From Acidobacteriota bacterium (GTDB lineage Bacteria; Actinomycetota; Acidimicrobiia; Acidimicrobiales; Microtrichaceae), in the NCBI GenBank assembly GCA_003577145.1, contig QEUP01000015.1, positions 1 through 64,000 on the forward strand: DNA of 64,000 bases, given 5' to 3'. Below, one piece after another: positions 1 through 64,000 of this stretch. Numbering within the stretch: position 1 is the stretch's first letter; each line of letters begins with the position of its first letter. The translations under genes and the position numbers were made by a program. Under the pieces are notes generated by a model, which searched no databases, was not told where the DNA came from, and saw only the letters and a list, made by a program, of their open reading frames with translations.

Positions 1-692
1 AAGAAGAACGGCTTCTCGGGCGCGTTGACGTGGGCGTCCTTGATGAAGTCGATGGCATGATCGGCGAGGTCGGCGTTGAGGTGATAGCCGTCGGTGGGCT
101 TGGACGGTGGCATCACCGCGTGGTTGTCATGGATCAGATCCGGGTACCACTGGTCCGTGTCGCCCCCGAGGAAGCCGTAGTAGCGCTCGAACCCCCGCCC
201 CAGCGGCCAGCGGTTGAACGGGCCCGCCATCGTCGTCTCGGCCGGCGGGGTGAGGTGCCACTTGCCGACCGCGAAGGTGTTGTAGCCGCGTTCCACGAGC
301 ATCTCGGACAAGAAGCCGTGCTCGAAGCCCATCACCGCGTTGTGCGCCGGGTAGCCCATCGACAGCTCGGTGATAGCGGACAGGCCCAGCGTGTGGTGGT
401 TGCGGCCGGTCAACAGGCAGCCTCGCGTCGGCGAGCACAGCGCCGTCGTCTGGAAGTTGCTGTACCTCAACCCCCGCTTCGCCAGCCGGTCGATGTTGGG
501 GGTCTCGCACAGGCCCCCGAAGGCAGAGAGCTGCCCGTAGCCGACGTCGTCGAGCACGAATATCACCACGTTGGGAGCACCCTCGGGCGCTCGCGGCGGC
601 ATCGGCCACGCCGGCGAGGACTCGTCCAGAGTCCGCCCGATCACCCCCGGAAACGGACTGCCGGCCTCGTACTCGACGATCCCGTCGCTCAT
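1..692 (-). CDS. Arylsulfatase (sulfatase family), C-terminus cut off by the window edge
   Basis: This gene hydrolyses sulfate esters, judging by the sulfatase fold. About 230 N-terminal residues are visible. Asp48-Asp49 in the stretch FVLDDVGYG are the usual metal ligands, and Cys86 in CSPTR (residues 86-90) fits the CxPxR motif whose cysteine becomes formylglycine. GKWHL (143-147) is the next conserved sulfatase block. Family members are usually 500-780 residues, so most of the protein lies to the left of the window. There is no signal peptide; the N-terminus reads as a cytosolic leader of about 40 residues. The ATG at 692 lies 38 nt after the stop of the alpha/beta hydrolase on the same strand, so co-transcription is plausible. 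The substrate cannot be told from the sequence. Confidence 0.93.
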   Translation of the reverse strand, partial: MSDGIVEYEAGSPFPGVIGRTLDESSPAWPMPPRAPEGAPNVVIFVLDDVGYGQLSAFGGLCETPNIDRLAKRGLRYSNFQTTALCSPTRGCLLTGRNHHTLGLSAITELSMGYPAHNAVMGFEHGFLSEMLVERGYNTFAVGKWHLTPPAETTMAGPFNRWPLGRGFERYYGFLGGDTDQWYPDLIHDNHAVMPPSKPTDGYHLNADLADHAIDFIKDAHVNAPEKPFF

Positions 693-730
693 CAGGACTT
701 CCCCGTGCTCGCTTGCCGAGCGACGTTATC

Positions 731-1528
731 TCAGTGACGGCTGAACCAGTCCAGCGCCAGCGGATTGACCACCTCGGGAGCCGACAGCGGACCGGCGTGG
801 GCGACCCCCGGGACCTCGACATAGTCAGCACCGCTGATCGCGGCGGCCAGCTCCCGGCCGAGGTGAGCCGGACAGAGGATGTCATGCTCGAACCCGATGA
901 TCCGGCAAGGCACGGTGATGGCCGCCAGGCTCTCCAGCCGGTCGCGGTACGCCTCAACAGCTCTCCACTGCTGCACGTCGTCGTGCAGATCACCGACCAC
1001 CGCGTCGATCACCAGCGGAACCAGATCGTCGTCGGTCAACTCCGAGGCGGTGTAGATCTGCGCCATCAGCACGCATGCAAGGTAGCGAGGGGGGAGTGCC
1101 TGCCCGGATTCGAGCAGCTCGATGTAGGCGCGGGACAGCGCATCCTCGAAGGCACCGCGGTTGGCGAGAGTGCCGCAGAGCACCGCGGAGCGAACCAGTT
1201 GGGGGAAGGCGAGGGCGAGCTCCTGGCCCACCCAGGAACCCAGCGAGTGGCCGAAGAGGTGCACCGGACCGAAACCGAGCTCCTCGACCAGGCGGGCCAT
1301 GTCAGTCGCCATGTCCTGAACCATGTACTCCGACTCCGGGCACTCGGAGGGCTCGGTGCCCCTCAGGTCGGCGAGGACGCATGAGTGTCCCGCCTCGAGG
1401 AACGCTGGTGTCTGCGTGAAGTCGTAGGTGTCGGCCTTCATGCCGCTGCCCGGCAACATGAGGACCGCGTCGCCTTCGCCTCGCACCCTGTAGTGGATGC
1501 GCACACCGTTGACACGGGTCTCGGCCAC
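731..1528 (-). CDS. Alpha/beta hydrolase
   Basis: A 265-residue single-domain alpha/beta hydrolase. The nucleophile elbow GHSLG places the serine at about residue 95; Asp216 (in FEHDILC) and His244 (in GVAHAG) complete a catalytic triad at the expected spacing. The LPGSG motif near the N-terminus supplies the oxyanion loop. I chose the GTG at 1528 because a GAGGGG ribosome-binding site lies six bases upstream; an in-frame TTG at 1552 would add eight residues with no such site. It sits between a TetR regulator and the sulfatase on the same strand. The family covers esterases, haloperoxidases and ring-cleavage hydrolases, and the substrate is unknown. Confidence 0.9.
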   Translation of the reverse strand: MAETRVNGVRIHYRVRGEGDAVLMLPGSGMKADTYDFTQTPAFLEAGHSCVLADLRGTEPSECPESEYMVQDMATDMARLVEELGFGPVHLFGHSLGSWVGQELALAFPQLVRSAVLCGTLANRGAFEDALSRAYIELLESGQALPPRYLACVLMAQIYTASELTDDDLVPLVIDAVVGDLHDDVQQWRAVEAYRDRLESLAAITVPCRIIGFEHDILCPAHLGRELAAAISGADYVEVPGVAHAGPLSAPEVVNPLALDWFSRH

Positions 1529-1622
1529 GTCTGTCCCCTCTCCCCCGGTCAATTCGACAGGTCAGTCATCGGCAGCCGGCGGGCGCACTTGACGCATCAA
1601 CAGCCACAAGATCGCCGTAGCG

Positions 1623-2258
1623 TCAGGATGCGAGGATCGCCGGCAGAAGGAAGGCTTCGAACATGGCTTCGAGCTCGTCGTCGCTCTTTTGCTCGTCGAG
1701 CTCGCTGGTCAGTACGGCGACGATCACCAACGTGATCCACTCCGCGATCTGACGGGTCGGCAGGTCGGAGCGGAACCTGCCGCTGAATGCGCCGCTCACC
1801 GTCTGGTCGGTCATGCTGTCCGCGATGAGGCCCGAGATCATCGTCGTCGCCGCCGCCAACCGGCTGGTGAGGCCGGCCGAACGCGGGTCGAAGAAGCGTG
1901 CGCTGAACGGGTCGTTGCGGACCATGCGGATGGCAGCCATGATGCCGTCGATGACCACGTCGCCGAGCGGAGTGCCCGCCGGTGGGTCCGACCCCAGCAC
2001 GTCGGCCAGTTCTTCGGCGAGACGGACCGAGTTGCGGGCCATCACCTCCACCAGCAGTTCCTCCTTGTCGGTGAAGTACCGGTAGAAGGTCGCCCGCGAA
2101 ACCCCGGCCACCGCGACCACCTCCTCGACCCGCAGGCGGTCGGGTCCGTTCTCCTCGATGCAGCAGATGGCGGCGTCGACGAGGTTGCTGCGGATCTCGT
2201 CGAAGGCGTTGCTGCTCGGGTCGGCGCGCCACTGCGCGTTCGTCATCGACTCGACCAT
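1623..2258 (-). CDS. TetR/AcrR family transcriptional regulator
   Basis: A 211-residue regulator with an N-terminal TetR DNA-binding domain. The helix-turn-helix lies at about residues 42-63 and ends in the family signature SRATFYRYFTDKEEL. The C-terminal ligand domain is not recognisable by eye. The ATG at 2258 is preceded by a weak CAGGTC site; an in-frame ATG at 2246 and a longer form starting at 2342 are alternatives, but the longer one adds a low-complexity leader. It is divergent from the CDF exporter and lies upstream of the hydrolase-sulfatase pair, so it may control either. The ligand is unknown. Confidence 0.9.
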   Translation of the reverse strand: MVESMTNAQWRADPSSNAFDEIRSNLVDAAICCIEENGPDRLRVEEVVAVAGVSRATFYRYFTDKEELLVEVMARNSVRLAEELADVLGSDPPAGTPLGDVVIDGIMAAIRMVRNDPFSARFFDPRSAGLTSRLAAATTMISGLIADSMTDQTVSGAFSGRFRSDLPTRQIAEWITLVIVAVLTSELDEQKSDDELEAMFEAFLLPAILAS

Positions 2259-2394
2259 ACCGACCTGCGCGCCCGAGCATCGCCAACTGGCCCGGGTACC
2301 TCTACCCGCCTGGCCACCCTTGGTGGCCACGAGGGTCCTCAACCCCCCACCCAGTAGCCCAACCGGTGTGATTGGTGAAGGTTGGAGCCCTAGC

Positions 2395-3300
2395 GTGGAC
2401 GGGGAGATGGCTGCAGCAGGGCAGGATCACCACCTGAATAAACGCCGGGGGAGAGCGCTGCGGGTCTCGCTGGTGCTCAATGCGCTGCTGCTCGTGGTAC
2501 AGGCAAGCGGGGCGATCGTGTTCGGCTCGCTGGCCCTGTTGGCCGATTCGGCCCACCAGCTCACCGATGTCGTCGGCCTGACGATCGCCCTGGGTGCACG
2601 CCGGCTGGCCCTGCGGCCCCACAGCTCGACCTACACCTTCGGATTCAAGCGGGCCGAGTTGCTGGGCGCCCTCGTCAACGCTGCGCTGCTCGTGGCCGCG
2701 TCGGGCTGGATCATCTACGAGGCGATCGAAAGGCTGGGAGACCCACCCGAGATCGACGGGATCGGTGTGATCATCCTGGCCCTTGCGGGCCTTGCGGTGA
2801 ACGCCGGCAGCGCCTGGTGGCTGGGTCGGGTCTCGGGCGAGAACCTCAACATCAGGGCCGCAATGGTCCATCTGGCCGCCGACGCCGCCGGCTCGGCGGC
2901 GGTCCTCGCGGCGGGTGTCGCTGCGGCGCTGTGGGATGCGTACTGGGTCGACCCAGCGGCATCGATGGTGATCGCGTTGCTCGTCATCTGGACCGCCTGG
3001 GGCCTGGTCACCGACGCCAGCAGGATCCTCCTGGAGGGGACGCCGCCCACGACCGATCCCGAGGCCATCACCCGTGTGATCGCCGCCCACGACAGCGTCG
3101 AGGAGGTCCACCACGTACATCTGTGGTCCCTCGATGCTGAGGACACCTTCCTGTCGGCTCACATCGTCGTCGACCAGGCGAACCTCCACGACGCCCAACG
3201 CACAGCCGACGAGCTGAAGACGCTGCTGAAGGACAGGTTCGGTGTCGACCACACGACGTTCGAGCTCGAGTGCCACCCCTGCGCCGAACCCGAGCACTGA
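2395..3300 (+). CDS. Cation diffusion facilitator (CDF) metal exporter
   Basis: A 301-residue inner-membrane transporter that would export Zn2+ or a related divalent metal in exchange for protons. Six hydrophobic segments are visible. TM2 contains the acidic/histidine metal site ALLADSAHQLTD (Asp51, His54, Asp58) and TM5 contains HLAADAAGS. The last 90 residues form the cytoplasmic ferredoxin-like domain, with HHVHLWSL and two cysteine/histidine pairs near the end. I start it at GTG 2395, which has GGAG seven bases upstream; ATG 2407 is also in frame but has no spacing to a Shine-Dalgarno. It is divergent from the TetR gene, which could be its regulator. Confidence 0.93.
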   Translation: MDGEMAAAGQDHHLNKRRGRALRVSLVLNALLLVVQASGAIVFGSLALLADSAHQLTDVVGLTIALGARRLALRPHSSTYTFGFKRAELLGALVNAALLVAASGWIIYEAIERLGDPPEIDGIGVIILALAGLAVNAGSAWWLGRVSGENLNIRAAMVHLAADAAGSAAVLAAGVAAALWDAYWVDPAASMVIALLVIWTAWGLVTDASRILLEGTPPTTDPEAITRVIAAHDSVEEVHHVHLWSLDAEDTFLSAHIVVDQANLHDAQRTADELKTLLKDRFGVDHTTFELECHPCAEPEH

Positions 3301-3318
3301 GGAGGGTCGAGCCGGCCG

Positions 3319-5400
3319 TCAGTCCAGTTCGACGGCCTTGACCCTGGGAAGGAGCCAGTTCCAGACGACCGAGGCACCTTCGCCGGTGAAGTGGAGCCCG
3401 TCGTAGCGAAGCTCGACCCCGTCGATCTCGTTGACGTACTCCCCGTCGGGACACAGCCAGGAGGCCAGGTCGATCACGTGAACGTCGGCGCGTTCTGCCG
3501 CCGCGTCGACGAACACGTCGTTGACCCAGCCGGTCCGTTCGGGATCGGCCCGCTCGTCGCCTGCACCCGGCCAAGGCGGCGCCGGCGTGTACCCCATGCA
3601 CGGAACGGTCGCGATCACGACGTCACCCCCGTAACGGGTGAGGATGTCCAAGCCGGCATCGAGTTGGCCTTCGAGGTACGCGCGATACTCCGGGGTTCCC
3701 AACGCCAGGTACTCGCCGTCGATGATGTGATCGAAGACCTCCCAGCCACCGACCATGAGCAGGCTCACGTCGGGACGGTGGCTCTCGACCGCCTCGGACC
3801 ACTTGGCCGGCCAAGTCTCGCAGTCACCGGTGTTCTCGTAGTCCCGGCCCGCGCTCTGGGGCATGCCGATCGGAAGACCGCAACCGATGATGGTGGCGGA
3901 GGCGTAGTCGATGCCCTCGCCGACACCTGTCGTTACATCCGAGTACTCATACGCCCACGACAGGCTCGTTCCCACCGAGTCCCCGACCAGCAGGAACCCC
4001 AGGTCACCGGCCTCGCCACCCCCATCGGATTGCAGCGCTGCCTCCACCTCGTCGATCTCCTGCTGGTCGAGGGCCAGGACCGAGGTGCTCTCGTCGGAGG
4101 TAAGGCCCGTGGACACCACGAAGAACGCCGCGACCAGGGCGAAGGAGCTGATCCCGGCAAGAGCCCCGGTACGCCCCCGCAGCGTGACGGTGTTGCGCAC
4201 CGGCAACTCGAGCAGGTGATACGACGCCACGGCGAGAGCCAGTGAGATGGCTATCCGCACGCCCAGCAGTTGCCAGCCGTCGAGGCCAGTCCGGTCCGGG
4301 GTGAGCGCGACGTAAACCGGCCAGTGGTAGAGGTAGAGGCCATAGGAGATCCGCCCGAGGTAGCGCAACAGGCTCCCCAATCCCCTGGCGGGGGGTACCA
4401 GCCAGGCAAGGGAGGAGCTTTGCTCCATCCGCCGCAGGATCCGCTCGAGGTGGCCGTCGGGCACGTTCACCGACGAGGCGATGAACGCGGCGGTGGTGAA
4501 CCCGATCAGCAGGAACCCACCCGTGTAGGTGAAAGATGACTGGTCCCGCATGAACGCGAACTCGAGGGCGAGCCCGGTGGCAGCCACCAGGCCGACCCAG
4601 CGCAACCGGTTCAACGCCCGGCTCGAGAACTCGACGCGGCTCAACAGGAAGGCGAGGGCCGCTCCTATCAGCAGGCCCTGGGCCCGCGTGTCGCTGCCGT
4701 AATAGGGACGAGAGGGGTCACCCGACGGGTCATAGACGATCCACATCCACACCGCCGACACCAGCGCGCCGCCCAGGATGATCGCCGAAGCACCGCGACG
4801 ACGATTCCGGGTGAGCGCCAGCAGACCCAACACGAGGAGCGGCCACAGCAGGTAGAACTGCTCCTCTATCGACAGCGACCACGCGTGCCGCAGCGGGCTG
4901 GGCGCGAGGTCGCCGAAGTAGGACTGACCGCTCAGGAGGAGCCGCCAGTTCATGACCTCGAACAGCGTGGCGAGCCCGTCGCCGCGGATCCTCGAAGCCT
5001 GGCCGTACGGCGCGAAGGCCGCGACGTAGACGCCGACCATGCTCACCGTCACAAGCAGCGCCGGGGCCAATCGGCGGGCACGACGCCCCCAGAACCTCTT
5101 GAGGCCTATCCCGTCGTTCCTGTTGAACTCCAGCAGCAGCAACGTCGTGATGAGGTAACCGCTCAAGACGAAGAAGAGCTCGATGGCGATGAAGGCGCCT
5201 TGCGCCCAGGCAACCGCGCCGTGCCCCAGCAGCACTGTGATGACGAAGATGCCCCGCAACAGATCGAGCGACGGTTGATAGGCCAGGTGCATGCCCGCGC
5301 GCGGATCGCTGCCGGGACGCAGGACCGTTTCCTCGGACACCGGTGGCGAAGCAGCGGTACCGGCTCCGCGCTGTTGCCGGCGCTCGTCGAGTAGTGTCAC
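3319..5400 (-). CDS. Membrane O-acyltransferase (acyltransferase-3) with C-terminal SGNH domain
   Basis: A 693-residue OafA-like protein that moves an acyl group onto a cell-surface glycan. The N-terminal acyltransferase-3 domain has about ten membrane segments. It contains the catalytic-type histidine at His60 after SLDLLRG, the block FFVLSGYLIT, the RRARRLAPAL loop and the HAWSLSIEEQFYLLWP motif. The extracytoplasmic SGNH domain begins near residue 470, with Ser475 in VGDSVG and Asp667/His670 in YDGLHF. The start is GTG 5400, which overlaps the stop of the upstream SGNH lipoprotein gene as GTGA and has GGAGG seven bases upstream, so the two are translationally coupled. The C-terminal domain is a clear paralogue of that upstream protein. 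Confidence 0.94.
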   Translation of the reverse strand: MTLLDERRQQRGAGTAASPPVSEETVLRPGSDPRAGMHLAYQPSLDLLRGIFVITVLLGHGAVAWAQGAFIAIELFFVLSGYLITTLLLLEFNRNDGIGLKRFWGRRARRLAPALLVTVSMVGVYVAAFAPYGQASRIRGDGLATLFEVMNWRLLLSGQSYFGDLAPSPLRHAWSLSIEEQFYLLWPLLVLGLLALTRNRRRGASAIILGGALVSAVWMWIVYDPSGDPSRPYYGSDTRAQGLLIGAALAFLLSRVEFSSRALNRLRWVGLVAATGLALEFAFMRDQSSFTYTGGFLLIGFTTAAFIASSVNVPDGHLERILRRMEQSSSLAWLVPPARGLGSLLRYLGRISYGLYLYHWPVYVALTPDRTGLDGWQLLGVRIAISLALAVASYHLLELPVRNTVTLRGRTGALAGISSFALVAAFFVVSTGLTSDESTSVLALDQQEIDEVEAALQSDGGGEAGDLGFLLVGDSVGTSLSWAYEYSDVTTGVGEGIDYASATIIGCGLPIGMPQSAGRDYENTGDCETWPAKWSEAVESHRPDVSLLMVGGWEVFDHIIDGEYLALGTPEYRAYLEGQLDAGLDILTRYGGDVVIATVPCMGYTPAPPWPGAGDERADPERTGWVNDVFVDAAAERADVHVIDLASWLCPDGEYVNEIDGVELRYDGLHFTGEGASVVWNWLLPRVKAVELD

Positions 5401-6335
5401 CCGCCGACCTCCACCGCCTCGAAGGCCCGCGGCAGGAGCCATTCCCACATCACCGCTGCGCCCTCCGGGTTGTAGTGCACCCCGTCGGGTCGGGGGTCGA
5501 TACCGTCTATGACCCTCGGCTCACCACCGGGACACAGGTACTCCCCCAGCTCGACAACGGTCACACCTTCGTGGCGTGACGCCACCTCCCTGGCCACAGA
5601 GTTGACCTGTTGCACGCGCTCGTAGTCCCTCCGATCGACATCTATGTCTAGTTCAGAGGTGATCTCGCTGTCGGGGACATCGAAGCACGGCGACGTGGCG
5701 ATCACCACCGGCGCCCCGCCCGCCGAGAGGATCTCGACCGCCTCCTCGTAGCCCTCCTCGACCAGCGCCCGGTGCGCTTCGCTACCTGCGGCCAGCACCT
5801 CACCGTCGACCCAGTAGTCGTGGACCTCCCATGCTCCGACCATGAACACCGAGACGTCCGGGTCGTGCTGAGAAAGCGACTCCGCCCATCTCTCCTCCCA
5901 CTGCTCGCACTCCGGCGGCTGTTCGACCAGCTCACCCCGGTTGTAGACGGTCCCGTGGATCACTCCGCAACCCAAGAGGCTGGAGGCCAGCACGTCGACC
6001 TGTCCGGGGTCGGCCTCCCATCCCATGGTGGCGGTCCAGGGAACCGAATCACCTACGACGAGCAGGCGGACGGGGCGGCCCAACTCGGCGACGATGTCAC
6101 GGCCCGACGGTGGTACATCAGGTGCTGGGGCCATGAAGCCCGTCGCGACCTCTCCGGTCTCTGCATCCGGTCCGCCCGTCGTGGTCTCGGGCGCGACCGT
6201 CACCCCGGAGTCAGCCTGAGCCGACGACGAGGGGCTGGTGGTCTCCACGCTCTCGGCGGCGTTCGAGCAGCCTGCGGCCATGACCAGCGCAACCGCGAGC
6301 AGGCCCGCAGTCGCACGGGATCGGGAGCCACACAT
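5397..6335 (-). CDS. SGNH-fold lipoprotein, putative esterase or acyltransferase partner
   Basis: A 312-residue secreted lipoprotein. The signal peptide ends in the lipobox MAAGC with Cys23, followed by a Ser/Thr/Pro-rich linker of about 60 residues. The SGNH domain has GDS at residues 95-97 (Ser97) and the Asp-His pair at Asp284 and His287 in RPDGVHYN. Its layout follows the C-terminal domain of the downstream acyltransferase block by block (GAWEVHDY against GGWEVFDH; WEWLLPRAFEAVE against WNWLLPRVKAVE). The genes overlap by 4 bp, so the two SGNH proteins are made together. It may complete acyl transfer to an extracytoplasmic acceptor, or remove the acyl group; the sequence does not decide. 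Confidence 0.88.
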   Translation of the reverse strand: MCGSRSRATAGLLAVALVMAAGCSNAAESVETTSPSSSAQADSGVTVAPETTTGGPDAETGEVATGFMAPAPDVPPSGRDIVAELGRPVRLLVVGDSVPWTATMGWEADPGQVDVLASSLLGCGVIHGTVYNRGELVEQPPECEQWEERWAESLSQHDPDVSVFMVGAWEVHDYWVDGEVLAAGSEAHRALVEEGYEEAVEILSAGGAPVVIATSPCFDVPDSEITSELDIDVDRRDYERVQQVNSVAREVASRHEGVTVVELGEYLCPGGEPRVIDGIDPRPDGVHYNPEGAAVMWEWLLPRAFEAVEVGG

Positions 6336-6444
6336 GGGATGCCAGCCTAGCCCTGATCATCCACGGTGAGGACCCGAGCAGCCCTGTCACGCCCGGTACG
6401 ACTCCGTCGTCAACGTGCGACGATCCGGCTAGGGTCGGTCGGCG

Positions 6445-7899
6445 ATGATGGGTCCGGCGGCGGGGAATCCCACCACTATCGACCGAGCTCGGCTCAACGG
6501 TCGGCTTCGCACCTTCAGGTCAGCTGCACGGTGCTTCGTCGCCGTCGGCTCGATCGTGGGCCTGTCACTGGTGTTCATCACGCCGCTGTGGGCAGGCATC
6601 GACGAGCCCGGCCACTTCTACCGCGCCTATCAGCTCACCGAGGGCCGGCTCATCCCCGTCGAGGACCCGACAGGGGTCGCCGAGGGCGGCGGTGCCTGCC
6701 TGCCGACCGATGTGGTCGCCGACGTCGAGAAAGGCCGCCTGGACTACCTCGCCGCAGGAGCGAGAGATGCGGGGACCTTCAGCGGCGAGACGCCGGAGCC
6801 GGATCTCAGCAACGCCATACCCTGCGGCGAAGACCGCGTGTTCGTCGAGTTCGCGACCTTCAGTTGGTACTCGCCACTGGGCTACGCGCCTCAAGCCCTC
6901 GCCGTAGGCGTCGGCCGGTTGGTGGGAGCCCCGGTGTCCATCCAGCTCGTCCTCGCCCGGCTGGCCACGCTGGCCGCCTATGCCGCCCTGGCGTTGTTCG
7001 CCATCGGACGCACACCGAGAGGCAAGTGGGCCATGGCAGCCGCCGCGCTCTTGCCTGTCACCCTCTTCCAGGCGGCCACGTCCCTGTCCCCCGACGCGGT
7101 GACCGTCGCCCTCGTGATGGTGATGGTGTCATCCGCGTTACGGGCCGCCGACCCGGAGCTGATGCTCGACCGGCGGACGGTCCTCGCAGAGGCGGCAATC
7201 AGTTGCGGTCTGCTGGCGCTCGCCAAGCCCACGTACGTGCTGCTGGCCGTTGTGTACGCGGTGGCTTTCGTCGGGCCCCGACGCCGGCTGGACCTGTGGC
7301 CGGTGGCCCTACCGGTGCTGGTCGCCGTCGCCGCGTCCATGGCATGGCATCAAGCGCTGTCCCACCTGTTCGCCTGCGATGTGCGCTTCTTCGACGTGTA
7401 CCCCGACGCGGGGGAACAGCTCTCCAACATCGCGTCGTCACCCCACGGCTTCGCGGGGGCGGTCTTCGGGTCGGTGGTCGACTACGGCGCGACGTGGGTG
7501 GAGGACTCGATCGAGGTCGGTGGCCGCGTCCTCGTCTGGTGGGCTTGGAGCGTGATCGTCGCCTTCGTCGGCTTCGTCGTCGTCGGCCTCCAGGCCTCGG
7601 ACCACGAGACTCTCACGCTGCACTGGTCCCAGCGCCTGGTGCTGCTCGGCAGCGCTCTGGTCGGCTTGTTCGCGGTCATCGGCGGTTGGCTGCTGCACTG
7701 CAGCCCGGTCGGCCTCGAGGTGGTGAATGCACCTCACGTCCGCCTGCTCGTCCCGATCGTTCCACTCGTGCTGATCGGGGTGGCACCGCGCCGGGCGCCG
7801 CGTCCTCTCGACAGCGCACGGGCCGAGCTACCGGTGGCTCTGGCGCTCGTGCCCTTCTACGTCGTCTGGCTCGTCTGTGTCGGTCTGCGGATGCATTGA
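6445..7899 (+). CDS. DUF2142 family polytopic membrane protein
   Basis: A 484-residue membrane protein with about ten hydrophobic segments. It has the DUF2142 hallmark after TM1, IDEPGHFYRAYQL, in a long first extracytoplasmic loop. The family is predicted to be GT-C-type glycosyltransferases of surface polysaccharides, but activity is unproven. Two start codons (ATG 6445 and ATG 6448) are adjacent; an AGGG lies about ten bases upstream. It is divergent from the SGNH/acyltransferase pair and is followed by a GT2 glycosyltransferase, which supports a role in building or decorating a cell-envelope glycan. Confidence 0.85.
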   Translation: MMGPAAGNPTTIDRARLNGRLRTFRSAARCFVAVGSIVGLSLVFITPLWAGIDEPGHFYRAYQLTEGRLIPVEDPTGVAEGGGACLPTDVVADVEKGRLDYLAAGARDAGTFSGETPEPDLSNAIPCGEDRVFVEFATFSWYSPLGYAPQALAVGVGRLVGAPVSIQLVLARLATLAAYAALALFAIGRTPRGKWAMAAAALLPVTLFQAATSLSPDAVTVALVMVMVSSALRAADPELMLDRRTVLAEAAISCGLLALAKPTYVLLAVVYAVAFVGPRRRLDLWPVALPVLVAVAASMAWHQALSHLFACDVRFFDVYPDAGEQLSNIASSPHGFAGAVFGSVVDYGATWVEDSIEVGGRVLVWWAWSVIVAFVGFVVVGLQASDHETLTLHWSQRLVLLGSALVGLFAVIGGWLLHCSPVGLEVVNAPHVRLLVPIVPLVLIGVAPRRAPRPLDSARAELPVALALVPFYVVWLVCVGLRMH

Positions 7900-7996
7900 G
7901 CCCGACCGGCTGGACGCGACCCGGCAACGGCAGAGTCTTAACGAATTCTTCGACGAACTTTGAGTTTCCCTCAGAGCCGGCCGTTTCGATGACGGC

Positions 7997-8830
7997 ATGG
8001 CTCAGACCTTCGCCCGGGTCGAGGCCCCCGAGCGGGCTTCCTTCTCCATCGACGCGGCGTTGGACACAACCGCCCGTCAACCGGTGCTGGATCTCGTGGT
8101 ACCAGTGCACAACGAGGAGGCTGTCCTGGCGTCGAGCATCGAGCGACTGCTCGGGTATCTCGGCGCCTTCCCCTTCTCGTTCCGCGTCAGCATCGCCGAC
8201 AACGCCAGCACGGACCGCACCTGGGAGATCGCCTGCCGCCTCACGCGCCGCCATCCATCGGTTCGGGCGGTCCACCGGCCGCAGAAGGGACGGGGTGGGG
8301 CGCTGCGGTCGGCGTGGATGACAAGCGACGCCGAGGTGGTCGCCTACACCGATGTCGACCTGTCGACGGACCTCGACGCCTTGTTGCCTCTCGTCGCTCC
8401 TCTGGTCAGCGGCCACAGCGACGTGGCGATCGGGAGCCGCCTGGTACCGGGCGCCAGAGTCGTACGGGGCCCCAAGCGCGAGCTCGTCTCCCGTGCCTAC
8501 AACCTGATCCTCCGCATCGTCGCGCGGGCCCGTTTCCGGGACGCGCAATGTGGCTTCAAAGCTCTGCGACGTGACACCGCCGGGCTGCTGTTGCCGTTGG
8601 TGGAGAACGACAACTGGTTCTTCGACACAGAGCTGCTCCTCTTGGCCCAACGCAACGGGCTCCGGATCCACGAGGTGCCCGTGGACTGGGTGGACGACCC
8701 CGACTCGAAGGTGAACGTGGTCGCCACTGCGCTGGAGGACCTGCGCGGGCTGGCTCGCCTGACCCGCCGGTCGGTGCCATTTCGGGCGGGGGCCCGGTTC
8801 AGGTCGCGCCGGCCGCCAGCTCGGCTTTGA
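7997..8830 (+). CDS. GT2 glycosyltransferase, polyprenyl-phosphate sugar synthase type
   Basis: A 277-residue cytoplasmic-face GT-A enzyme of the dolichol-phosphate mannose/glucose synthase group. VVPVHNE (34-40) opens the nucleotide-binding fold, DNASTDRTW follows, and the metal-binding DVD lies at 119-121 in YTDVDLSTD. The block RDAQCGFKAL and the helix ENDNWFFDTELLLLA are typical of enzymes that load a sugar onto polyprenyl phosphate. No C-terminal membrane segment is present. Such a donor would feed a GT-C enzyme, and the DUF2142 protein directly upstream is a candidate partner. Its end overlaps the convergent acyl-CoA ligase gene by 32 bp. Confidence 0.9.
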   Translation: MAQTFARVEAPERASFSIDAALDTTARQPVLDLVVPVHNEEAVLASSIERLLGYLGAFPFSFRVSIADNASTDRTWEIACRLTRRHPSVRAVHRPQKGRGGALRSAWMTSDAEVVAYTDVDLSTDLDALLPLVAPLVSGHSDVAIGSRLVPGARVVRGPKRELVSRAYNLILRIVARARFRDAQCGFKALRRDTAGLLLPLVENDNWFFDTELLLLAQRNGLRIHEVPVDWVDDPDSKVNVVATALEDLRGLARLTRRSVPFRAGARFRSRRPPARL

Positions 8831-10301
8831 GGACGCGACGCAACAGCTTGCCTGTCTCGTTGTACGGGAGCTCGTCGCGGAACTCGACCCGCGCGGGCAC
8901 CTTGGCCGAACGCAACCGCTCACGCACCCAGCGCTGCAGCTCTTCACCGCTGACCGCCGAGCCCGGCACCCGGACCACGATCGCAGCCACGACCTCTCCC
9001 CACTGCGTGTCGGCGAGGCCGACAGCGGCGGCGTCGACCACCTCGCCGTGGGCGACGAGGCAGTCCTCGATCTCCCCGGGTGAGAGGTTCTCCCCGCCCC
9101 TGATGATCACGTCGTCGATGCGCCCTTCGAGGAACAAGAACCCCTCCTCGTCGAGCATCCCGCTGTCACGGGTGGCGAACCAGCCCTCGGCGTCCACAGC
9201 CGCCGGCCTCCCCAGGTACTCACCGGAGACCTGCTCGCCGCGTACGTGGATCTCGCCGTAGCTGCCGGGGGGCAGAGCCTCGCCGGTTTCGTCACGTATC
9301 TCGAGGTCGACTGCCGGCAGGGGCCTCCCCACCGAGGCCAGCCGGCGGCGGCCTGCCTCGTCGTCGGCTGCGAGTGCCTCACGGTGGTCGTCGGGACCGA
9401 GCAGTGCGATGGTCGAGCTCGTCTCGGTGAGGCCGTAGGCGTTGACGAAGTCCACCTGCGGGAGCAGGCGGACTGCCCGTTCGATCACCGAGAGGGGCAT
9501 GCGACCGCCGCCGTAGGACAGCGCCCGTAGCGTGCCCAGAGCGCCTCGGTCGGCTTCGAGGCGTTCGACGATGCGAGCAAGCATGGTCGGCACGACCATG
9601 GCGTGGGTGACGCCCTGCTCACGCACCAACTCGACCCATTCGCCCGCATCGAAGCCGGGGAGCTGCACGATGCGTCGCCCGGCGTAGGTGGCGCTAAGGA
9701 TCGCTGCCATCCCCGCGACGTGATAGGGCGGCACGCTCACCAGCGTTGCCTCGTCCTCACCGGCGCCCATGAACTCCACCGAGGCGAGTACGTACGACAC
9801 GAGGTGCCTGTGCCTCAGCACCGCAGCCTTGGGAGGCCCACTGGTGCCGCTGGTGAACAGCAGGACCGCGATCTCCTCGGGGTCCATGCTCCAGTCGTGG
9901 TCGGCGGGTTCGTGGTCGTCCAACCCGCTGAGGAAGTCGTGACGGCTGACGAGGCGAAGTCCCTCACCTGCATGAAGCCTGTCGATGACGGAGGGCTCGC
10001 AGATGACCAGCGCCGGAGCCAACTCGTGAGCCAGCACCTCGAGGTGCTCCTGGTCGAGCCGGTAGTTGAGCGGTGCGAAGGGCAGCCCCGCCCAGGCGCT
10101 GCCGTAGAGGGCGATCGGCAGGGCCTCGCTGTTCACGTCGATGAAGCCGACCCGCTGCACTGCCTCCTTCTCGAACAGGGTCGCCGCGCGGGCGGCCCGA
10201 TCGAACAGCGCGCTGTAGGTGAGCCCCGTGCGACCATCACCGAGCGCGGTCCGCTCGCCGAAGCCGCCCGACGCCATCTCCAGCAGCATCATCAGGTTCA
10301 A
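8799..10301 (-). CDS. AMP-forming acyl-CoA synthetase
   Basis: A 500-residue ANL-superfamily ligase that activates a carboxylic acid through an acyl-adenylate to its CoA thioester. The ATP-binding P-loop TSGTSGPPK lies at about 150-158; NAYGLTETSST is the A5 motif; RDSGMLDEEGF and GRIDDVIIRGGENLSP are the A7/A8 hinge; the C-terminal catalytic lysine is in NETGKLLRR. I start it at TTG 10301, with GGAG seven bases upstream and 13 nt after the stop of the upstream small gene; ATG 10292 is a possible alternative. It forms an operon with that gene. Length and motifs resemble medium- or long-chain FadD-type enzymes; the substrate is unknown. Confidence 0.92.
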   Translation of the reverse strand: MNLMMLLEMASGGFGERTALGDGRTGLTYSALFDRAARAATLFEKEAVQRVGFIDVNSEALPIALYGSAWAGLPFAPLNYRLDQEHLEVLAHELAPALVICEPSVIDRLHAGEGLRLVSRHDFLSGLDDHEPADHDWSMDPEEIAVLLFTSGTSGPPKAAVLRHRHLVSYVLASVEFMGAGEDEATLVSVPPYHVAGMAAILSATYAGRRIVQLPGFDAGEWVELVREQGVTHAMVVPTMLARIVERLEADRGALGTLRALSYGGGRMPLSVIERAVRLLPQVDFVNAYGLTETSSTIALLGPDDHREALAADDEAGRRRLASVGRPLPAVDLEIRDETGEALPPGSYGEIHVRGEQVSGEYLGRPAAVDAEGWFATRDSGMLDEEGFLFLEGRIDDVIIRGGENLSPGEIEDCLVAHGEVVDAAAVGLADTQWGEVVAAIVVRVPGSAVSGEELQRWVRERLRSAKVPARVEFRDELPYNETGKLLRRVLKAELAAGAT

Positions 10302-10314
10302 GGTGAAGCTCCGC

Positions 10315-10620
10315 TCAATCCGAGGCCGGCAACGGCTTGGCGCCCTTGATGGGGAGCACCTCCCCGGCAAGGGTCAGCGAACCCGCGCCGGGCCTGGTGC
10401 ACAGCAGCTCCAGGCCGGCGTCGTCATCGACGTAGCGCTTGCCCATCTGCGTGCCGCCGGTTGCATCGGCGGAGATCTGCTGACCGGCGGGGACCTCGGC
10501 ACCGGCTTCGACGAGCGGCTGTCCCCCACAACCCACGTCGAGATCACCGTGGCCTTTGGTGACGATCACCTCGGTCTCGCACACCGTACTCCGCAGCCGC
10601 ATCCCCGGCTTCAACTCCAC
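10315..10620 (-). CDS. Small conserved protein in an acyl-CoA ligase operon
   Basis: A 101-residue soluble protein. It reads MELKPGMRLRS at the start and carries three cysteines (Cys14, Cys31 in VGCGGQPL, Cys74 in LLCTRPG). I recall similar short proteins beside acyl-CoA ligases in other actinobacteria, but no function is known to me. The cysteine spacing and the small beta-rich pattern would fit a metal-binding or rubredoxin-like fold; that is speculation. GTG 10620 has GGGAG six bases upstream and beginning here removes an upstream low-complexity stretch. The 13-nt gap to the ligase argues for a shared transcript, possibly controlled by the palindrome at 10761-10776. Confidence 0.72.
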   Translation of the reverse strand: MELKPGMRLRSTVCETEVIVTKGHGDLDVGCGGQPLVEAGAEVPAGQQISADATGGTQMGKRYVDDDAGLELLCTRPGAGSLTLAGEVLPIKGAKPLPASD

Positions 10621-10951
10621 TGTGGTCTCCCTGCTCCTCCGGTCGCGGACCTCAGCGCTAGGACCGAGCTCCTCTGTGGATGCGGTGCCGACGTCGATGG
10701 TCCTCGCATCACCCGGCCCGCACCGTAGCGGCACCCGCACTCCACCTGAAGTCGAGCTTGCTGACGCCGCTGTCAGTCTAGTGCCATGATCACAAGCCTC
10801 TCGCTCGGTTCGGGGCAGGCCGGCACTCGGTTGGGGTGCGGGTAGGGGAGCCTCCAGGCTTCCCCTCGCCCAGGTCCCAGCGGCATCTACACGAGGACCG
10901 GCGACAACCGGCGCGGCCGAAGGCCGCACAGTCGAGAACTCGACGGCGAAC
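10621..10951. other. Intergenic region between the crotonase and the small-protein/ligase operon
   Basis: No convincing gene is present in these 331 bases. They hold the likely promoter of the small-protein/ligase operon, with a TAGACT -10-like box (minus strand) running into a 16-bp palindrome. An imperfect GC-rich hairpin near 10847-10867 has no T-run and is a poor terminator. Confidence 0.5.
10761..10776. promoter_or_regulatory. Putative operator, 16-bp palindrome (copy 1)
   Basis: CTGACGCCGCTGTCAG has perfect 5-bp arms and differs at two adjacent positions from a second palindrome at 13634-13649. On the minus strand it directly follows a TAGACT -10-like box upstream of the small-protein/acyl-CoA ligase operon, a place where a repressor would block transcription. 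Confidence 0.42.
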
Positions 10952-12010
10952 CTATGGTTTGCCGTCGACGATTCGGTCCACCAGCCCCCAGCGCAAGGCG
11001 CTCGCGGCATCCAGCCGCTCGCCGGTCAGCGCCAGCCAGGCGGTGCGGTGACGACCGATGCGGCGCGGCATGCTGACGGTCCCGCCCGCCCCGGGGACCA
11101 ACCCCATGCCCACCTCCGGCAGCTCGAAGAAGGAATCGGCGGACGCCTCCACCCGCGACGCGAAGGCGGCCAGTTCCACGCCCGCACCGATGCACGCGCC
11201 GTGGACGTGCACGCTCACCCGGTCAGCAAGGCGGTGGACCCAGTAGCCGGCGCTGCGACTGGTGCGGATGCGGTGGGCGATCGCCGGGCCAGGTGACGTG
11301 CCGAACTCCCGTAAGTCGCCACCGCTGCAGAACGAGCGGCCCTCTCCCGTGATCACGATCGACTCGACCGAGGGGTCCGCCGCGGCCATCTGCAGCGCCT
11401 CGACGAGTGCATCACGGGTCTGGAAGCCGAAGGCGTTGTGGATGCCCGGCCTGGTGAAGGTGATCTCCAAGACCGCGCCCCGACGTTCGGCCGACAGCGG
11501 CTCAGGGTCTTTCACCGGCGCCGGGAACGGCCCGTTTGACGCCAGCCAATCCCCGAACTCGGCGCCGCCCTGTAGAGCGGAGTAAGCGAGCGACTCGGCG
11601 ACGAGCCCCCCGACCACGTCGAGGTCCGCGGAGATCCGTAGGAGTTGCACGAGGGTCGCCGACGCCAGGGGCGCGCCGGCGATGCGATCAGCAAGTCGGT
11701 CCAACGCCGCATCCACGCCATCGGGCGGTTCCACCCAGCCGTTGGTCCCGTGAGCCGAGCCGGCCGCATCCACCAACAAGACGTCGAAGGCGGCCAGACC
11801 GGTGTGAGCCGCCGCTGGGGGATCCTCGCTGACGGCGACCGTCGGCAGCGGAAGAGCCCGCAGTGCCTGCGCCTGACCCTCGTCGAGGTGCGCGCCGCTC
11901 GCGTCGACCACCACGAGGGGCTGGGATCCTCCTATGACGAGGTCCTCGAACACGTGGGGCGAGCGGAGCACGTCGATGAGCTCGGCCAGGGGCCGGACCT
12001 CGGGCGACAT
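10952..12010 (-). CDS. Crotonase (enoyl-CoA hydratase/isomerase) with a long N-terminal extension
   Basis: A 352-residue protein. The crotonase fold occupies about residues 177-352: ITFTRPGIHNAF, the oxyanion-hole loop EGRSFCSGGDLREFG, and HGACIGAGVELAAFA followed by FELPEVGMGLVPGAGGT. The conserved glutamate of the hydratase/isomerase site is in ELPEVG. The first ~170 residues are not typical of the family; they look like a weakly conserved, alanine- and leucine-rich domain that may be a degenerate second crotonase-like unit. The protein ends early after GLVDRIVDG, lacking the usual C-terminal helices of about 60 residues. It is divergent from the CoA-transferase gene by 42 nt. It probably acts on an acyl-CoA of the same degradative pathway. 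Confidence 0.85.
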   Translation of the reverse strand: MSPEVRPLAELIDVLRSPHVFEDLVIGGSQPLVVVDASGAHLDEGQAQALRALPLPTVAVSEDPPAAAHTGLAAFDVLLVDAAGSAHGTNGWVEPPDGVDAALDRLADRIAGAPLASATLVQLLRISADLDVVGGLVAESLAYSALQGGAEFGDWLASNGPFPAPVKDPEPLSAERRGAVLEITFTRPGIHNAFGFQTRDALVEALQMAAADPSVESIVITGEGRSFCSGGDLREFGTSPGPAIAHRIRTSRSAGYWVHRLADRVSVHVHGACIGAGVELAAFASRVEASADSFFELPEVGMGLVPGAGGTVSMPRRIGRHRTAWLALTGERLDAASALRWGLVDRIVDGKP

Positions 12011-12052
12011 CGGCCCAACTGTAACGTCGTGTGCGAGTCACAGAGCCCTCCG

Positions 12053-13573
12053 ATGACCGACCATCCCGAAACGCAGACCGCGGGTCCCCTCGCCGGGTGG
12101 ACCGTCATCGAGCGGTCGCTGCGACCCGCGGTCTCCTACGCCGGGGGACTGCTGACCCGGCTTGGCGCGCAGATCCTGGTCGAGGAGACCGACGGCAGCG
12201 ACGCCTTGACCGTCGACGCGGGCCGCGACCACGAGCTGCTGTGGGTCCGCAGGCGGGTGGGGGACACGCCCGATCACGACTGGGCGGAGTGCGGGGCCAT
12301 GACGCTCACCGGTCCGGCCGACGGCCCCCCGCTGTGCGCGCCGGGGCAGCCCGCCAGCGCCGCCCGTGGAGCCGGCCTGGCCATCGAGGTGCTCAGCACC
12401 GTCCTCGGCCACACGGTCTCGCTCGACGGGGGTCGCCTGTTGGGCGAGCGGGCCGCCGTCGCCGGCTACTCCCGGCGGGGCCACATCTCCGCCGGTGGGA
12501 GCTGCCGGCTGGTCCGTGCCGACGACGGCTGGCTGGCGGTGAACCTGCCTCGTGCCGAGGACGTGGACGCGATACCCGCCTGGCTGGAGGTGGTTCCCGG
12601 TGATGACCCCTGGGACCTGATCACCCGGGCGTGCTCCGCGGCGGGATCGGCGGAGCTGGCCGATCGAGCCCAGACGCTGGGGCTGCCGGTTGCCGGCGTT
12701 CCCCAGCCCGAGGAGGCCAGTGCCTACGGCATCGACGCAGTGGAGGGCTTCCCGCTCCCCCCCTGGTTGATCACCGAGATCTCGACCGCTGAGACCTCGA
12801 CGACAGGGAACGCACCTGCCGAGGGGATCACCGTGGTCGACCTGTCGTCGATGTGGGCCGGACCGCTGTGCGCCAACCTGTTGTCCCTCGCCGGGCTGAG
12901 GGTGGTCAAGGTCGAGAGCACGAGGCGCCCGGACGGTGCCCGCTACGGCCCGCGGCGTTTCTTCGACCTCCTTCACGCCGGGCACGAGAGCGTTGCCCTG
13001 GACTTCGCCCGCAAGCGGGACCTCGAGCGGCTGCGGTCGCTGTTGGATGTCGCCGACGTCGTCATCGAGGCCTCGCGGCCTCGAGCGCTCGCCCAACTCG
13101 GTGTGGATCGCCTCGAGCTGTTGGCCGACCGGCCCGGCAAGGTGTGGGTGTCGATCACCGGCTACGGCTCGGTCGGGCCGGCAGCGCAGCGGGTGGCCTT
13201 CGGTGACGACGCGGCCGCAGCCGCGGGTCTGGTCTGCACCGCCGCCGGCGGGACGGCCGTCTTCTGCGGTGACGCCATCGCCGACCCCATCGCGGGCCTC
13301 CACGCGGCCACCGCCACGCTGGCGATGCTCGCCGGCGGCCGGGGCGGCCTCGTCGACGTCGCCCTCTGCGGGGCGGTGAACCACACCCTCGGCGACGAGC
13401 CGGTGCGGCCCGCGACCAGCCGGACCGCCGAGCAATCAGCGGGCGGTTGGGTGCTGCCTGCCGGGGATCGCCATGTCGAGGTGGGTGCTCCGGTCGCCCG
13501 CGAGCCGACCGGCCACGCCGCAGACCTCGGAGAGCACACCGAAGCGGTGCTGCACGAGTTCGCCATCCGCTGA
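12053..13573 (+). CDS. CaiB/BaiF family III CoA-transferase, tandem two-domain form
   Basis: A 506-residue protein built from two CaiB/BaiF-like units. The first (about 11-240) starts with LAGWTVIERSLRPAVSYAGGLL and lacks clear catalytic residues. The second (from about 258) starts with GITVVDLSSMWAGPLCANLL and has the CoA-binding pattern VVKVESTRRPDG and the GYGSVGP loop followed by VAFGDDAAAAAG, whose aspartates occupy the place of the catalytic Asp. Family III enzymes move CoA between carboxylates as interlocked dimers, so a fused tandem could supply both halves. The start is ATG 12053, chosen because upstream in-frame sequence is antisense to the crotonase. It is followed 100 nt later by a single-unit CoA-transferase. 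Confidence 0.86.
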   Translation: MTDHPETQTAGPLAGWTVIERSLRPAVSYAGGLLTRLGAQILVEETDGSDALTVDAGRDHELLWVRRRVGDTPDHDWAECGAMTLTGPADGPPLCAPGQPASAARGAGLAIEVLSTVLGHTVSLDGGRLLGERAAVAGYSRRGHISAGGSCRLVRADDGWLAVNLPRAEDVDAIPAWLEVVPGDDPWDLITRACSAAGSAELADRAQTLGLPVAGVPQPEEASAYGIDAVEGFPLPPWLITEISTAETSTTGNAPAEGITVVDLSSMWAGPLCANLLSLAGLRVVKVESTRRPDGARYGPRRFFDLLHAGHESVALDFARKRDLERLRSLLDVADVVIEASRPRALAQLGVDRLELLADRPGKVWVSITGYGSVGPAAQRVAFGDDAAAAAGLVCTAAGGTAVFCGDAIADPIAGLHAATATLAMLAGGRGGLVDVALCGAVNHTLGDEPVRPATSRTAEQSAGGWVLPAGDRHVEVGAPVAREPTGHAADLGEHTEAVLHEFAIR

Positions 13574-13633
13574 GCTGCCCGCTGAGCTACCCCCGCGACG
13601 GCCCCCGGACGGGCACGGGCCCAGCGCGCTACC

Positions 13634-13649
13634 CTGACGCCGACGTCAG
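13634..13649. promoter_or_regulatory. Putative operator, 16-bp palindrome (copy 2)
   Basis: CTGACGCCGACGTCAG is a perfect inverted repeat with 6-bp arms, 24 nt before the ATG of the downstream CoA-transferase and overlapping a TACCCT -10-like box. It matches copy 1 at 10761-10776 at 14 of 16 positions, which suggests a shared regulator of acyl-CoA genes. Confidence 0.45.
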
Positions 13650-13673
13650 CAATCGAGCTCCGGGGGGACGCAG

Positions 13674-14894
13674 ATGAAGGGCGCAATGGAAGGCATCAAG
13701 GTCATCGAGGTGGCCCAATGGTGGTTCGTCCCCGCGGCCGGAGCCGTGCTCGCCGACTGGGGCGCCGACGTGATCAAGATCGAGCACCCCGAGACCGGCG
13801 ACCCTCAGCGGGGCCTGCTCACCTCCGGGCTCCTGCCCAGCACCGAGGGCGTCAACTTCATGATGGAGCAGTCCAACCGCGGCAAGCGCAGCGTGGGCCT
13901 CGACCTGGCGAAGGAGGAAGGCCGCGAGTTGCTGTACCGCATGGTCGAGGGCGCCGACGTCTTCTTGACCAGCTTCCTGCCCAGCGCGCGCAAGAAGCTC
14001 GGGATCGACGTCGAGGACATCCGGGCGCACAACCCCGACATCGTCTACGTGCGCGGCAGCGGGCACGGCCCCCTCGGTCCCGACGCCGACAAGGCCGGCT
14101 ATGACGCCACGTCGTTCTGGATCCGCACCGGGATAGCCGACATCATCACCCGGGAGGACGCGCTCAACCCCACACCTCCGCCCGGTGGCGCCTTCGGCGA
14201 TTCGGCCGGTGCCATGACCATCGCCGGAGGCATCGCGGCGGCTCTGCTGAAGCGTGAGCGAACCGGCGAGCCCAGCGTCATCGACGTCTCACTCCTCAAC
14301 ACCGGGATGTGGCTGCTGTCGGCGACGATCGTGGCCACCAAGCTGCTCGGCTTCAGCTGGAAGCTGGCCGGCGCAGATCGCTTCTCGCCGCCCAACCCGC
14401 TGGTGCACACCTACAAGACCAAAGACGACCGCTGGCTCATGTTCAACATGCTCCAGGCCGACCGCTACTGGAAGCACTTCTGCGAGGCGATCGGGCACCC
14501 CGAGCTCATCGACGACGAGCGCTTCTGCAACGACGAGGTCCGCAACGAGAACAAGCCCGCCTGCGTGCAGGCACTCGACGACATCATCGCCACCGCCACC
14601 CTCGACGAGTGGCGTGTGCGCCTGGCCGACTTCGACGGCGCCTGGGCGCCGATGCAGAACGCCTACGAGATCCACTCCGACGCCGACGCGCTCGCCAACG
14701 GCTACCTGCCCGAGCTGCACACTGCCGAGGGCGCGCCGTTCACCCTCGTCACCAGCCCGGTCCAGTTCGACGAGTCCTGGCCCGAGCTCGTCCCCGCCCC
14801 CGACCACGGCGAGCACACCGACGAGGTCCTGCTGGAGCTGGGGCTCACGTGGGACGAGCTCATCGAGCTCAAGGCCGCCGCGGCGGTCCTCTGA
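13674..14894 (+). CDS. CaiB/BaiF family III CoA-transferase
   Basis: A 406-residue, standard-length family III CoA-transferase, transferring CoA between acyl-CoA and a free acid. Visible are the N-terminal Rossmann-like start IKVIEVAQWWFVPAAGAVLADWGADVIKIEHP, the NRGKRSVGLDL block, and GSGHGPLGP followed by AGYDATSFW, where Asp144 aligns with the catalytic aspartate of the family. ATG 13674 is preceded by a GGGGGG run; ATG 13686 is a weaker alternative. It follows the tandem CoA-transferase, and the palindrome just upstream is a likely control site. The inverted repeat flanking the Fic gene begins 12 nt after its stop. Confidence 0.92.
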   Translation: MKGAMEGIKVIEVAQWWFVPAAGAVLADWGADVIKIEHPETGDPQRGLLTSGLLPSTEGVNFMMEQSNRGKRSVGLDLAKEEGRELLYRMVEGADVFLTSFLPSARKKLGIDVEDIRAHNPDIVYVRGSGHGPLGPDADKAGYDATSFWIRTGIADIITREDALNPTPPPGGAFGDSAGAMTIAGGIAAALLKRERTGEPSVIDVSLLNTGMWLLSATIVATKLLGFSWKLAGADRFSPPNPLVHTYKTKDDRWLMFNMLQADRYWKHFCEAIGHPELIDDERFCNDEVRNENKPACVQALDDIIATATLDEWRVRLADFDGAWAPMQNAYEIHSDADALANGYLPELHTAEGAPFTLVTSPVQFDESWPELVPAPDHGEHTDEVLLELGLTWDELIELKAAAAVL

Positions 14895-15371
14895 CGGGCC
14901 GACCCCCTCCTTGTAGCGGGCCAAGTCGGAGCAACAGCGGCTCTACCAGCACATACGGCTCACCGGCGAGCCGCCAGAGCCAGGAGTCGACGCCCGAACC
15001 GCAAAGCCCGGTGTCAATCCGGTGTCAACGGCGACGTCCCCGCGGGCCACGACTCGTTCCCCTCGAGTGTCACGAACAGCGTCATCGTCGTGCTCCGCCC
15101 TCGACTCACGTGAGCGTGACCGGAGATCGCCGATCCCCGGGAGACCAGCTCGAGGTCCACCAGGCAGCACGAACATCAGAGTGCTTCCTCCACCGGAACA
15201 CCTCGTGATCGGCCGGCGTGCCGAGCACTGGACGTGACACATGCGCCCAGCCTTCTCCGCCACTGACGTGTAGAACGCCTCGCCGCCGAAGCCGGCCTGG
15301 GGTCTCGGTATCTTGGTTGCAACACGCTCATCCTCAAGCAGGTCGAGCGACTACTCGCCGACGGCGTTGCG
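14895..15371. other. Non-coding stretch containing an inverted-repeat arm and the decayed 5' end of the Fic gene
   Basis: No intact gene is visible. The left part (14907-15028) is one arm of an imperfect inverted repeat. The right part continues the Fic reading frame upstream of its first start codon to a TGA at 15264-15266, which suggests a lost 5' end of that gene. Confidence 0.55.
14907..15028 (+). repeat. Inverted-repeat arm, left (flanks the Fic gene)
   Basis: This ~120-bp segment matches the reverse complement of 16160-16280. The strongest blocks are AGAGCCAGGAGTCGACGC (14976-14993, against 16194-16211 with one mismatch) and GGTGTCAATCCGGTGTCA (15010-15027, against 16160-16177 with two mismatches). 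Within the arm, CCGGTGTCAA is itself directly repeated. No transposase is nearby. Confidence 0.7.
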
Positions 15372-16157
15372 GTGGGCAACAAGGCGCTCAAGGAGTACAT
15401 GGAGGTCAAGGGGTACGCCGACGCTGCACGGTGGGTCTACGGGCAGGCACTCGAGCCGGGGGCATGGACGGACGGCCAGCTGCTGACGATGACCGAGGTC
15501 CGCGAGGTGCACCGGATGGCGCTCGCCCCTGTCTGGGCCGTTGCTCCGCCCCCGAACGCCACCGAGCGGGAAACCCCGGGGAGCTTCCGCGAGCACGACA
15601 TCCAACCGTTCCCCGGCGGGATGGTCCCGCCATCGCGGGTCGACGTGCCCGCCGCCCTCTCCACGTGGCTCGACGAGCTCACCGATGTCGTGCGTCAGGC
15701 GCGCCCGATGGAACCGCTCGCCTCAGCGCATGGAGCGTTCGAGCGGATCCATCCCTTCGTCGACGGCAACGGGCGCACGGGCCGACTCCTGCTGAACGTG
15801 ATGCTGGTGCGCCTCGGCTACGCGCCCGCGATCATCTACACCCGCGACCGCGACCGGTACCTGCGTGCCCTGCACTCGACGGACGCGGGAGAGCCCGGCC
15901 CACTCGCTGAGCTCTTGGCCCGCGCCGTGCTCGACAACCTCTACCGGTTCATCGTCCCGGCCGTCGCTGGCCCGAGCCGGCTCGTCCCGCTCGCGTCGCT
16001 CGAGCGTGACGACCTCTCAGAGGGCGCGTTGCGCACGGCCGCGAACCGAGGGCGGCTCCGCGCTCAGAAGGGCGACGATGGTCACTGGCGTTCGACGAAG
16101 GCCTGGGTCGACGAGTACTTGACAGCCCGGCACGAGCGCCGTCCGTTGAGCGTGTGA
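15372..16157 (+). CDS. Fic-domain AMPylase-like protein, 5'-truncated
   Basis: A 261-residue Fic protein; Fic enzymes transfer AMP or another nucleotide part to hydroxyl groups of target proteins. The full active-site motif HPFVDGNGRTGR is at 127-138, with catalytic His127. The target-binding flap region REHDIQPFPGGMVPPSR lies before it, and the C-terminus has the helix-turn-helix-like RTAANRGRLRAQK and WRSTKAWVDEYL. Relatives are about 370-400 residues with an N-terminal region carrying the inhibitory (S/T)xxxE(G/N) helix before an NTLTLKQ-type motif. Here the frame upstream of GTG 15372 still encodes NTLILKQVERLLADG but has no start codon and no EG pair, so the N-terminus looks lost. No Shine-Dalgarno is seen. 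It may be a remnant or an unrestrained short form. Inverted repeats flank it. Confidence 0.75.
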   Translation: MGNKALKEYMEVKGYADAARWVYGQALEPGAWTDGQLLTMTEVREVHRMALAPVWAVAPPPNATERETPGSFREHDIQPFPGGMVPPSRVDVPAALSTWLDELTDVVRQARPMEPLASAHGAFERIHPFVDGNGRTGRLLLNVMLVRLGYAPAIIYTRDRDRYLRALHSTDAGEPGPLAELLARAVLDNLYRFIVPAVAGPSRLVPLASLERDDLSEGALRTAANRGRLRAQKGDDGHWRSTKAWVDEYLTARHERRPLSV

Positions 16158-16159
16158 GT

Positions 16160-16280
16160 TGGCACCGGATCGACACCGCAACCCGCAGAAATCGCGTCGA
16201 TTCCTGGCTCTCTCCGCTCATCGGCGAGCCATAGTGCCGGCAGAGCCGTGCTGCTCGGCCTTGGCCCCCCTTGCAAGGAG
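16160..16280 (-). repeat. Inverted-repeat arm, right (flanks the Fic gene)
   Basis: This is the reverse-complement partner of 14907-15028. It starts 3 nt after the Fic stop and ends about 95 nt before the nucleoside phosphorylase start. Outside the two strongest blocks the arms are about two-thirds identical with small gaps, and both include a CTCCTTG end and a CGGCTCT core. Confidence 0.68.
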
Positions 16281-16374
16281 ATCGGCGTGTCGGCACCTCG
16301 GTCGTTTGCGTCTGCGAGACTTTGCGCGCGCTTGGGGCGACACTGCCGAAGACGTCCAGGCGGGTGGAGTTCCG

Positions 16375-17124
16375 ATGGCCGACGCCCCGATCCTCGAGTT
16401 CGATCCCGATCGCAGCTCACTCGTCGACCCGACTGCGCAGCCGGCGCTTGCCGGTGTTCCGCCGATCGCAGTGGCGTGTTTCTTCCCGAAGGTGCTGGAA
16501 GACGTCTGCGCCGGGGCGACGGAGTTGTGCCCGCTGCCGAGCCTGCTGCCCCTGTGGCGGATCGAGTGGAACGGGTCGCGGCTCGCGGTGTTCTACCCGG
16601 GACAAGGTGGGCCACTTGCCGCGGTGACGCTCGAACGTGTCATCGCCGCGGGCTGCCGGACCGTCATCGCGTGCGGCGGTGCGGGTGCGCTGCTCGCCGA
16701 TCTCGAACTGGGTGCCATCGTCGTCGTCGATTCGGCCGTGCGGGACGAGGGAACGTCGTACCACTACCTGCCGCCGGCCCGTGAGGTGGCCGCTGAACCG
16801 TCGGTCGTGGCGCACCTGGCGGCGGTGGCCGAGCGCGCCGGTGCACCGTGCCGTGTCGCCAAGGTATGGACGACTGATGCCCTCTTCCGGGAGACGCCCA
16901 CGAAGGTGCAGCGCCGCCGCGAGGAAGGGTGCGCCGTCGTCGAGCAGGAAGCCGCCGCACTGCTCGCCGTTGCCGCATTCCGCGGCATCGCCTTCGGGCA
17001 GTACCTCCTCGCCGGCGACGACTGTTCGGGCACGACCTGGGACCACCGCGGCTGGACGAACGCCATCGACATCCAGCACGCCCTCTTCTCGCTCGCGGCA
17101 GACGCCGAAGTCGCGCTGGGTTGA
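16375..17124 (+). CDS. Nucleoside phosphorylase family protein
   Basis: A 249-residue protein of the PNP/UDP phosphorylase superfamily, which cleaves nucleosides with phosphate. ACGGAGALL is the phosphate/base loop, and VVEQEAAALLAVA matches the VEMEAAAL ribose-binding motif with Gln in place of Met. Asp in LAGDDCSG near the C-terminus sits where the purine-specificity residue lies. Start ATG 16375 has GGAG five bases upstream; an in-frame upstream extension would run through the inverted repeat and is unlikely. The methionine-to-glutamine change and the extended N-terminus leave the substrate open (uridine or purine nucleosides, or a nucleosidase). Confidence 0.88.
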   Translation: MADAPILEFDPDRSSLVDPTAQPALAGVPPIAVACFFPKVLEDVCAGATELCPLPSLLPLWRIEWNGSRLAVFYPGQGGPLAAVTLERVIAAGCRTVIACGGAGALLADLELGAIVVVDSAVRDEGTSYHYLPPAREVAAEPSVVAHLAAVAERAGAPCRVAKVWTTDALFRETPTKVQRRREEGCAVVEQEAAALLAVAAFRGIAFGQYLLAGDDCSGTTWDHRGWTNAIDIQHALFSLAADAEVALG

Positions 17125-17191
17125 GCCCTGGTGGCCGGCGTGGCCCCGATCCGTTGCGGAACCTGACCGTCGCCTGAGGCATGCTGGGCGG

Positions 17192-17683
17192 GTGAGCGTA
17201 GTTCGCGTCTGCTTCGTGTGCATGGGCAACATCTGCCGCTCCCCGACCGCCGAGGCGGTGATGAAACGAAGCGCCGAGGAGGCGGGGCTGGTGCACCGTC
17301 TGGAGGTCGACAGTGCCGGCACCGCCGACTTCCACATCGGCGAACTGCCCGACCGGCGGGCGAGAGCCGAGGCGAGGCGGCGGGGTCTCGAGCTCGCCTC
17401 ACGTGCCCGGCAGGTGCATGTGGGCGATTTCGAGTACTTCGACCTGATGGTCGCCATGGACGAGCTCAACGCCGCCTTGTTGCGAGATCTCGCGCCCGAC
17501 ACCGCAGCCGCGGCCAAGGTTCGGCTGCTGATGGACTTCGCCGAGGACGGGGCGGGATCACCCGACGTGCCCGACCCGTACCTCGGCGGGGCTGAGGACT
17601 TCAGCCACGTGTTCGAGCTCGTGGAGGGCGCCTGTGGAGGCCTGCTCGACCACCTCCGCGCAGTGCACGACCTGCGACCATGA
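17192..17683 (+). CDS. Low-molecular-weight phosphatase (LMW-PTP fold), probably ribulosamine-phosphate phosphatase
   Basis: A 163-residue cytosolic phosphatase. The P-loop CMGNICRS gives Cys10-x5-Arg16, and Asp128 in DPYLGG is the general acid, so it should be active. It starts at GTG 17192. Its stop overlaps the start of the fructosamine-kinase gene (ATGA). In several bacteria an LMW-PTP homologue is encoded beside a fructosamine/ribulosamine 3-kinase and removes the 5-phosphate from ribulose-5-phosphate adducts on proteins, so that the kinase can act next. That role is inferred here from the gene pair; a protein-tyrosine phosphatase role remains possible. Confidence 0.92.
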   Translation: MSVVRVCFVCMGNICRSPTAEAVMKRSAEEAGLVHRLEVDSAGTADFHIGELPDRRARAEARRRGLELASRARQVHVGDFEYFDLMVAMDELNAALLRDLAPDTAAAAKVRLLMDFAEDGAGSPDVPDPYLGGAEDFSHVFELVEGACGGLLDHLRAVHDLRP

Positions 17684-18552
17684 ACGCCGCGCTCGCCGAT
17701 GCCATCGCCGAAATGCTCGCCGTCGAGGTGCTGGAGTGCCGGCCAACGGTCGGCGGCGACATCTGCACCGCCTATCGGCTCACGCTGGGTGACGGCCGTC
17801 GCATCTTCGCCAAGACCAGGCATGACGCACCCGAGGGGATGTTCCGATCCGAAGCCGAGGGCCTGGCGTGGCTGGCCCGCGCCGGGGCCGCCCGGGTCCC
17901 TGCGCCGGTGGCGGTGTGCGACGGAGACGCCGCGCTGCGCTTCCTCGCCCTCGAGTGGATCGAGCCGGGACGGCCCAACCGGGCCTACGACACGCAACTT
18001 GGTCGCGACCTCGCGGCGCTGCACTCCGCGGGGTCCGATCGGTTCGGTTTCGCGTCCGACGGCTTCATCGGCAGCATCCCCCAGGACAACACCCCGGGCG
18101 AGGACTGGGCCGAGTTCTACTGGACCCGGCGGCTCGAACCGCTCTTGCGAGAGACCTGCGACACCGGTCTGCTCGACGAAGCCGCCCGGCGTGGCTTCAG
18201 CCGGTTGGCCGACCGGCTACCCGAGTTGGTCGGCCCCGACGAAGCCCCCGCGCGGTTGCACGGTGACCTGTGGTCGGGTAACGCCATCTGTGACTCGGCG
18301 GGATCGCCCTGGCTCATCGACCCGGCCGCCTACGGAGGTCACCGGGAGATGGACCTGGCGATGATGCGGCTGTTCGGGGGGTTCGGATCGGAATGCTTCG
18401 CCGCATATCACGAGGCCCATCCCCTCGCCGACGGCCACGAGGACCGGGTCGCTCTCTATCAGCTCTACCCGCTGCTGGTGCACGTCTTGCTCTTCGGCTC
18501 CGGTTACGTCGGGCGCACCAGGGAGGCCCTGCGCAGCTATGTCAGCGCCTGA
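17680..18552 (+). CDS. Fructosamine/ribulosamine-3-kinase family protein
   Basis: A 290-residue aminoglycoside-phosphotransferase-fold kinase. The catalytic loop is HGDLWSGN (194-201) with Asp196, the metal-binding DPA is at 214-216, and IDPAAYGGHREMDLAMM is the diagnostic fructosamine-kinase block. These enzymes phosphorylate C3 of ketoamine adducts on protein lysines, which then fall off, reversing glycation; bacterial members tend to prefer ribulosamines and erythrulosamines. ATG 17680 overlaps the phosphatase stop by 4 bp, and its own 3' end overlaps the nucleotidyltransferase by 14 bp, so the three genes are almost certainly one operon. Confidence 0.93.
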   Translation: MNAALADAIAEMLAVEVLECRPTVGGDICTAYRLTLGDGRRIFAKTRHDAPEGMFRSEAEGLAWLARAGAARVPAPVAVCDGDAALRFLALEWIEPGRPNRAYDTQLGRDLAALHSAGSDRFGFASDGFIGSIPQDNTPGEDWAEFYWTRRLEPLLRETCDTGLLDEAARRGFSRLADRLPELVGPDEAPARLHGDLWSGNAICDSAGSPWLIDPAAYGGHREMDLAMMRLFGGFGSECFAAYHEAHPLADGHEDRVALYQLYPLLVHVLLFGSGYVGRTREALRSYVSA

Positions 18553-19408
18553 CGGAACTGCCCGAGCGATCACGCTGGTGATCCTGGCCGGCGGCCGCGG
18601 TACGCGCTTCGGGGGAGCCAAGCAACTCGAGCCGGTCGGGCCCGCCGGTGAGGCCCTGCTGGACTACACCATCCGGGACGCCTCGACCACCGGCTTCAGC
18701 CGGACGGTCATCGTGGCGAGGAGTGACATCGACGACGCCATCCGGTCGCATGTCAGCCGCATGCACCCCGATGCGGACATCACCGTCGTGTGCCAGGACC
18801 GCCACGGTCCCCACCGCGACAAGCCGTGGGGAACGGCTCACGCGCTGCTCGCAGCAGCCGAGACCGTCCCCGGTCCCTTCGCCACTGCCAACGCCGACGA
18901 CTACTACGGGGCGGGTTCCCTCGCCCTCCTCGCTCCTCTGCTCTCGATAACCGACGCCGGCTCGTCGGACTGGTTCCTGGTCGCCTTCCCGATCACCGGG
19001 ACCCTTTCAGCGAGCGGGCCGGTGAGCCGCGGGGTCTGCCAACTCGACGACGACGGTCAGCTCGTCCGGGTGACCGAGGAGCGGGTACAGCTCTCCCCCC
19101 GCGGCACCATCCAAACCGTGGACGGCACCGAGGTCAGGCCCGACACGCTCGTGTCGATGAACCTCTGGGGCCTGGCGCCGCCGGTCTTCGACTGCCTGGC
19201 GAGCGGTTTCGACCCCTTCGCCGCTGCCCACCTCCACGACGGCGAGGAATACCGGCTGCCCGACGAGATCGCTCGACTGCTGTCTGCGGGACGGGCCGGC
19301 GTGCGAGTCGTTCGCTCCGACGCCCCGTGGGCGGGCATCACGCACCGCGCCGACCTGCCCGGGCTCCGCCGGTTCCTGGCCGAGCTCGACAGGACCCGAC
19401 CCGGGTAG
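18539..19408 (+). CDS. Sugar nucleotidyltransferase-like protein in the deglycation operon
   Basis: A 289-residue protein with a GT-A nucleotidyltransferase fold. The N-terminal signature ILAGGRGTRFGGAKQL (15-30) is the pyrophosphorylase loop that binds NTP and metal; ATANADDYYG carries the Asp pair for the second metal site; VSMNLWGL and THRADLPGL follow in the C-terminal half. It lacks the left-handed beta-helix of GlmU-type enzymes. It starts inside the end of the kinase gene. Neither a sugar-1-phosphate substrate nor a deglycation role is established; coupling to the kinase and phosphatase suggests it handles a sugar or sugar phosphate released there. Confidence 0.85.
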   Translation: MSAPDGTARAITLVILAGGRGTRFGGAKQLEPVGPAGEALLDYTIRDASTTGFSRTVIVARSDIDDAIRSHVSRMHPDADITVVCQDRHGPHRDKPWGTAHALLAAAETVPGPFATANADDYYGAGSLALLAPLLSITDAGSSDWFLVAFPITGTLSASGPVSRGVCQLDDDGQLVRVTEERVQLSPRGTIQTVDGTEVRPDTLVSMNLWGLAPPVFDCLASGFDPFAAAHLHDGEEYRLPDEIARLLSAGRAGVRVVRSDAPWAGITHRADLPGLRRFLAELDRTRPG

Positions 19409-19577
19409 CGGGGTGTGACGGGGTTCCCCCCTACCCCGCCGACCGGCTGCCGCCGGCTCGTCCCAACCTGGCGACCTGCGCCAGACTTGGCGCAAGGCAT
19501 TGCCACGTCAGAGATGCCCCAGCAGGCCGCCGACCGGCGGCTACGCCGGCCGCCGATCTCACCGGGAGGGACCACCG

Positions 19578-20837
19578 TTGCCTGCCTACGACCCATTGGC
19601 GCTGTCCGAGCAGCTCTTCAGCGGCGAGCTGAGCATCGACGAGCGCCACCCCGTGACCCTCGCCGTGCAGACCCAGCTCGCCGAGCTGCAACCAGGCACA
19701 GCCTTCGTCGAGTCACTGGCCAACGTCGCCTGCTTCGACACCGGCTCGTCGCTCGTTCTCGTCGACTGCGGCGGGGTCGGTCACATGCATCAGGTCCACC
19801 AGGTGATCCGGGACTGGACCGCGTCTCCACTCCACACCGTCGTGTACACCCACGGACACGTCGACCACGTCTTCGGCATCAACGTCTTCGCCAACGAAGA
19901 AGACATCAGCGCGACGACGGTGATCGCCCACGAGGCGGTACCGGCCCGGTTCGATCGCTACGTCCTCACCAACGGCTACAACGCCCACATCAACCGTCGC
20001 CAGTTCCGGCTGCCCCAGCCGTGGTGGCCCAGCGACTACCACTACCCCGGTGTGACCTACGACGACGAGATGACCGCCGAGGTCGACGGGCTGCGCTTCG
20101 AGATCCGCCACGACCGGGGTGAGACCGACGATCACTCCTGGGTGTGGGTGCCGGACAGGAAGGTCCTCTGCACCGGCGATCTCTTCATCTGGGCGGCCTG
20201 CAACTGCGGCAACCCGCAGAAGGTGCAGCGCTACCCGGCCGACTGGGCCGAGGCCCTTCGCAAGATGGCCGCCCTCGGCGCCGAGCTGCTGCTCCCGGGG
20301 CACGGGCTGCCGATAGCCGGCGAGGAGAGGGTCGAGCAGGCCCTGCTGGACACCGCGGAGTTCCTCGCCTCGATCCACGACCAGACCGTTGCACTGATGA
20401 ACGACGGTCGGACCGTCAACGAGATCGTGCACTCCGTGACGGTGCCGGACCACCTCCTCGACAAGCCGTACCTCCAGCCCGTCTATGACGAGCCCGAGTT
20501 CATCGTGCGCAACACCTGGCGGCTCTACGGCGGTTGGTACAGCGGCGACCCCGCCGAGCTGAAGCCCTCCCCGGCTGGTGAGCTGGCCGGCGAGCTGGCC
20601 CGGTTGGCCGGGGGTGCCGATGTGCTGGCCGGCAGGGCCGTCGCGCTGGCGGCGGCCGGCGAGCTGCGACTGGCCGGGCACTTGGCCCAGCTGGCGGTGC
20701 AGGCAGAGCCCGACAGCCCCGAGGCTCACCGCGCGCGGGCCGAGGTGTACCGGCGGCGCACCGAGGCCGAACGCTCGACGATGGCGTCGGGCATCTTCAA
20801 CGCGGCCGCCGAGGACTCCGAGCAGTACCTCTCCTGA
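19578..20837 (+). CDS. Metallo-beta-lactamase-fold alkyl sulfatase-like hydrolase
   Basis: A 419-residue MBL-fold enzyme. The metal motif THGHVDH lies at 91-97, with later ligands in DDHSWVW, CTGDLF and LLPGHG. The C-terminal part, with YLQPVYDEPEFIVRNTWRLYGGWYSGDP and an alanine-rich tail, resembles the dimerisation domain of SdsA1/BDS1-type alkyl sulfatases, which release inorganic sulfate from primary or secondary alkyl sulfates. The family's extra C-terminal SCP2-like domain is absent, so this is a short version. TTG 19578 is the start: GGGAGGG lies seven bases upstream. No signal peptide is visible, so it is probably cytosolic. Confidence 0.85.
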   Translation: MPAYDPLALSEQLFSGELSIDERHPVTLAVQTQLAELQPGTAFVESLANVACFDTGSSLVLVDCGGVGHMHQVHQVIRDWTASPLHTVVYTHGHVDHVFGINVFANEEDISATTVIAHEAVPARFDRYVLTNGYNAHINRRQFRLPQPWWPSDYHYPGVTYDDEMTAEVDGLRFEIRHDRGETDDHSWVWVPDRKVLCTGDLFIWAACNCGNPQKVQRYPADWAEALRKMAALGAELLLPGHGLPIAGEERVEQALLDTAEFLASIHDQTVALMNDGRTVNEIVHSVTVPDHLLDKPYLQPVYDEPEFIVRNTWRLYGGWYSGDPAELKPSPAGELAGELARLAGGADVLAGRAVALAAAGELRLAGHLAQLAVQAEPDSPEAHRARAEVYRRRTEAERSTMASGIFNAAAEDSEQYLS

Positions 20838-21158
20838 GGGCCTCCCCACGGTTGGAGGCTTGCGACTCGATTTGGGTGAGCCCACGCCCGACGAGATCGC
20901 CCGGGCCGAGGCCATCGCTCGACTGATCGCCCCCCACGCGACCGATCGCGCCAGTTGAACCGTGCTGCTCCTCGACAGCGGTGCGATCACGAGGCTCGCG
21001 CGCCGGGACCGGCAGACGGTCGATCATCGGTGTGCTGCGCCACCCGGGGATGTGGCCCCAAGTCGTGCCATCCGTGGCAGGCGACGGCTGTCGCCGCGCC
21101 CTGCACGAAGGCAGCCGGGTGAAGCGTGGCCACGAGATCAACGCGATCGCGGCCTCGG
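20838..21158. other. Intergenic region with possible gene fragments
   Basis: No full gene is evident. About 35 codons after 20838 read as plausible protein (LRLDLGEPTPDEIARAEA) but have no ribosome-binding site at workable spacing. From about 21030 a plus-strand frame reads VLRHPGMWPQV, reminiscent of the start of short actinobacterial hypothetical proteins, then loses sense. Both may be decayed fragments. Confidence 0.35.
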
Positions 21159-22253
21159 CTACTCGCCGGGTCGCGGGTGGGCGAGGAAGAAGTCGATGAT
21201 CAGCAGCGACGCGTCGACGGCCTGGGTCGTGTAGCCCAAGCCGGTTGCGCCGGCCTGCTGCTGAGCGGGGACCCCGGCGGCGTCCTCTCCGGGAGCGGCG
21301 GCGGCCGGTTCGGCGCCGGGCCAGGTGTGGCCACCGTCCTGCACGAAGTAGGCCTCGACCGTGTGGCTGTCGGTGCAGCCGGTGTAGGTCAGGTGGCGTA
21401 CCTCCTCGTTGACGACCTCCTCTCCCGGGTCGGGGTCACAACCCGACACGGCAGCCCACGCGGCGATCCCCTCCTCCACGGCGGGGCTCTTCACGAACGC
21501 AGGTGCGCCTGGCACCGAGCCACCCTCGTAGGCGGCGATCGGGTCGGCGGTGCCGTGGAAGACGATCAGCGAGGTCGCCCCGGGCTCGGTCACGCAGAAG
21601 TCAGGCGGGAGCAGCGATGACACGTGGGCGACGGCTGCGAAGGTGTCGCCGAGCTCGCATCCGACGAACCCGGCCATGATCGAGCCCGTCGAGAAGCCGG
21701 CTGCATAGACCCGGTTCGCATCGATGCACAGCTGCTCGCTGACCGTGGCGACCAGTGCTTCGGTGAACGCCATGTCGTCCTCGCCGATCCCGGGGTAGAA
21801 GCCCCAGTTGCCGCTGACACCGTCGGGTGTGACCGTCACCGCACCCGCCTCCGCCGCAGCCGTCGCCAGGCCCGTGTAGGCCTCCTGTTGCTGCGCCGTG
21901 CTCGACAGGCCGTGGTAGTCGAACACGAGGGGTACCGCTTCGACTCCGTCATAGGACTCGGGCACGGTGAGCAAGTAGGTGCGGTCCCTGCCGTTGAAGC
22001 TCGTCGTCTCGGTCGTCTGTCCGGGTTCGGCCGGCTTGGCCGGGTCACAGGTCGGGGCAGGCGCCGGCTCCGGAGGCTGCACGGCGGTCGTGCCGGTGGC
22101 AGCGTCGCTGGTGTCGGTGACGTCGGGGAACCCGAAGGTCGAAGACGTCGAACTGCCGGCGGCCGAATCGTCGCCGGCGTCCTCGGCCGAGTCTGTCGAG
22201 CAACCGCTGAGGGTCATCACGGCTGCGAGCATCGTCAGGAGCAGTTTGCGCAT
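21159..22253 (-). CDS. Secreted lipoprotein esterase, PHB-depolymerase/feruloyl-esterase-like
   Basis: A 364-residue lipoprotein hydrolase. The signal peptide ends in the lipobox LSGC (Cys18), followed by a Ser/Thr/Pro-rich linker to about residue 80. The alpha/beta-hydrolase domain contains VFDYHGLSS (oxyanion loop), GFSTGS with nucleophile Ser188, Asp237 in HGTADP, and His309 in GGHTWPG, the typical triad of LpqC/PHB-depolymerase-like esterases. These act on polyhydroxybutyrate, feruloyl-polysaccharides or acetylxylan. I use ATG 22253; an in-frame TTG six bases upstream is the alternative. The gene stands alone, with over 660 non-coding bases upstream. Confidence 0.9.
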   Translation of the reverse strand: MRKLLLTMLAAVMTLSGCSTDSAEDAGDDSAAGSSTSSTFGFPDVTDTSDAATGTTAVQPPEPAPAPTCDPAKPAEPGQTTETTSFNGRDRTYLLTVPESYDGVEAVPLVFDYHGLSSTAQQQEAYTGLATAAAEAGAVTVTPDGVSGNWGFYPGIGEDDMAFTEALVATVSEQLCIDANRVYAAGFSTGSIMAGFVGCELGDTFAAVAHVSSLLPPDFCVTEPGATSLIVFHGTADPIAAYEGGSVPGAPAFVKSPAVEEGIAAWAAVSGCDPDPGEEVVNEEVRHLTYTGCTDSHTVEAYFVQDGGHTWPGAEPAAAAPGEDAAGVPAQQQAGATGLGYTTQAVDASLLIIDFFLAHPRPGE

Positions 22254-22921
22254 TTCCAATCCCGCATCGCGGATCTGGTCCCCGAGGGCTTGCCGAAACG
22301 CCCGAATTGTACCGACGGCGCGAGGCGTGCAGCGCGCGGGCTCCCGCCAGGAGCAGCGCTGCGGGACCGGTGGGAGTACCGGCCCCGCAGCGGCGGGATG
22401 GAGGGTGAGGGCCGGACCGGTGCTGGAGGGCGGCCCGGCGGCCCGTCACCCGATGGGTGGGTCTGGTGTGGGGGGAGGCGAGCGCCGACCGGAGGGCGAC
22501 TCTTCGAAATGCCGGCGTGGGCTCGAACCGGGACCGGCTCGACGAGACGGATGCATTGACATGGCCGACTCGACCCGTCGGTGCCGGTTGTGTGAGGTCG
22601 GGTCCGGTGCGGGGGTCTGTTCGGTCATGCCTGACACTCTGATCGACGATCACAAGACGATCGTGTGGGTCCGGTGATGGAACTGTGAAGCAGTCTGAGG
22701 TCGTTCTCAGCGACCTGCGGATTCGTCACCCTTCCGGGCGACTCGGCAACGGCACCATGTGCCTCGCAGGGCTGACCCAGGCTTCGGCCTCGAACTGCTC
22801 GATCGGGTGCTTGTCTTGGGTGGCGCGTGACTGCTCGAGGCTGGCTTCCCGTCGTGCTCACAGGAGTGCAGAGGCCTATGCTGACTGTCCTCGGGTCATC
22901 GAGTGTTGGCGGGGTGAGCAG
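22254..22921. other. Long intergenic region between divergent genes
   Basis: These 668 bases separate the divergent esterase and FtsX-like genes. Open frames exist on both strands, but none has a credible ribosome-binding site or recognisable protein. A direct repeat GACGATC occurs twice near 22645-22660. The promoters of both neighbours should lie here. A tRNA-like GGTTCGAGCCC on the minus strand does not fold into a T-arm. Confidence 0.4.
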
Positions 22922-23815
22922 ATGGCGGATACGAGCGGGGGCCCTCTCCGTCGAGGTCTGTTGGGTGCCGCCGGTGGCGTGCTGTCGATCGCGCTCATCA
23001 CGATCACGGGACTGGCCATTGCGGGTCCCTCTGCAGAAGAAGACCTACCTGATGCTGGTTCCGACAGAGCCGTGCTGGAGTTGCAGGTGGCTGCCGCGCT
23101 CTGCCCTGTCGCCTCGGACACGGCAACGGTGCTGCTCGACCCGGGAGTCGACGCACGCAGCTGGGCTTCAGAGATGGAAACGGAGCTCCGCCAACTTGGG
23201 TTGACAGATGTCACGCCTCTCAGCGCTGAAGAGGCTCATGCCCGGCTCGACGAACTTGTAGGAGAAGCCGAGCAGTTCTCACAAGTCCGAGAGCCTGACC
23301 TGCGGGGCGTTGTCCTCCTGCGGCCCTCAGCACTCGCGGGAAGCGCTCGCACTCTGCCCCAGGTATCGGAAGTCGTCGACGTAGACGGGGCGCTGCTACC
23401 CACCTACACGGACATGTTGAACGGACGCTGGCAGGGAGGCGTGAACATGATCGTGTTCTTCCAGCCCGAAGCCCGATCACAAGACATCGATGCGGTGACC
23501 AACTCGATTGCCAGTGATCCGACGATCGCCACCTATTACTACGTAGACCAGCAAGAGACCTACGCCGAGTTCCGGGATCTGTTCTCGGACCAACCGGACA
23601 AGGTTGCCCAGGTAACCCCGGAAGAGCTGCCTACGTCTCTCAGGCTCGTGGTCAGCGACCCCATGTCACTGGCCGAGCGATCACGCACCTATAGGTCCAT
23701 GGTCGGGGTACGCGAGGTCCTCACGGCACCCTCTTTCCCAGGCATCGAGGTCAGCTTCGATTCGCCGGCAGCGCGCGATGCGCTCGAACAGGTGAACTCC
23801 AACTGTGGCAACTGA
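22922..23815 (+). CDS. Membrane-anchored protein with two FtsX-extracellular-domain-like repeats
   Basis: A 297-residue protein. One N-terminal membrane segment (about 12-34) would anchor it with the rest outside. Residues 176-270 resemble the extracellular domain of the cell-division protein FtsX: VNMIVFFQP, then ATYYYVDQQETYAEFRDLF, then ELPTSLRLVVSDP. Residues 68-155 follow the same order (ATVLLDPGV, TDVTPLSAEEAHARLDELV, DLRGVVLLRP), so the domain seems duplicated. The FtsX permease segments are absent and no ftsE is nearby. In actinobacteria the FtsX domain activates peptidoglycan hydrolases of the RipC type; this protein could bind such a hydrolase, but that is inference. Start ATG 22922 removes an unlikely leader. 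Confidence 0.78.
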   Translation: MADTSGGPLRRGLLGAAGGVLSIALITITGLAIAGPSAEEDLPDAGSDRAVLELQVAAALCPVASDTATVLLDPGVDARSWASEMETELRQLGLTDVTPLSAEEAHARLDELVGEAEQFSQVREPDLRGVVLLRPSALAGSARTLPQVSEVVDVDGALLPTYTDMLNGRWQGGVNMIVFFQPEARSQDIDAVTNSIASDPTIATYYYVDQQETYAEFRDLFSDQPDKVAQVTPEELPTSLRLVVSDPMSLAERSRTYRSMVGVREVLTAPSFPGIEVSFDSPAARDALEQVNSNCGN

Positions 23816-23908
23816 TTCCCGCGAAGCGGGGCCCTCGATCAAGGTGTGAGCTTCGAACGGAATGGATCTGGCCGGCCAAAGGTTGTTGTCGCGACAGTGG
23901 GGGAAGAG

Positions 23909-24463
23909 ATGAAACTGCCAGGTCTGATCGACAGGGCCTACGAACAGGGCGGGGAGGTGGTCGCCGGGGTGCAACCCGATCAGCTCGAGCTGCCCACGCC
24001 CTGCGACGAGTGGAACGTCCGCCAACTGCTCAATCACATGGTCGGCGGGATGCACATGTTCGCCATGGGTGCCCGCGGAGACGACCCGGACATGGAAGCG
24101 ATCACCGGGGACATGCTCGGCGACGACCCGTCCTCGGCGTTCGACGACGCTGCCCGGATCGCCAACGAAGCGTGGCGCTCGGAGGGTGCGCTCGAGCGGG
24201 AGATAACCATACCGGTCGGGGCGTTCCCCGGCTCCGTGGCTGCCAACATCTGCCTTTTCGAAGCCGCAGTCCACGCGTGGGATCTCGCCACTGCCACCGG
24301 CCAGCCTTTTCATCTCGACCCCGACGTGGCGAGCACCTGCATCGAGTTCACCAGCGGCTTCGGCGAGCAGCAACGCCGAGGTCCCTTCGGTCCAGCCGTC
24401 GTGCCGGCCGAGGACGCCACCGACACCGAACGCCTCGTCGCCTGGCTCGGCCGCCGGCCCTGA
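23909..24463 (+). CDS. DinB-fold metal-binding protein of the TIGR03086 type
   Basis: A 184-residue soluble protein of the DinB/maleylpyruvate isomerase superfamily. The N-terminal helix pair ends in TPCDEWNVRQLLNHMVGG, with His43 as the first metal ligand; FEAAVHAWDLATATG supplies the second HxxD pair, typical of TIGR03086. The fold usually binds Zn2+ or Ni2+ and in actinobacteria often uses mycothiol, but most members have no known reaction. ATG 23909 has a purine-rich GGGGGAAGAG just upstream; in-frame GTG 23897 is possible. A long palindrome begins 16 nt after its stop. Confidence 0.82.
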   Translation: MKLPGLIDRAYEQGGEVVAGVQPDQLELPTPCDEWNVRQLLNHMVGGMHMFAMGARGDDPDMEAITGDMLGDDPSSAFDDAARIANEAWRSEGALEREITIPVGAFPGSVAANICLFEAAVHAWDLATATGQPFHLDPDVASTCIEFTSGFGEQQRRGPFGPAVVPAEDATDTERLVAWLGRRP

Positions 24464-24478
24464 CCCCCCTCCGCAAAC

Positions 24479-24529
24479 GTTTTCTGTGAACGCGGATGGC
24501 CCCTATGGGGGCCATCCGCGTTCACAAAA
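24479..24529. repeat. Long palindromic repeat, copy 1
   Basis: A perfect 19-bp inverted repeat: the left arm TGTGAACGCGGATGGCCCC (24484-24502) pairs with 24507-24525 across a TATG loop. The flanking TTT and AAA extend it with one mismatch. It lies between the TIGR03086 gene and the SDR gene, both on the plus strand. It lacks a T-run after the stem, so it is not a standard intrinsic terminator. A related copy lies at 58563-58612. Confidence 0.85.
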
Positions 24530-24585
24530 CCCGCGAGGAGAGCCAGGGCGTACGCTCGTGGGGCGGTGAGCGACCGGGAGATCAG

Positions 24586-25371
24586 ATGATCCTCGACAGG
24601 TTCAGGCTCGACGACAAGGTGGCCATCGTCACCGGCGCTGGCCGCGGAATCGGCAGAGCCGTCGCGCTGGCCTTCGCCGAAGCCGGTGCCGACGTCGCGT
24701 TGGCCGCCCGCACCAAGGAGCAGCTCGAAGAGGTGGCCGCCACGGTGGAAGCATTCGGGCGCCGGGCGCTCGTCGTTCCCTGCGACGTGACCGAAGAGGG
24801 CGCCCTCGGTGATCTGGTCGACCGCACGGTCGAGGACCTCGGGGCGATCGACCTGGTCGTGAACAACGCCGGCGGGAGCATGCCCCAACCCTTCCTCGAC
24901 ACGAGCATCGCCGATCTCGAGAACGCTTTCAGCTTCAACGTCACCACGGCGTTCGAGCTGTCGAAGCTGGCGGTGCCTCACATGCTCGAAAGAGGCGGGA
25001 GCATCGTCAACATCGCTTCGGCGATCGGCCGGCTGAGCGACCGCGGCTACCTCGCCTACGGGACCGCCAAGGCAGCCATGACGCACATGACACGGCTCAT
25101 GTCGGCTGACTGCGCGCCCCGCGTCCGGGTCAACGCGATCTCGGCTGGTGCAGTCGCCACCTCCGCCCTCGAGATCGTCATGGGGAGCGAAGAGCTCAGG
25201 AACGAGATGGAGCAGGGGACGCGTCTGCGGCGGCTCGGCCGGCCCGAGGACATCGCCTTGGCCGCTCTCTACCTGGCGTCGCCTGCATCGAGTTGGGTGA
25301 CGGGCAAGGTACTGGAGGTCGACGGCGGCATGGAGGCTCCGAACCTCGATCTGCACATACCCGACCTCTGA
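24586..25371 (+). CDS. Short-chain dehydrogenase/reductase
   Basis: A 261-residue classical SDR, an NAD(P)-dependent oxidoreductase. The cofactor motif TGAGRGIG is at 16-23, NNAGG at 92-96, and the catalytic residues are Ser144, Tyr157 and Lys161 (YGTAK). An arginine follows Ala40 near the end of beta-2, which favours NADP(H). ATG 24586 has GGGAG five bases upstream, which excludes a longer form that would start inside the palindrome. The best guess is a 3-oxoacyl-ACP-reductase-like or 7-alpha-hydroxysteroid-dehydrogenase-like enzyme; the substrate cannot be set. Confidence 0.92.
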   Translation: MILDRFRLDDKVAIVTGAGRGIGRAVALAFAEAGADVALAARTKEQLEEVAATVEAFGRRALVVPCDVTEEGALGDLVDRTVEDLGAIDLVVNNAGGSMPQPFLDTSIADLENAFSFNVTTAFELSKLAVPHMLERGGSIVNIASAIGRLSDRGYLAYGTAKAAMTHMTRLMSADCAPRVRVNAISAGAVATSALEIVMGSEELRNEMEQGTRLRRLGRPEDIALAALYLASPASSWVTGKVLEVDGGMEAPNLDLHIPDL

Positions 25372-25444
25372 TGAGCCGGCTCCGTGACACGGGCGCTCGA
25401 CTCGACTGTCTGTGCTCGTCCGCGCGGCCATAGGGTTCTCATCC

Positions 25445-26482
25445 GTGAACGAAGCGAGCGAACCGGCTGAGACGGAGATCACCGAACCCGTGGAGCTGTG
25501 CCGCACTGACGGCACGCTGAACCCTGACGCCGTCGGGTTCTCCAGGGTCCCGTTGCACACCTGCAACCTGTCGGGCCGATGGGGTCGCAAGAAGCGCTGG
25601 GACTACTGGTGCGTGACCAGCGACGATTTCGTCCTGTCACTCACCTACGCAGACATCGACTACCTCGGCCTGGCCGCGGTGTGGTTCCTCGACCGCCGCT
25701 CGGGGGAGACGTTCAGCGCCGGGATGGGGACGCCGCTGGGGATCGGCTTCGACCTACCCGACACGGTCGGCGGTGGCCCCATGCGCTACGACCACCTCGG
25801 CCTCGACATCTACATCCGTGAAGAGGTTGCGGGCACCAGGCTGGGCGCAGCGGCGCGCAAACGAGACGGCCGGGTCGTGTACGCCGATGTGCTCGTCGCC
25901 TTGCCCGAGGGCCACGAGACGCTCAGCGTCGTCGTCCCCTGGGACGAACGGACCTTCCAGTACACCTCCAAGCACAACACCCGCCCCGCCATCGGGTGGG
26001 TGAGGACGAACGAGGAATCCTACGAGGCCGGCTCCGACACCAACTCCTGGGGGTGCCTCGACTTCGGGCGTGGCATCTGGCCGCACCGGATCGTGTGGAA
26101 CTGGGGTTCGGCATCGGGACGTTGCGACGGACGCGTCCTCGGATTGCAGCTCGGAGGCAGATGGACCGATGGCACCGGCTCCACCGAGAACGGGATCGTC
26201 ATCGACGGACGTCTGCACAAGATCTCCGAGGACCTGGAGTGGACCTACGACCGCGAGGAATGGAAGCGCCCCTGGCGCATCCGCACTCCCCGCTCCGAGC
26301 GCGTGGACCTCTCGTTCATCCCCGAGTTCGAACGTGGCGAGGGCGTCAACCTCGGCGCGGCGAGGACCGAGGTCCACCAGTGCTTCGGCACCTACCACGG
26401 GACGGTGCTGCGCGACGACGGCTCAGCAGTGGCACTCGAAGGCCTCTATGGCTGGGCCGAAGAGGCACGCCAGCGCTGGTGA
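25445..26482 (+). CDS. DUF2804 family protein
   Basis: A 345-residue protein of the DUF2804 type, seen widely in actinobacteria and proteobacteria without a known activity. The N-terminal CRTDGTLNPDAVGFSRVPLHTCNLSG is the family opening. The rest is rich in Trp, Asp and Gly and predicted to be mostly beta (GRWGRKKRWDYW, HNTRPAIGWVR, WPHRIVWNWGSASG, LEWTYDREEWKRPWRI), in line with a lipocalin- or hydroxyneurosporene-synthase-like beta-barrel fold. I start it at GTG 25445; a longer GTG 25412 form adds eleven less typical residues. It is convergent with the aldehyde dehydrogenase. Confidence 0.82.
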   Translation: MNEASEPAETEITEPVELCRTDGTLNPDAVGFSRVPLHTCNLSGRWGRKKRWDYWCVTSDDFVLSLTYADIDYLGLAAVWFLDRRSGETFSAGMGTPLGIGFDLPDTVGGGPMRYDHLGLDIYIREEVAGTRLGAAARKRDGRVVYADVLVALPEGHETLSVVVPWDERTFQYTSKHNTRPAIGWVRTNEESYEAGSDTNSWGCLDFGRGIWPHRIVWNWGSASGRCDGRVLGLQLGGRWTDGTGSTENGIVIDGRLHKISEDLEWTYDREEWKRPWRIRTPRSERVDLSFIPEFERGEGVNLGAARTEVHQCFGTYHGTVLRDDGSAVALEGLYGWAEEARQRW

Positions 26483-26525
26483 GCCGACGGCTCCTCGAAC
26501 CTCGGGTGAGCCCAGGCGCAGTTGC

Positions 26526-27992
26526 TCAGATGCCTTCGGCGAAGGCCTTGATCTCGAGGTGCTCCTCGAAGCCGGCCACGCCCATCTCCCGGCCGAGCCC
26601 GCTCTGCTTGTAGCCACCGAAGGGGACGTCGGGCCCGTAGAAGACGCCACCGTTGATCCCGATGGTGCCGGTACGGACCCGGCGGGCCACCTCGATGGCC
26701 CGCTCTCTGTCGGCGCTCACCACATGTCCCGACAGGCCGTACACCGAGTTGTTGGCGATGGCGACGGCGTCGTCATCGTCTTCGTAGGGGATGGCGACCA
26801 GCACCGGTCCGAAGATCTCCTCTTGGGCGACGGTGTGATCAGGATCGACGTCGGCCAACAGGGTCGGCTCGAGGTAGTAGCCCCTGGGATGCTGCGGCGG
26901 GCGCTCGCCACCCATCACCAGCCGGGCACCCTGCTCCAGACCCCTGGCGATGTAGCCCTCCACCCGCTCTCGCTGCTTGGCGCTGATGAGAGGGCCCATG
27001 AGGTTGCCGGCGTCGGTCGGATCGCCGTAGGGGACGGATTCGAGGCCGGCGGCGATCACCTCGATGCCCTCCTCGTAGCGGCTGCGGGGCAGCAGCAGCC
27101 GGCTGGTGATGGCACAGCCCTGTCCGGCATGGGTCGTGACCTGGAAAGCACACATGCCCACACTCGAATCGAAGTCGGCGTCGTCGAGGACTATGTAGGC
27201 GGACTTGCCCCCGAGCTCCAGGAACACCCGCTTGACGGTCGCCGCGCCCGCCGCCATGACCTTGCGACCGGTGGCGGTGGAGCCGGTGAAGCTGACCATG
27301 TCCACCCTCGGGTCGGAACTCAACAGGGCACCGATCCCGTGGTCCGACGAGGTGACGATGTTGATGACACCGGGCGGGAAGTCGGTCTGCTCGGCGACGA
27401 GCCGACCGAGCACCGATGCAGACCAGGGTGTGTCGGGTGCCGGCTTCAAGACGACCGTGTTACCCGCTGCGAGTGCAGGGGCGACCTTGGCCAGGTTGAT
27501 CTGAGTCGGGAAGTTCCAGGGGGTTATCGCACCTACGACGCCCACCGGCTCGCGCTCGACCCAGCGGTGGGTCGGGATACCGAATGGCTCGGCCTCGCCG
27601 AGGTCTTCGCGGTACTCGTACTTCTCGGCCAGGTCGGCGACCCAGGCCAAGGCCGCGACCGGTGAGTCCAACTGGGCCATGTGGGTCAGCATCACCGGGC
27701 AGCCGACCTCGGCCACCGTCATCGCCCTGAACTCCTCCAGGTGATCCAGCAGGGCGCGCTGGAGCTGGCGTACACAGTCGGCCCGCAGTTCCTGGTCCCG
27801 GGACCAGTCGGTGTCATCGAAGGCTCGTCGGGCGGCGGTGATGGCACGGTCGAGGTCCGCCGCAGTTCCACAACCGGCCACACCGATCGTCTCCTCGGTG
27901 GCAGGGTTGACGTTGTCGAACGTTCCCCCCGAAGCGGCAGCCAACTCGCCGTCTATCAGCAACCGATCTTCTCTTAGCACCTCGTCGGCCAC
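26526..27992 (-). CDS. NAD(P)-dependent aldehyde dehydrogenase
   Basis: A 488-residue ALDH-superfamily enzyme that oxidises an aldehyde to the acid. PWNFPTQINLAKVAPALAAGNTVVLKPA is the cofactor-binding block, FTGSTATGR the Rossmann loop, Glu259 (ELGGKS) the general base and Cys293 (GQGCAIT) the nucleophile; EEIFGPVL and PFGGYKQSGLGREMG are also present. GTG 27992 was chosen because GGGG lies five bases upstream; a longer form would add about 30 low-complexity residues. It resembles the broad group that includes betaine and gamma-aminobutyraldehyde dehydrogenases. Confidence 0.93.
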   Translation of the reverse strand: MADEVLREDRLLIDGELAAASGGTFDNVNPATEETIGVAGCGTAADLDRAITAARRAFDDTDWSRDQELRADCVRQLQRALLDHLEEFRAMTVAEVGCPVMLTHMAQLDSPVAALAWVADLAEKYEYREDLGEAEPFGIPTHRWVEREPVGVVGAITPWNFPTQINLAKVAPALAAGNTVVLKPAPDTPWSASVLGRLVAEQTDFPPGVINIVTSSDHGIGALLSSDPRVDMVSFTGSTATGRKVMAAGAATVKRVFLELGGKSAYIVLDDADFDSSVGMCAFQVTTHAGQGCAITSRLLLPRSRYEEGIEVIAAGLESVPYGDPTDAGNLMGPLISAKQRERVEGYIARGLEQGARLVMGGERPPQHPRGYYLEPTLLADVDPDHTVAQEEIFGPVLVAIPYEDDDDAVAIANNSVYGLSGHVVSADRERAIEVARRVRTGTIGINGGVFYGPDVPFGGYKQSGLGREMGVAGFEEHLEIKAFAEGI

Positions 27993-28095
27993 CTCGGCCC
28001 CCCGGCTCGAACCCGATAGGAGTGCTGCGAATCCTCGCTCAGTCTGACCAGCGGTGGGTAGCCGTGCAAGCGACGGTGGCACCGCGCGCTCGAGG

Positions 28096-29004
28096 TCAGC
28101 GGCGTATCACGCCCAAGCGGCCGTTGCGGTAGTCCTCGACTGCCTCGGCTATCTCGGCACGGGTGTTCATCACGAACGGGCCGTAGCGGGCCACCGGCTC
28201 CGAGAGGGGGCGCCCGCTCAACAACAGCACCTCGGTTTCCTCGTCCGCCCCTGAAGTGGCCGACATGTCGACGCGGTTGCCGCCGGCACCGAAGACGGCC
28301 ATCTGTCCGTCACCCACCTGGGACGGCAGGGTGAGCTCACCCGCGAAGACATAGGCGAAGGCGTTGTGGCCCTCGGGGACCTCGACCGTCAAGTCAGCTC
28401 CCGGAGCCGCACTCACGTGGAGATAGTTGATCGGCGAGTGAGTCGTCACCGGGCCACCGACTCCGTCGAACTCGCCTGCGATGACGCGCACCCTCGCCCC
28501 GTCCCGCTCCACCACCGGGATGGTCGAGGCGCGCAGGTCTTGGTACCGGGGGGTCGACATCTTGTCGGCTGCCGCCAGGTTCACCCACAGCTGGAAGCCG
28601 TGCATCCGACCGCCTCGTTCCCGGATGTCCCGGGAAGGCATCTCGGAGTGGATCACCCCCGAACCGGCGGTCATCCACTGCACGTCCCCGGGGCCGATGA
28701 AACCGTGGTTGCCTTCGGAGTCCTCGTGCTCGCCGACGCCGTCGAGGATGTAGGTGACGGCCTCGAAGCCCCGGTGGGGATGGTCCGGCGCGCCCTTCGC
28801 CTCGCCGGGTGCGTAGTCCTGGGGTCCCATCTCGTCGAGCAGGAGGAAGGGGTCGACCATGTCGACCCTGGCGGTGGGGAAGGCGCGGCGCACCACCATC
28901 CCCTCACCCTCGAGGGTGCGCACGGCATCGACGACAGCGAGGATGTCCTTGCGCTTCGGGTCGGCCACGAGGTCCTCCAGGGTCGGCAGGTCCGTCGTAT
29001 GCAC
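28096..29004 (-). CDS. Pirin family bicupin
   Basis: A 302-residue bicupin. The N-terminal cupin has the complete iron site: His75 and His77 in HPHRGFE, His119 and Glu121 in HSEMP. The C-terminal cupin follows PINYLHVSAAPG and shares the family ending GPFVMNTRAEI with a short tail. Pirins act as quercetin dioxygenases in some bacteria and as redox-sensing partners in others; the biological role here is open. The start is GTG 29004. It lies 76 nt before the stop of the arabinofuranosidase gene on the same strand, possibly read from one transcript. Confidence 0.93.
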   Translation of the reverse strand: MHTTDLPTLEDLVADPKRKDILAVVDAVRTLEGEGMVVRRAFPTARVDMVDPFLLLDEMGPQDYAPGEAKGAPDHPHRGFEAVTYILDGVGEHEDSEGNHGFIGPGDVQWMTAGSGVIHSEMPSRDIRERGGRMHGFQLWVNLAAADKMSTPRYQDLRASTIPVVERDGARVRVIAGEFDGVGGPVTTHSPINYLHVSAAPGADLTVEVPEGHNAFAYVFAGELTLPSQVGDGQMAVFGAGGNRVDMSATSGADEETEVLLLSGRPLSEPVARYGPFVMNTRAEIAEAVEDYRNGRLGVIRR

Positions 29005-29080
29005 ACAACCCGGCGCAACCCCGCGCCTATTCCGGAAGCAGGATTGCGCAAGCGACGACTGCGCAGGGCGCCTCTACGGC

Positions 29081-30577
29081 TCACCGGTCCAGCGACGACA
29101 CATCGAGCTTCAGCAAGGTCATCGAGGGTGGTGCGAGGTCGACCCTGATCGCGCTGGGCGAGACGAGCTTGGCTCTGCCCGGTACGGGCGTGACCCGCCC
29201 GGGCCTCTGCCAGGTGTTGCGAGCCTCCAGGTCACGGTCGTGCAGGATCTCCACCTCGACACCTGAGGTCCTCAAATCGCCGAGCTGGACGTCCACGGCG
29301 ATCTCGTGTCCGATGCTGCGGTGCACCAGGCACAGCGTCACTCGGTCGGCCTCGGCGTCATAGCTCGCCGACGCATCGATCACCGGCACAGGGCCTCGCC
29401 CGCTGGTCTCCAGCTCCGGACAGTCCAGCGCGACCCGTAGGGACTCGCCCGAGGTGGCGCCGCTCAGCATCACGAAGGGCCAGTAGGTCGCCTCGCGAAG
29501 CACGCCCTCACGGCTGGTCTTGATGGGTCCGAGGATGTTCACGACCTGTGCGAAGCAGGCGATCTTGACGATGTCGCAGTTGCGGATGAACGAGTTGAGG
29601 TACTGCGCGATCACCAGCGCATCCTCGAAGGTGTACTCCTCTTCGAGCAGGTGGGGTGCGAAGCTCCAGCCTCCTTTCATGTCGTAGTTGCGCCGCCACA
29701 CGTTCCACTCGTCGAATGACACCTGCACCGACCGGCTGCTCGCCTTGAGCGCCCGCACATAGGAGATCAGTCCTCTGTAGTCGGCGAGGATCTGGTCGAT
29801 CACCACACCCTCGGCCAGGTACGAAGGCGTGTCGGGCTTGGCGGCGGTGTACCTGTGGGCGGAGATGTAGTCGACTGAGTCCCAGCAGTGCTCCAGGACC
29901 GTGCGGTCCCACTCCATGTAGGTCCCCATGTTGCGGCTCGACGAGCCGCACACGATCAGCTCGATGGAATCGTCGAGCTGCTTCATGAGCGAGCCGGCGG
30001 CCAGCGCCTTCTCCGCGTACACGCGGGCGGGCACGTGACCCGCCTGCCAGGGTCCGTCCATCTCGTTGCCCAGGCACCAGGTACCCACGCCGTAGGGCTC
30101 CTCGGAGGCGTTGGAGGCCCTGCGGTCCGTCCAGTAGGTCCCCGGAGGGAGGTTGCAGTACTCCACCAGCGCTGCCGCGCTCTCGATCGAGCCGGTACCG
30201 AGGTTGACCGCCAGCACCGGAGCTGTGTCCACAGCCCGGCACCAGGCCACGAACTCGTCGGTTCCGAAGTGGTTCGACTCCAGCGACTGCCAGGCCGAAT
30301 CCGCACGTACCGGGCGCTGGGCTCGGGGCCCGACCCCGTCCCGCCAGTCGTAGCCGCTGACGAAGTTGCCGCCTGGATAGCGCATCAGCGGCATGTTCAT
30401 CGCCGTGATGGCGCTCATCACGTCGGTCCTGAAGCCGCGCTCGTCGGAGAACGGGGATCCGGGGTCGTAGATCCCCTCGTAGACAGCTCGGCCCATGTGC
30501 TCGATGAAGCCACCGAAGATCCGGCGATCGATGGGGCCGATGCGCTGCCGGGTGTCGAGGTGAACGGTCGCCTCCAT
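29081..30577 (-). CDS. GH51 alpha-L-arabinofuranosidase
   Basis: A 498-residue cytosolic glycoside hydrolase that removes terminal alpha-L-arabinofuranose. The barrel starts with RRIFGGFIEHMGRAVYEGIYDP and PLMRYPGGNFVSGYDW. Glu172 in CLGNEMDGPWQ is the acid/base and Glu290 in VSFDEWNVW the nucleophile, both in standard GH51 context. A C-terminal beta-sandwich follows from about 390. It has no signal peptide, so it works on imported arabino-oligosaccharides or on turnover of envelope arabinan. ATG 30577 is the family-consistent start. Its promoter region is shared with the divergent persulfide dioxygenase gene. Confidence 0.94.
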   Translation of the reverse strand: MEATVHLDTRQRIGPIDRRIFGGFIEHMGRAVYEGIYDPGSPFSDERGFRTDVMSAITAMNMPLMRYPGGNFVSGYDWRDGVGPRAQRPVRADSAWQSLESNHFGTDEFVAWCRAVDTAPVLAVNLGTGSIESAAALVEYCNLPPGTYWTDRRASNASEEPYGVGTWCLGNEMDGPWQAGHVPARVYAEKALAAGSLMKQLDDSIELIVCGSSSRNMGTYMEWDRTVLEHCWDSVDYISAHRYTAAKPDTPSYLAEGVVIDQILADYRGLISYVRALKASSRSVQVSFDEWNVWRRNYDMKGGWSFAPHLLEEEYTFEDALVIAQYLNSFIRNCDIVKIACFAQVVNILGPIKTSREGVLREATYWPFVMLSGATSGESLRVALDCPELETSGRGPVPVIDASASYDAEADRVTLCLVHRSIGHEIAVDVQLGDLRTSGVEVEILHDRDLEARNTWQRPGRVTPVPGRAKLVSPSAIRVDLAPPSMTLLKLDVSSLDR

Positions 30578-30689
30578 CCGCCCGAGGTTGCCACACGCCG
30601 ACCAAGGCCGGCGCCGTCTTGTCGCCAAGCCCCTTTCCTGCCCCACCTGATCCGGCAAGACTTGACCTAGACCCGAAAGGACCACACCC

Positions 30690-32057
30690 ATGATCTTCGA
30701 GCAGTTCTACCTCGACTGCCTTTCCCAGGCTTCCTACCTGATCGGGGACGAGACCACCAACAAGGCCGTGGTGGTCGATCCCCGCCGTGACACAGAGATC
30801 TACCTGGAGTCGGCAGAGCAACACGGCCTCAGCGTCGAGCTCATAGTCGAGACGCACTTCCATGCCGACTTCTTGTCGGGACACCTGGAGCTCGCCGAGG
30901 CCACCGGTGCCACGATCGCCTTCGGGGAGGCGGGCCGGACCGAGTTCGAGACGCGGGCACTGCACGACGGCGAGCGGATCGGGTTGGGCGAGGTATTGCT
31001 GGTCGTGCTGGCGACTCCGGGGCACACGCCCGAGTCGATCAGCATCGTCGTGTACGAGCACACCGACGACGACATCCCCTTCGGCGTCCTGACCGGCGAC
31101 ACGTTGTTCGTGGGCGACGTCGGACGCCCTGATCTGCTGGCATCACTCGGTTACACCGCCGAGCAGCTCGCCGAGAAGCTGTACGACTCGCTCCACGACA
31201 AGCTCCTCACCCTTCCCGACGCGACCCGCGTGTATCCCGCTCACGGTGCAGGATCGGCATGCGGCAAGCAGCTCTCGACAGCCACTGTGTCGACCATCGG
31301 CGAGCAGCGCCGGACCAACTACGCCCTGGCGGTACCCGATCGGCGCTCGTTCATCGACGCAGTCACCGAGGGCCAGCCGAGCGCACCCGGCTACTTCGTG
31401 TTCGACGCCACGCTCAACCGCAAGGTCAGGCCACTCCTCCACGAGAGCGAAGCGCCGTCGGTGCTCACCTACGGCGACCTCATGGCCGCCGCCGACGACG
31501 GTGCGGTGCTGCTCGACACCCGTGACGCGGCCGAGTACGCCAAGGGTCACCTGCGGAACTCGATCAACGTCGGCCTCGGGGGCCGCTTCGCCGAGTACGC
31601 CGGATCGATCGCCGACCCCGACCGGGCGATCGCCCTCATCTGCGATCCCGGGACCGAAGCGGAGGCCAAGGTTCGCCTCGGCCGGATCGGTTACGACAAC
31701 GTGCTGGGCCACCTCGACGATGCAGTGCAAGCCATGACCGAACATCCCGAGGTTGTCGACGTCAGCTCGCGGCTGACGACCAGCGAGTTCGAGCAAGCCC
31801 GCCGTGCCGGCGAGCTCCAGGTGATCGACATCCGCAACCCGGGTGAGACGGCGCGGGGCACGATCCCAGGGGCCGTGACCGTTCCACTGGCGACGCTCCG
31901 GGAGCGGGTCGGCGAGCTCGACCCCGGTGTCCCCACAGTGGTGTGCTGCTCCGGCGGCTATCGCTCCTCGGTCGCCGCCAGCCTCTTGGAGTTGCGCGGT
32001 TTCACCGACGTCAGCGATCTGCTCGGCGGTTACGACGGCTGGGTGACGATGGTCTAG
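30690..32057 (+). CDS. Persulfide dioxygenase-like MBL protein fused to two rhodanese domains
   Basis: A 455-residue three-domain protein for sulfide or persulfide oxidation. Residues 1-220 form the MBL domain with His56, His58 and Asp60 in ETHFHADFLSGH and the later TPGHTPESI, LTGDTLFVGDVGRPD and PAHGAGS motifs, as in ETHE1-like and BLH-type persulfide dioxygenases. A first rhodanese domain (about 255-355) has LICDPGTEAEA in place of the cysteine loop and is probably inactive. A second (about 360-455) has CSGGYRS with Cys420 and should carry sulfane sulfur. ATG 30690 has AAAGGA upstream. Confidence 0.92.
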   Translation: MIFEQFYLDCLSQASYLIGDETTNKAVVVDPRRDTEIYLESAEQHGLSVELIVETHFHADFLSGHLELAEATGATIAFGEAGRTEFETRALHDGERIGLGEVLLVVLATPGHTPESISIVVYEHTDDDIPFGVLTGDTLFVGDVGRPDLLASLGYTAEQLAEKLYDSLHDKLLTLPDATRVYPAHGAGSACGKQLSTATVSTIGEQRRTNYALAVPDRRSFIDAVTEGQPSAPGYFVFDATLNRKVRPLLHESEAPSVLTYGDLMAAADDGAVLLDTRDAAEYAKGHLRNSINVGLGGRFAEYAGSIADPDRAIALICDPGTEAEAKVRLGRIGYDNVLGHLDDAVQAMTEHPEVVDVSSRLTTSEFEQARRAGELQVIDIRNPGETARGTIPGAVTVPLATLRERVGELDPGVPTVVCCSGGYRSSVAASLLELRGFTDVSDLLGGYDGWVTMV

Positions 32058-32130
32058 CCGGTGAGCTGATCAGCCGCTCACGCCCGGCATCGAGGGTAGT
32101 GTCGGGGCGAGCGCGCAACGGAGAGCAACG

Positions 32131-32940
32131 ATGGCGAACGCGGTAACAGTGGCCCTCGAGGCTGAGCGCCTCGAGGTCCTACGCCTCGGCGGCAGCCTCA
32201 CCGACGACGAGTGGAACCTGCCGAGCGACTGCGAGGGCTGGACGGTCAAGGACGTGCTGGCCCATCTCGTGTCCGTGTTTCACATCGACCTCGCGACGCT
32301 GAAGGTGCTCGCCGCCCATCGCGACGGCAACGATGTCGAGCGGATCAACGACCAGTTGGTGGAGTTGAGAGCTTCGAGTTCCGCCGGGGAGATCCTCGGC
32401 GAGTACGAGAGGTGGAGCCGGCGGGCGATGAGGGTCATGTCGCTGCTGCAGAGAAGGCCCCTCCGGGACCTCACCGTCGGCATGGGGGGTCTGGGCAGGC
32501 ATCCACTGCGGTTGTTGGCCAACGCCATCGTGTTCGACCACTACGTCCATCTCCGCTACGACATCCTGGCGCCGACGGGCCCCGTCGATCGTCCCCAACC
32601 ACCTCACGACGGCCTGCGCCTCGAGCCGATCGTCGAGTGGTGCACGAGCGGGCTTCCACAGATGAGTGGTCCTGCGCTCTATGCAGTCACCGCTCCTGTC
32701 ACGTTGGATCTGCGCGGCCCCGGTGGTGGTACGTGGGTCTACGAACCGCCCCGCGGGGGCGAGAAGGTCGGAACGGTATCCCCGGGCGGCTCGACCGGGG
32801 TGGCGGCGACCATCCGGTCGACCACGGATGAGTTCCTCGTGTGGGGTACCCGCCGCCGCGACTGGCACACCCGAGAGGTGGAGATCGACGGCGACAAGGA
32901 CCTCGCCGAGCGCTTCCTCGACAATGTCAACATCGTCTGA
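32131..32940 (+). CDS. Maleylpyruvate-isomerase-like DinB-fold enzyme
   Basis: A 269-residue DinB-superfamily protein. CEGWTVKDVLAHLVSVF near residue 37 is the common motif of the mycothiol-dependent maleylpyruvate isomerase N-domain; NAIVFDHYVHLRYD carries the second metal ligands. The C-terminal 100 residues include VTLDLRGPGGG and a sterol-carrier-like stretch. Start ATG 32131 has GGAG seven to eight bases upstream. It overlaps nothing, but the crotonase gene starts 5 nt after its stop, so both are probably co-translated. The reaction is unknown; a thiol-dependent isomerisation or transfer is the family expectation. Confidence 0.82.
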   Translation: MANAVTVALEAERLEVLRLGGSLTDDEWNLPSDCEGWTVKDVLAHLVSVFHIDLATLKVLAAHRDGNDVERINDQLVELRASSSAGEILGEYERWSRRAMRVMSLLQRRPLRDLTVGMGGLGRHPLRLLANAIVFDHYVHLRYDILAPTGPVDRPQPPHDGLRLEPIVEWCTSGLPQMSGPALYAVTAPVTLDLRGPGGGTWVYEPPRGGEKVGTVSPGGSTGVAATIRSTTDEFLVWGTRRRDWHTREVEIDGDKDLAERFLDNVNIV

Positions 32941-32945
32941 TCTCC

Positions 32946-33755
32946 ATGGCTGAACCGGCTGCATTGGTTGCACGCGACGGGCATGTCCTGATCCTCACGC
33001 TCAACCGTCCCGAACGGCAGAACGCGATCAACGGAGAGATGCTCGTGCGGATGTACGACGCCTTCGTCGAGGCCAACGACGATCCCGAGATCCGTTGCCT
33101 GATCATGACCGGTGCCGGAGGCAACTTCTGCAGCGGGGCCGACCTGAAGGACATGAGCGCCGGCCATCCCGACGCCGCCGACACCGAGATCGACGTACAG
33201 GCGCGCCTGGCCGAGGATCCCGAACTGCACTGGAAGGCGCTGCTGCGGAGCTACCGGCCGAACGTGCCCATCGTGGCAGCAGTCGAAGGCACCGCCGTCG
33301 CCGGAGGGACCGAACTGCTCCAAGCGACCGAGATACGGGTCGCGGGTGAGAGCGCCCGCTTCGGGGTGTCCGAAGTCCGCTGGTCGCTCTACCCGATGGG
33401 AGGCTCGGCGGTCAGGTTGCGCCGCCAGATCCCCTTCACCCACGCGGCCGAGATCCTGCTCACCGGCAAGCACATCACCGCCTCCGAGGCCCTCGACATC
33501 GGCCTCGTCGGTCAGGTGGTCCCCGACGGCAAGGCCCTCGACACAGCCAGAGAAATCGCTCACACGGTCTGCGAGAACGGCCCTCTGGCGGTGCAGGCCG
33601 TGCTGCGGACGCTGCGCGACACCGATGGGATGACCGAGCAGCAGGCGCTGGACTACGAGTTCACCTACGGCTGGGAGGTCTTCTCGTCCGAGGATGCCCG
33701 CGAAGGGCCCCGCGCCTTCGCCGCGAAGCGCAAGCCCGACTTCAAAGGTCGCTGA
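32946..33755 (+). CDS. Enoyl-CoA hydratase/isomerase (crotonase) family protein
   Basis: A 269-residue full-length crotonase. LTLNRPERQNAINGEM begins the fold, GAGGNFCSGADLKDM forms the oxyanion hole, and AVEGTAVAGGTELLQATEIRVAGESARFGVSEVRWSLYP carries the second active-site loop, where a Ser or Tyr takes the position usually held by the second catalytic Glu. The first catalytic glutamate is present in GVSEVR. The C-terminus (SEDAREGPRAFAAKRKPDF) is the typical trimer helix. It is probably a hydratase or isomerase of fatty-acid or steroid side-chain degradation. ATG 32946 lies 5 nt after the upstream stop. Confidence 0.92.
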   Translation: MAEPAALVARDGHVLILTLNRPERQNAINGEMLVRMYDAFVEANDDPEIRCLIMTGAGGNFCSGADLKDMSAGHPDAADTEIDVQARLAEDPELHWKALLRSYRPNVPIVAAVEGTAVAGGTELLQATEIRVAGESARFGVSEVRWSLYPMGGSAVRLRRQIPFTHAAEILLTGKHITASEALDIGLVGQVVPDGKALDTAREIAHTVCENGPLAVQAVLRTLRDTDGMTEQQALDYEFTYGWEVFSSEDAREGPRAFAAKRKPDFKGR

Positions 33756-33829
33756 ACCGCCGGCGGCGTCCGATGCTGACACGACTCGTTCGCTGTGCTG
33801 GACTTGCACCCAACTCGGAGAGGTGAGTC

Positions 33830-35047
33830 ATGTCAGGCAAGGTCGTGGTGCTGGGTGGGTGCGGCGCGGTGGGCAGCGTCGCGGTTCGCACGCTCGCCAA
33901 ATCGGAGTCCGTCGCCGAAGTGGTCGTCGCCGATCGTGAGGTCGCTGCCGCCACCGAGCTCGCCACAAGCCTCGGACCGGGGGTGAGCGCCGCGCAGATC
34001 GATGCCTCCGACGACATGAGCATCCGCTCGGTGATCGCCTCGGCAGATGCCGTGTTGAACTGCGTAGGCCCCTTCTACCGGACCGTCGGCACTGTCCTCA
34101 GGAACGTCATAGCCGAGGGCGTCGACTACGTCGACGTCTGCGATGACGTCGACGTGACCCTCGACATCCTGGAGCTCGACTCGGTCGCCCGAGAGGCCGG
34201 CGTGAGGGCCGTCATCGGCATGGGCGCCTCCCCCGGGATAACCAACCTCATCGCCAAGTACATCGCGGACGCCTTCCTCGACACCACCGACTCGATCGAC
34301 ATCTTCCACACCCACGGGGGTGAGCCCGTCGAGGGGCCTGGTGTGGTCGGCCACCGGTTCCACTGCATGTCCATCGAGATACCCATGTTCATCGACGGCC
34401 AGCTGATCCATGTCGGCTATTTCGAGCCGGAAGGGATCGCGCTGCGCCAGAGCTTCGACTTCCCGGGGATCGGTGACGACATCCCGATCTTCCCCTATCC
34501 CCATCCCGAACAGGTCACCCTGCCCCGAACCATCGCCTGTCGGCGGGTGACCAACAAGGGCAGCGTGCTCCCCATCGAGTACTACGAGCTCACCGCGGAG
34601 GCCTGCCGGCTGGGTCTCGACTCGCGTGAAGCGGTCGCGGTCGCCGGTCGTGACGTCGTGCCGTTCGACTTCACCGTCGCCTGGTTGATACGCGAGCGCG
34701 AGAGGCTCCTTCACGAGACCGGTTTCGGTTCGCAGCGCGGGTGCATGTCGGTCGTGGTGGCCGGCAGCCAGGGCGGCGAGGCACACGAGTACAGGGTCCA
34801 TATGACATCGTCGAGCCAGGCGCTCGGTGAGGGGACCGGGACACCAGCAGCGGCCGGCGTGCTCCTGCTGCTCGCGGGCAAGGTCGGCGGACCCGGCGTG
34901 CTGCCCCCCGAAGCGGCAGTGGATCCATCCGACTTCCTGGAGGTGATGCGCGCCTTGATGGATCTCGGTGGTGGCGACGGAAGCGACGCCACGATCATCG
35001 TGGAGCACCTCGGCCCCGACGGGACCGTGGAGCAGGTCGACCTTTAG
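33830..35047 (+). CDS. Saccharopine-dehydrogenase-like NAD(P)-binding protein
   Basis: A 405-residue protein. The Rossmann motif GGCGAVGSVAVRTLA is at 9-23 and is followed by LNCVGPFYRTVGTVLRNVIAEGVDYVDVCDD, the signature of the saccharopine dehydrogenase/reductase superfamily. GMGASPGITNLIAKYIAD introduces the second domain. Members catalyse imino-acid reduction, or act on lipids in mycobacterial trans-acting enoyl reductases; the second domain here (THGGEPVEGPGVVGHRF, YEYELTAEAC-like region) resembles the amino-acid-type branch more. ATG 33830 has AGAGG six bases upstream. Its substrate is not set by the sequence. Confidence 0.85.
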   Translation: MSGKVVVLGGCGAVGSVAVRTLAKSESVAEVVVADREVAAATELATSLGPGVSAAQIDASDDMSIRSVIASADAVLNCVGPFYRTVGTVLRNVIAEGVDYVDVCDDVDVTLDILELDSVAREAGVRAVIGMGASPGITNLIAKYIADAFLDTTDSIDIFHTHGGEPVEGPGVVGHRFHCMSIEIPMFIDGQLIHVGYFEPEGIALRQSFDFPGIGDDIPIFPYPHPEQVTLPRTIACRRVTNKGSVLPIEYYELTAEACRLGLDSREAVAVAGRDVVPFDFTVAWLIRERERLLHETGFGSQRGCMSVVVAGSQGGEAHEYRVHMTSSSQALGEGTGTPAAAGVLLLLAGKVGGPGVLPPEAAVDPSDFLEVMRALMDLGGGDGSDATIIVEHLGPDGTVEQVDL

Positions 35048-35069
35048 GCGGCATGTGGCTCTGCCGGGG

Positions 35070-36146
35070 TCAACCCGGATCCGGTGGAACTGCCCGGCTC
35101 AGCAGCGCCCGCCCGAGGACATCGCTGAAGCGCTTCCAGATCAGCTCGCACCACTCGGGGTCATCGGGAGCGAAGACCTGCCGCAGCCGCGCGGCGATCT
35201 CCTCGCCTTCGGTCGACTCCGGATCTCCGTGTCGCCAGAGCCAGTGATCCGCACGCAGCGCCTCGAGGATCTCGAGCAGGTCGACCGTTCCGAACTCCAA
35301 CGCGACTGCCGTAACGGTCGCGGTCGTCCACTCGGACAGGCGGGGAAGCCACTCGCCTGTGAGCGACGCCGAGACCGAGTCGTCGCCGAGGATGGAGGTG
35401 ACGTCCTCGCCCAGCAGTGCGCGCGCCCGTCGCAGCGCGGCCGAGCCCGGCGGGTCGGACGAGATCAGCTCGCCTTTGCCGAAGGGCCCGAGCCCGGTGT
35501 GGAGGTCCAGGACCCGGACGTCGGGCACTGACGCCAGTTCCTCCGAGAGGGTCTCCCGGATTGCCAGATGCGACCAGGTGGGCGCGCTCCCGCCGTAGAA
35601 GAGGCCGCCGGGATCGGAGTACTGCCCACCCGAGATGGCCTCCTGCATGGCTTCCATGCCGCGCTCGCTCAGGAGTGAGAGGAGCCGCCCGTCGGCCTCC
35701 TCCCGGGCTTGGAGGTCCCAATGCTCGGGTACCAGGTCGGCTGCCAACTCGTCATAGCGAGGGTTCGACGGGAGCCGTTCGAAGTCGACGAAGTTGCGGT
35801 TCAGATCCACGCCGTCCTCGTTGACGCGACGCCTCCAGGCGAAGCCCCACGGGTTGAGGGCGTGCAGCAGCAGCACAGCGTCACCGTCCGGGAGATCACG
35901 TGGTGCCCCTGTCGTGAGCCAGTGTGTCTGGAGCATCGACCCCGCAAAGCCCTCTACTCCGTGGGTACCGGAAGCGACGACCACCACCCGCTCGGCGTCG
36001 TCGGACCCGCAGCGGGCAACGTCGATCGCCAGCTCCTCGCCATCCGGCCCGCGCCGTGACATGACAAGACTGGTGTGCGCACCATGAGCCCCCACCGCTG
36101 CGAGGAAGGCTGCCCGGGCGGCCGCGTACGAACTCGGCAACCGCAC
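35070..36146 (-). CDS. DUF2817 family zinc carboxypeptidase-like protein
   Basis: A 358-residue protein of the DUF2817 group in the M14 carboxypeptidase superfamily. The zinc motif HxxE appears in SGTHGVEGFAGS (His62, Glu65); ALNPWGFAWRRRVNEDGVDLNRNFVDF is the conserved substrate-binding block with the Asn-Arg pair; LDLHTGLGPFG supplies the third ligand histidine and ALEFGTV the catalytic glutamate. No signal peptide is seen. These proteins are predicted amino- or carboxypeptidases without a defined substrate. The start GTG 36146 lacks a clear Shine-Dalgarno. It lies 62 nt after the acyl-CoA ligase stop on the same strand. Confidence 0.85.
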   Translation of the reverse strand: MRLPSSYAAARAAFLAAVGAHGAHTSLVMSRRGPDGEELAIDVARCGSDDAERVVVVASGTHGVEGFAGSMLQTHWLTTGAPRDLPDGDAVLLLHALNPWGFAWRRRVNEDGVDLNRNFVDFERLPSNPRYDELAADLVPEHWDLQAREEADGRLLSLLSERGMEAMQEAISGGQYSDPGGLFYGGSAPTWSHLAIRETLSEELASVPDVRVLDLHTGLGPFGKGELISSDPPGSAALRRARALLGEDVTSILGDDSVSASLTGEWLPRLSEWTTATVTAVALEFGTVDLLEILEALRADHWLWRHGDPESTEGEEIAARLRQVFAPDDPEWCELIWKRFSDVLGRALLSRAVPPDPG

Positions 36147-36208
36147 GGCTCACTCGCTGGGCGAGGCGGCAACTCGAGCAACAAGGACTTCAGCGATCAT
36201 GGCACCAC

Positions 36209-37825
36209 TCACATCTCCCTGAGCTTGCGCTTGAGCACCTTGCCGGTGGGATTGCGGGGGAGCTCGTCGAGGAAGACGACCTCGCGAGGGATCTTGTACC
36301 GCGCCAGGCTCGCCTTCACGTGATCGAGCAGGCTGCGATCGCTGAGGTCGGCACCCGGTCCTTGCACGACGAAGGCCTTGAGCCGCTGGCCGAACTCCTC
36401 GTCATCGACGCCGATGACCGCCACATCGTCGACACCGGGGTATGCAGACAGCAGGTCCTCGACCTCACGCGGGAAGACGTTCTCGCCCCCGCTCACGATC
36501 ATGTCGTCGTCGCGACCGCCGACGAAGAGCCGTCCGTCCTCGTCGACGTAGCCCATGTCGCCGGTGGACATCAGGCCGCCGACCATCTCCTTGCCGCCCC
36601 CGCCGGTGTAGCCGTCGAATTGCAGGCGGTTCCCGACGAAGATCCGGCCGATCTCGCCCTGGGGCACCTCCTGGCCGGCACTGTCGAGGATCTTCACGAC
36701 GGTGCCCACCGGCGGGCGACCGGCTGTTCCGGGTGCGGCACGCATGTCCTCGGGTGAGGCGATCGTGGCCTGGGCGACCTCGGTGGAACCGTAGAGGTTG
36801 TAGAGGTTGTCACCGAAGGTGTCCATCCACTCGACAGCCAACCCCCCGGGCAGCGCCGCGCCGCTCGAAGCCACTATCCGCAGGGTCGAGGTGTCGTGAC
36901 GGTTGATCACCGCGGTGTCCAGGCCGAGGATGCGCTGCAGCATGACGGGCACCACGGCCAAGACGGTGGCTCCGTAGCGGTCGACCAGTTCCAAGGTCTT
37001 CTCGGCGTCGAAGCGGCGGCAAAGGACCAGGCAGCAGCCTCCCGACGCGGCAACCATCAGATGACCCAGACCCCACGCGTGGAACAGCGGGGCGGGCACC
37101 ACCATCGTCTCACCCGTGCGGTACGGGATGCGCGACAGAAGAGCGGCCGCGGTGGAGGGAAGACGGGGCGGGTTCGGTCGGTTCGCACCCTTTGGAGTGC
37201 CCGTCGTCCCGGATGTGAGTATCACCTGCCGGCCCTCCCGCGTGGGGGGTGTGGGCTCGGTGTTGTCGTGCTCGGCTATGAGATCGCCGAGACTCGGGTA
37301 TCGGCGGTGTCGTGACTGCTCGGCCGACACCCTCAACCCGTCACCGCCGTAGGACTCGACCAGATCGGTGAACTCCTCGTCGAAGATGATCCCGCTGGTG
37401 CCCTCCCGGTCCAGCACGTCGGCCAGTGCCGGCCCGGCGAAGCCTGTGTTGAGGAACAGCGTGTCCGCGCCGAGCTTGCCGACCGCCACGGCGCTCTCGA
37501 CGAAGCCGCGGTGGTTGCGACAGAGCACGGCGACGTTGTCGCCCTCCTTCACTCCTGCCTCTGCCAGGCCGGTAGCGATTGCATTCGTGCGGCCGTGCAC
37601 CTGACTGAAGGTCAGCGAACCGGTCTCGTCGATGATCGCCTCGCGGTGAGGGGTCAGCGATGCCCAGGCTGCATATCCCGCCGGCGTGACCTCCTTCCAC
37701 TTCCTCAGCGCCGCGACCGTGGCCAGGCCCTGCCGCGGGTTGAGCATCCCCGCCCGGGCCAGGACCCCGACGGCCTCCAACTCGGTGGCGGCGACACCTA
37801 CGAGATCGCGGAGCCTGCGCAGCAT
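36209..37825 (-). CDS. AMP-forming long-chain acyl-CoA ligase, FadD2-like
   Basis: A 538-residue ANL enzyme making acyl-CoA. The P-loop is LTSGTTGTPKGA, NLYGSTEVAQATIA is the A5 region, STGDMGYVDEDGRLFVGGRDDDMIVSGGENVFP the hinge, and RNPTGKVLKRKLREM the C-terminal catalytic lysine segment. The N-terminal helix before AAWASLTPHREAIID is characteristic of the FadD2/FadD12-like long-chain group. It is divergent from the LLM oxidoreductase gene. It should act on fatty or sterol-side-chain acids and is cytosolic or peripherally bound to the membrane. Confidence 0.93.
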   Translation of the reverse strand: MLRRLRDLVGVAATELEAVGVLARAGMLNPRQGLATVAALRKWKEVTPAGYAAWASLTPHREAIIDETGSLTFSQVHGRTNAIATGLAEAGVKEGDNVAVLCRNHRGFVESAVAVGKLGADTLFLNTGFAGPALADVLDREGTSGIIFDEEFTDLVESYGGDGLRVSAEQSRHRRYPSLGDLIAEHDNTEPTPPTREGRQVILTSGTTGTPKGANRPNPPRLPSTAAALLSRIPYRTGETMVVPAPLFHAWGLGHLMVAASGGCCLVLCRRFDAEKTLELVDRYGATVLAVVPVMLQRILGLDTAVINRHDTSTLRIVASSGAALPGGLAVEWMDTFGDNLYNLYGSTEVAQATIASPEDMRAAPGTAGRPPVGTVVKILDSAGQEVPQGEIGRIFVGNRLQFDGYTGGGGKEMVGGLMSTGDMGYVDEDGRLFVGGRDDDMIVSGGENVFPREVEDLLSAYPGVDDVAVIGVDDEEFGQRLKAFVVQGPGADLSDRSLLDHVKASLARYKIPREVVFLDELPRNPTGKVLKRKLREM

Positions 37826-37941
37826 CAGGGTCTAGAGGATACCCACCCCGACCGGGGCTCGGTTCTGCCACCAGCGGGTGCGAGCGCGTGAATGATCAGC
37901 CGCTAGCCTCGCACCCCAAACGAGCCAAGGGGTCGTCAACG

Positions 37942-38955
37942 ATGAAACTCGGTCTGGTCTGGGGGTACTGGGGACAGCTACCGCCGGCGAACTTCGTCGA
38001 GGCCGCGCAACACGCCGAGGCACTGGGCTTCGACTCGGTGTGGACGTCCGAGGCGTGGGGGTCAGACGCCTTCACCGCGGCAGCCTGGCTCGCCGCGCAC
38101 ACCGAGACGATCAAGGTCGGAACAGCGGTCGTGCAACTGGCGGCCCGCGCGCCAACCACCACTGCCATGCACGTCATCACGCTGGACCACCTGTCCCAGG
38201 GTCGGGTCATCCTGGGGTTGGGTGTCTCCGGACCCCAGGTCGTCGAGGGCTGGTACGGTCAGCCGTCGAACAAGCCGCTCGCCCGTACCAGGGAGTACGT
38301 GGAGATCATCCGCCGGGTGCTGGCACGTGAGGCGCCCCTCGAGTTCCAGGGCGAGTTCTACCAGCATCCTTATCGCGGGCCGGGCAGCGAGGGCCTGGGC
38401 AAGCCGTTGAAGTCGATCACCCATCCGCTCCGCAGGCAGGTGCCCATCTACCTCGGCGCCGAGGGCCCCAAGAACGTCGCCCAGACCGCGCGGATCGCCG
38501 ACGGGTGGCTCCCCCTCTACTACTCCCCGTACCGCCAAGAGGTCTACGCCGACCAGTTGAGCGATGCCGGAGACGACTTCGAGATCGCCGTCATGGCCAA
38601 CATCACCGTCACCGACGACATCGAGGCCGGCCTGCTGCCGGTGAAGACGATGCTCGGGTTCTACATCGGCGGCATGGGAGCCAAGGGCCAGAACTACCAC
38701 ACCAAGCTGATGGCGCGGATGGGCTTCGAGGCCGAGGCCCTCGAGATCCAGAGGCTGTTCTTCGAGGGCCGTCGCGAGGAGGCCGTCGCCGCCGTCCCCG
38801 ACCAGTTCGCCGACGAGATCTCCCTGGTCGGGCCGCCAGAGCGCATCCGTGAACGCCTCGATGCCTGGAAGACCAGCCCGGTCACGACCCTGATGATGCA
38901 CCCCTCCTCGCTGCAGAACATGCAGACGGTGGCCGAAACCGTCCTCGGTGCCTGA
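37942..38955 (+). CDS. LLM-class F420-dependent oxidoreductase
   Basis: A 337-residue luciferase-like monooxygenase-fold protein. KLGLVWGYWGQLPPANFVEAAQHAEALGFDSVWTSEAW is the typical F420-type start; VGTAVVQLAARAPTTTAMHVITLDHLSQGRVILGLGVSGPQVVEGWYG is the cofactor block. PIYLGAEGPKNVAQTARIADGWLPLYYSP follows, as in the F420 subgroup common in actinobacteria. F420 rather than FMN use is an inference from similarity. ATG 37942 has AAGGGG nine bases upstream, excluding an 18-codon upstream extension. The substrate is unknown. Confidence 0.92.
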   Translation: MKLGLVWGYWGQLPPANFVEAAQHAEALGFDSVWTSEAWGSDAFTAAAWLAAHTETIKVGTAVVQLAARAPTTTAMHVITLDHLSQGRVILGLGVSGPQVVEGWYGQPSNKPLARTREYVEIIRRVLAREAPLEFQGEFYQHPYRGPGSEGLGKPLKSITHPLRRQVPIYLGAEGPKNVAQTARIADGWLPLYYSPYRQEVYADQLSDAGDDFEIAVMANITVTDDIEAGLLPVKTMLGFYIGGMGAKGQNYHTKLMARMGFEAEALEIQRLFFEGRREEAVAAVPDQFADEISLVGPPERIRERLDAWKTSPVTTLMMHPSSLQNMQTVAETVLGA

Positions 38956-39179
38956 CCGTCGCGAGCCCGGGCGCCGCCGATATCACCGACGACCGCCGGC
39001 CCCTGGTGAGCTCGGTCCGAGGCGCGTTCAATGGGACCATCGTTCTATGGCACCCTGGCACCCGAGTCCGACGGATCGAGGCTGATCCACCTGGTCGGGT
39101 TCACCATGGACGAGCCTCCGCGTGAGATCGTCGTGAGGTCGGAACCAACCACACGAGTCGACCCAGAAAGCAGCCCGCA

Positions 39180-41591
39180 TTGCCCAGACAAGGCGAATTG
39201 ACGACCTTCGCACGAGACGTCGTCGACGTTCCCGTGGCCAGCGAGATGAGCGAGTCGTTCCTGGCCTACTCGCTGTCGGTGATCACCTCCCGCGCGATTC
39301 CCGACGTCCGCGACGGCCTCAAGCCGGTTCAGCGACGGATCCTGCACGCCATGGCCGACATGGGCCTGCGGCCCGATCGCCCGCACCGCAAGAGCGCGGG
39401 TGTGGTCGGCGAGACGATGGGCAAGTACCACCCCCACGGCGACAGCGCCATCTACGACGCGCTGGTCCGTCTCGGCCAGGACTTCAGCCGCAACATCACC
39501 CTCGTGGATCCTCACGGCAACTTCGGCACGCTCGACGACCCGCCGGCGGCGTACAGGTACACGGAGTGCCGTCTCGCCGACGCTGCCATGGAGATGATCG
39601 CCGAGATCGACGAGGACACCGTCGAGTTCAGGCCGACCTTCGACGGCGAGCGTCAGGAGCCCACCTATCTCCCGGCTCGTCTCCCCAACCTGTTGGTCAA
39701 CGGCACTTCCGGCATCGCAGTCGGCATGGCGACCAACATGCCCACCCACAACCTCCGCGAGGTCTGTGCCGCCGTCGAGATGGTGATGAGGAAGCGCCGC
39801 CCCAAGCCCACCGTCGAGCAGTTGATGGAGGTCCTACCCGGACCGGACTTCCCGTCCGGGGGGACGCTCATCGACGACGGCTTGGCCGATGCCTACCGGA
39901 CGGGTCGAGGTAGCTTCCGAATCCGTGCCAGAGCCGAGATCGAGAAGCTGAGCAGCAGGCGCAACGGGATCGTCGTCACCGAGCTCCCCTACCTGGTCGG
40001 CCCCGAGAGGGTGATCGGACGCATCCAGGAGTTGGTCAACAGCGACAAGCTCCAGGGCATCTCCGGCATCAAGAACCTGAGTGACCGCAAGTCGGGGCTG
40101 CGCATCGTGATCGAGTGCAAGACCGCGGCCAACCCCGAAGCTGTGCTCTCCGAGCTCTACCGCCACACCCCCCTCGAGGAGTCCTACGGGGTCAACAACG
40201 TGGTCCTCGTCGACGGCGTGCCCAAGACGATCGGCTTGTACGACCTCTGCCGCCACTACATAGACCATCGCCTCGACGTCGTCACCAGGCGCACCCGCTT
40301 CCGGCTCGAGAAGGCGCAGGACCGCCTGCACATCGTGGAGGGGCTTCTCATCGCCCTCGATGCCATCGACACGGTCGTGGAGATCATCCGCGGATCGCAG
40401 GACGCCAACGAGGCGAAGGGCAAGCTGATGAAGCGCCTGAAGCTCAGCGAGGCCCAGGCAACCCACATCCTCGACATGCAGCTCCGCAGACTGACCGCGC
40501 TCGAGACGCTCAAGCTCACCGAAGAGGCCGGCGAGCTGCGGGCCAGGATCGACGACTACCGCAAGATCCTGAAGTCCGAGCCGCGACGCCGCACCATCGT
40601 CCTCAGCGAGCTGCAGGAGCTCGTAGAGCGGTTCGGAACCGACCGCCGTACACAGCTGATGAGCCCCGACGAGATCACCGAGATCCCCCCCGAGGCTCTC
40701 ACGACGCATGAGGAAGCCGTTGACGAGCCGTGCCTCGTAACCCTCAGCACTTCGGGAATGGTCGGCCGCGAACCTCTCGACGGTCCCAGACCGGCCACCT
40801 TCGGGCGCCACGACGTGCTGGTGACGAGGTTCCCCTCCAGTACCGCAGCGACGCTCAGGGCGGTGACCAGCAAGGGTCGTGCCTTGGCGGGCAGGGTCGC
40901 CGACATCGCCCCCATCAGCGGTCGGTCACGGGGGGTAGCCGTGGCGGAGGTGTTCGACACCGATCGCGGCGAAGAGGTGCTCGACATCCTTGCGCCCGGC
41001 AGTGGACAACTCGTGCTCGTCAGCGCCAACGGGGTCGCCAAGCGGATGACGGGCGAGGAGCTGGCCGGCACGAAGAGCGGTGGGAAGGTCATCAACCTGA
41101 AACCTCACGACCGGGTGGTCGCCGCCTTCCCGGTGAGCGACAGGGACGACATCGTGATGGTCTCGAGCAACGCCCAGGCACTGAGAACCCCGGTCTCCGA
41201 GATCAGCATCCAGGGCCGCAACGCCGCCGGTGTAGCCGGGATGCGACTCAAACCGGGTGCTCACGTGGTCGGCGCAGGGCCGGCGCTGCCCGGAGGCATC
41301 GTCCTCACCGTGTCGGACCGCCACACGGCCAAGGTGACCGCTGTCGACGAGATCCCGACCAGAGGCCGGGCCGGTGCCGGCATCCGCATCATGAAGTTCA
41401 AGAGCGAGAAGTGCCTCGACCTGGCCTTCGTCGGCCCGGACGAGAACCTGAATGCAGTGGTCGGACAGACCGACGCACCCTCCAAGCCCGACCCGAGCCC
41501 GGAGCCCCTGACGGTGGAACCGACCCGCAGAGACCTCCAGGGACGCCGGACGAGCCGGAGGATCCTGCGGGTCGGGTTCGGGCGGTGGTGA
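39180..41591 (+). CDS. parC: DNA topoisomerase IV subunit A
   Basis: An 803-residue type IIA topoisomerase breakage-reunion subunit. Tyr127 in AYRYTECRLA is the DNA-linking tyrosine; HPHGDSAIYDALVR (84-97) is the quinolone region with Ser89 and Asp93 intact. The C-terminal beta-pinwheel (LAGRVADIAPISGRSRGVAV, KVINLKPHDRVVAAF) lacks the QRRGGKG gyrase box, which fits topoisomerase IV rather than gyrase. TTG 39180 is the best start before LPRQGELTTFARDVVDVPVA; another TTG at 39198 is possible, and both have weak ribosome-binding sites. Its stop overlaps the parE start (GTGA), so subunits are made together. It would decatenate replicated chromosomes. Confidence 0.92.
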   Translation: MPRQGELTTFARDVVDVPVASEMSESFLAYSLSVITSRAIPDVRDGLKPVQRRILHAMADMGLRPDRPHRKSAGVVGETMGKYHPHGDSAIYDALVRLGQDFSRNITLVDPHGNFGTLDDPPAAYRYTECRLADAAMEMIAEIDEDTVEFRPTFDGERQEPTYLPARLPNLLVNGTSGIAVGMATNMPTHNLREVCAAVEMVMRKRRPKPTVEQLMEVLPGPDFPSGGTLIDDGLADAYRTGRGSFRIRARAEIEKLSSRRNGIVVTELPYLVGPERVIGRIQELVNSDKLQGISGIKNLSDRKSGLRIVIECKTAANPEAVLSELYRHTPLEESYGVNNVVLVDGVPKTIGLYDLCRHYIDHRLDVVTRRTRFRLEKAQDRLHIVEGLLIALDAIDTVVEIIRGSQDANEAKGKLMKRLKLSEAQATHILDMQLRRLTALETLKLTEEAGELRARIDDYRKILKSEPRRRTIVLSELQELVERFGTDRRTQLMSPDEITEIPPEALTTHEEAVDEPCLVTLSTSGMVGREPLDGPRPATFGRHDVLVTRFPSSTAATLRAVTSKGRALAGRVADIAPISGRSRGVAVAEVFDTDRGEEVLDILAPGSGQLVLVSANGVAKRMTGEELAGTKSGGKVINLKPHDRVVAAFPVSDRDDIVMVSSNAQALRTPVSEISIQGRNAAGVAGMRLKPGAHVVGAGPALPGGIVLTVSDRHTAKVTAVDEIPTRGRAGAGIRIMKFKSEKCLDLAFVGPDENLNAVVGQTDAPSKPDPSPEPLTVEPTRRDLQGRRTSRRILRVGFGRW

Positions 41592-43837
41592 GCATGGTCG
41601 CCCGCAAGAAGTCCTCTTCTCCGATCCCGACGAGAGCTCCGGCGAAGAAGAAGGCTCCCGCGAAGAAGGCGACGGCTGGGCGAACGAACGGCCGGCGCGC
41701 TACCAAGAAGGCCGCGCCGGTACGCGGCGGCGGCGGAGCCACCGCCAAGAAGACGGCGTCCCGCCGTGGGAACAGCCGCCGCGGCGACGCGGCAAACGCC
41801 GAGAACCGCACCCACCACTACGACGAGTCCCACATCGAGGTGCTCGAAGGCCTCGAGGCGGTACGCAAGCGACCCGGCATGTACATCGGCGGTACGGGCA
41901 GCGATGGGCTCCATCACCTCGTGTGGGAGCTCATCGACAACGCGGTCGACGAAGCCGCCGCCGGCCACTGCAACAAGATCGAGGTGATCCTTCACCGCGA
42001 CCGCTCCGTCGAGGTGATCGACAACGGCAGGGGGATCCCGGTCGGGCGCAAGGAAGGCAACCGCACCGCCCTCGAGCTCGTGTTCACCGAACTGCACGCC
42101 GGCGGCAAGTTCGGATCGGGCGCCTACAAGGCCTCAGGTGGCCTCCATGGTGTCGGTGCATCCGTCGTCAACGCCTTGGCCCAGAAGATGGTGGTCGAGG
42201 TCGACCGGGGCGGCTACACGCACCGCCTCTGCTTCGACGGTCGGCTACCGGGCAAGTACCTCCGCTCGGGCAAGTTCAAGGAAGGCAGTGCTCTCGAGAA
42301 GGTCAGGAAGATCTCACCCAAGAAGACCGGCACCCGCGTCAGGTTCTGGCCCGACTGGGACATCTTCGACCGCGAAGCCGCAGTGGAATACGAGAAGGTG
42401 CGCGACCACGTGACCCAGGTGTGCTTCCTGGTCCCGGGGCTCAAGGTGAAGCTCGCCGACAAGCGAGCCGGCGGCGCAGAAGAGCAGTTCGTGTCGAAGG
42501 GCGGCCTGGCCGACTTCGTCGAGTACCTGACCTTCGGGGATGCGGTCAGCGAGGTCATCGTCATCCACGGTGTCGACAGCTTCGAGGAGAAGGTTCCCGT
42601 CGAGGGGAAGATGTCAACGGTCGAGCGCCAGTGCACCATCGACGTGGCGCTGCGCTGGGTCAAGGGCTACGACACGAACATCGTCTCGTTCGTCAACACG
42701 ATCCCGACAACCCAGGGCGGTACCCACCTCGCCGGCTTCGAGCGGGCGCTCACCAAAGCCGTCAACGACGCTTTGCTCAACGGGAAGACCAAGAAGCTGG
42801 CGAAGCTCGCCAAGGAGGGAAAGGACCGCGCCCAGAAAGAGGACGTGCAGGAGGGCTTGATCGCGGCGGTCAAGGTCACCTTCCCCGAACCGCAGTTCCG
42901 GGGCCAGACCAAACAGGAGCTGGGGACCCCCCAGGTGCAGTCCATCACCTACGACATAGTGAAGGACGAGCTGGGCGACTGGTTCGCGCACGCCGGCAAG
43001 AAGTCCCACGTCACCGCCGTACGTGACAAGATCGCCAACGCCATACTCAACCGCGTCAGCACCAGGCAGACCCTCGAAGCCCGGCGCAAGGCAGCCAACC
43101 TGGGCTCGACGGGGATGCCCGACAAGCTCGCCGACTGTCGTGTCCACGGCCCCGACAGCGAGCTGTACATAGTCGAAGGCGACTCCGCGGCGGGACCCGC
43201 CAAGTCCGGCCGTGACTCCGAGACGATGGCGATCCTCCCGCTCAGAGGCAAGGTCGTCAACGCAGGCAAGGCCACCCTCAAGCAGGTGATCGAGAACGCC
43301 GAGGCCCAGGCCCTCTTCACCGCCATCGGTGGTGGGTCCGGCGCCGACTTCGACATCGGGGCGACTCGCTACGGGCGGGTCATCATCCTCTGCGACGCCG
43401 ACGTAGACGGCAGCCACATCCGCTGCCTCCTCCTGACGCTCATCTACCACTACATGAGACCGCTGCTCGAACAAGGCCGGGTCTTCGCCGCTCAGCCACC
43501 GCTCTACACGGTGAAGGTGGGCGGCGTGACCCACCACGCGTTCAGCGACCGGGAGCGCGACGAGATCACCGCCGAGCTGACCAAAGGCCCGCGCAAGGCC
43601 GAGAACCTCCAGTGGGTGCGATTCAAGGGCCTCGGTGAGATGAACGTGGACGAGCTGGCCGAGTCCTGCCTCGATCCCCAGACACGGATCCTCAAGCGGA
43701 TGACCATGGATGACGCCCGACAGGCGCGCGAAGCCGCTCGCTTGTTCGACACGCTCATGGGCTCAGATGTCGCCAAGCGCAAGAAGTTCCTCCTCGACAA
43801 CTCCGAGCTCGTCGATCCCGACGCCCTCGACGTGTGA
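41588..43837 (+). CDS. parE: DNA topoisomerase IV subunit B with a lysine/alanine-rich N-terminal extension
   Basis: A 749-residue ATPase subunit. The GHKL ATP site is visible as ELIDNAVDEAAAG, VIDNGRGIPVGRKE and GGLHGVGASVVNALA; the TOPRIM domain has ELYIVEGDSAAGPAKSGRD and LCDADVDGSHI. The C-terminal RFKGLGEMN block completes it. The first ~75 residues are unusual: a basic, histone-H1-like tract with KKKAPAKKA and RRATKKAA repeats before the usual start HYDESHIEVLEGLEAVRKRPGMYIG. GTG 41588 overlaps the parC stop; ATG 41594 is in frame six bases later. The basic tail may add DNA binding; nothing else in the sequence tests that. Confidence 0.93.
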   Translation: MSMVARKKSSSPIPTRAPAKKKAPAKKATAGRTNGRRATKKAAPVRGGGGATAKKTASRRGNSRRGDAANAENRTHHYDESHIEVLEGLEAVRKRPGMYIGGTGSDGLHHLVWELIDNAVDEAAAGHCNKIEVILHRDRSVEVIDNGRGIPVGRKEGNRTALELVFTELHAGGKFGSGAYKASGGLHGVGASVVNALAQKMVVEVDRGGYTHRLCFDGRLPGKYLRSGKFKEGSALEKVRKISPKKTGTRVRFWPDWDIFDREAAVEYEKVRDHVTQVCFLVPGLKVKLADKRAGGAEEQFVSKGGLADFVEYLTFGDAVSEVIVIHGVDSFEEKVPVEGKMSTVERQCTIDVALRWVKGYDTNIVSFVNTIPTTQGGTHLAGFERALTKAVNDALLNGKTKKLAKLAKEGKDRAQKEDVQEGLIAAVKVTFPEPQFRGQTKQELGTPQVQSITYDIVKDELGDWFAHAGKKSHVTAVRDKIANAILNRVSTRQTLEARRKAANLGSTGMPDKLADCRVHGPDSELYIVEGDSAAGPAKSGRDSETMAILPLRGKVVNAGKATLKQVIENAEAQALFTAIGGGSGADFDIGATRYGRVIILCDADVDGSHIRCLLLTLIYHYMRPLLEQGRVFAAQPPLYTVKVGGVTHHAFSDRERDEITAELTKGPRKAENLQWVRFKGLGEMNVDELAESCLDPQTRILKRMTMDDARQAREAARLFDTLMGSDVAKRKKFLLDNSELVDPDALDV

Positions 43838-43871
43838 GCGGCGCGTCTCCGCTGCTGCCGGCCAGAGCAGG

Positions 43872-44438
43872 TCAAGATCCCGGAAACCGGCGGTAGCCTT
43901 CCTCGAGCTCGACCCCGCAGGAGTTCAGGGCGAACGCCACTGTGTGGTACTGGCCCACCGCGAAGATCAGGTCCAAGATCTGCTCGATCGACAAGTGGCG
44001 CCCGAGCCGCTGCCAGGTCGCCTCCGAGATCGAGCTCTCCGAGTGCAAATCGTCGGCGGCCTCCAGCAACGCCTTCTCATCTGCTCCCCAACGGTCATCG
44101 GCGGGCCCGCCTGCCACGGCCGCGATCTCCTCGTCATCCAAGCCAAGGGCCTCGGCGATGGCGACGTGATGGCCCCACTCGTACTCCGCCCGGCAGTTCC
44201 ATGCGGTCCGCAGTATGAGCAGCTCCCGGTCGCGGGGCGACAGGGTGCTCTTGTTCAAGACGTGGTTGCCGAACACCATCCAGCGCTTCAACAGCTTGGG
44301 GTGGTGGGCCAGGGTGGTGAATATGTTGAACGGCGCAGGACCGCCGCTGAGGTTGGCATCGGCACCGACCCGCGCCAACACCTCGGCGTGCTCGTCGGTC
44401 CACATGTCCTCGGGCAGTGGTTGGAGCCGGGGGTTCAT
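43872..44438 (-). CDS. Carboxymuconolactone decarboxylase family protein
   Basis: A 188-residue AhpD-like alpha-helical protein. LSPRDRELLILRTAWNCRAEYEWGHHVAIA contains the family core: Glu, the Cys of WNC and the EWGHH block. Only one cysteine of the AhpD CxxC pair is present, so peroxidase activity is unlikely; it fits the decarboxylase-like branch that in actinobacteria often sits in aromatic or steroid degradation. The second helix block HLSIEQILDLIFAVGQYHTVAFALNS is also typical. It is convergent with parE, 34 nt away. Confidence 0.9.
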   Translation of the reverse strand: MNPRLQPLPEDMWTDEHAEVLARVGADANLSGGPAPFNIFTTLAHHPKLLKRWMVFGNHVLNKSTLSPRDRELLILRTAWNCRAEYEWGHHVAIAEALGLDDEEIAAVAGGPADDRWGADEKALLEAADDLHSESSISEATWQRLGRHLSIEQILDLIFAVGQYHTVAFALNSCGVELEEGYRRFPGS

Positions 44439-44688
44439 CTGTCACCTAGCCAGCTGGTACCGGTCATGTCGTCCCAGCAGTACATCCATCCATTGCCGCA
44501 TACGACATCGGATTCGATCCCGAGGGTACTCCAGGACGCGCAGGCTTCAATGGGAGCACGAGCATGGAGCGATGCTGGGCTGTGACTACCACCGCCTGTG
44601 ACGAGCCCGAGGTCGAGGAGGCGAAAGTGGTCGGACCCGTACGGCGATTCCGAGGGCTGACACAGCCACACCAAGGAGAAGCGACCCC

Positions 44689-46068
44689 TCAGTCCTCGAC
44701 AACATGGCGGGAGAACGCGTCCAGCGCCCGCTCCCAGCGGCTCTTGTCGAAGGGGAGCCCGGGTCGAACGCACTCAGCCGCCTCCCAACCCATCGCCAGG
44801 GCATGGTGGGTGTTGTCGGGTACGAACAGGCCTTGGCGTCCCAGCGTCACGAAACGGTCTTGTCCTGCGACCCAGGACATGACCGGTTCGAGGTGGTCCC
44901 GGTAGTTCAGGCGGTAGACCGGGTACACGTCGCGCAGCCGCTTGACCTGCACCTCGACTGCCTCGACTGCCGGGAGGCCCTGATCGGGCAGGGCCCCCGA
45001 GACGATCTCCCCGGCCTCTGCAGGGGAAGCCTCCCAGATCGCATCGCCGGCCCAACAGGGGATCTCGGCGCACAAGACGGTACGGGCCGCCGGGTCCTCG
45101 CCGTCCCGGTAGTTCTTGGGCTCGGACAACCGGCTCATCGCCACGTCGGGAGCAGGGAAGTAGTGGGCGTCGAACTCCGTGTAACGCTCCTGGGCCAACA
45201 GCAGGTAGACGAGCACCACACTGCGGTGCTCGAGCCCGCCGAGCAGATCCACGAGCCGGGCCGGGGGTGGCTTCACCCGGCGAATCGTCCGACCGAGGGG
45301 CGCCGTCGACAACACGACGCCTCCGGTGGCGCTGCTGCCGTCGTCGAGCGCCACCTCCCCGGCGGTGACGTCGATGCCGGTCAACTCGGCTCCGAGGCGC
45401 AGCTCGGCGCCCGCGGTGACAGCCGCCTCGGCAAGGCAGTCGCAGATCGCGCCGAAGCCGTGCTTCGGGTAGTAGAAGCCGGCACCGGTTCGGGGGCGGC
45501 CCGGCAGCACTCGGCGGGCGACGTCGACCGGTGAGCGCGCGCTGACCCGGCGGTGCGCCAGGTCGCCGTGCAGCTGCTCAGGATCGACACCCCAGATCTT
45601 GCGGGCGTAGGGTCGGTAGAAGCCCTCACCCACGGTTGGGCCCAACCCGGCGCGCACCACCTCTGCGAAGCTGTCGCGGCGAGGACGCCTGAACGGCGAG
45701 ACAACGGCGTCCACCGACGCCCTCAACGCGAAGCCGCGGGGTAGACGAGACACCATGTCGGCGGCTCTCAAGGGAAATGCGACCCAACGGCCCTGCAGGC
45801 GGATCCTTCCGTTGCGCCGGCGTTCCTGCAGCTCCGCCCCGAGCAGCTCCCGCAAAGCCCCCAGGATCTCGGGGGAGATGGAGGGGTGCAGCCGGTGAGA
45901 ACCGAAGTCGACGCTCACTCCGCCGACCGTGAAGCTGCCGCTCATGCCTCCGACCCGCTCGGAGCGCTCGACCACCAGTACGTCAAGACCCCGGCGTGCC
46001 ATCCGCCAGGCGGCGCTGAGACCGGCCGGACCGGCGCCGATCACGACCGCGTCATATGACCGCGTCAT
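44689..46068 (-). CDS. FAD-dependent oxidoreductase, UDP-galactopyranose-mutase/amine-oxidase-like
   Basis: A 459-residue flavoprotein. The N-terminal dinucleotide motif VIGAGPAGLSAAWRMARRG (9-27) is followed by VVERSERVGGMSGSF and the substrate-domain block DFGSHRLHPS. VVLSTAPLG and the closing LGRQGLFVPDNTHHALAMGWEAAECV are as in protoporphyrinogen-oxidase-like and UDP-galactopyranose-mutase-like proteins. Its ATG overlaps the stop of the glycosyltransferase fusion by 4 bp inside a 13-bp tandem duplication. Coupling to a glycosyltransferase supports a nucleotide-sugar or glycolipid substrate, but amine or polyprenyl oxidation cannot be excluded. Confidence 0.87.
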   Translation of the reverse strand: MTRSYDAVVIGAGPAGLSAAWRMARRGLDVLVVERSERVGGMSGSFTVGGVSVDFGSHRLHPSISPEILGALRELLGAELQERRRNGRIRLQGRWVAFPLRAADMVSRLPRGFALRASVDAVVSPFRRPRRDSFAEVVRAGLGPTVGEGFYRPYARKIWGVDPEQLHGDLAHRRVSARSPVDVARRVLPGRPRTGAGFYYPKHGFGAICDCLAEAAVTAGAELRLGAELTGIDVTAGEVALDDGSSATGGVVLSTAPLGRTIRRVKPPPARLVDLLGGLEHRSVVLVYLLLAQERYTEFDAHYFPAPDVAMSRLSEPKNYRDGEDPAARTVLCAEIPCWAGDAIWEASPAEAGEIVSGALPDQGLPAVEAVEVQVKRLRDVYPVYRLNYRDHLEPVMSWVAGQDRFVTLGRQGLFVPDNTHHALAMGWEAAECVRPGLPFDKSRWERALDAFSRHVVED

Positions 46069-46077
46069 ATGACCGCG
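46045..46077. repeat. 13-bp tandem duplication at a gene junction
   Basis: GACCGCGTCATAT is repeated head to tail at 46045-46057 and 46058-46070, followed by a partial third copy (GACCGCG). The duplication spans the stop/start overlap of two genes; with a single copy the FAD gene's ATG would run into TGA after four codons. Confidence 0.85.
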
Positions 46078-47846
46078 AGATCCGGCTCAGCCTGCTCGGC
46101 TGCCTCGCTGCGCCGTTGCCCGTTGATCTCCCGATGAACTGCAGGCAGAACGGCTCTGAGGTAGCGGCCCAGCCTTATGAAGCTGTGCCCCTGGCGGCGG
46201 AAGTGGTACGAGATCGGTACCTCCTCGTACACGAAGCCCTTGGCCAGCAGATCGAGGGTCAGGACCTGCGCGTAGTTGTAGTCATGGATGATCTCGGCGT
46301 CGGCGGCGGCCGCAAGGGAGAGCGCCCGATAGCCCGACTGGCCGTCGGTCAGCGGATGCCTGGACCAGAACGCCAACAGCTTGGTGAGCAGGCGGTTCCC
46401 GATCCGGCGATGAAGTCTCATGTGATCGATTCGCCCGGCGAACCGGGAACCGACCACGTAGTCAGCGCGACCTTCGAGGACGGGGCCGACGACAGAGGCG
46501 AGCTCCTCGGGTGGGTACTCGCCGTCGGCGTCGAAGAACGCGACAACCGCCGCGCCCCGCTCGACACCCAGACGCAGACCCTCCCGGACCGCGGCACCGA
46601 GGCCGCGGTTCTCGCTGAACGAGACCACCTCGGCACCGGCCTCGACGGCGATTTGTCGCGTGCTGTCCCGCGATCCGTCATCGATCACCATCACCCCGAC
46701 GCGCCGACCCCGAACGCTTGTCGGCACCCGCGCGATGACGTTGCCGATGCTCGCCTCCTCGTCGTGGGCGGGCATGAAGACCACGATCGGTGCGTCGTCG
46801 CGCAGAACGGCAACCGGTGGCCGGGGAGGCCGGGGTTCGGGCAACCGGAGGTGTCCCAGCAGCGAGGGGGCCGGCCAGACCAGCGACAACCCGCCGGCGA
46901 GCAGGGAGTACCCGGTCTTGAGAGCGTGGGCGGTCAATGCGGCTGCGAGAGCGACCTCACCGCCGATACCCAAGGCAACGTAGGCCGCAACCGACGCTGC
47001 CTCGTAGGTCCCGAACCCACCAGGGGCAACCGCCGCGAGCTGAGCTCCGACCGACACGGAGGTGACCAGAACCGCCTCGTGAGGACGCAGACCGATGCCC
47101 ACCCAATGAGCGGACTGCCACACCAGCACCGCCTCGAGCAGCCAGGCGGCGACCACTGCGCCCATCACGGCGGGTCCCGGCATGCGTACCCGCCCTCTCC
47201 CGGTCTGCCCGACGTGGCGCAGCCAGATCATCGCTCCCGCCCCGGCTGCCACCAGAGCCGGCAGGAGCAGCCAGAGCCAGCCACCGAGCACACCGGCCAA
47301 CACCGCCGGCCCGGTGATCGCGGCGAGGAGGAAGACCGCCACCATGTCAGCGAGGCGCAGGGTGAGGGTGGATGCGGTCGCCTCCCGCGCACCGATCCCG
47401 CTCCGACGGACGATGCTCAGCACCCTGAACGACTCACCGAGTCGCAGCGGGAGCACATGGTTTGCCCCGAGCGCCAGATGAACACCCGCGGCGCTTTGAC
47501 CCAGCGAGAGGTCGGGGAGCACCCAGGTCCACGCCGCCGCCCGCAGGGCGAAAGCGGACCCGAAGACGGCCAGCACCGCCATCACGCTCAACGGCGCAGA
47601 GGACAAGGACTGCCACGCGCGGGCCAAGGCGTCGGTGTCGACGGTGCGGGCAACCACCACGCCGGCACCTACCATCACCGCCAGACCGAGAGGCAGCGCC
47701 AGCACAACCGGGACGCGTCGCCCGCGCCGACGTGGGCCTGCACCAGCACGCCTTTGCCGGCGGGGTCCTCGAAGCGCAACCGGGACGCGTCGCCCGCGCC
47801 GATGTGAGGGTCTCGGCTTCGATCTCGGTTGAGTTGTTGCTGCCAT
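46065..47846 (-). CDS. Fusion of a lysylphosphatidylglycerol-synthase-type membrane domain and a GT2 glycosyltransferase
   Basis: A 593-residue fusion. After an Arg/Pro-rich N-terminus (1-45), residues 46-330 form a polytopic membrane domain of the LPG_synthase_TM/AglD type (HLALGANHVLPLRLGESFRVLSI, SVGAQLAAVAPGGFGTYEAASVA). Residues 350-560 are a GT2 domain: VVFMPAHDEEASIGNVI, VMVIDDGSRDSTRQI, FFDADGEYPPEEL, VVGSRFAG, DGQSGYRAL. Such pairs transfer a sugar to polyprenyl phosphate and may help move it across the membrane. The N-terminus arises partly from an in-frame 72-bp duplication. No good ribosome-binding site precedes ATG 47846. The downstream FAD gene overlaps by 4 bp. Confidence 0.88.
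   Translation of the reverse strand: MAATTQPRSKPRPSHRRGRRVPVALRGPRRQRRAGAGPRRRGRRVPVVLALPLGLAVMVGAGVVVARTVDTDALARAWQSLSSAPLSVMAVLAVFGSAFALRAAAWTWVLPDLSLGQSAAGVHLALGANHVLPLRLGESFRVLSIVRRSGIGAREATASTLTLRLADMVAVFLLAAITGPAVLAGVLGGWLWLLLPALVAAGAGAMIWLRHVGQTGRGRVRMPGPAVMGAVVAAWLLEAVLVWQSAHWVGIGLRPHEAVLVTSVSVGAQLAAVAPGGFGTYEAASVAAYVALGIGGEVALAAALTAHALKTGYSLLAGGLSLVWPAPSLLGHLRLPEPRPPRPPVAVLRDDAPIVVFMPAHDEEASIGNVIARVPTSVRGRRVGVMVIDDGSRDSTRQIAVEAGAEVVSFSENRGLGAAVREGLRLGVERGAAVVAFFDADGEYPPEELASVVGPVLEGRADYVVGSRFAGRIDHMRLHRRIGNRLLTKLLAFWSRHPLTDGQSGYRALSLAAAADAEIIHDYNYAQVLTLDLLAKGFVYEEVPISYHFRRQGHSFIRLGRYLRAVLPAVHREINGQRRSEAAEQAEPDLAVI
47705..47802. repeat. 26-bp direct repeat, 72 bp apart, within the glycosyltransferase N-terminus
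   Basis: CAACCGGGACGCGTCGCCCG and the next six bases occur identically at 47705-47730 and 47777-47802. The 72-bp period is 24 codons, so the reading frame is kept and the protein shows RRGRRVPV twice. Confidence 0.85.
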
Positions 47847-47864
47847 GGGCTCGACGAGCGGGCG

Positions 47865-47880
47865 TTAGGCTACCTTTACA
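47865..47880. promoter_or_regulatory. Possible iron-box (IdeR/DtxR-like) site
   Basis: TTAGGCTACCTTTACA lies 33 nt before the ATG of the iron-type binding protein. Its first half matches seven of eight bases of the DtxR/IdeR half-site TTAGGTTA; the second half fits poorly. The position suits an operator for an iron-uptake gene, but the match is partial. Confidence 0.35.
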
Positions 47881-47913
47881 CCCCTCGGTTGGCAACGCTA
47901 GCCTCGGCTGATC

Positions 47914-48951
47914 ATGCCTTCGCAATCCAACCCCCGCCCGCGGCGGGCCTTCCGGTGCGGCACCGCCCTCGTACTGGCGGTCTGTGCGTTGGGCGGCCTC
48001 CTGACGTCGTGCGGCAGCGGCGCGAGCGTCACCATCTACTCGGGGCGCTCCGAAGACCTCGTGATGCCGATCCTCGAGCGCTTCGCCGAGGAGACGGGCA
48101 TCAGCGTCGATGTGCGGTGGGGCGACAGCGCCGAGCTGGCGTTGCAGGTGACCGAGGAAGGCGATGCGACGCCGGCAGACGTGTTCTTGAGTCAGAGCCC
48201 CGGCGCGCTCGGCTTGCTCGACGAAGAGGGGTTGTTGGCCGAGCTGCCCACCGAGACGCTGGACCTCGTCGAGGAGCAGAACCGCGCGAGCGACGGCTCC
48301 TGGGTCGGCGTGTCGGGTCGCAAGCGGGTACTCGTCTACAACCGCGACCTCGTCGACGAGGCGGACCTCCCCGAATCGGTCCTGGACCTGACCGACCCCG
48401 CCTACCGAGGCATGGTCGCCGTCGCCCCCGAGAACGCCTCGTTCCAGGATTTCGTGACCGGGATGCGGACCGTGATGGGCGACGACGAGACGCTCGCGTG
48501 GCTGGAGGGCATGGCCGCCAACGACGTGCAGACCGAGGCCAACAACAACGCCATCGTCGAAGCGGTTTCACGCGGCGAGATCCCCATGGGTCTGGTCAAC
48601 CACTACTACAACTACCGCTTCCTCGAAGAGGACCCTTCCCTCCCCAGCGTCAACTACGACTTCTCGCCTGACGACATCGGCTCCATGATGATCGTCACCG
48701 GCGCCGCCGTCATCGAGGGTCACGACACGCCCGAAGCCCAGCAGTTGGTGGAGTTCCTCCTCGCAGACGAGGCCCAGGAGTTCTTCACCAACGAGACATT
48801 CGAGTACCCACTCGCCATCGGCTCGGAGCCGGCCGACATGCTCCCGCCGCTCGAGGAGGGCTTCACGCTGGACACCATCGACCTGGACGAGCTGGGTGGG
48901 GATCTGGAGACTACGGTGGAGCTCATCGAGCAGTCGGGCATCAACGGCTAG
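47914..48951 (+). CDS. Iron(III) ABC-transporter substrate-binding lipoprotein
   Basis: A 345-residue lipoprotein of the FbpA/FutA family. The lipobox is LLTSC (Cys33). The mature protein begins with ASVTIYSGRSEDLVMPILERFAEETGI, the family's standard first strand and helix. NHYYNYRF (229-236) contains the paired tyrosines (231-232) that bind Fe3+. No histidine or Asp ligand pair as in carboxylate-independent variants is obvious. The permease gene follows after 81 nt. No ATPase gene is adjacent. A partial iron-box lies upstream, so control by an IdeR-type repressor is plausible. Confidence 0.92.
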   Translation: MPSQSNPRPRRAFRCGTALVLAVCALGGLLTSCGSGASVTIYSGRSEDLVMPILERFAEETGISVDVRWGDSAELALQVTEEGDATPADVFLSQSPGALGLLDEEGLLAELPTETLDLVEEQNRASDGSWVGVSGRKRVLVYNRDLVDEADLPESVLDLTDPAYRGMVAVAPENASFQDFVTGMRTVMGDDETLAWLEGMAANDVQTEANNNAIVEAVSRGEIPMGLVNHYYNYRFLEEDPSLPSVNYDFSPDDIGSMMIVTGAAVIEGHDTPEAQQLVEFLLADEAQEFFTNETFEYPLAIGSEPADMLPPLEEGFTLDTIDLDELGGDLETTVELIEQSGING

Positions 48952-49032
48952 CAACTGCGCAACGATGCCCGAGCGCGTCGGAAGCGACTGGAACGCAGTG
49001 CTTGTGGCAGGAACATCCGGCGAGGGTCCAAC

Positions 49033-50676
49033 GTGACACAGCTTGCTCAGCCCCTCGATTCGGCGCCTGACGCCGAAGCCGGCACTTCCACGCTGTCACC
49101 GACGAAGGCTCCGGCCACACTCACGATCATCTCGTTGCTGATCGGAGCGGCCTTCGCCGCCCCACTCACCTACATAGCCTGGCGAAACCTGACGCTGGGC
49201 TCTGACCTGTGGGCCGAGATCTCCGATCCCGAAGTCCTCGCGGCGCTGGGCCGCAGCGCGTTGTTGGCCACGGTGGTCTCCGCCACAGCCGCCGTTGCAG
49301 GAACGGCCACGGCCTGGCTGACCACCCGCACCGACCTCCCGCTGCGACGGATGTGGCGGGTGCTCGCCCCGCTGCCGCTGATCTATCCGTCGTTCGTGGG
49401 TGCCGCCGCCATCGTGGCTGCCTTCGACACCGGCGGCCTGATCGAGCAATGGCTGGAACCGCTCGGCGTGGGGGCGCTACCCGATGTCGAGGGCTTCTGG
49501 GCCAGTTGGCTGGTCCTCACGCTCTTCACCTATCCCTTCGTCCACCTGCCTGTTGCCGCCCGGCTGCGCACCCTGCCTCCCTCGCTGGAGGAGTCTGCAC
49601 GCCTGCTCGGTGGATCACCCCGCCGCGTCTTCCGGACCGTCGTCCTGCCACAGACGGCGCCCTCCATCTGGGCCGGCAGCCTCTTGGTCTTCCTCTACAC
49701 GCTGAGCGACTTCGGTGTGGTGGACATCCTCCGGTACAACACCCTGACCCGGGAGATCTACACCAACCGCGTCTACGACCAGCCACGCGCCATGGCCCTC
49801 GCGCTGCTGCTGGGCATCTTCGCCGTGCTCGTGGTCACAGCCGAACGCTCTGTGAACAAGCGCCGGCCGGTGACCGAGGCGAGCGGGCGGAGCCGGCCCC
49901 ACCAGGTAGCGCTACGCCACTGGCGCTGGCCGGCATTCGCCTTCATGCTCGCGTTCTTGGGGAACGCCCTCCTCGGTCCGATGCTCTCGCTGGCGTGGTG
50001 GGCATCGAAGGGGTTCGCCAACGAGGGTTGGGGACACCTGGGACAGCTCCTCAGCGAGGTGTCCCAGCCTGCTCTCAACAGCGCCTGGATCTCGGTGATC
50101 TCGGCGCTCATCGCCGTCGTCGCAGTGCTGCCGGTCGCCTATCTCACTGCTCGCCACAGGAACCGGCCGGGGGGTCTGGCCAACGCCTTCGTGGTGGGGG
50201 GCTTCGCGCTACCCGGCCTGGCGGTGGCACTGGCGGCTGTCTTCTGGGCCCTCAACACACCCGGAGCGAGCGCCTTCTACCAGACCTTCTTCCTCCTCGT
50301 GTTCGCCTACGTGGTTCACTTCGGCGCGCAATCGATGCGTGCTTCTCAGGTGGCGGTCGCTGCTGTCCCTACCCGCCTGGAAGACGCCGCGCGGACCCTC
50401 GGCGCCGGTAGGTGGCGACGACTCCTCACGCTGGAGCTACCCCTCATGCTTCCGGGGTTGCTGGCCGGGGGTGGGCTGGTCCTCTTGTCGGTCATGAAGG
50501 AGCTGCCGGCGACACTGATGCTCGCACCGATCGGCTTCAAGACGCTCGCCATCGAGATCTGGACCGCCCACGAGGACGCCTTCTTCGCCGAGATGGGCTC
50601 GGCCGCGATCGTGTTGGTGGTGCTGTCCGGTTTCCTCACGTGGCTGCTGGTGATCCGTCGTGCCGAGAGCTACTGA
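49033..50676 (+). CDS. Iron(III) ABC-transporter permease, two-domain
   Basis: A 547-residue inner-membrane permease of the FbpB/SfuB kind, with about twelve membrane segments and two internal copies of the ABC permease domain. The ATPase-binding EAA loops are EESARLLGGSPRRVFRTVVLP and EDAARTLGAGRWRRLLTLELP. GTG 49033 has GAGGG six bases upstream. The gene follows the binding protein. The expected ATP-binding protein is missing downstream, where an unrelated membrane protein gene starts by overlapping its last 17 bp. The ATPase must be elsewhere or shared. Confidence 0.92.
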   Translation: MTQLAQPLDSAPDAEAGTSTLSPTKAPATLTIISLLIGAAFAAPLTYIAWRNLTLGSDLWAEISDPEVLAALGRSALLATVVSATAAVAGTATAWLTTRTDLPLRRMWRVLAPLPLIYPSFVGAAAIVAAFDTGGLIEQWLEPLGVGALPDVEGFWASWLVLTLFTYPFVHLPVAARLRTLPPSLEESARLLGGSPRRVFRTVVLPQTAPSIWAGSLLVFLYTLSDFGVVDILRYNTLTREIYTNRVYDQPRAMALALLLGIFAVLVVTAERSVNKRRPVTEASGRSRPHQVALRHWRWPAFAFMLAFLGNALLGPMLSLAWWASKGFANEGWGHLGQLLSEVSQPALNSAWISVISALIAVVAVLPVAYLTARHRNRPGGLANAFVVGGFALPGLAVALAAVFWALNTPGASAFYQTFFLLVFAYVVHFGAQSMRASQVAVAAVPTRLEDAARTLGAGRWRRLLTLELPLMLPGLLAGGGLVLLSVMKELPATLMLAPIGFKTLAIEIWTAHEDAFFAEMGSAAIVLVVLSGFLTWLLVIRRAESY

Positions 50677-52141
50677 CGCGAGGGTCGCCTCGGAATCACC
50701 GTCGACCGCTCGCCAACCGCCTGACTCGGTCGAGAGCCGGCCCGTCCTCCGCCTCGTGGCGCTGATCGGGCTCGTGGTCTGGGCGTGGAGCTCGGTAGCC
50801 GCCTGGGCCCCGGCAACCAGGGGGGCGCAGACGACAGCCGACGAGCCCCAGTACCTACTGACCGCCCAGAGCCTCGGGACCGACCTCGATCTGGACATCT
50901 CCAACCAGCTAGCGGAGGGTCAGTACCGGTCATACCACGAGGTCGCGCTCGACGAGCAGACCTTCGAGCTGGACCGGTCCGGAACGCAGATCAGCCCCCA
51001 CGATCCCCTGCTCCCCCTGCTGCTCGCCCTCCCCATGCGACTCGGCGGATGGGTCCTGGCCAAGCTCACGCTCGCCGCCTTTGCGGGCGCAACCGCCGCC
51101 GTCGCCGCCTGGACCGCAGTGCATCGTTTCGGCGTGCGCCGAGCCACGGCGGCGGCGGCCGTCCTCGTGTTCTTCCTGACCGCACCTCTCACGACCTACG
51201 GGACTCAGATCTACCCCGAGATGCCCGCCGCGCTCGCGGTATTGCTGGCTGTCGCGGCCGTCACTGCCCGTCCGAGCAGCGCCTCGGTGAGCGTGATGGT
51301 GGCTGCCCTGGTGTGCCTGCCATGGCTCTCGCTGAAGTACACCCCGCTTGCCGCGACGATCGGCCTGATAGGCCTCATGACGCTCGCCCGGGGTGGCAAC
51401 CGGCGCCTCATCGCGACCTACCTGCTCGCGCTGGCGACGATGGCCGTCGTCTACGCCGTGACCCACCGGGCCATCTACGGGTCCTGGGCCGCTTATGCCA
51501 CCGGTGACCACTTCGTGTCGCAAGGCGAGCTGTCTGTCGTGGGAACGGACCCCGACTTCGCGGGGCGAAGCGTCCGGCTCGTGGCACTGTTGGTCGACCG
51601 CACGTTCGGCCTGGCAGCCTGGGCGCCGGCCTGGCTGCTCATCACACCCGCCATCGGGGGGCTGGTACGCCGGCGACCGAGCAACTGGGCGACCCTCCTC
51701 GTCCCGGCTCTGGTGGGGTGGCTGACCGCGACCTACCTGGCACTCACGATGAACGGGTGGTGGTGGCCCGGGCGCCAGTTGGTGGTCGTGCTTCCCCTGC
51801 TCGTCATCGCAGTGGCCTGGTGGGCGGACAGCCGGCCGGCAGTCACACCCCTGATGCTCGCCCTCGGGGCCATCGGCGTCGTTTCGTGGTCGTGGGTGCT
51901 GGTGGAGGCCTACCTCGGCCAGCTGACACTGATCGTCGACTTCTGGGAGACCGGCAACCCGCTGTTCGCCGCCTGGCGGCTCCTCCTCCCCGCCCACTTC
52001 GAACCGAACCACCTCACGGGTCTGTTGATCGGGGTCTGGTCAGCCCTACTCGTCGGGGCCGCCATCTGGGGTTACGCCACCCAACCACTCCCGATCTCCC
52101 CCCAAGGGGCCTCAGCCCGGACCGTGCGGGCTCGACCCTGA
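50660..52141 (+). CDS. Polytopic membrane protein, possible GT-C glycosyltransferase
   Basis: A 493-residue protein with about ten hydrophobic segments. After the first, the extracytoplasmic loop contains ADEPQYLLTAQSL, resembling the (D)EPQYL/DEP motif seen in GT-C and DUF2142-type glycosyltransferases. The C-terminal half has NGWWWPGRQLVVVLPLL, as in some mannosyl- or arabinosyltransferase-like proteins. I do not recognise a named family. The GTG at 50660 overlaps the permease gene by 17 bp. Together with the upstream fused GT2 and the DUF2142/GT2 pair near 6.4-8.8 kb, it suggests envelope-glycan synthesis; that is inference. Confidence 0.78.
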   Translation: MPRATDARVASESPSTARQPPDSVESRPVLRLVALIGLVVWAWSSVAAWAPATRGAQTTADEPQYLLTAQSLGTDLDLDISNQLAEGQYRSYHEVALDEQTFELDRSGTQISPHDPLLPLLLALPMRLGGWVLAKLTLAAFAGATAAVAAWTAVHRFGVRRATAAAAVLVFFLTAPLTTYGTQIYPEMPAALAVLLAVAAVTARPSSASVSVMVAALVCLPWLSLKYTPLAATIGLIGLMTLARGGNRRLIATYLLALATMAVVYAVTHRAIYGSWAAYATGDHFVSQGELSVVGTDPDFAGRSVRLVALLVDRTFGLAAWAPAWLLITPAIGGLVRRRPSNWATLLVPALVGWLTATYLALTMNGWWWPGRQLVVVLPLLVIAVAWWADSRPAVTPLMLALGAIGVVSWSWVLVEAYLGQLTLIVDFWETGNPLFAAWRLLLPAHFEPNHLTGLLIGVWSALLVGAAIWGYATQPLPISPQGASARTVRARP

Positions 52142-52306
52142 TCGGTCATCCGCTAGCGCGGGCAGCTCGCGGCACACCCGATGAATGCCCCTGCTGTCAG
52201 CCCCTCACGCTACTCGGGTCCTCACCGCGGACAATCGGGTCAAACACGCCCAAGTAGGCGTCGATCATCCTAGGGGCCGCCCGAGCACCGAGCCGCGCCC
52301 CTGGAC

Positions 52307-55009
52307 ATGACAGCGGATGACCCCACGACCCGACCGGCACTCGTGACATCGACGGCCACGCGCCTGCCTCCTCGTCCCGGTCCACCAGGCCTGTCCCTGC
52401 CCCGGTCACCCGCCGAGGCGCCACCCATCGACCCGGGCACGATGCGACGGATCAAGGCCGATCTAGCCGAGGCCAGGAGCCCTGAGCAGCCTCCCCGCCC
52501 GGGGCTGCTCGGCTCGCTGTCGGCAAAGATCCTCGTACCCCTCCTGATCTTCACGACGCTCGTAGGGGGCATCGTCATCGTGCAGGAGCAACGAACGGCC
52601 AGCTCCGAGCTCGCTTCCGAGCTGGACACCGACATCACACGGTTCGTCCAAGTGCTGGAAGGCACGACCGAGGTCGCCGGCATCGCGGGGATGACCCAGA
52701 CCGTTCAGGCCCTTGCGGCCGATCCCGGCGTCGAGGAGATCATCATCATCGGCGAAGACCCTGCCGAGGTGCTCGCGGCGACCGACGAGACGCTCGTGGG
52801 AACGCCGGCCGGCGAGCTGCCAGGCTACGTTCGTGACGCCCTGAGCCAGTCCGACCGCGATCCGAACGTCATCTGGAAGTCGGTCGACTCCGAGAGCCCG
52901 AGAGCCGACGTCGTCACTCCCCTCGACGTGAGCCTGGCCGAGCTGGCCGAAGGATCGGAGTCCCTCACCGGGTTCTTCGTCCTCGACACCACCGAAGCCG
53001 AGCAGATGGTGGCCGAGCAGGGCCGACGACGACTGGTCTTCACCCTCTTCATCGTCGTCTTCTTCGCCATCGGAGCCTGGGCCCTCATCAGATGGGTCGT
53101 ACTCGGACGGATCAGGCAGATCGACGACGCCCTCCGCCGCTGGAGGTTCGAGGACTCCTCCAGCAGGGTCGTCGACCTCGGAAACGACCAACTCGGCCAC
53201 GTCGCCGCGAACATCAACAAGGCCCTCGACGACGTCAGCCGCCGCGAAAGGGACCTGACGGACACGAACGAGCGCCTCGAGGACCAGGTCGACGAGCTCG
53301 ACCGGCTTCGCCGCCGTGAAGCGGCGCTGGGCGGGCTGTCGGCCAACCTCGGCGCTCGCATGACCGACCTGCGAGCGGTCCTGGAGATCACCTCATCGGA
53401 GGTGGCACAGATCCTGGGGGACGCCTGCTTCGTCTGGATGAGCGAACCCGGTGAGGACGAGCTCGTCCTCGCATCCGTAGCTCACCGCAGCAACGCTGCC
53501 GCGGGGATCCTCAAGTCTCTCGAGGGCACCGCCAGGCCCGTTGAACGACACGACGAGCTGAGCCGGGTACTGGAGGACGGCCAGGCTGTCGAGCTACGCG
53601 ACATCGACAGGAACCGCTTCGAGTCGATGGCGACGCCCGCTTTCGGTTCCTACCACAATGTTGTCGGAGTGAGCAGCCTCGTCATCCAGCCCCTGAGGAC
53701 CGGTGGCGAGTCCAGGGGCTGCCTGTGGTCGACCAGGGACGGTGGTAGCCCGGCTTACTCCGAGGCGGACCTCCGGCTGCTCGAGGAGCTGGCACAGCGT
53801 GTCGAGCTGGCGATCTCGAACGCCCTGCTGTACCGCGAGGCCTCCGAGGCGGCGACGGTGATCCGCGCATCCGTGGACGCCATCGGAGTGGCCGACCTCG
53901 ACGGCAGCATGAGGAAGTGGAACCCTGCCGCATCCGAGCTCTTCGGCTGGAGCCACGACTCTCCTGCTCCGTCTCTCTTCCCTTCGCAGAGCATTGCCGG
54001 TCAGTTCCGTGAGCGCGTCGTCCGCGACGGTGACGAGGTTCGTTTCGAGGAGATCCGTCACCGCCCGAACGGGGAGGAGTTCTGGTGCTCCATCACGCTC
54101 TCGGCGATCCATGACGAGCTCGAGCGACCCGTCGCGATCCTGGGCATATTCCGCGACACGACCGACTCTCACGAGCAGGCAGAAGCACTGCGCCAGAGCG
54201 AGATGCGCTACCGCGCTCTCGCGCTTCACCTCGAGCAGCGAGTCATCGACCGGACCCGCGAGTTGAGGGACTCGCTCGAGCATCTCGCCCGCTCGAACAG
54301 GGATCTGGAGCAGTTCGCCCATGTCGCCTCGCACGACCTTCGTTCCCCGCTGAGGACGGTTCGGGGCTTCGCCGACCTGTTCCTCCACCACCTGGACCGA
54401 AGCGGGCTCGAGCTCGATGACCGGGCGCGGGACTACCTGGAGCAGTCGATGGCGGGGATAACCCGCATGGAGGATCTGCTCAGAGGGCTGCTCTCCTACT
54501 CACGCGTCGAGCGCGGCGGCCGGGACCGCACCGTCCCTTGCGACCTGACCGGCGTGATGGACGAGGTGCTCAGCGGGCTCACCCAGGCGATCGAGCAGTC
54601 CAGCGCGTCGGTTGAAGTGGGGGTGCTGCCGACCCTCCCCGGTGACCGCACCCAGATGACGCAGTTGCTCCAGAACCTCGTCGAGAACGCGCTGAAGTAC
54701 CGCCACCCGGACCGCAGGCCGGTCGTTGAGGTCACCGCGCACAGGATCGAAGACGAGATCGAGGACGAGTGGGAGCTCTGGGTGGCCGACAACGGGATCG
54801 GCATCGAGCCCGATCACCATCCGCACATCTTCAGGATGTTCGGTCAGCTCGAGCCGAACGCATCGTCAGGCATCGGTCTGGGCCTGGCCCTGTGCCAGCG
54901 GATCATCGACCGCCATGGCGGTCGCATCTGGGTCGAGTCCGAGGTCGGCGTGGGATCGGTGTTCAAGTTCCGGCTGCCGGCCGATTCGAGCCGGCCGCAC
55001 GTCGGGTGA
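52307..55009 (+). CDS. Multi-domain sensor histidine kinase (HAMP-GAF-PAS-HisKA-HATPase)
   Basis: A 900-residue sensor kinase. Two membrane segments (about 72-92 and 243-263) bracket an external sensor of ~150 residues. A HAMP linker follows (264-316), then GAF (about 345-510), PAS (513-620, with EFWCSITLSAIHDELERPVAILGIFRDTTD), and a coiled-coil. The HisKA H-box is FAHVASHDLRSPL with His676. The ATPase domain has the N box NLVENALKYRH, WVADNGIGI and SGIGLGLALC. No receiver domain is attached. Phosphotransfer partner genes are not adjacent; the convergent receiver-PAS protein is 12 nt away but on the other strand. The pattern resembles bacteriophytochrome-like and Cph1-type kinases, without a chromophore domain. 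Confidence 0.93.
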   Translation: MTADDPTTRPALVTSTATRLPPRPGPPGLSLPRSPAEAPPIDPGTMRRIKADLAEARSPEQPPRPGLLGSLSAKILVPLLIFTTLVGGIVIVQEQRTASSELASELDTDITRFVQVLEGTTEVAGIAGMTQTVQALAADPGVEEIIIIGEDPAEVLAATDETLVGTPAGELPGYVRDALSQSDRDPNVIWKSVDSESPRADVVTPLDVSLAELAEGSESLTGFFVLDTTEAEQMVAEQGRRRLVFTLFIVVFFAIGAWALIRWVVLGRIRQIDDALRRWRFEDSSSRVVDLGNDQLGHVAANINKALDDVSRRERDLTDTNERLEDQVDELDRLRRREAALGGLSANLGARMTDLRAVLEITSSEVAQILGDACFVWMSEPGEDELVLASVAHRSNAAAGILKSLEGTARPVERHDELSRVLEDGQAVELRDIDRNRFESMATPAFGSYHNVVGVSSLVIQPLRTGGESRGCLWSTRDGGSPAYSEADLRLLEELAQRVELAISNALLYREASEAATVIRASVDAIGVADLDGSMRKWNPAASELFGWSHDSPAPSLFPSQSIAGQFRERVVRDGDEVRFEEIRHRPNGEEFWCSITLSAIHDELERPVAILGIFRDTTDSHEQAEALRQSEMRYRALALHLEQRVIDRTRELRDSLEHLARSNRDLEQFAHVASHDLRSPLRTVRGFADLFLHHLDRSGLELDDRARDYLEQSMAGITRMEDLLRGLLSYSRVERGGRDRTVPCDLTGVMDEVLSGLTQAIEQSSASVEVGVLPTLPGDRTQMTQLLQNLVENALKYRHPDRRPVVEVTAHRIEDEIEDEWELWVADNGIGIEPDHHPHIFRMFGQLEPNASSGIGLGLALCQRIIDRHGGRIWVESEVGVGSVFKFRLPADSSRPHVG

Positions 55010-55021
55010 CCGCCAGAGCAA

Positions 55022-55882
55022 TCACCCGCTGTGCGGCTGTACGACAGAGTTTCGCTCCTCCGGTCCGGAGCCGGCCGGCCCGTCGAGTCGGACTCCCGGT
55101 CTTGGAGCCAACAACTCGAGAGAGCCGGGTAGGGTCAGTGCCATCCCCGAGGCATCGCGGATGACAAGAGCGCGGGTTCGAACCCGGTGGAACCCGCTCG
55201 CCCGGTCACCGAACCGGTATGTCACGTCGAGGTTGGTGGTCCGCCCCTCGAGGTGATCCTCGATGGCTCGGAGGAGCCGGCCCAGATCATCAGCGTGCAC
55301 GCGATCGAACCACACGTCAGGGTGGCGCGAAGGCGGCTCGGTCAGCCCGGCGATGGACAGCCACTCGCCGTTGACATCGAAGCGACCCACGCCGAGATCC
55401 CACTCGAAGTGACCGACCAACGACCCATGCCGGCTCCCGGACGGTTCGGGCCTCGTGGATTCCTCGATGGAGATCTCTATCTCGTCGACGAATCGCCTGC
55501 CCGGCTTCGAGCCCGCCTGGGTGTGGGCCCGGTCGGGACCCCGGCTCACCCAAGCGTTCACCTGGTCGGGTAGATCTGGTCCTGGCCGGAGGAGATGTGG
55601 ACGGCGATCGCTGCCCACCTCCGCGTGGTCAGCCTCGATGGTCATCACCGGCAGCCCTCCCGCCGCGGCCAGAACGGACTCGACCGTACTCGGGTCGAGC
55701 GAAGGATCCAGGAGGACGCAGTCGACAGAGCCGGTGCGAATCAGCTCACCAACCCGGGCAGCGTCGCGGCACCAATGGATGCCGAAGGCTCCCGTTGCGG
55801 CGAGCTGAGCCTGTGTCGAGGCGGCCCTGCCGTCGGGCGACCCGCCCAGGTAGAGCAGGCGTACGAGCCGCGCTGGGCGCAC
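55022..55882 (-). CDS. Degenerate receiver plus PAS-fold protein
   Basis: A 286-residue protein. Residues 7-105 look like a response-regulator receiver: VRLLYLGGSP at the start, Asp59 in VDCVLLDPSLD at the phosphorylation site, and LPVMTIEADH. The N-terminal acidic pair is replaced by LGGS and the conserved Lys by Arg in LLRPGPD, so phosphorylation may be lost. Residues about 150-260 form a PAS_3-like fold (HFEWDLGVGRFDVNGEWLSIAGL, WFDRVHADDLGRLLRAIEDHLEG, YRFGDRASGFHRVRTRALVIRD). No output domain follows. It is convergent with the histidine kinase, so a partner role is possible. Confidence 0.72.
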   Translation of the reverse strand: MRPARLVRLLYLGGSPDGRAASTQAQLAATGAFGIHWCRDAARVGELIRTGSVDCVLLDPSLDPSTVESVLAAAGGLPVMTIEADHAEVGSDRRPHLLRPGPDLPDQVNAWVSRGPDRAHTQAGSKPGRRFVDEIEISIEESTRPEPSGSRHGSLVGHFEWDLGVGRFDVNGEWLSIAGLTEPPSRHPDVWFDRVHADDLGRLLRAIEDHLEGRTTNLDVTYRFGDRASGFHRVRTRALVIRDASGMALTLPGSLELLAPRPGVRLDGPAGSGPEERNSVVQPHSG

Positions 55883-56044
55883 AGACCAACTTGAATCGGA
55901 GATGGCCGTGACTCCCTCTCGGCGGACATTGGCCTACAACCGAAGCCGCGACGATCGTAGCCAACATGATGCGGCGCCACATGATCCGGCGCCGGCCGCT
56001 CGGCCGAGCACTATCATGCCGCGACCAGAGAACCGGGGGTAGAA

Positions 56045-57430
56045 ATGGACCTGAAGCGAACGGCAGTGTTGGCCTTGGCCGCGTTCACGCTCGTACTCTC
56101 GGCGTGCGGCGATTCGGGTGGCGGCGATTCGGGTGGCGGCGATGACCAAGGTGATGGGGCTTCCGAATACAGCACCCTCCGGGTCCCCGGCGATTACGCC
56201 ACGATCCAAGAAGCGGTTGACGCCGCCCAAGAGGGCGACCTGGTGCTGATATCACCCGGTGTCTACAAAGAGACCGTCGATGTGGAGACCGATGACGTCG
56301 TCATACGCGGCGTTGACCGCAACGAGACCATCCTCGACGGCGAGTTCGAACGCGACAACGGGATCAGGGTGGTAGGAGCCAACGGCGTAGCCGTCGAGAA
56401 CCTCACCGCCAGGAACTACGCCTACAACGGCTTCTTCTGGACAGGCGTCGACGGGTTCAGGGGCTCGTACCTGACCGCCTACCGCAACGGCGACTACGGC
56501 GTGTACGTGATCGACTCACAGAACGGCCTGATCGAGCACTCCTATGCCTCGGGCAGCCCGGATGCCGGGCTCTACATCGGGCAGTGCTACCCCTGCCACA
56601 TGGTCGTCGACGACTTCACATCCGAATACAACGGACTGGGGTACTCGGGCACCAACTCGGGCGGAGACCTCTATCTCACCAACTCGATCTTCCGCTACAA
56701 CCGGGTCGGCATCGTACCCAACTCCGGCTCCTACGAGCTGTGCTACCCCGAGCGCGAGACGACCATCGTCGGCAACACGGTCTACTCGAACAACAACCCC
56801 GAGACGCCGGCCATCGACGTGGCGCTGCTGGCCATGGGCAACGGGATACTCACCGCCGGAGGTGTCGGGAACGTCATCGAGCGCAACCTCGTGTACGACC
56901 ACGACCTCGGCGGGATAGTGCTCACGGTGTTTCCCGAAGAGGAACCCTCCGACGTGATCCCCGCAGAGTCGGTGCCGTGCGACGAGGCGACCCCGACCCA
57001 GCCGCCGGAAGAGGAGCTGCCCGACCTGCTGATCTGGCCGTCGTTGGACAACGAGGTGATCGACAACGATGTGTCGCAATCAGGTCTGGCCGATCTGGCG
57101 GTCGCCAACGCCGGAGAGGGTGGCTCGCCCGACGGGGGCAACTGCTTTGCGGGCAACGTCTTCGAGACCAGCGCCCCGACGGACCTCGAGACCAAGGCTC
57201 CATGCGGGGGCGAGCCCAGCGGCGACTTCAACGAGGGCGCCTTCGACGTGATGAGCCTCATCACGCGGGAGACACCACCGTCAGTCGACTACCAGACCGC
57301 ACCCACGCCGGAACCGCCCGAGCTACCGGGAATGCCCGATGCCTCCGACGCTCCGCCTTCACCTGCCACCGACATGCCGCCGAGCATCGACGTCGACGCG
57401 ATCGTCCTACCCGAGCGACCTGAGGATTGA
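56045..57430 (+). CDS. Secreted right-handed parallel beta-helix lipoprotein
   Basis: A 461-residue lipoprotein. The lipobox is VLSAC (Cys21), followed by a short GDSGG repeat from a 15-bp tandem duplication (56108-56143). The mature part starts DYATIQEAVDAAQEGDLVLISPGVYKETV, the usual cap of right-handed beta-helices of the NosD/pectate-lyase group, followed by repeated coils (VVIRGVDRNETILDGE, SQNGLIEHSYASGSPDAGLYIGQCYPC). No sulfated-sugar or pectate catalytic triad is obvious. A Pro-rich tail ends it. The DUF1996 gene starts at its stop (TGATG), so the two are co-translated. Confidence 0.88.
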   Translation: MDLKRTAVLALAAFTLVLSACGDSGGGDSGGGDDQGDGASEYSTLRVPGDYATIQEAVDAAQEGDLVLISPGVYKETVDVETDDVVIRGVDRNETILDGEFERDNGIRVVGANGVAVENLTARNYAYNGFFWTGVDGFRGSYLTAYRNGDYGVYVIDSQNGLIEHSYASGSPDAGLYIGQCYPCHMVVDDFTSEYNGLGYSGTNSGGDLYLTNSIFRYNRVGIVPNSGSYELCYPERETTIVGNTVYSNNNPETPAIDVALLAMGNGILTAGGVGNVIERNLVYDHDLGGIVLTVFPEEEPSDVIPAESVPCDEATPTQPPEEELPDLLIWPSLDNEVIDNDVSQSGLADLAVANAGEGGSPDGGNCFAGNVFETSAPTDLETKAPCGGEPSGDFNEGAFDVMSLITRETPPSVDYQTAPTPEPPELPGMPDASDAPPSPATDMPPSIDVDAIVLPERPED

Positions 57431-58407
57431 TGGATCCAGCCCGCACTTCTCACCGGCAGCCGCGTCGGCTGCCGGTGTCCATCGGGGTGTGGATCGGCGT
57501 GGCTCTCGTGCCCGTGCTCGCCCTCGTGGTCAGGCCCGATCCGATCGAAACGACAGATCCAGGTGACCCCGCAGAGCCAGTGGCCTACGCGGTCCCCAAC
57601 GTCGACCTGGCCACCAACACGGCCCGGTTCGTGTCGGAGTGCGGCCACAGCCACTCAGCCAACAACGACCCGATCCTCTTCCCGGGCCAGCCCGGTGAGT
57701 CACACTTCCATGACTTCTTCGGTAACACCGGCACCGACGCGGACTCCACCCACGCCACACTCGCCGAAGGAACGACGACGTGCCAAGGGGCAGCCGACCT
57801 GACGGCTTACTGGGCGCCTGCGCTGTTCCAGCACGGCGAGCACGTCGAGCCGCTGGGGGTCCATGCCTACTACCGTGTGGCGCCCGGCACCGATCCCGAG
57901 TCCGTCCGAGCTTTTCCCGAGGGCCTCATGATGATCGCCGGGGATGCCACAGCCAGCTCGCCCCAACCCACCGAGGTCGTCGCCTGGTCCTGCGACCGTT
58001 CCCCGGTGGTCTCCGCCGCACCCCAGCAATGCCCCAAGGGTGCCCCACTGTCGCTGCGGGTCACCTTTCCCGACTGCTGGCGGGGTGGCGGCGAAGCGAA
58101 CCTCGACTCGGCGGATCACCGCTCACACGTCGCCTATGGCGGCGGCGAGGGCTGCCCGCCTTCGCACCCGGTGGCCATCCCCCAGCTCACCCTGGCCGTG
58201 CGCTATCCGATCTACGGCCCGATCGAGGGCCTGAGCCTGGCCCCCGGGTCGCTGCTGCAGGGCCATGCGGACTTCTTCAACGCTTGGGACCCGGCCAAGC
58301 TCGAGAACGAGATCGGGTCGTGCCTCCAGCGCGGAGTGGTCTGCGTGATTCCCGGTAGCACCGGTCACCACGCGGCGTTCGCCGAGGACCTGAAGGATCA
58401 GCTCTGA
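57430..58407 (+). CDS. DUF1996 family exported protein
   Basis: A 325-residue protein. The N-terminus has a hydrophobic segment (about 18-38) that could be a signal anchor or signal peptide. The DUF1996 core follows: SECGHSHSANNDPILFPGQPGESHFHDFFGN, GTTTCQGAADLTAYWAPALF and the histidine-rich ending STGHHAAFAEDL. The conserved His and Cys suggest a metal-binding extracellular domain. Function is unknown for the family, which occurs in fungi and actinobacteria near wall or spore proteins. It is translationally coupled to the beta-helix lipoprotein, with ATG 57430 overlapping that gene's TGA. Confidence 0.85.
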   Translation: MDPARTSHRQPRRLPVSIGVWIGVALVPVLALVVRPDPIETTDPGDPAEPVAYAVPNVDLATNTARFVSECGHSHSANNDPILFPGQPGESHFHDFFGNTGTDADSTHATLAEGTTTCQGAADLTAYWAPALFQHGEHVEPLGVHAYYRVAPGTDPESVRAFPEGLMMIAGDATASSPQPTEVVAWSCDRSPVVSAAPQQCPKGAPLSLRVTFPDCWRGGGEANLDSADHRSHVAYGGGEGCPPSHPVAIPQLTLAVRYPIYGPIEGLSLAPGSLLQGHADFFNAWDPAKLENEIGSCLQRGVVCVIPGSTGHHAAFAEDLKDQL

Positions 58408-58562
58408 GCCACCCCCGCCAGACGCACCCGATCGCTTGCCGGTTCGCACCGCCTCACGGATGGTGTAGATCCACAGCAACGCATTGTGGTCATCCAACCA
58501 TCCAGAGTCATCAGCAGCTACTGTCTGCCCGGGGAACAGCACGGAACGCCAGGCCAAAACCC

Positions 58563-58612
58563 GTTTTGTGAACGCGCGTGGCCCCTATAGGGGCCTTTTC
58601 GGTTCACAAAAC
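58563..58612. repeat. Long palindromic repeat, copy 2, abutting the LhgO start
   Basis: Arms GTTTTGTGAAC (58563-58573) and GTTCACAAAAC (58602-58612) pair perfectly over 11 bp, with an inner GGCCCC/GGGGCC pair around TATA. The middle 6 bp do not pair. It resembles copy 1 at 24479-24529 in both arms, including the central GGCCCCTAT, and lies two bases before the LhgO GTG. Confidence 0.83.
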
Positions 58613-58614
58613 CA

Positions 58615-59793
58615 GTGGGAGCGGGCATCGTCGGGCTGGCCACCGCCCGGGCCCTCGTCGCGCGACAGCCCGGCCTGGCGGTCCTCGTCCTCGACAAGGA
58701 GGACTCAATCGCCTGTCACCAGACCGGCCGCAACTCCGGTGTCATCCACTCCGGCATCTACTACCCGCCGGGTTCCAACAAGGCATCGATGGTGGCCCGA
58801 GGCAGAGAGCAGCTCATCGAGCTCTGCCGGCACCACCGGATCGCCTACGAGCTGTGCGGCAAGCTCGTGGTGGCGACCAGCGCCGAGGAGGTCCACGGCC
58901 TGGCCCGCCTCCAGCGCCGCGCTGCCGCCAACGCCATACCGACGAGCTGGCTCCCCGCGGAGGGCATCGCCGAGTACGAGCCCCGAGCCCGGGGCCTGGC
59001 GGCACTGCACGTACCGAGCGCCGGCATCGTCGACTTCAGCGGTGTGTCCCGTGCCCTGGTGGAGGAACTGCACGATGGCGGGGGCAACCTGCGCCTCGAC
59101 TCCGAGTTGGTGAACGTCGATGAATCGGTCGATGGGCTCGTGCTGGACACCTCCTCGGGAAAGGTGCGCAGTCGCTGGCTGGTCAACTGCGCCGGCCTGC
59201 AATCCGATCGCGTTGCCGCCATGGCCCACTCGGGTGGGCAGACCCGCATCCTCCCGTTCCGTGGCGAGTACTTCGAGTTGGTGCCGTCCCGTCGACACCT
59301 GGTGAAAGACCTCATCTACCCTGTTCCCGATCCGAGGTTCCCGTTCCTCGGCGTTCACTTCACCCGCATGGTCGATGGCACAGTCCACGCCGGACCCAAT
59401 GCGGTGATCGCGCTGAGCCGTGAAGGCTACGAGTGGAAACGAGCCGATGCGGGCGATATCGCCGAGATGCTCGCCAACCCGGGTGTATGGAGACTGGGCC
59501 GTCGCTACTGGCGAACGGGCCTGGCTGAGCTGAAGCGGTCACTCAGCAAGCGCTCGTTCGTGTCCGCCCTTCAGGGCCTTGTCCCCGACGTCGGCTCTGA
59601 GGATCTGGTCCGGTCCGAGTCAGGCGTGCGCGCCCAAGCGCTGCTGCGGGATGGCTCGCTCGTCGACGACTTCGAGTTCGGCGAGTCCCACCGGGCGGTG
59701 AGTGTCATCAACGCCCCTTCGCCGGCGGCCACCGCCGCACTCGCGATAGGCGACGAGATAGCTCTACGCGTGATCCGCAAGGTCGGTGGATGA
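58615..59793 (+). CDS. lhgO: L-2-hydroxyglutarate oxidase family protein, N-terminus clipped
   Basis: A 392-residue FAD-dependent dehydrogenase/oxidase that converts L-2-hydroxyglutarate to 2-oxoglutarate. It has GAGIVGLATA at the FAD site, the diagnostic CHQTGRNSGVIHSGIYYPPGS block, PSAGIVDFSGVSRAL, PFRGEYFELVPSR, HFTRMVDGTVHAGPNAVIA and GVRAQALLRDG. E. coli LhgO starts about seven residues earlier with a full beta-1 strand. Here the only in-frame start is GTG 58615, right at the GxGxxG motif, without a Shine-Dalgarno; upstream the frame meets TAG at 58588 within the palindrome. The palindrome may have displaced the original start. The next gene overlaps or follows by 25 nt. Confidence 0.86.
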   Translation: MGAGIVGLATARALVARQPGLAVLVLDKEDSIACHQTGRNSGVIHSGIYYPPGSNKASMVARGREQLIELCRHHRIAYELCGKLVVATSAEEVHGLARLQRRAAANAIPTSWLPAEGIAEYEPRARGLAALHVPSAGIVDFSGVSRALVEELHDGGGNLRLDSELVNVDESVDGLVLDTSSGKVRSRWLVNCAGLQSDRVAAMAHSGGQTRILPFRGEYFELVPSRRHLVKDLIYPVPDPRFPFLGVHFTRMVDGTVHAGPNAVIALSREGYEWKRADAGDIAEMLANPGVWRLGRRYWRTGLAELKRSLSKRSFVSALQGLVPDVGSEDLVRSESGVRAQALLRDGSLVDDFEFGESHRAVSVINAPSPAATAALAIGDEIALRVIRKVGG

Positions 59794-59818
59794 GCGTCGC
59801 GCCAGCTACCGTCTGATC

Positions 59819-60232
59819 ATGGCCGACGAGGGGGTGCGCAAAAACCTCGAGGGGCTGGGTGACTTCATCCGCCGGCAGCGGACCCAGGCGGAGATGTCAC
59901 TCCGCGATCTGGCCGCGCGAACCAACGTCTCCAACCCGTACCTGAGCCAGATAGAGCGAGGGCTGCACGAGCCTTCGATCCGGGTGCTCAAGTCGATCGC
60001 GGGAGCGCTCAACCTCTCGGCTGAGACACTGCTCGCCCAAGCCGGGCTCCTCGAGGCTCGCAGCGCAGAGGCCGCTGCTGCCGAAGGCACCGGGTTGGCC
60101 GAGGGGGCTCCCGGCGGATCGCAGACGATCGCGGCCATCGAGAGCGATCCTGATCTCAGCGAGGAGCAACGACAGGAGCTGCTCGAGCGCTACCGGGCCA
60201 TGGTGGCGCGCGCTCGCAGCGGCCACGCCTGA
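59819..60232 (+). CDS. XRE-family helix-turn-helix regulator, Rv0474-like
   Basis: A 137-residue regulator. The N-terminal XRE domain contains SLRDLAARTNVSNPYLSQIERGLHEPS, with the recognition helix at about residues 34-44. A helical C-terminus follows with a short Gly/Ala linker and SDPDLSEEQRQELLERYRAMV. The order resembles M. tuberculosis Rv0474, which lies directly upstream of hbhA. ATG 59819 fits homologues best; in-frame GTG 59786 would overlap the LhgO gene end. It is convergent with the HBHA/phasin-like gene, whose promoter has two palindromes it could bind. Confidence 0.87.
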   Translation: MADEGVRKNLEGLGDFIRRQRTQAEMSLRDLAARTNVSNPYLSQIERGLHEPSIRVLKSIAGALNLSAETLLAQAGLLEARSAEAAAAEGTGLAEGAPGGSQTIAAIESDPDLSEEQRQELLERYRAMVARARSGHA

Positions 60233-60263
60233 ACACCACGGCTCCTCCCCACCGAAAACCCGA

Positions 60264-60292
60264 AGAGGAGAGGGCCGATGGCCCTCTCCTCT
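60264..60292. terminator. Bidirectional hairpin terminator between convergent genes
   Basis: A perfect 13-bp stem (AGAGGAGAGGGCC paired with its complement) around a GAT loop lies 31 nt after the XRE stop and 80 nt before the HBHA-like stop on the other strand. There is no strong T-run, so termination efficiency is uncertain. Confidence 0.7.
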
Positions 60293-60371
60293 CGTCACAC
60301 ACAACGTCAGGGGGGAAACGCTGTGGTGGTGGGGTATCACCCGCAGTGCGGGTGATGGGCGGGAACTCGGT

Positions 60372-60710
60372 TCAGGCAGCGGCTGCCTTGGTGGTCTTGG
60401 CTGCCTTGGCAGCAGGCTTGACCTCGCGCTCGAGCAGCTGGTCGGTCACCGGCGAAGCGGCCTCGACGACGCTGTCGACGATCTCCTTGTTGACTGCCAG
60501 GACGCGGGATGCGAACTCGAACTGGTTGTCGACCAGCTCGCCGGGCGTCGGGATCTGCTCGGCGAACGGGACCGCGGGCAGGTTCGACACGTTGTCGGTG
60601 ATCAACCCGACGACACGGGTGACGCCGTTGACGACCGGTTCCTTGACGGAGTTCACGATGTCGATGACCTGGTCCTGTACCTCGGTGATCTTCTCGAGAG
60701 TGGTGCTCAT
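60372..60710 (-). CDS. HBHA/phasin-like helical protein with Lys/Ala-rich tail
   Basis: A 112-residue helical protein. The N-terminal 90 residues form amphipathic helices typical of phasins and of the coiled-coil part of heparin-binding haemagglutinin (VDNQFEFASRVLAVNKEIVDSVVEA). The C-terminus ends in VKPAAKAAKTTKAAAA, a short version of HBHA's lysine/alanine tail. HBHA binds heparan sulfate and lipid inclusions in mycobacteria; here a polyhydroxyalkanoate or lipid-body role is just as likely. ATG 60710 has GGAG eight bases upstream. A good promoter with palindromes lies upstream. Confidence 0.82.
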   Translation of the reverse strand: MSTTLEKITEVQDQVIDIVNSVKEPVVNGVTRVVGLITDNVSNLPAVPFAEQIPTPGELVDNQFEFASRVLAVNKEIVDSVVEAASPVTDQLLEREVKPAAKAAKTTKAAAA

Positions 60711-60758
60711 TCTTTCGACTCCAAAGAGCTCGGGGATGGGATCGGAACGCTCCTGCTA

Positions 60759-60807
60759 AGTAAACCAAGCAACCGCTAGCGGTGTCAATACTTTTGCTAA
60801 CAAAAGT
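60759..60807 (-). promoter_or_regulatory. HBHA/phasin-like gene promoter with two palindromes
   Basis: On the minus strand TTGACA (60783-60788), an 18-bp spacer and TTTACT (60759-60764) form a sigma-70-type promoter. The spacer contains the perfect palindrome CCGCTAGCGG (60773-60782), and just upstream of the -35 box lies ACTTTTGCTAACAAAAGT (60790-60807), a 7-bp-arm inverted repeat. Both are candidate operator sites. Confidence 0.62.
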
Positions 60808-60895
60808 TCGCAGATGTGGCGTAAGTCACCCTGGGCCAGGGCCAAGACCCCGGCCGCACATGACCTGGACTGAGCTGCCCGCATTACATCAGCCC

Positions 60896-60936
60896 TTGAC
60901 AGCGGCTTGATTCTCGACAAAGTTAGTCGACATTAG
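60896..60936 (+). promoter_or_regulatory. Possible peroxiredoxin promoter region
   Basis: TTGACA (60896-60901) is a clear -35 box about 95 nt upstream of the peroxiredoxin start. No good -10 is found at 17-18 bp (AAAGTT or AAGTTA). A small inverted repeat CGACAAAGTTAGTCG (60915-60929) overlaps that spot and could be an operator. Confidence 0.38.
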
Positions 60937-60991
60937 GGGAATCACCCGCGCCGTCCGAGGACGGCACCGAGCCACAAGGAAACGAGCTGCT

Positions 60992-61624
60992 ATGTCCATA
61001 AGACTTGGGGACACCGCGCCCAACTTCATCGCCGACACAACCGAAGGGACCATCGACTTCTACGACTGGAAGGGTGACAGCTGGGCCGTGCTCTTCTCGC
61101 ACCCAAAGGACTTCACGCCGGTCTGCACGACCGAACTGGGGTACACGGCGAAGCTCCGTGACGAGTTCGCCGAACGCAGCACCAAAGTCATCGGCCTCTC
61201 GGTCGACTCGGTGCAAGACCACCTGTCCTGGGCGGCTGACATCGAGGAGACCCAGGGCCAGCCGCTGAACTTCCCTCTCATCGGTGACCCCGAGCGCGCG
61301 ATCGCCGACGAGTACGACATGATCCATCCTGAAGCCAACGACACCCTCACGGTTCGCTCGGTCTTCGTCATCGACCCGTCGAACAAGGTCCGCCTCACCA
61401 TCACCTACCCCGCCAGCACCGGCCGGAACTTCGACGAGATCCTACGGGTGATCGACTCGCTCCAGCTCACCGACCAGCACAAGGTCGCCACGCCGGTGAA
61501 CTGGCGCAGGGGAGACGACGTCATCATCGTTCCGGCGCTCAGCAACGAAGAGGCCAGCGAGAGGTTCCCCGAGGGCTGGGACGAGCAGAAGCCCTACCTT
61601 CGGGTGGTCTCACAACCCGCCTGA
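60992..61624 (+). CDS. 1-Cys peroxiredoxin (Prx6 subfamily)
   Basis: A 210-residue thioredoxin-fold peroxidase reducing H2O2 and organic peroxides. The peroxidatic motif DFTPVCTTELG gives Cys45 with Thr42 and the conserved Arg in LTVRSVFVIDPSNKVRLT. The long C-terminal extension (DQHKVATPVNWRRGDDVIIVPALSNEEA) and lack of a second conserved cysteine identify the Prx6 group. Start ATG 60992 has AAGGA about ten bases upstream. It is convergent with the next gene and divergent from the HBHA-like gene. Confidence 0.95.
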   Translation: MSIRLGDTAPNFIADTTEGTIDFYDWKGDSWAVLFSHPKDFTPVCTTELGYTAKLRDEFAERSTKVIGLSVDSVQDHLSWAADIEETQGQPLNFPLIGDPERAIADEYDMIHPEANDTLTVRSVFVIDPSNKVRLTITYPASTGRNFDEILRVIDSLQLTDQHKVATPVNWRRGDDVIIVPALSNEEASERFPEGWDEQKPYLRVVSQPA

Positions 61625-61658
61625 TCAAGTTCCACACTCACACACTGCGGACCGTCAC

Positions 61659-62240
61659 CTATTCGTTGATGGCCGCGTGCTGAAGGGTTTCGATCCAGAA
61701 GCGTAGGGCTTCCAACTCGTCAGGAGTCGGGTTGTACTGGGCCTGCTCACGTAGCTCATCAGCGTCGAACTCAGGACTGTCGTAGGTTTGTAGGTCAACG
61801 AAACCGACGGCGGCCGTGAGGTAGCCGACCAGGACCTCACCGTCTGTTGTCGCATACACTGGCGCGTCCCTGTCAGCCAAAGGGGGTGGTGCGAAGACAT
61901 CGGCACCGAAATCGGCTCTGATGTCTTCGACACGCGAGTATCCAGCAAGGCCGTTCGGCCCGGCGATAGGTATCCAACCCTGATCGATGAGTTCCTGGAG
62001 TTCCTTGTCGGCCTGCTCCATCTCGGCGAGTTCTTCCGGAGTGGGCTTTCTCGGCCCACTAACACTCTCGTCGAGCGCAGATTGAAGGGTGCCCGTGCCG
62101 GGCTGGCTGAGTTCGTCATCCCCAGTTGCGACCTCTGATGGCTGCTGCTGCTGGAAGTTCCAAGCCGTTGCGGCCGCGATGAGGCAAACGAGAATTGCAG
62201 CAATCACCCAGATGATCGATCTCTGAGTGGGTTTCGTCAT
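61659..62240 (-). CDS. Unrecognised membrane-anchored protein
   Basis: A 193-residue protein with one N-terminal membrane segment (about 9-28), then an acidic, Pro/Gln-rich exported domain. The stretch RKPTPEELAEMEQADKELQELIDQGW is a predicted helix, and DAPVYATTDGEVLVGYLTAAVGFVDL looks beta-rich. I do not recognise it. The G+C content is visibly lower than in neighbours. It lies 12 nt downstream of the secreted cysteine protein gene on the same strand, so both probably share a transcript and may work together outside the membrane. Confidence 0.78.
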   Translation of the reverse strand: MTKPTQRSIIWVIAAILVCLIAAATAWNFQQQQPSEVATGDDELSQPGTGTLQSALDESVSGPRKPTPEELAEMEQADKELQELIDQGWIPIAGPNGLAGYSRVEDIRADFGADVFAPPPLADRDAPVYATTDGEVLVGYLTAAVGFVDLQTYDSPEFDADELREQAQYNPTPDELEALRFWIETLQHAAINE

Positions 62241-62252
62241 CTCGTCACTTCC

Positions 62253-62720
62253 TCACACCGGTCCGCACAGCAGCGCCCAAACCACTGGCCAGTTTGATTT
62301 GAGTGAACCGGCAAGCCAAGCCCAGTGGAACACGCCAGCACGGTTCCACGCCGTCATCCAGTTCGGGCATGAGGCATCGGCCAAGGTGAAGGTCGGGCGC
62401 CAGCCCGTGTCGTCACCGGCGCAGTAGAGCCAGTTGCCCTCGATAAGCACATGGTGTTCGAGATAGGTCCGGGTCCATGAATAGGTCACGAGGTTCCCGC
62501 CTGGACATGGAGCATTGTGCACATCTGTTAGCGCTGTGTCGTCGATCCCCTGGATCCCGAAGTTGCGGTCCATGATCAGCGTGCCGCATCCGTGGTAGCC
62601 CGCGCTGGAGCCGAACTCCTCGAAGAGATACGAGTTCTCCGCCATCGCCGGCGCGGCGTAGCTCACGATGAACACAAGCACCAGCGCCGCCGCGACAACC
62701 ATGCGTGGTACACGACACAT
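62253..62720 (-). CDS. Unrecognised secreted cysteine-containing protein
   Basis: A 155-residue protein. A signal peptide ends at AMA (residue 27). The mature part of about 128 residues has six cysteines: two early (GCGT, PCPGG), one in YCAGDD, one in SCPNW and one in LLCGPV near the end, enough for disulfides. Several Trp and Tyr residues and WNRAGVFHWAWLAGSLKSNWPVVW suggest a compact extracellular fold. I know no family. ATG 62720 has GAGGG upstream; a longer form would add a low-complexity leader across a palindrome. It starts the two-gene unit with the membrane-anchored protein. Confidence 0.72.
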   Translation of the reverse strand: MCRVPRMVVAAALVLVFIVSYAAPAMAENSYLFEEFGSSAGYHGCGTLIMDRNFGIQGIDDTALTDVHNAPCPGGNLVTYSWTRTYLEHHVLIEGNWLYCAGDDTGWRPTFTLADASCPNWMTAWNRAGVFHWAWLAGSLKSNWPVVWALLCGPV

Positions 62721-62782
62721 CCCTATACAACCCTCTTGGCTTACGCGGTTCCCCGATCCATCCTCGCGCCCGAGGGTAGGGG

Positions 62783-62836
62783 TTTCTATAGAAATCGGGG
62801 AGAGGAACACTCAGCTACCAGACATGCGTACGCATG
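62783..62836. promoter_or_regulatory. Two perfect palindromes upstream of the secreted cysteine protein gene
   Basis: TTTCTATAGAAA (62783-62794) contains a TATAGA -10-like box for the minus-strand gene pair. CATGCGTACGCATG (62823-62836) is a perfect 14-bp palindrome about 30 bp upstream of it. Their spacing suits a promoter with an upstream operator, but the -35 box is not clear. Confidence 0.4.
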
Positions 62837-62941
62837 GCGTTCGAGGTCGCAGCCCAGGCTGCTGTGCGACCTCCCGGCCAAGGAAACACCTTCTGGCCAA
62901 GTGTGAGCTGCCGACGGACCAGGTTCCCACCACGAGTCAGT

Positions 62942-64000
62942 TCAAGCGGGGATGGCCCTACCGGAAGCGACCATCGAGTAGGCGGTTCGCCACCCGGTGG
63001 CTTCGATGCCCAGGCTCTTCAACCGCTGTTCGGCATCGTCGCACACCATCGCGGCCCGGTGATCGGCCTGCTCGGTCAACGCCACCCCTTCCGCCAGTCT
63101 GACAAGGGCCTGCGCGACGACGTCGTCGGTCGAGTCCGCCCGCTCCTGAGCCGTCACGAAGATCGACTCGCACTTCTCGACGCCTTCGCCGCGGCTGGTC
63201 ACCAGACCGGCCGCGATCTCGGCGGTGAGCCGGTCGAGGTAGGTGGCACGCGGGCTCTCAGCCACCTCTTCGACCCGCGCCAGAGCCTCGTCGTCGCGTC
63301 CCGCCGCACCGAGCGCCAAGGCGAGAGCCGAGAGGATGTAAGGACTCGGACCCAAGTCGTTGTCCGCGCAACAAGCGAGCTCCAGCACTTCGATGGCACC
63401 GGGGACGTCACCGCTCTGGAGCCGCCCCAGCCCAACGGCCACCAACTCGTCAGTGCGTCCGATCGCCGACAGATCGACTTCGTCGGCTCGAGGGTCTTGT
63501 TCGATCAGCAGCGCCGGATGCGGATCGCCGAGCTGGACCGCCGCGTTTGCCAACGAGATCGAGCTGAGCTCCTTGTAACGTGCCTCGCTCTCACCCATCT
63601 CGAGGGCAGCCGCCCTTTCGAGTGCGGCCATGCCGTCGACGATCCTGCCCATCGCGACGAGCGCGCGACCGTGGATCGCCAGAGCCTGCTGTAGGCCCAT
63701 CGTCTCGCTCAGGTCCTGGAATCGCTCGATCGCCCGGTCAGTAGCAGAGGCCGCGTCAGCCGCTCGGCCGGACCACAGCTCCACGCTGGCGATCACCACC
63801 TCCATCATGCCCTGACCCCAGCGATCGCCACGCTCCACCGCTTCGTGATGCACTCTCTGGGCGAGCTCGATCCCCTCGTCGAAATGGCCCTGGTGGAACT
63901 TCACGAAGGCCAGCAGGCCCAGGGCCCATCCGCGTCCCACACCGTCGCCGAGATCGGTGAAGGTAGCCGCTGACTCGCTCAAGCGCTTCTCTGCGTCGTA
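62942..64000 (-). CDS. TPR-repeat protein, C-terminal part; start lies beyond the window
   Basis: About 352 residues of an alpha-helical repeat protein. Helix pairs such as GRGWALGLLAFVKFHQGHFDEGIELAQRVHHEAVERGD and LQQALAIHGRALVAMGRIVDGMAALERAA are TPR-like, seven or eight units in all. The order and length resemble the C-terminal part of adenylate-cyclase/ATPase-TPR regulators (for example LuxR-MalT-type or guanylate-cyclase-AAA proteins), but the catalytic part is not in view. The open frame continues across the right window edge, so the N-terminus is missing. Confidence 0.8.
   Translation of the reverse strand, partial: YDAEKRLSESAATFTDLGDGVGRGWALGLLAFVKFHQGHFDEGIELAQRVHHEAVERGDRWGQGMMEVVIASVELWSGRAADAASATDRAIERFQDLSETMGLQQALAIHGRALVAMGRIVDGMAALERAAALEMGESEARYKELSSISLANAAVQLGDPHPALLIEQDPRADEVDLSAIGRTDELVAVGLGRLQSGDVPGAIEVLELACCADNDLGPSPYILSALALALGAAGRDDEALARVEEVAESPRATYLDRLTAEIAAGLVTSRGEGVEKCESIFVTAQERADSTDDVVAQALVRLAEGVALTEQADHRAAMVCDDAEQRLKSLGIEATGWRTAYSMVASGRAIPA

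Follow-up and report, generated by a model that had tools for sequence, protein, structure and literature searches.

A nucleotidyltransferase gene overlapping an LMW-PTP/fructosamine-3-kinase pair in a genome of the Acidimicrobiales

Genes at the locus

The window (the whole 64,000-nucleotide stretch of contig QEUP01000015.1 that was analysed) comes from a member of the Microtrichaceae, and carries three overlapping genes on its forward strand:

17192..17683, + strand: LMW-PTP-fold phosphatase (PTP), putative (protein) ribulosamine-5-phosphate phosphatase; GTG start, 163 aa
17680..18552, + strand: fructosamine-3-kinase (FN3K) family kinase, putative ribulosamine/ketosamine 3-kinase; ATG start, 290 aa
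18539..19408, + strand: predicted GT-A sugar-1-phosphate nucleotidylyltransferase (NT) of the 3PNN type; ATG start, 289 aa

The PTP gene runs from the GTG at 17192 to a TGA at 17681-17683, and overlaps the kinase gene by 4 bp (ATGA, with the kinase ATG at 17680). The kinase stop codon ends at 18552, which places it 14 bp into the NT gene; the latter begins at the ATG at 18539, has a Shine-Dalgarno-like GGGAGG upstream of its start, and closes with a TAG that ends at 19408. All three genes have a third-position GC of 0.84-0.87, in keeping with the coding genes of this GC-rich genome. The preliminary description of this DNA had proposed three genes with overlaps of 4 and 14 bp, and the reading frames and coordinates are confirmed here, as are the Pfam families. 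From the 14-bp overlap, it is likely that the NT is co-transcribed with the other two genes. A promoter and terminator scan of the locus gave no signal above chance.

The genes on either side are oriented in the same direction. Two genes upstream of the locus is a stand-alone Fic/DOC-domain protein (15372-16157, +; PF02661, 1.1e-16), and this is followed by a nucleoside phosphorylase-family ORF (16159-17124, +; PF01048, 1.3e-32 on 16417-17124), which ends 67 bp upstream of the PTP gene. On the 3' side of the NT is a metallo-beta-lactamase-fold protein with an alkyl-sulfatase dimerisation domain (19500-20837, +; PF14863), whose ORF opens at a TTG at 19500, although the start codon is uncertain. 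The last two were considered as operon members and rejected: the phosphorylase is not recurrent at the 55 other FN3K loci described below, and the metallo-beta-lactamase-fold gene has one distant match there.

The PTP matches the LMWPc family above the curated cut-off (PF01451, 129.5 bits, 1.5e-37), and its P-loop, CMGNICRS, is intact (C10-X5-R16), as is the general-acid motif D128-P-Y. The closest solved chain is 5o7b (slr0328; 4.8e-37), which is annotated as a tyrosine phosphatase. The kinase likewise scores above the curated cut-off for Fructosamin_kin (PF03881, 231.4 bits, 1.7e-68), and also matches the APH-superfamily profile PF01636 (55 bits). Among solved structures, it is most similar to 3f7w (1.5e-58), followed by the plant protein-ribulosamine 3-kinase 6oid (3.3e-40) and human FN3K 9cx8 (2.5e-36). 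Residues I25, D217 and W219 are essential in human FN3K; D196 and W198 of the window kinase align with the latter two, and I28 aligns by eye with I25. Human N287 and H291 are replaced by V267 and L271, a pattern shared with the bacterial structure 3f7w, and alanine mutants of these two human residues are still active.

Conservation of the pair and its relation to the nucleotidyltransferase

The neighbourhood of FN3K was compared across 55 other actinobacterial loci, each in a different genome; 15 were sampled in the class, 20 in the order and 20 in the phylum. For all fetched loci, ORFs were called with a simple procedure; PTP, FN3K, NT and NahK assignments were checked by homology, while other neighbour names are rough. 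A same-strand PTP lies within 400 bp of FN3K in 21 of the 55 loci, always upstream, and besides the PTP there is no recurrent FN3K neighbour across the set. In 2007, Gemayel et al. reportedly described several bacteria in which a PTP gene stands ahead of the FN3K homologue, and PTPs of this kind as acting on ribulosamine 5-phosphates. Families, gene order and active-site residues all agree with the earlier suggestion that the phosphatase and kinase represent the described bacterial route of ribulosamine deglycation, and the pair in the window looks like a further instance of it, with substrates predicted from the sequence.

The NT behaves differently. At none of the 55 other loci does it adjoin FN3K and, in the reverse direction, neither FN3K nor PTP is found near the NT at 80 loci of NT homologues in publicly available genomes, almost all of them outside the phylum. 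In a phylum sample of 396 genomes, FN3K is present in 114 and the NT in 11 (threshold E<=1e-12), all of the latter belonging to the window's order; both occur in the window's genome only, so that the sole case of an NT adjoining FN3K among the 114 FN3K-bearing genomes is the window itself. In an order sample of 248 genomes, 53 carry FN3K and 107 carry the NT; 13 have both genes, compared with 22.9 expected, which makes their co-occurrence rarer than expected (odds ratio 0.35, p 0.003; Fisher test, uncorrected for kinship). The two genes are never adjacent in the other 12 of these genomes, but lie on different contigs. Within the window's family (33 genomes), one other genome (G527) has the NT, without a match to FN3K, while two (G509 and G522) have FN3K and lack the NT. 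The genus is represented in the samples by the window's genome alone, where the NT and FN3K have a single match each. The overlap of the NT with the FN3K gene is genuine, yet confined to the window's genome among the loci examined. The earlier view that the NT stands outside the described deglycation pathway is borne out by this lack of a recurrent neighbourhood, and a count of the NT beside the kinase-phosphatase pair returns this genome and no other.

Family, ancestry and usual partners of the nucleotidyltransferase

The NT matches NTP_transf_3 (PF12804, 45.5 bits, 1.1e-11) and PF00483 (23.6 bits, 4.6e-5), both above the curated cut-offs. The best solved relative by phmmer is 3pnn of Porphyromonas gingivalis (3.2e-48 over residues 9-284), for which our literature search found no relevant paper. 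An AlphaFold model based on 44 sequences has a pLDDT of 95.3, and a Foldseek search with this model returns 3pnn first (1.3e-29, 35% identity in the structure alignment), followed by RmlA, GlmU and GalU. Because of these matches, we consider the predicted fold to be that of a sugar-1-phosphate nucleotidylyltransferase. The NT agrees with the 44 family sequences at each of their 23 invariant columns, and has the family motifs AGGxGTRFGG.KQ, GTxHA, NADD, VSMN, E..LP and GxTxxxD. In a tree of 116 NTs, all 38 Acidimicrobiia sequences fall on one side of a fully supported branch (100/100), which shows that the NT is an old gene, native to this class, and for this reason we rejected the idea that it arrived horizontally together with FN3K.

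Among NT relatives outside the class, the same-strand neighbours met most often are GalE, which is near the NT in 13 of the 80 loci, and a kinase. This kinase is NahK (N-acetylhexosamine 1-kinase; match to 4wh1, 7e-71), and it adjoins the NT in 10 of the 80 loci, drawn from several phyla, where the spacing between the two genes is -10 to +28 bp; a GH20 beta-hexosaminidase is also present at some of these. Inside the class, a single 614-aa ORF of genome G142 (L033:4909-6753, -) contains an N-terminal 3PNN-type NT and a C-terminal NahK domain, and this fusion predicts that kinase and nucleotidyltransferase would act on one and the same N-acetylhexosamine. The G142 NT is the sister of the window NT in the tree (99/82), though on a long branch. 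In G111, also of the class, the NT gene overlaps that of NahK. Both G111 and G142 also have FN3K, but on another contig. Within Acidimicrobiia, G059 has a divergent NahK, a GH20 beta-hexosaminidase, a GNAT acetyltransferase and the NT in a cluster (L034:2181-7309), which is likely to serve N-acetylhexosamine salvage. Across the order sample, NahK is found in 29 genomes, of which 18 have the NT compared with 12.5 expected (p 0.045; Fisher test, uncorrected for kinship), and in 5 of these 18 (G059, G538, G574, G603 and G680) the two genes are on one contig within about 5 kb. Elsewhere in the order, the neighbours of the NT vary. In genomes of one family (f5; small genomes of 1.5-2.2 Mb, L036-L046), the NT mostly follows ketoacyl-ACP synthase III and thioesterase-like genes, a context that might reflect use in lipid or surface-glycolipid synthesis.

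The B. thetaiotaomicron NahK, BT4240, phosphorylates GalNAc and GlcNAc at O1 (PMC11992087), and O1 phosphorylation by NahK yields the kind of substrate that the NT needs. Given the adjacency to NahK across several phyla and the one fusion, our functional guess for the 3PNN family is that of a sugar-1-phosphate nucleotidylyltransferase, probably acting on N-acetylhexosamine- or galactose-1-phosphate. In the window's genome, a search for NahK with an E<=1e-12 cut-off gave no match and GH20 was not found, so the NT must there use a sugar-1-phosphate from another source. The absence of NahK is not special to this genome, since 89 of the 107 NT-bearing genomes of the order also have no NahK match.

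Interpretation and comparison with known systems

We consider it very probable that the PTP and FN3K are the known deglycation pair, and that the NT is an ordinary sugar-1-phosphate nucleotidylyltransferase which has become juxtaposed with them in this lineage only. In such a scheme, ribose 5-phosphate would form ribulosamine-5-phosphate adducts on lysines, and the PTP would remove the 5-phosphate. The kinase would then phosphorylate the ribulosamine O3, after which the adduct would drop off spontaneously; this would restore the amine and yield a 3-deoxyosone and inorganic phosphate. The NT would separately convert a sugar-1-phosphate and an NTP (probably UTP) to an NDP-sugar and PPi; its sugar phosphate and NTP are proposed from the NahK, GalE and GH20 context, and the family, which is widespread, would usually serve the salvage of N-acetylhexosamine or galactose, in the company of NahK, GalE, GH20 and phosphohexomutase.

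The preliminary description had instead suggested that the NT might salvage or activate the sugar phosphate released by the pair, so that the deglycation pathway would have three genuine members in this lineage. The overlapping genes fit such a role, but do so in a single genome, and the idea is at odds with the absence of recurrence in the FN3K, NT, order and phylum samples, with the under-expected co-occurrence, and with the identity of the recurrent partner, NahK; elsewhere, the NT goes with another pathway and without FN3K beside it. The chemistry also argues against it. FN3K-family kinases phosphorylate the O3 of ketosamines, and the unstable product breaks down, restoring the amine and giving off inorganic phosphate together with by-products that include 3-deoxyglucosone (PMC13223202), so that no sugar phosphate is freed, and the PTP likewise frees inorganic phosphate. 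Nucleotidyltransferases of this fold act on sugar-1-phosphates, while the ribulosamine products have no anomeric phosphate. Because neither FN3K nor PTP makes a sugar-1-phosphate, salvage by the NT fails, and we rejected it on the chemistry and the lack of linkage, regarding third membership as extremely unlikely. A related view is that the window kinase replaces NahK, phosphorylating a free sugar or amino sugar for the NT, so that the two would work together in salvage as NahK-NT or AmgK-MurU do. The recurrent partner of the NT is indeed an APH-superfamily kinase, FN3K belongs to the same superfamily, and NahK is undetected in this genome. We nevertheless find this very improbable, as the kinase has the FN3K-specific residues, is ~50-57% identical to FN3Ks from genomes that lack the NT, keeps its PTP upstream, and is missed by the NahK profile; in addition, FN3Ks phosphorylate O3 rather than O1, and the lack of NahK is nothing special here, given the many NT-bearing genomes of the order without it.

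It might alternatively be supposed that the PTP dephosphorylates protein tyrosines and has nothing to do with glycation, and that the three genes stand together by chance. Tyrosine phosphatase activity is common among LMW-PTPs, and the best solved match carries that annotation, but the frequency with which a PTP in the same orientation lies directly upstream of FN3K is far above chance, and so we hold this to be unlikely. The remaining alternative is that the NT was recruited to the pair in this lineage, where it would process a sugar product that is released when proteins are deglycated, or else accept what an FN3K-family kinase makes after a shift to free sugars as substrates. The 14-bp overlap and the GGGAGG suggest that the NT is co-translated, an arrangement that selection in this lineage might have favoured, and here the APH-superfamily kinase FN3K occupies the place of the usual NahK partner. 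If true, such recruitment would amount to a kinase-nucleotidyltransferase salvage route built on FN3K; we judge it distinctly improbable. Juxtaposition of an ordinary NT with the known pair remains our preferred reading, and a functional link between the NT and the pair is not likely. More generally, an overlapping-gene operon in one genome can mislead as to pathway membership: here the pair is conserved and the third gene is not.

Several known systems resemble parts of this locus. NahK-based salvage of N-acetylhexosamines (the LNB/GNB pathway of B. longum; the GalNAc 1-kinase BT4240, PMC11992087) is comparable in that NT relatives adjoin or are fused with NahK, near GalE or GH20, unlike the window, where the adjoining kinase is FN3K and both NahK and GH20 are undetected in the genome. 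GalY (Amuc_0031), predicted in 2017 as a replacement for GalT, belongs to the NTP_transferase family, and in 15 gut genomes its gene forms a cluster with galE (PMC5583593). The galE clustering is like that of NT relatives, a likeness of gene context, and no galE lies beside the NT in the window. AmgK-MurU, which recycles MurNAc and GlcNAc (PMC5371407), has a similar design, in which a sugar 1-kinase adjoins a nucleotidyltransferase that resembles GlmU, but its kinase is outside the FN3K family, unlike that of the window, and MurU is absent from the phmmer matches of the NT in the PDB at E values up to 1. The 3PNN-type nucleotidyltransferase of Porphyromonas gingivalis, a structural-genomics entry, is homologous to the NT over its full length. 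The closest counterpart of the locus is the bacterial LMW-PTP/FN3K deglycation pair, with which it shares both families, the PTP-first order and the essential FN3K residues, and from which it differs in having the NT gene, which begins inside the 3' end of the kinase reading frame.
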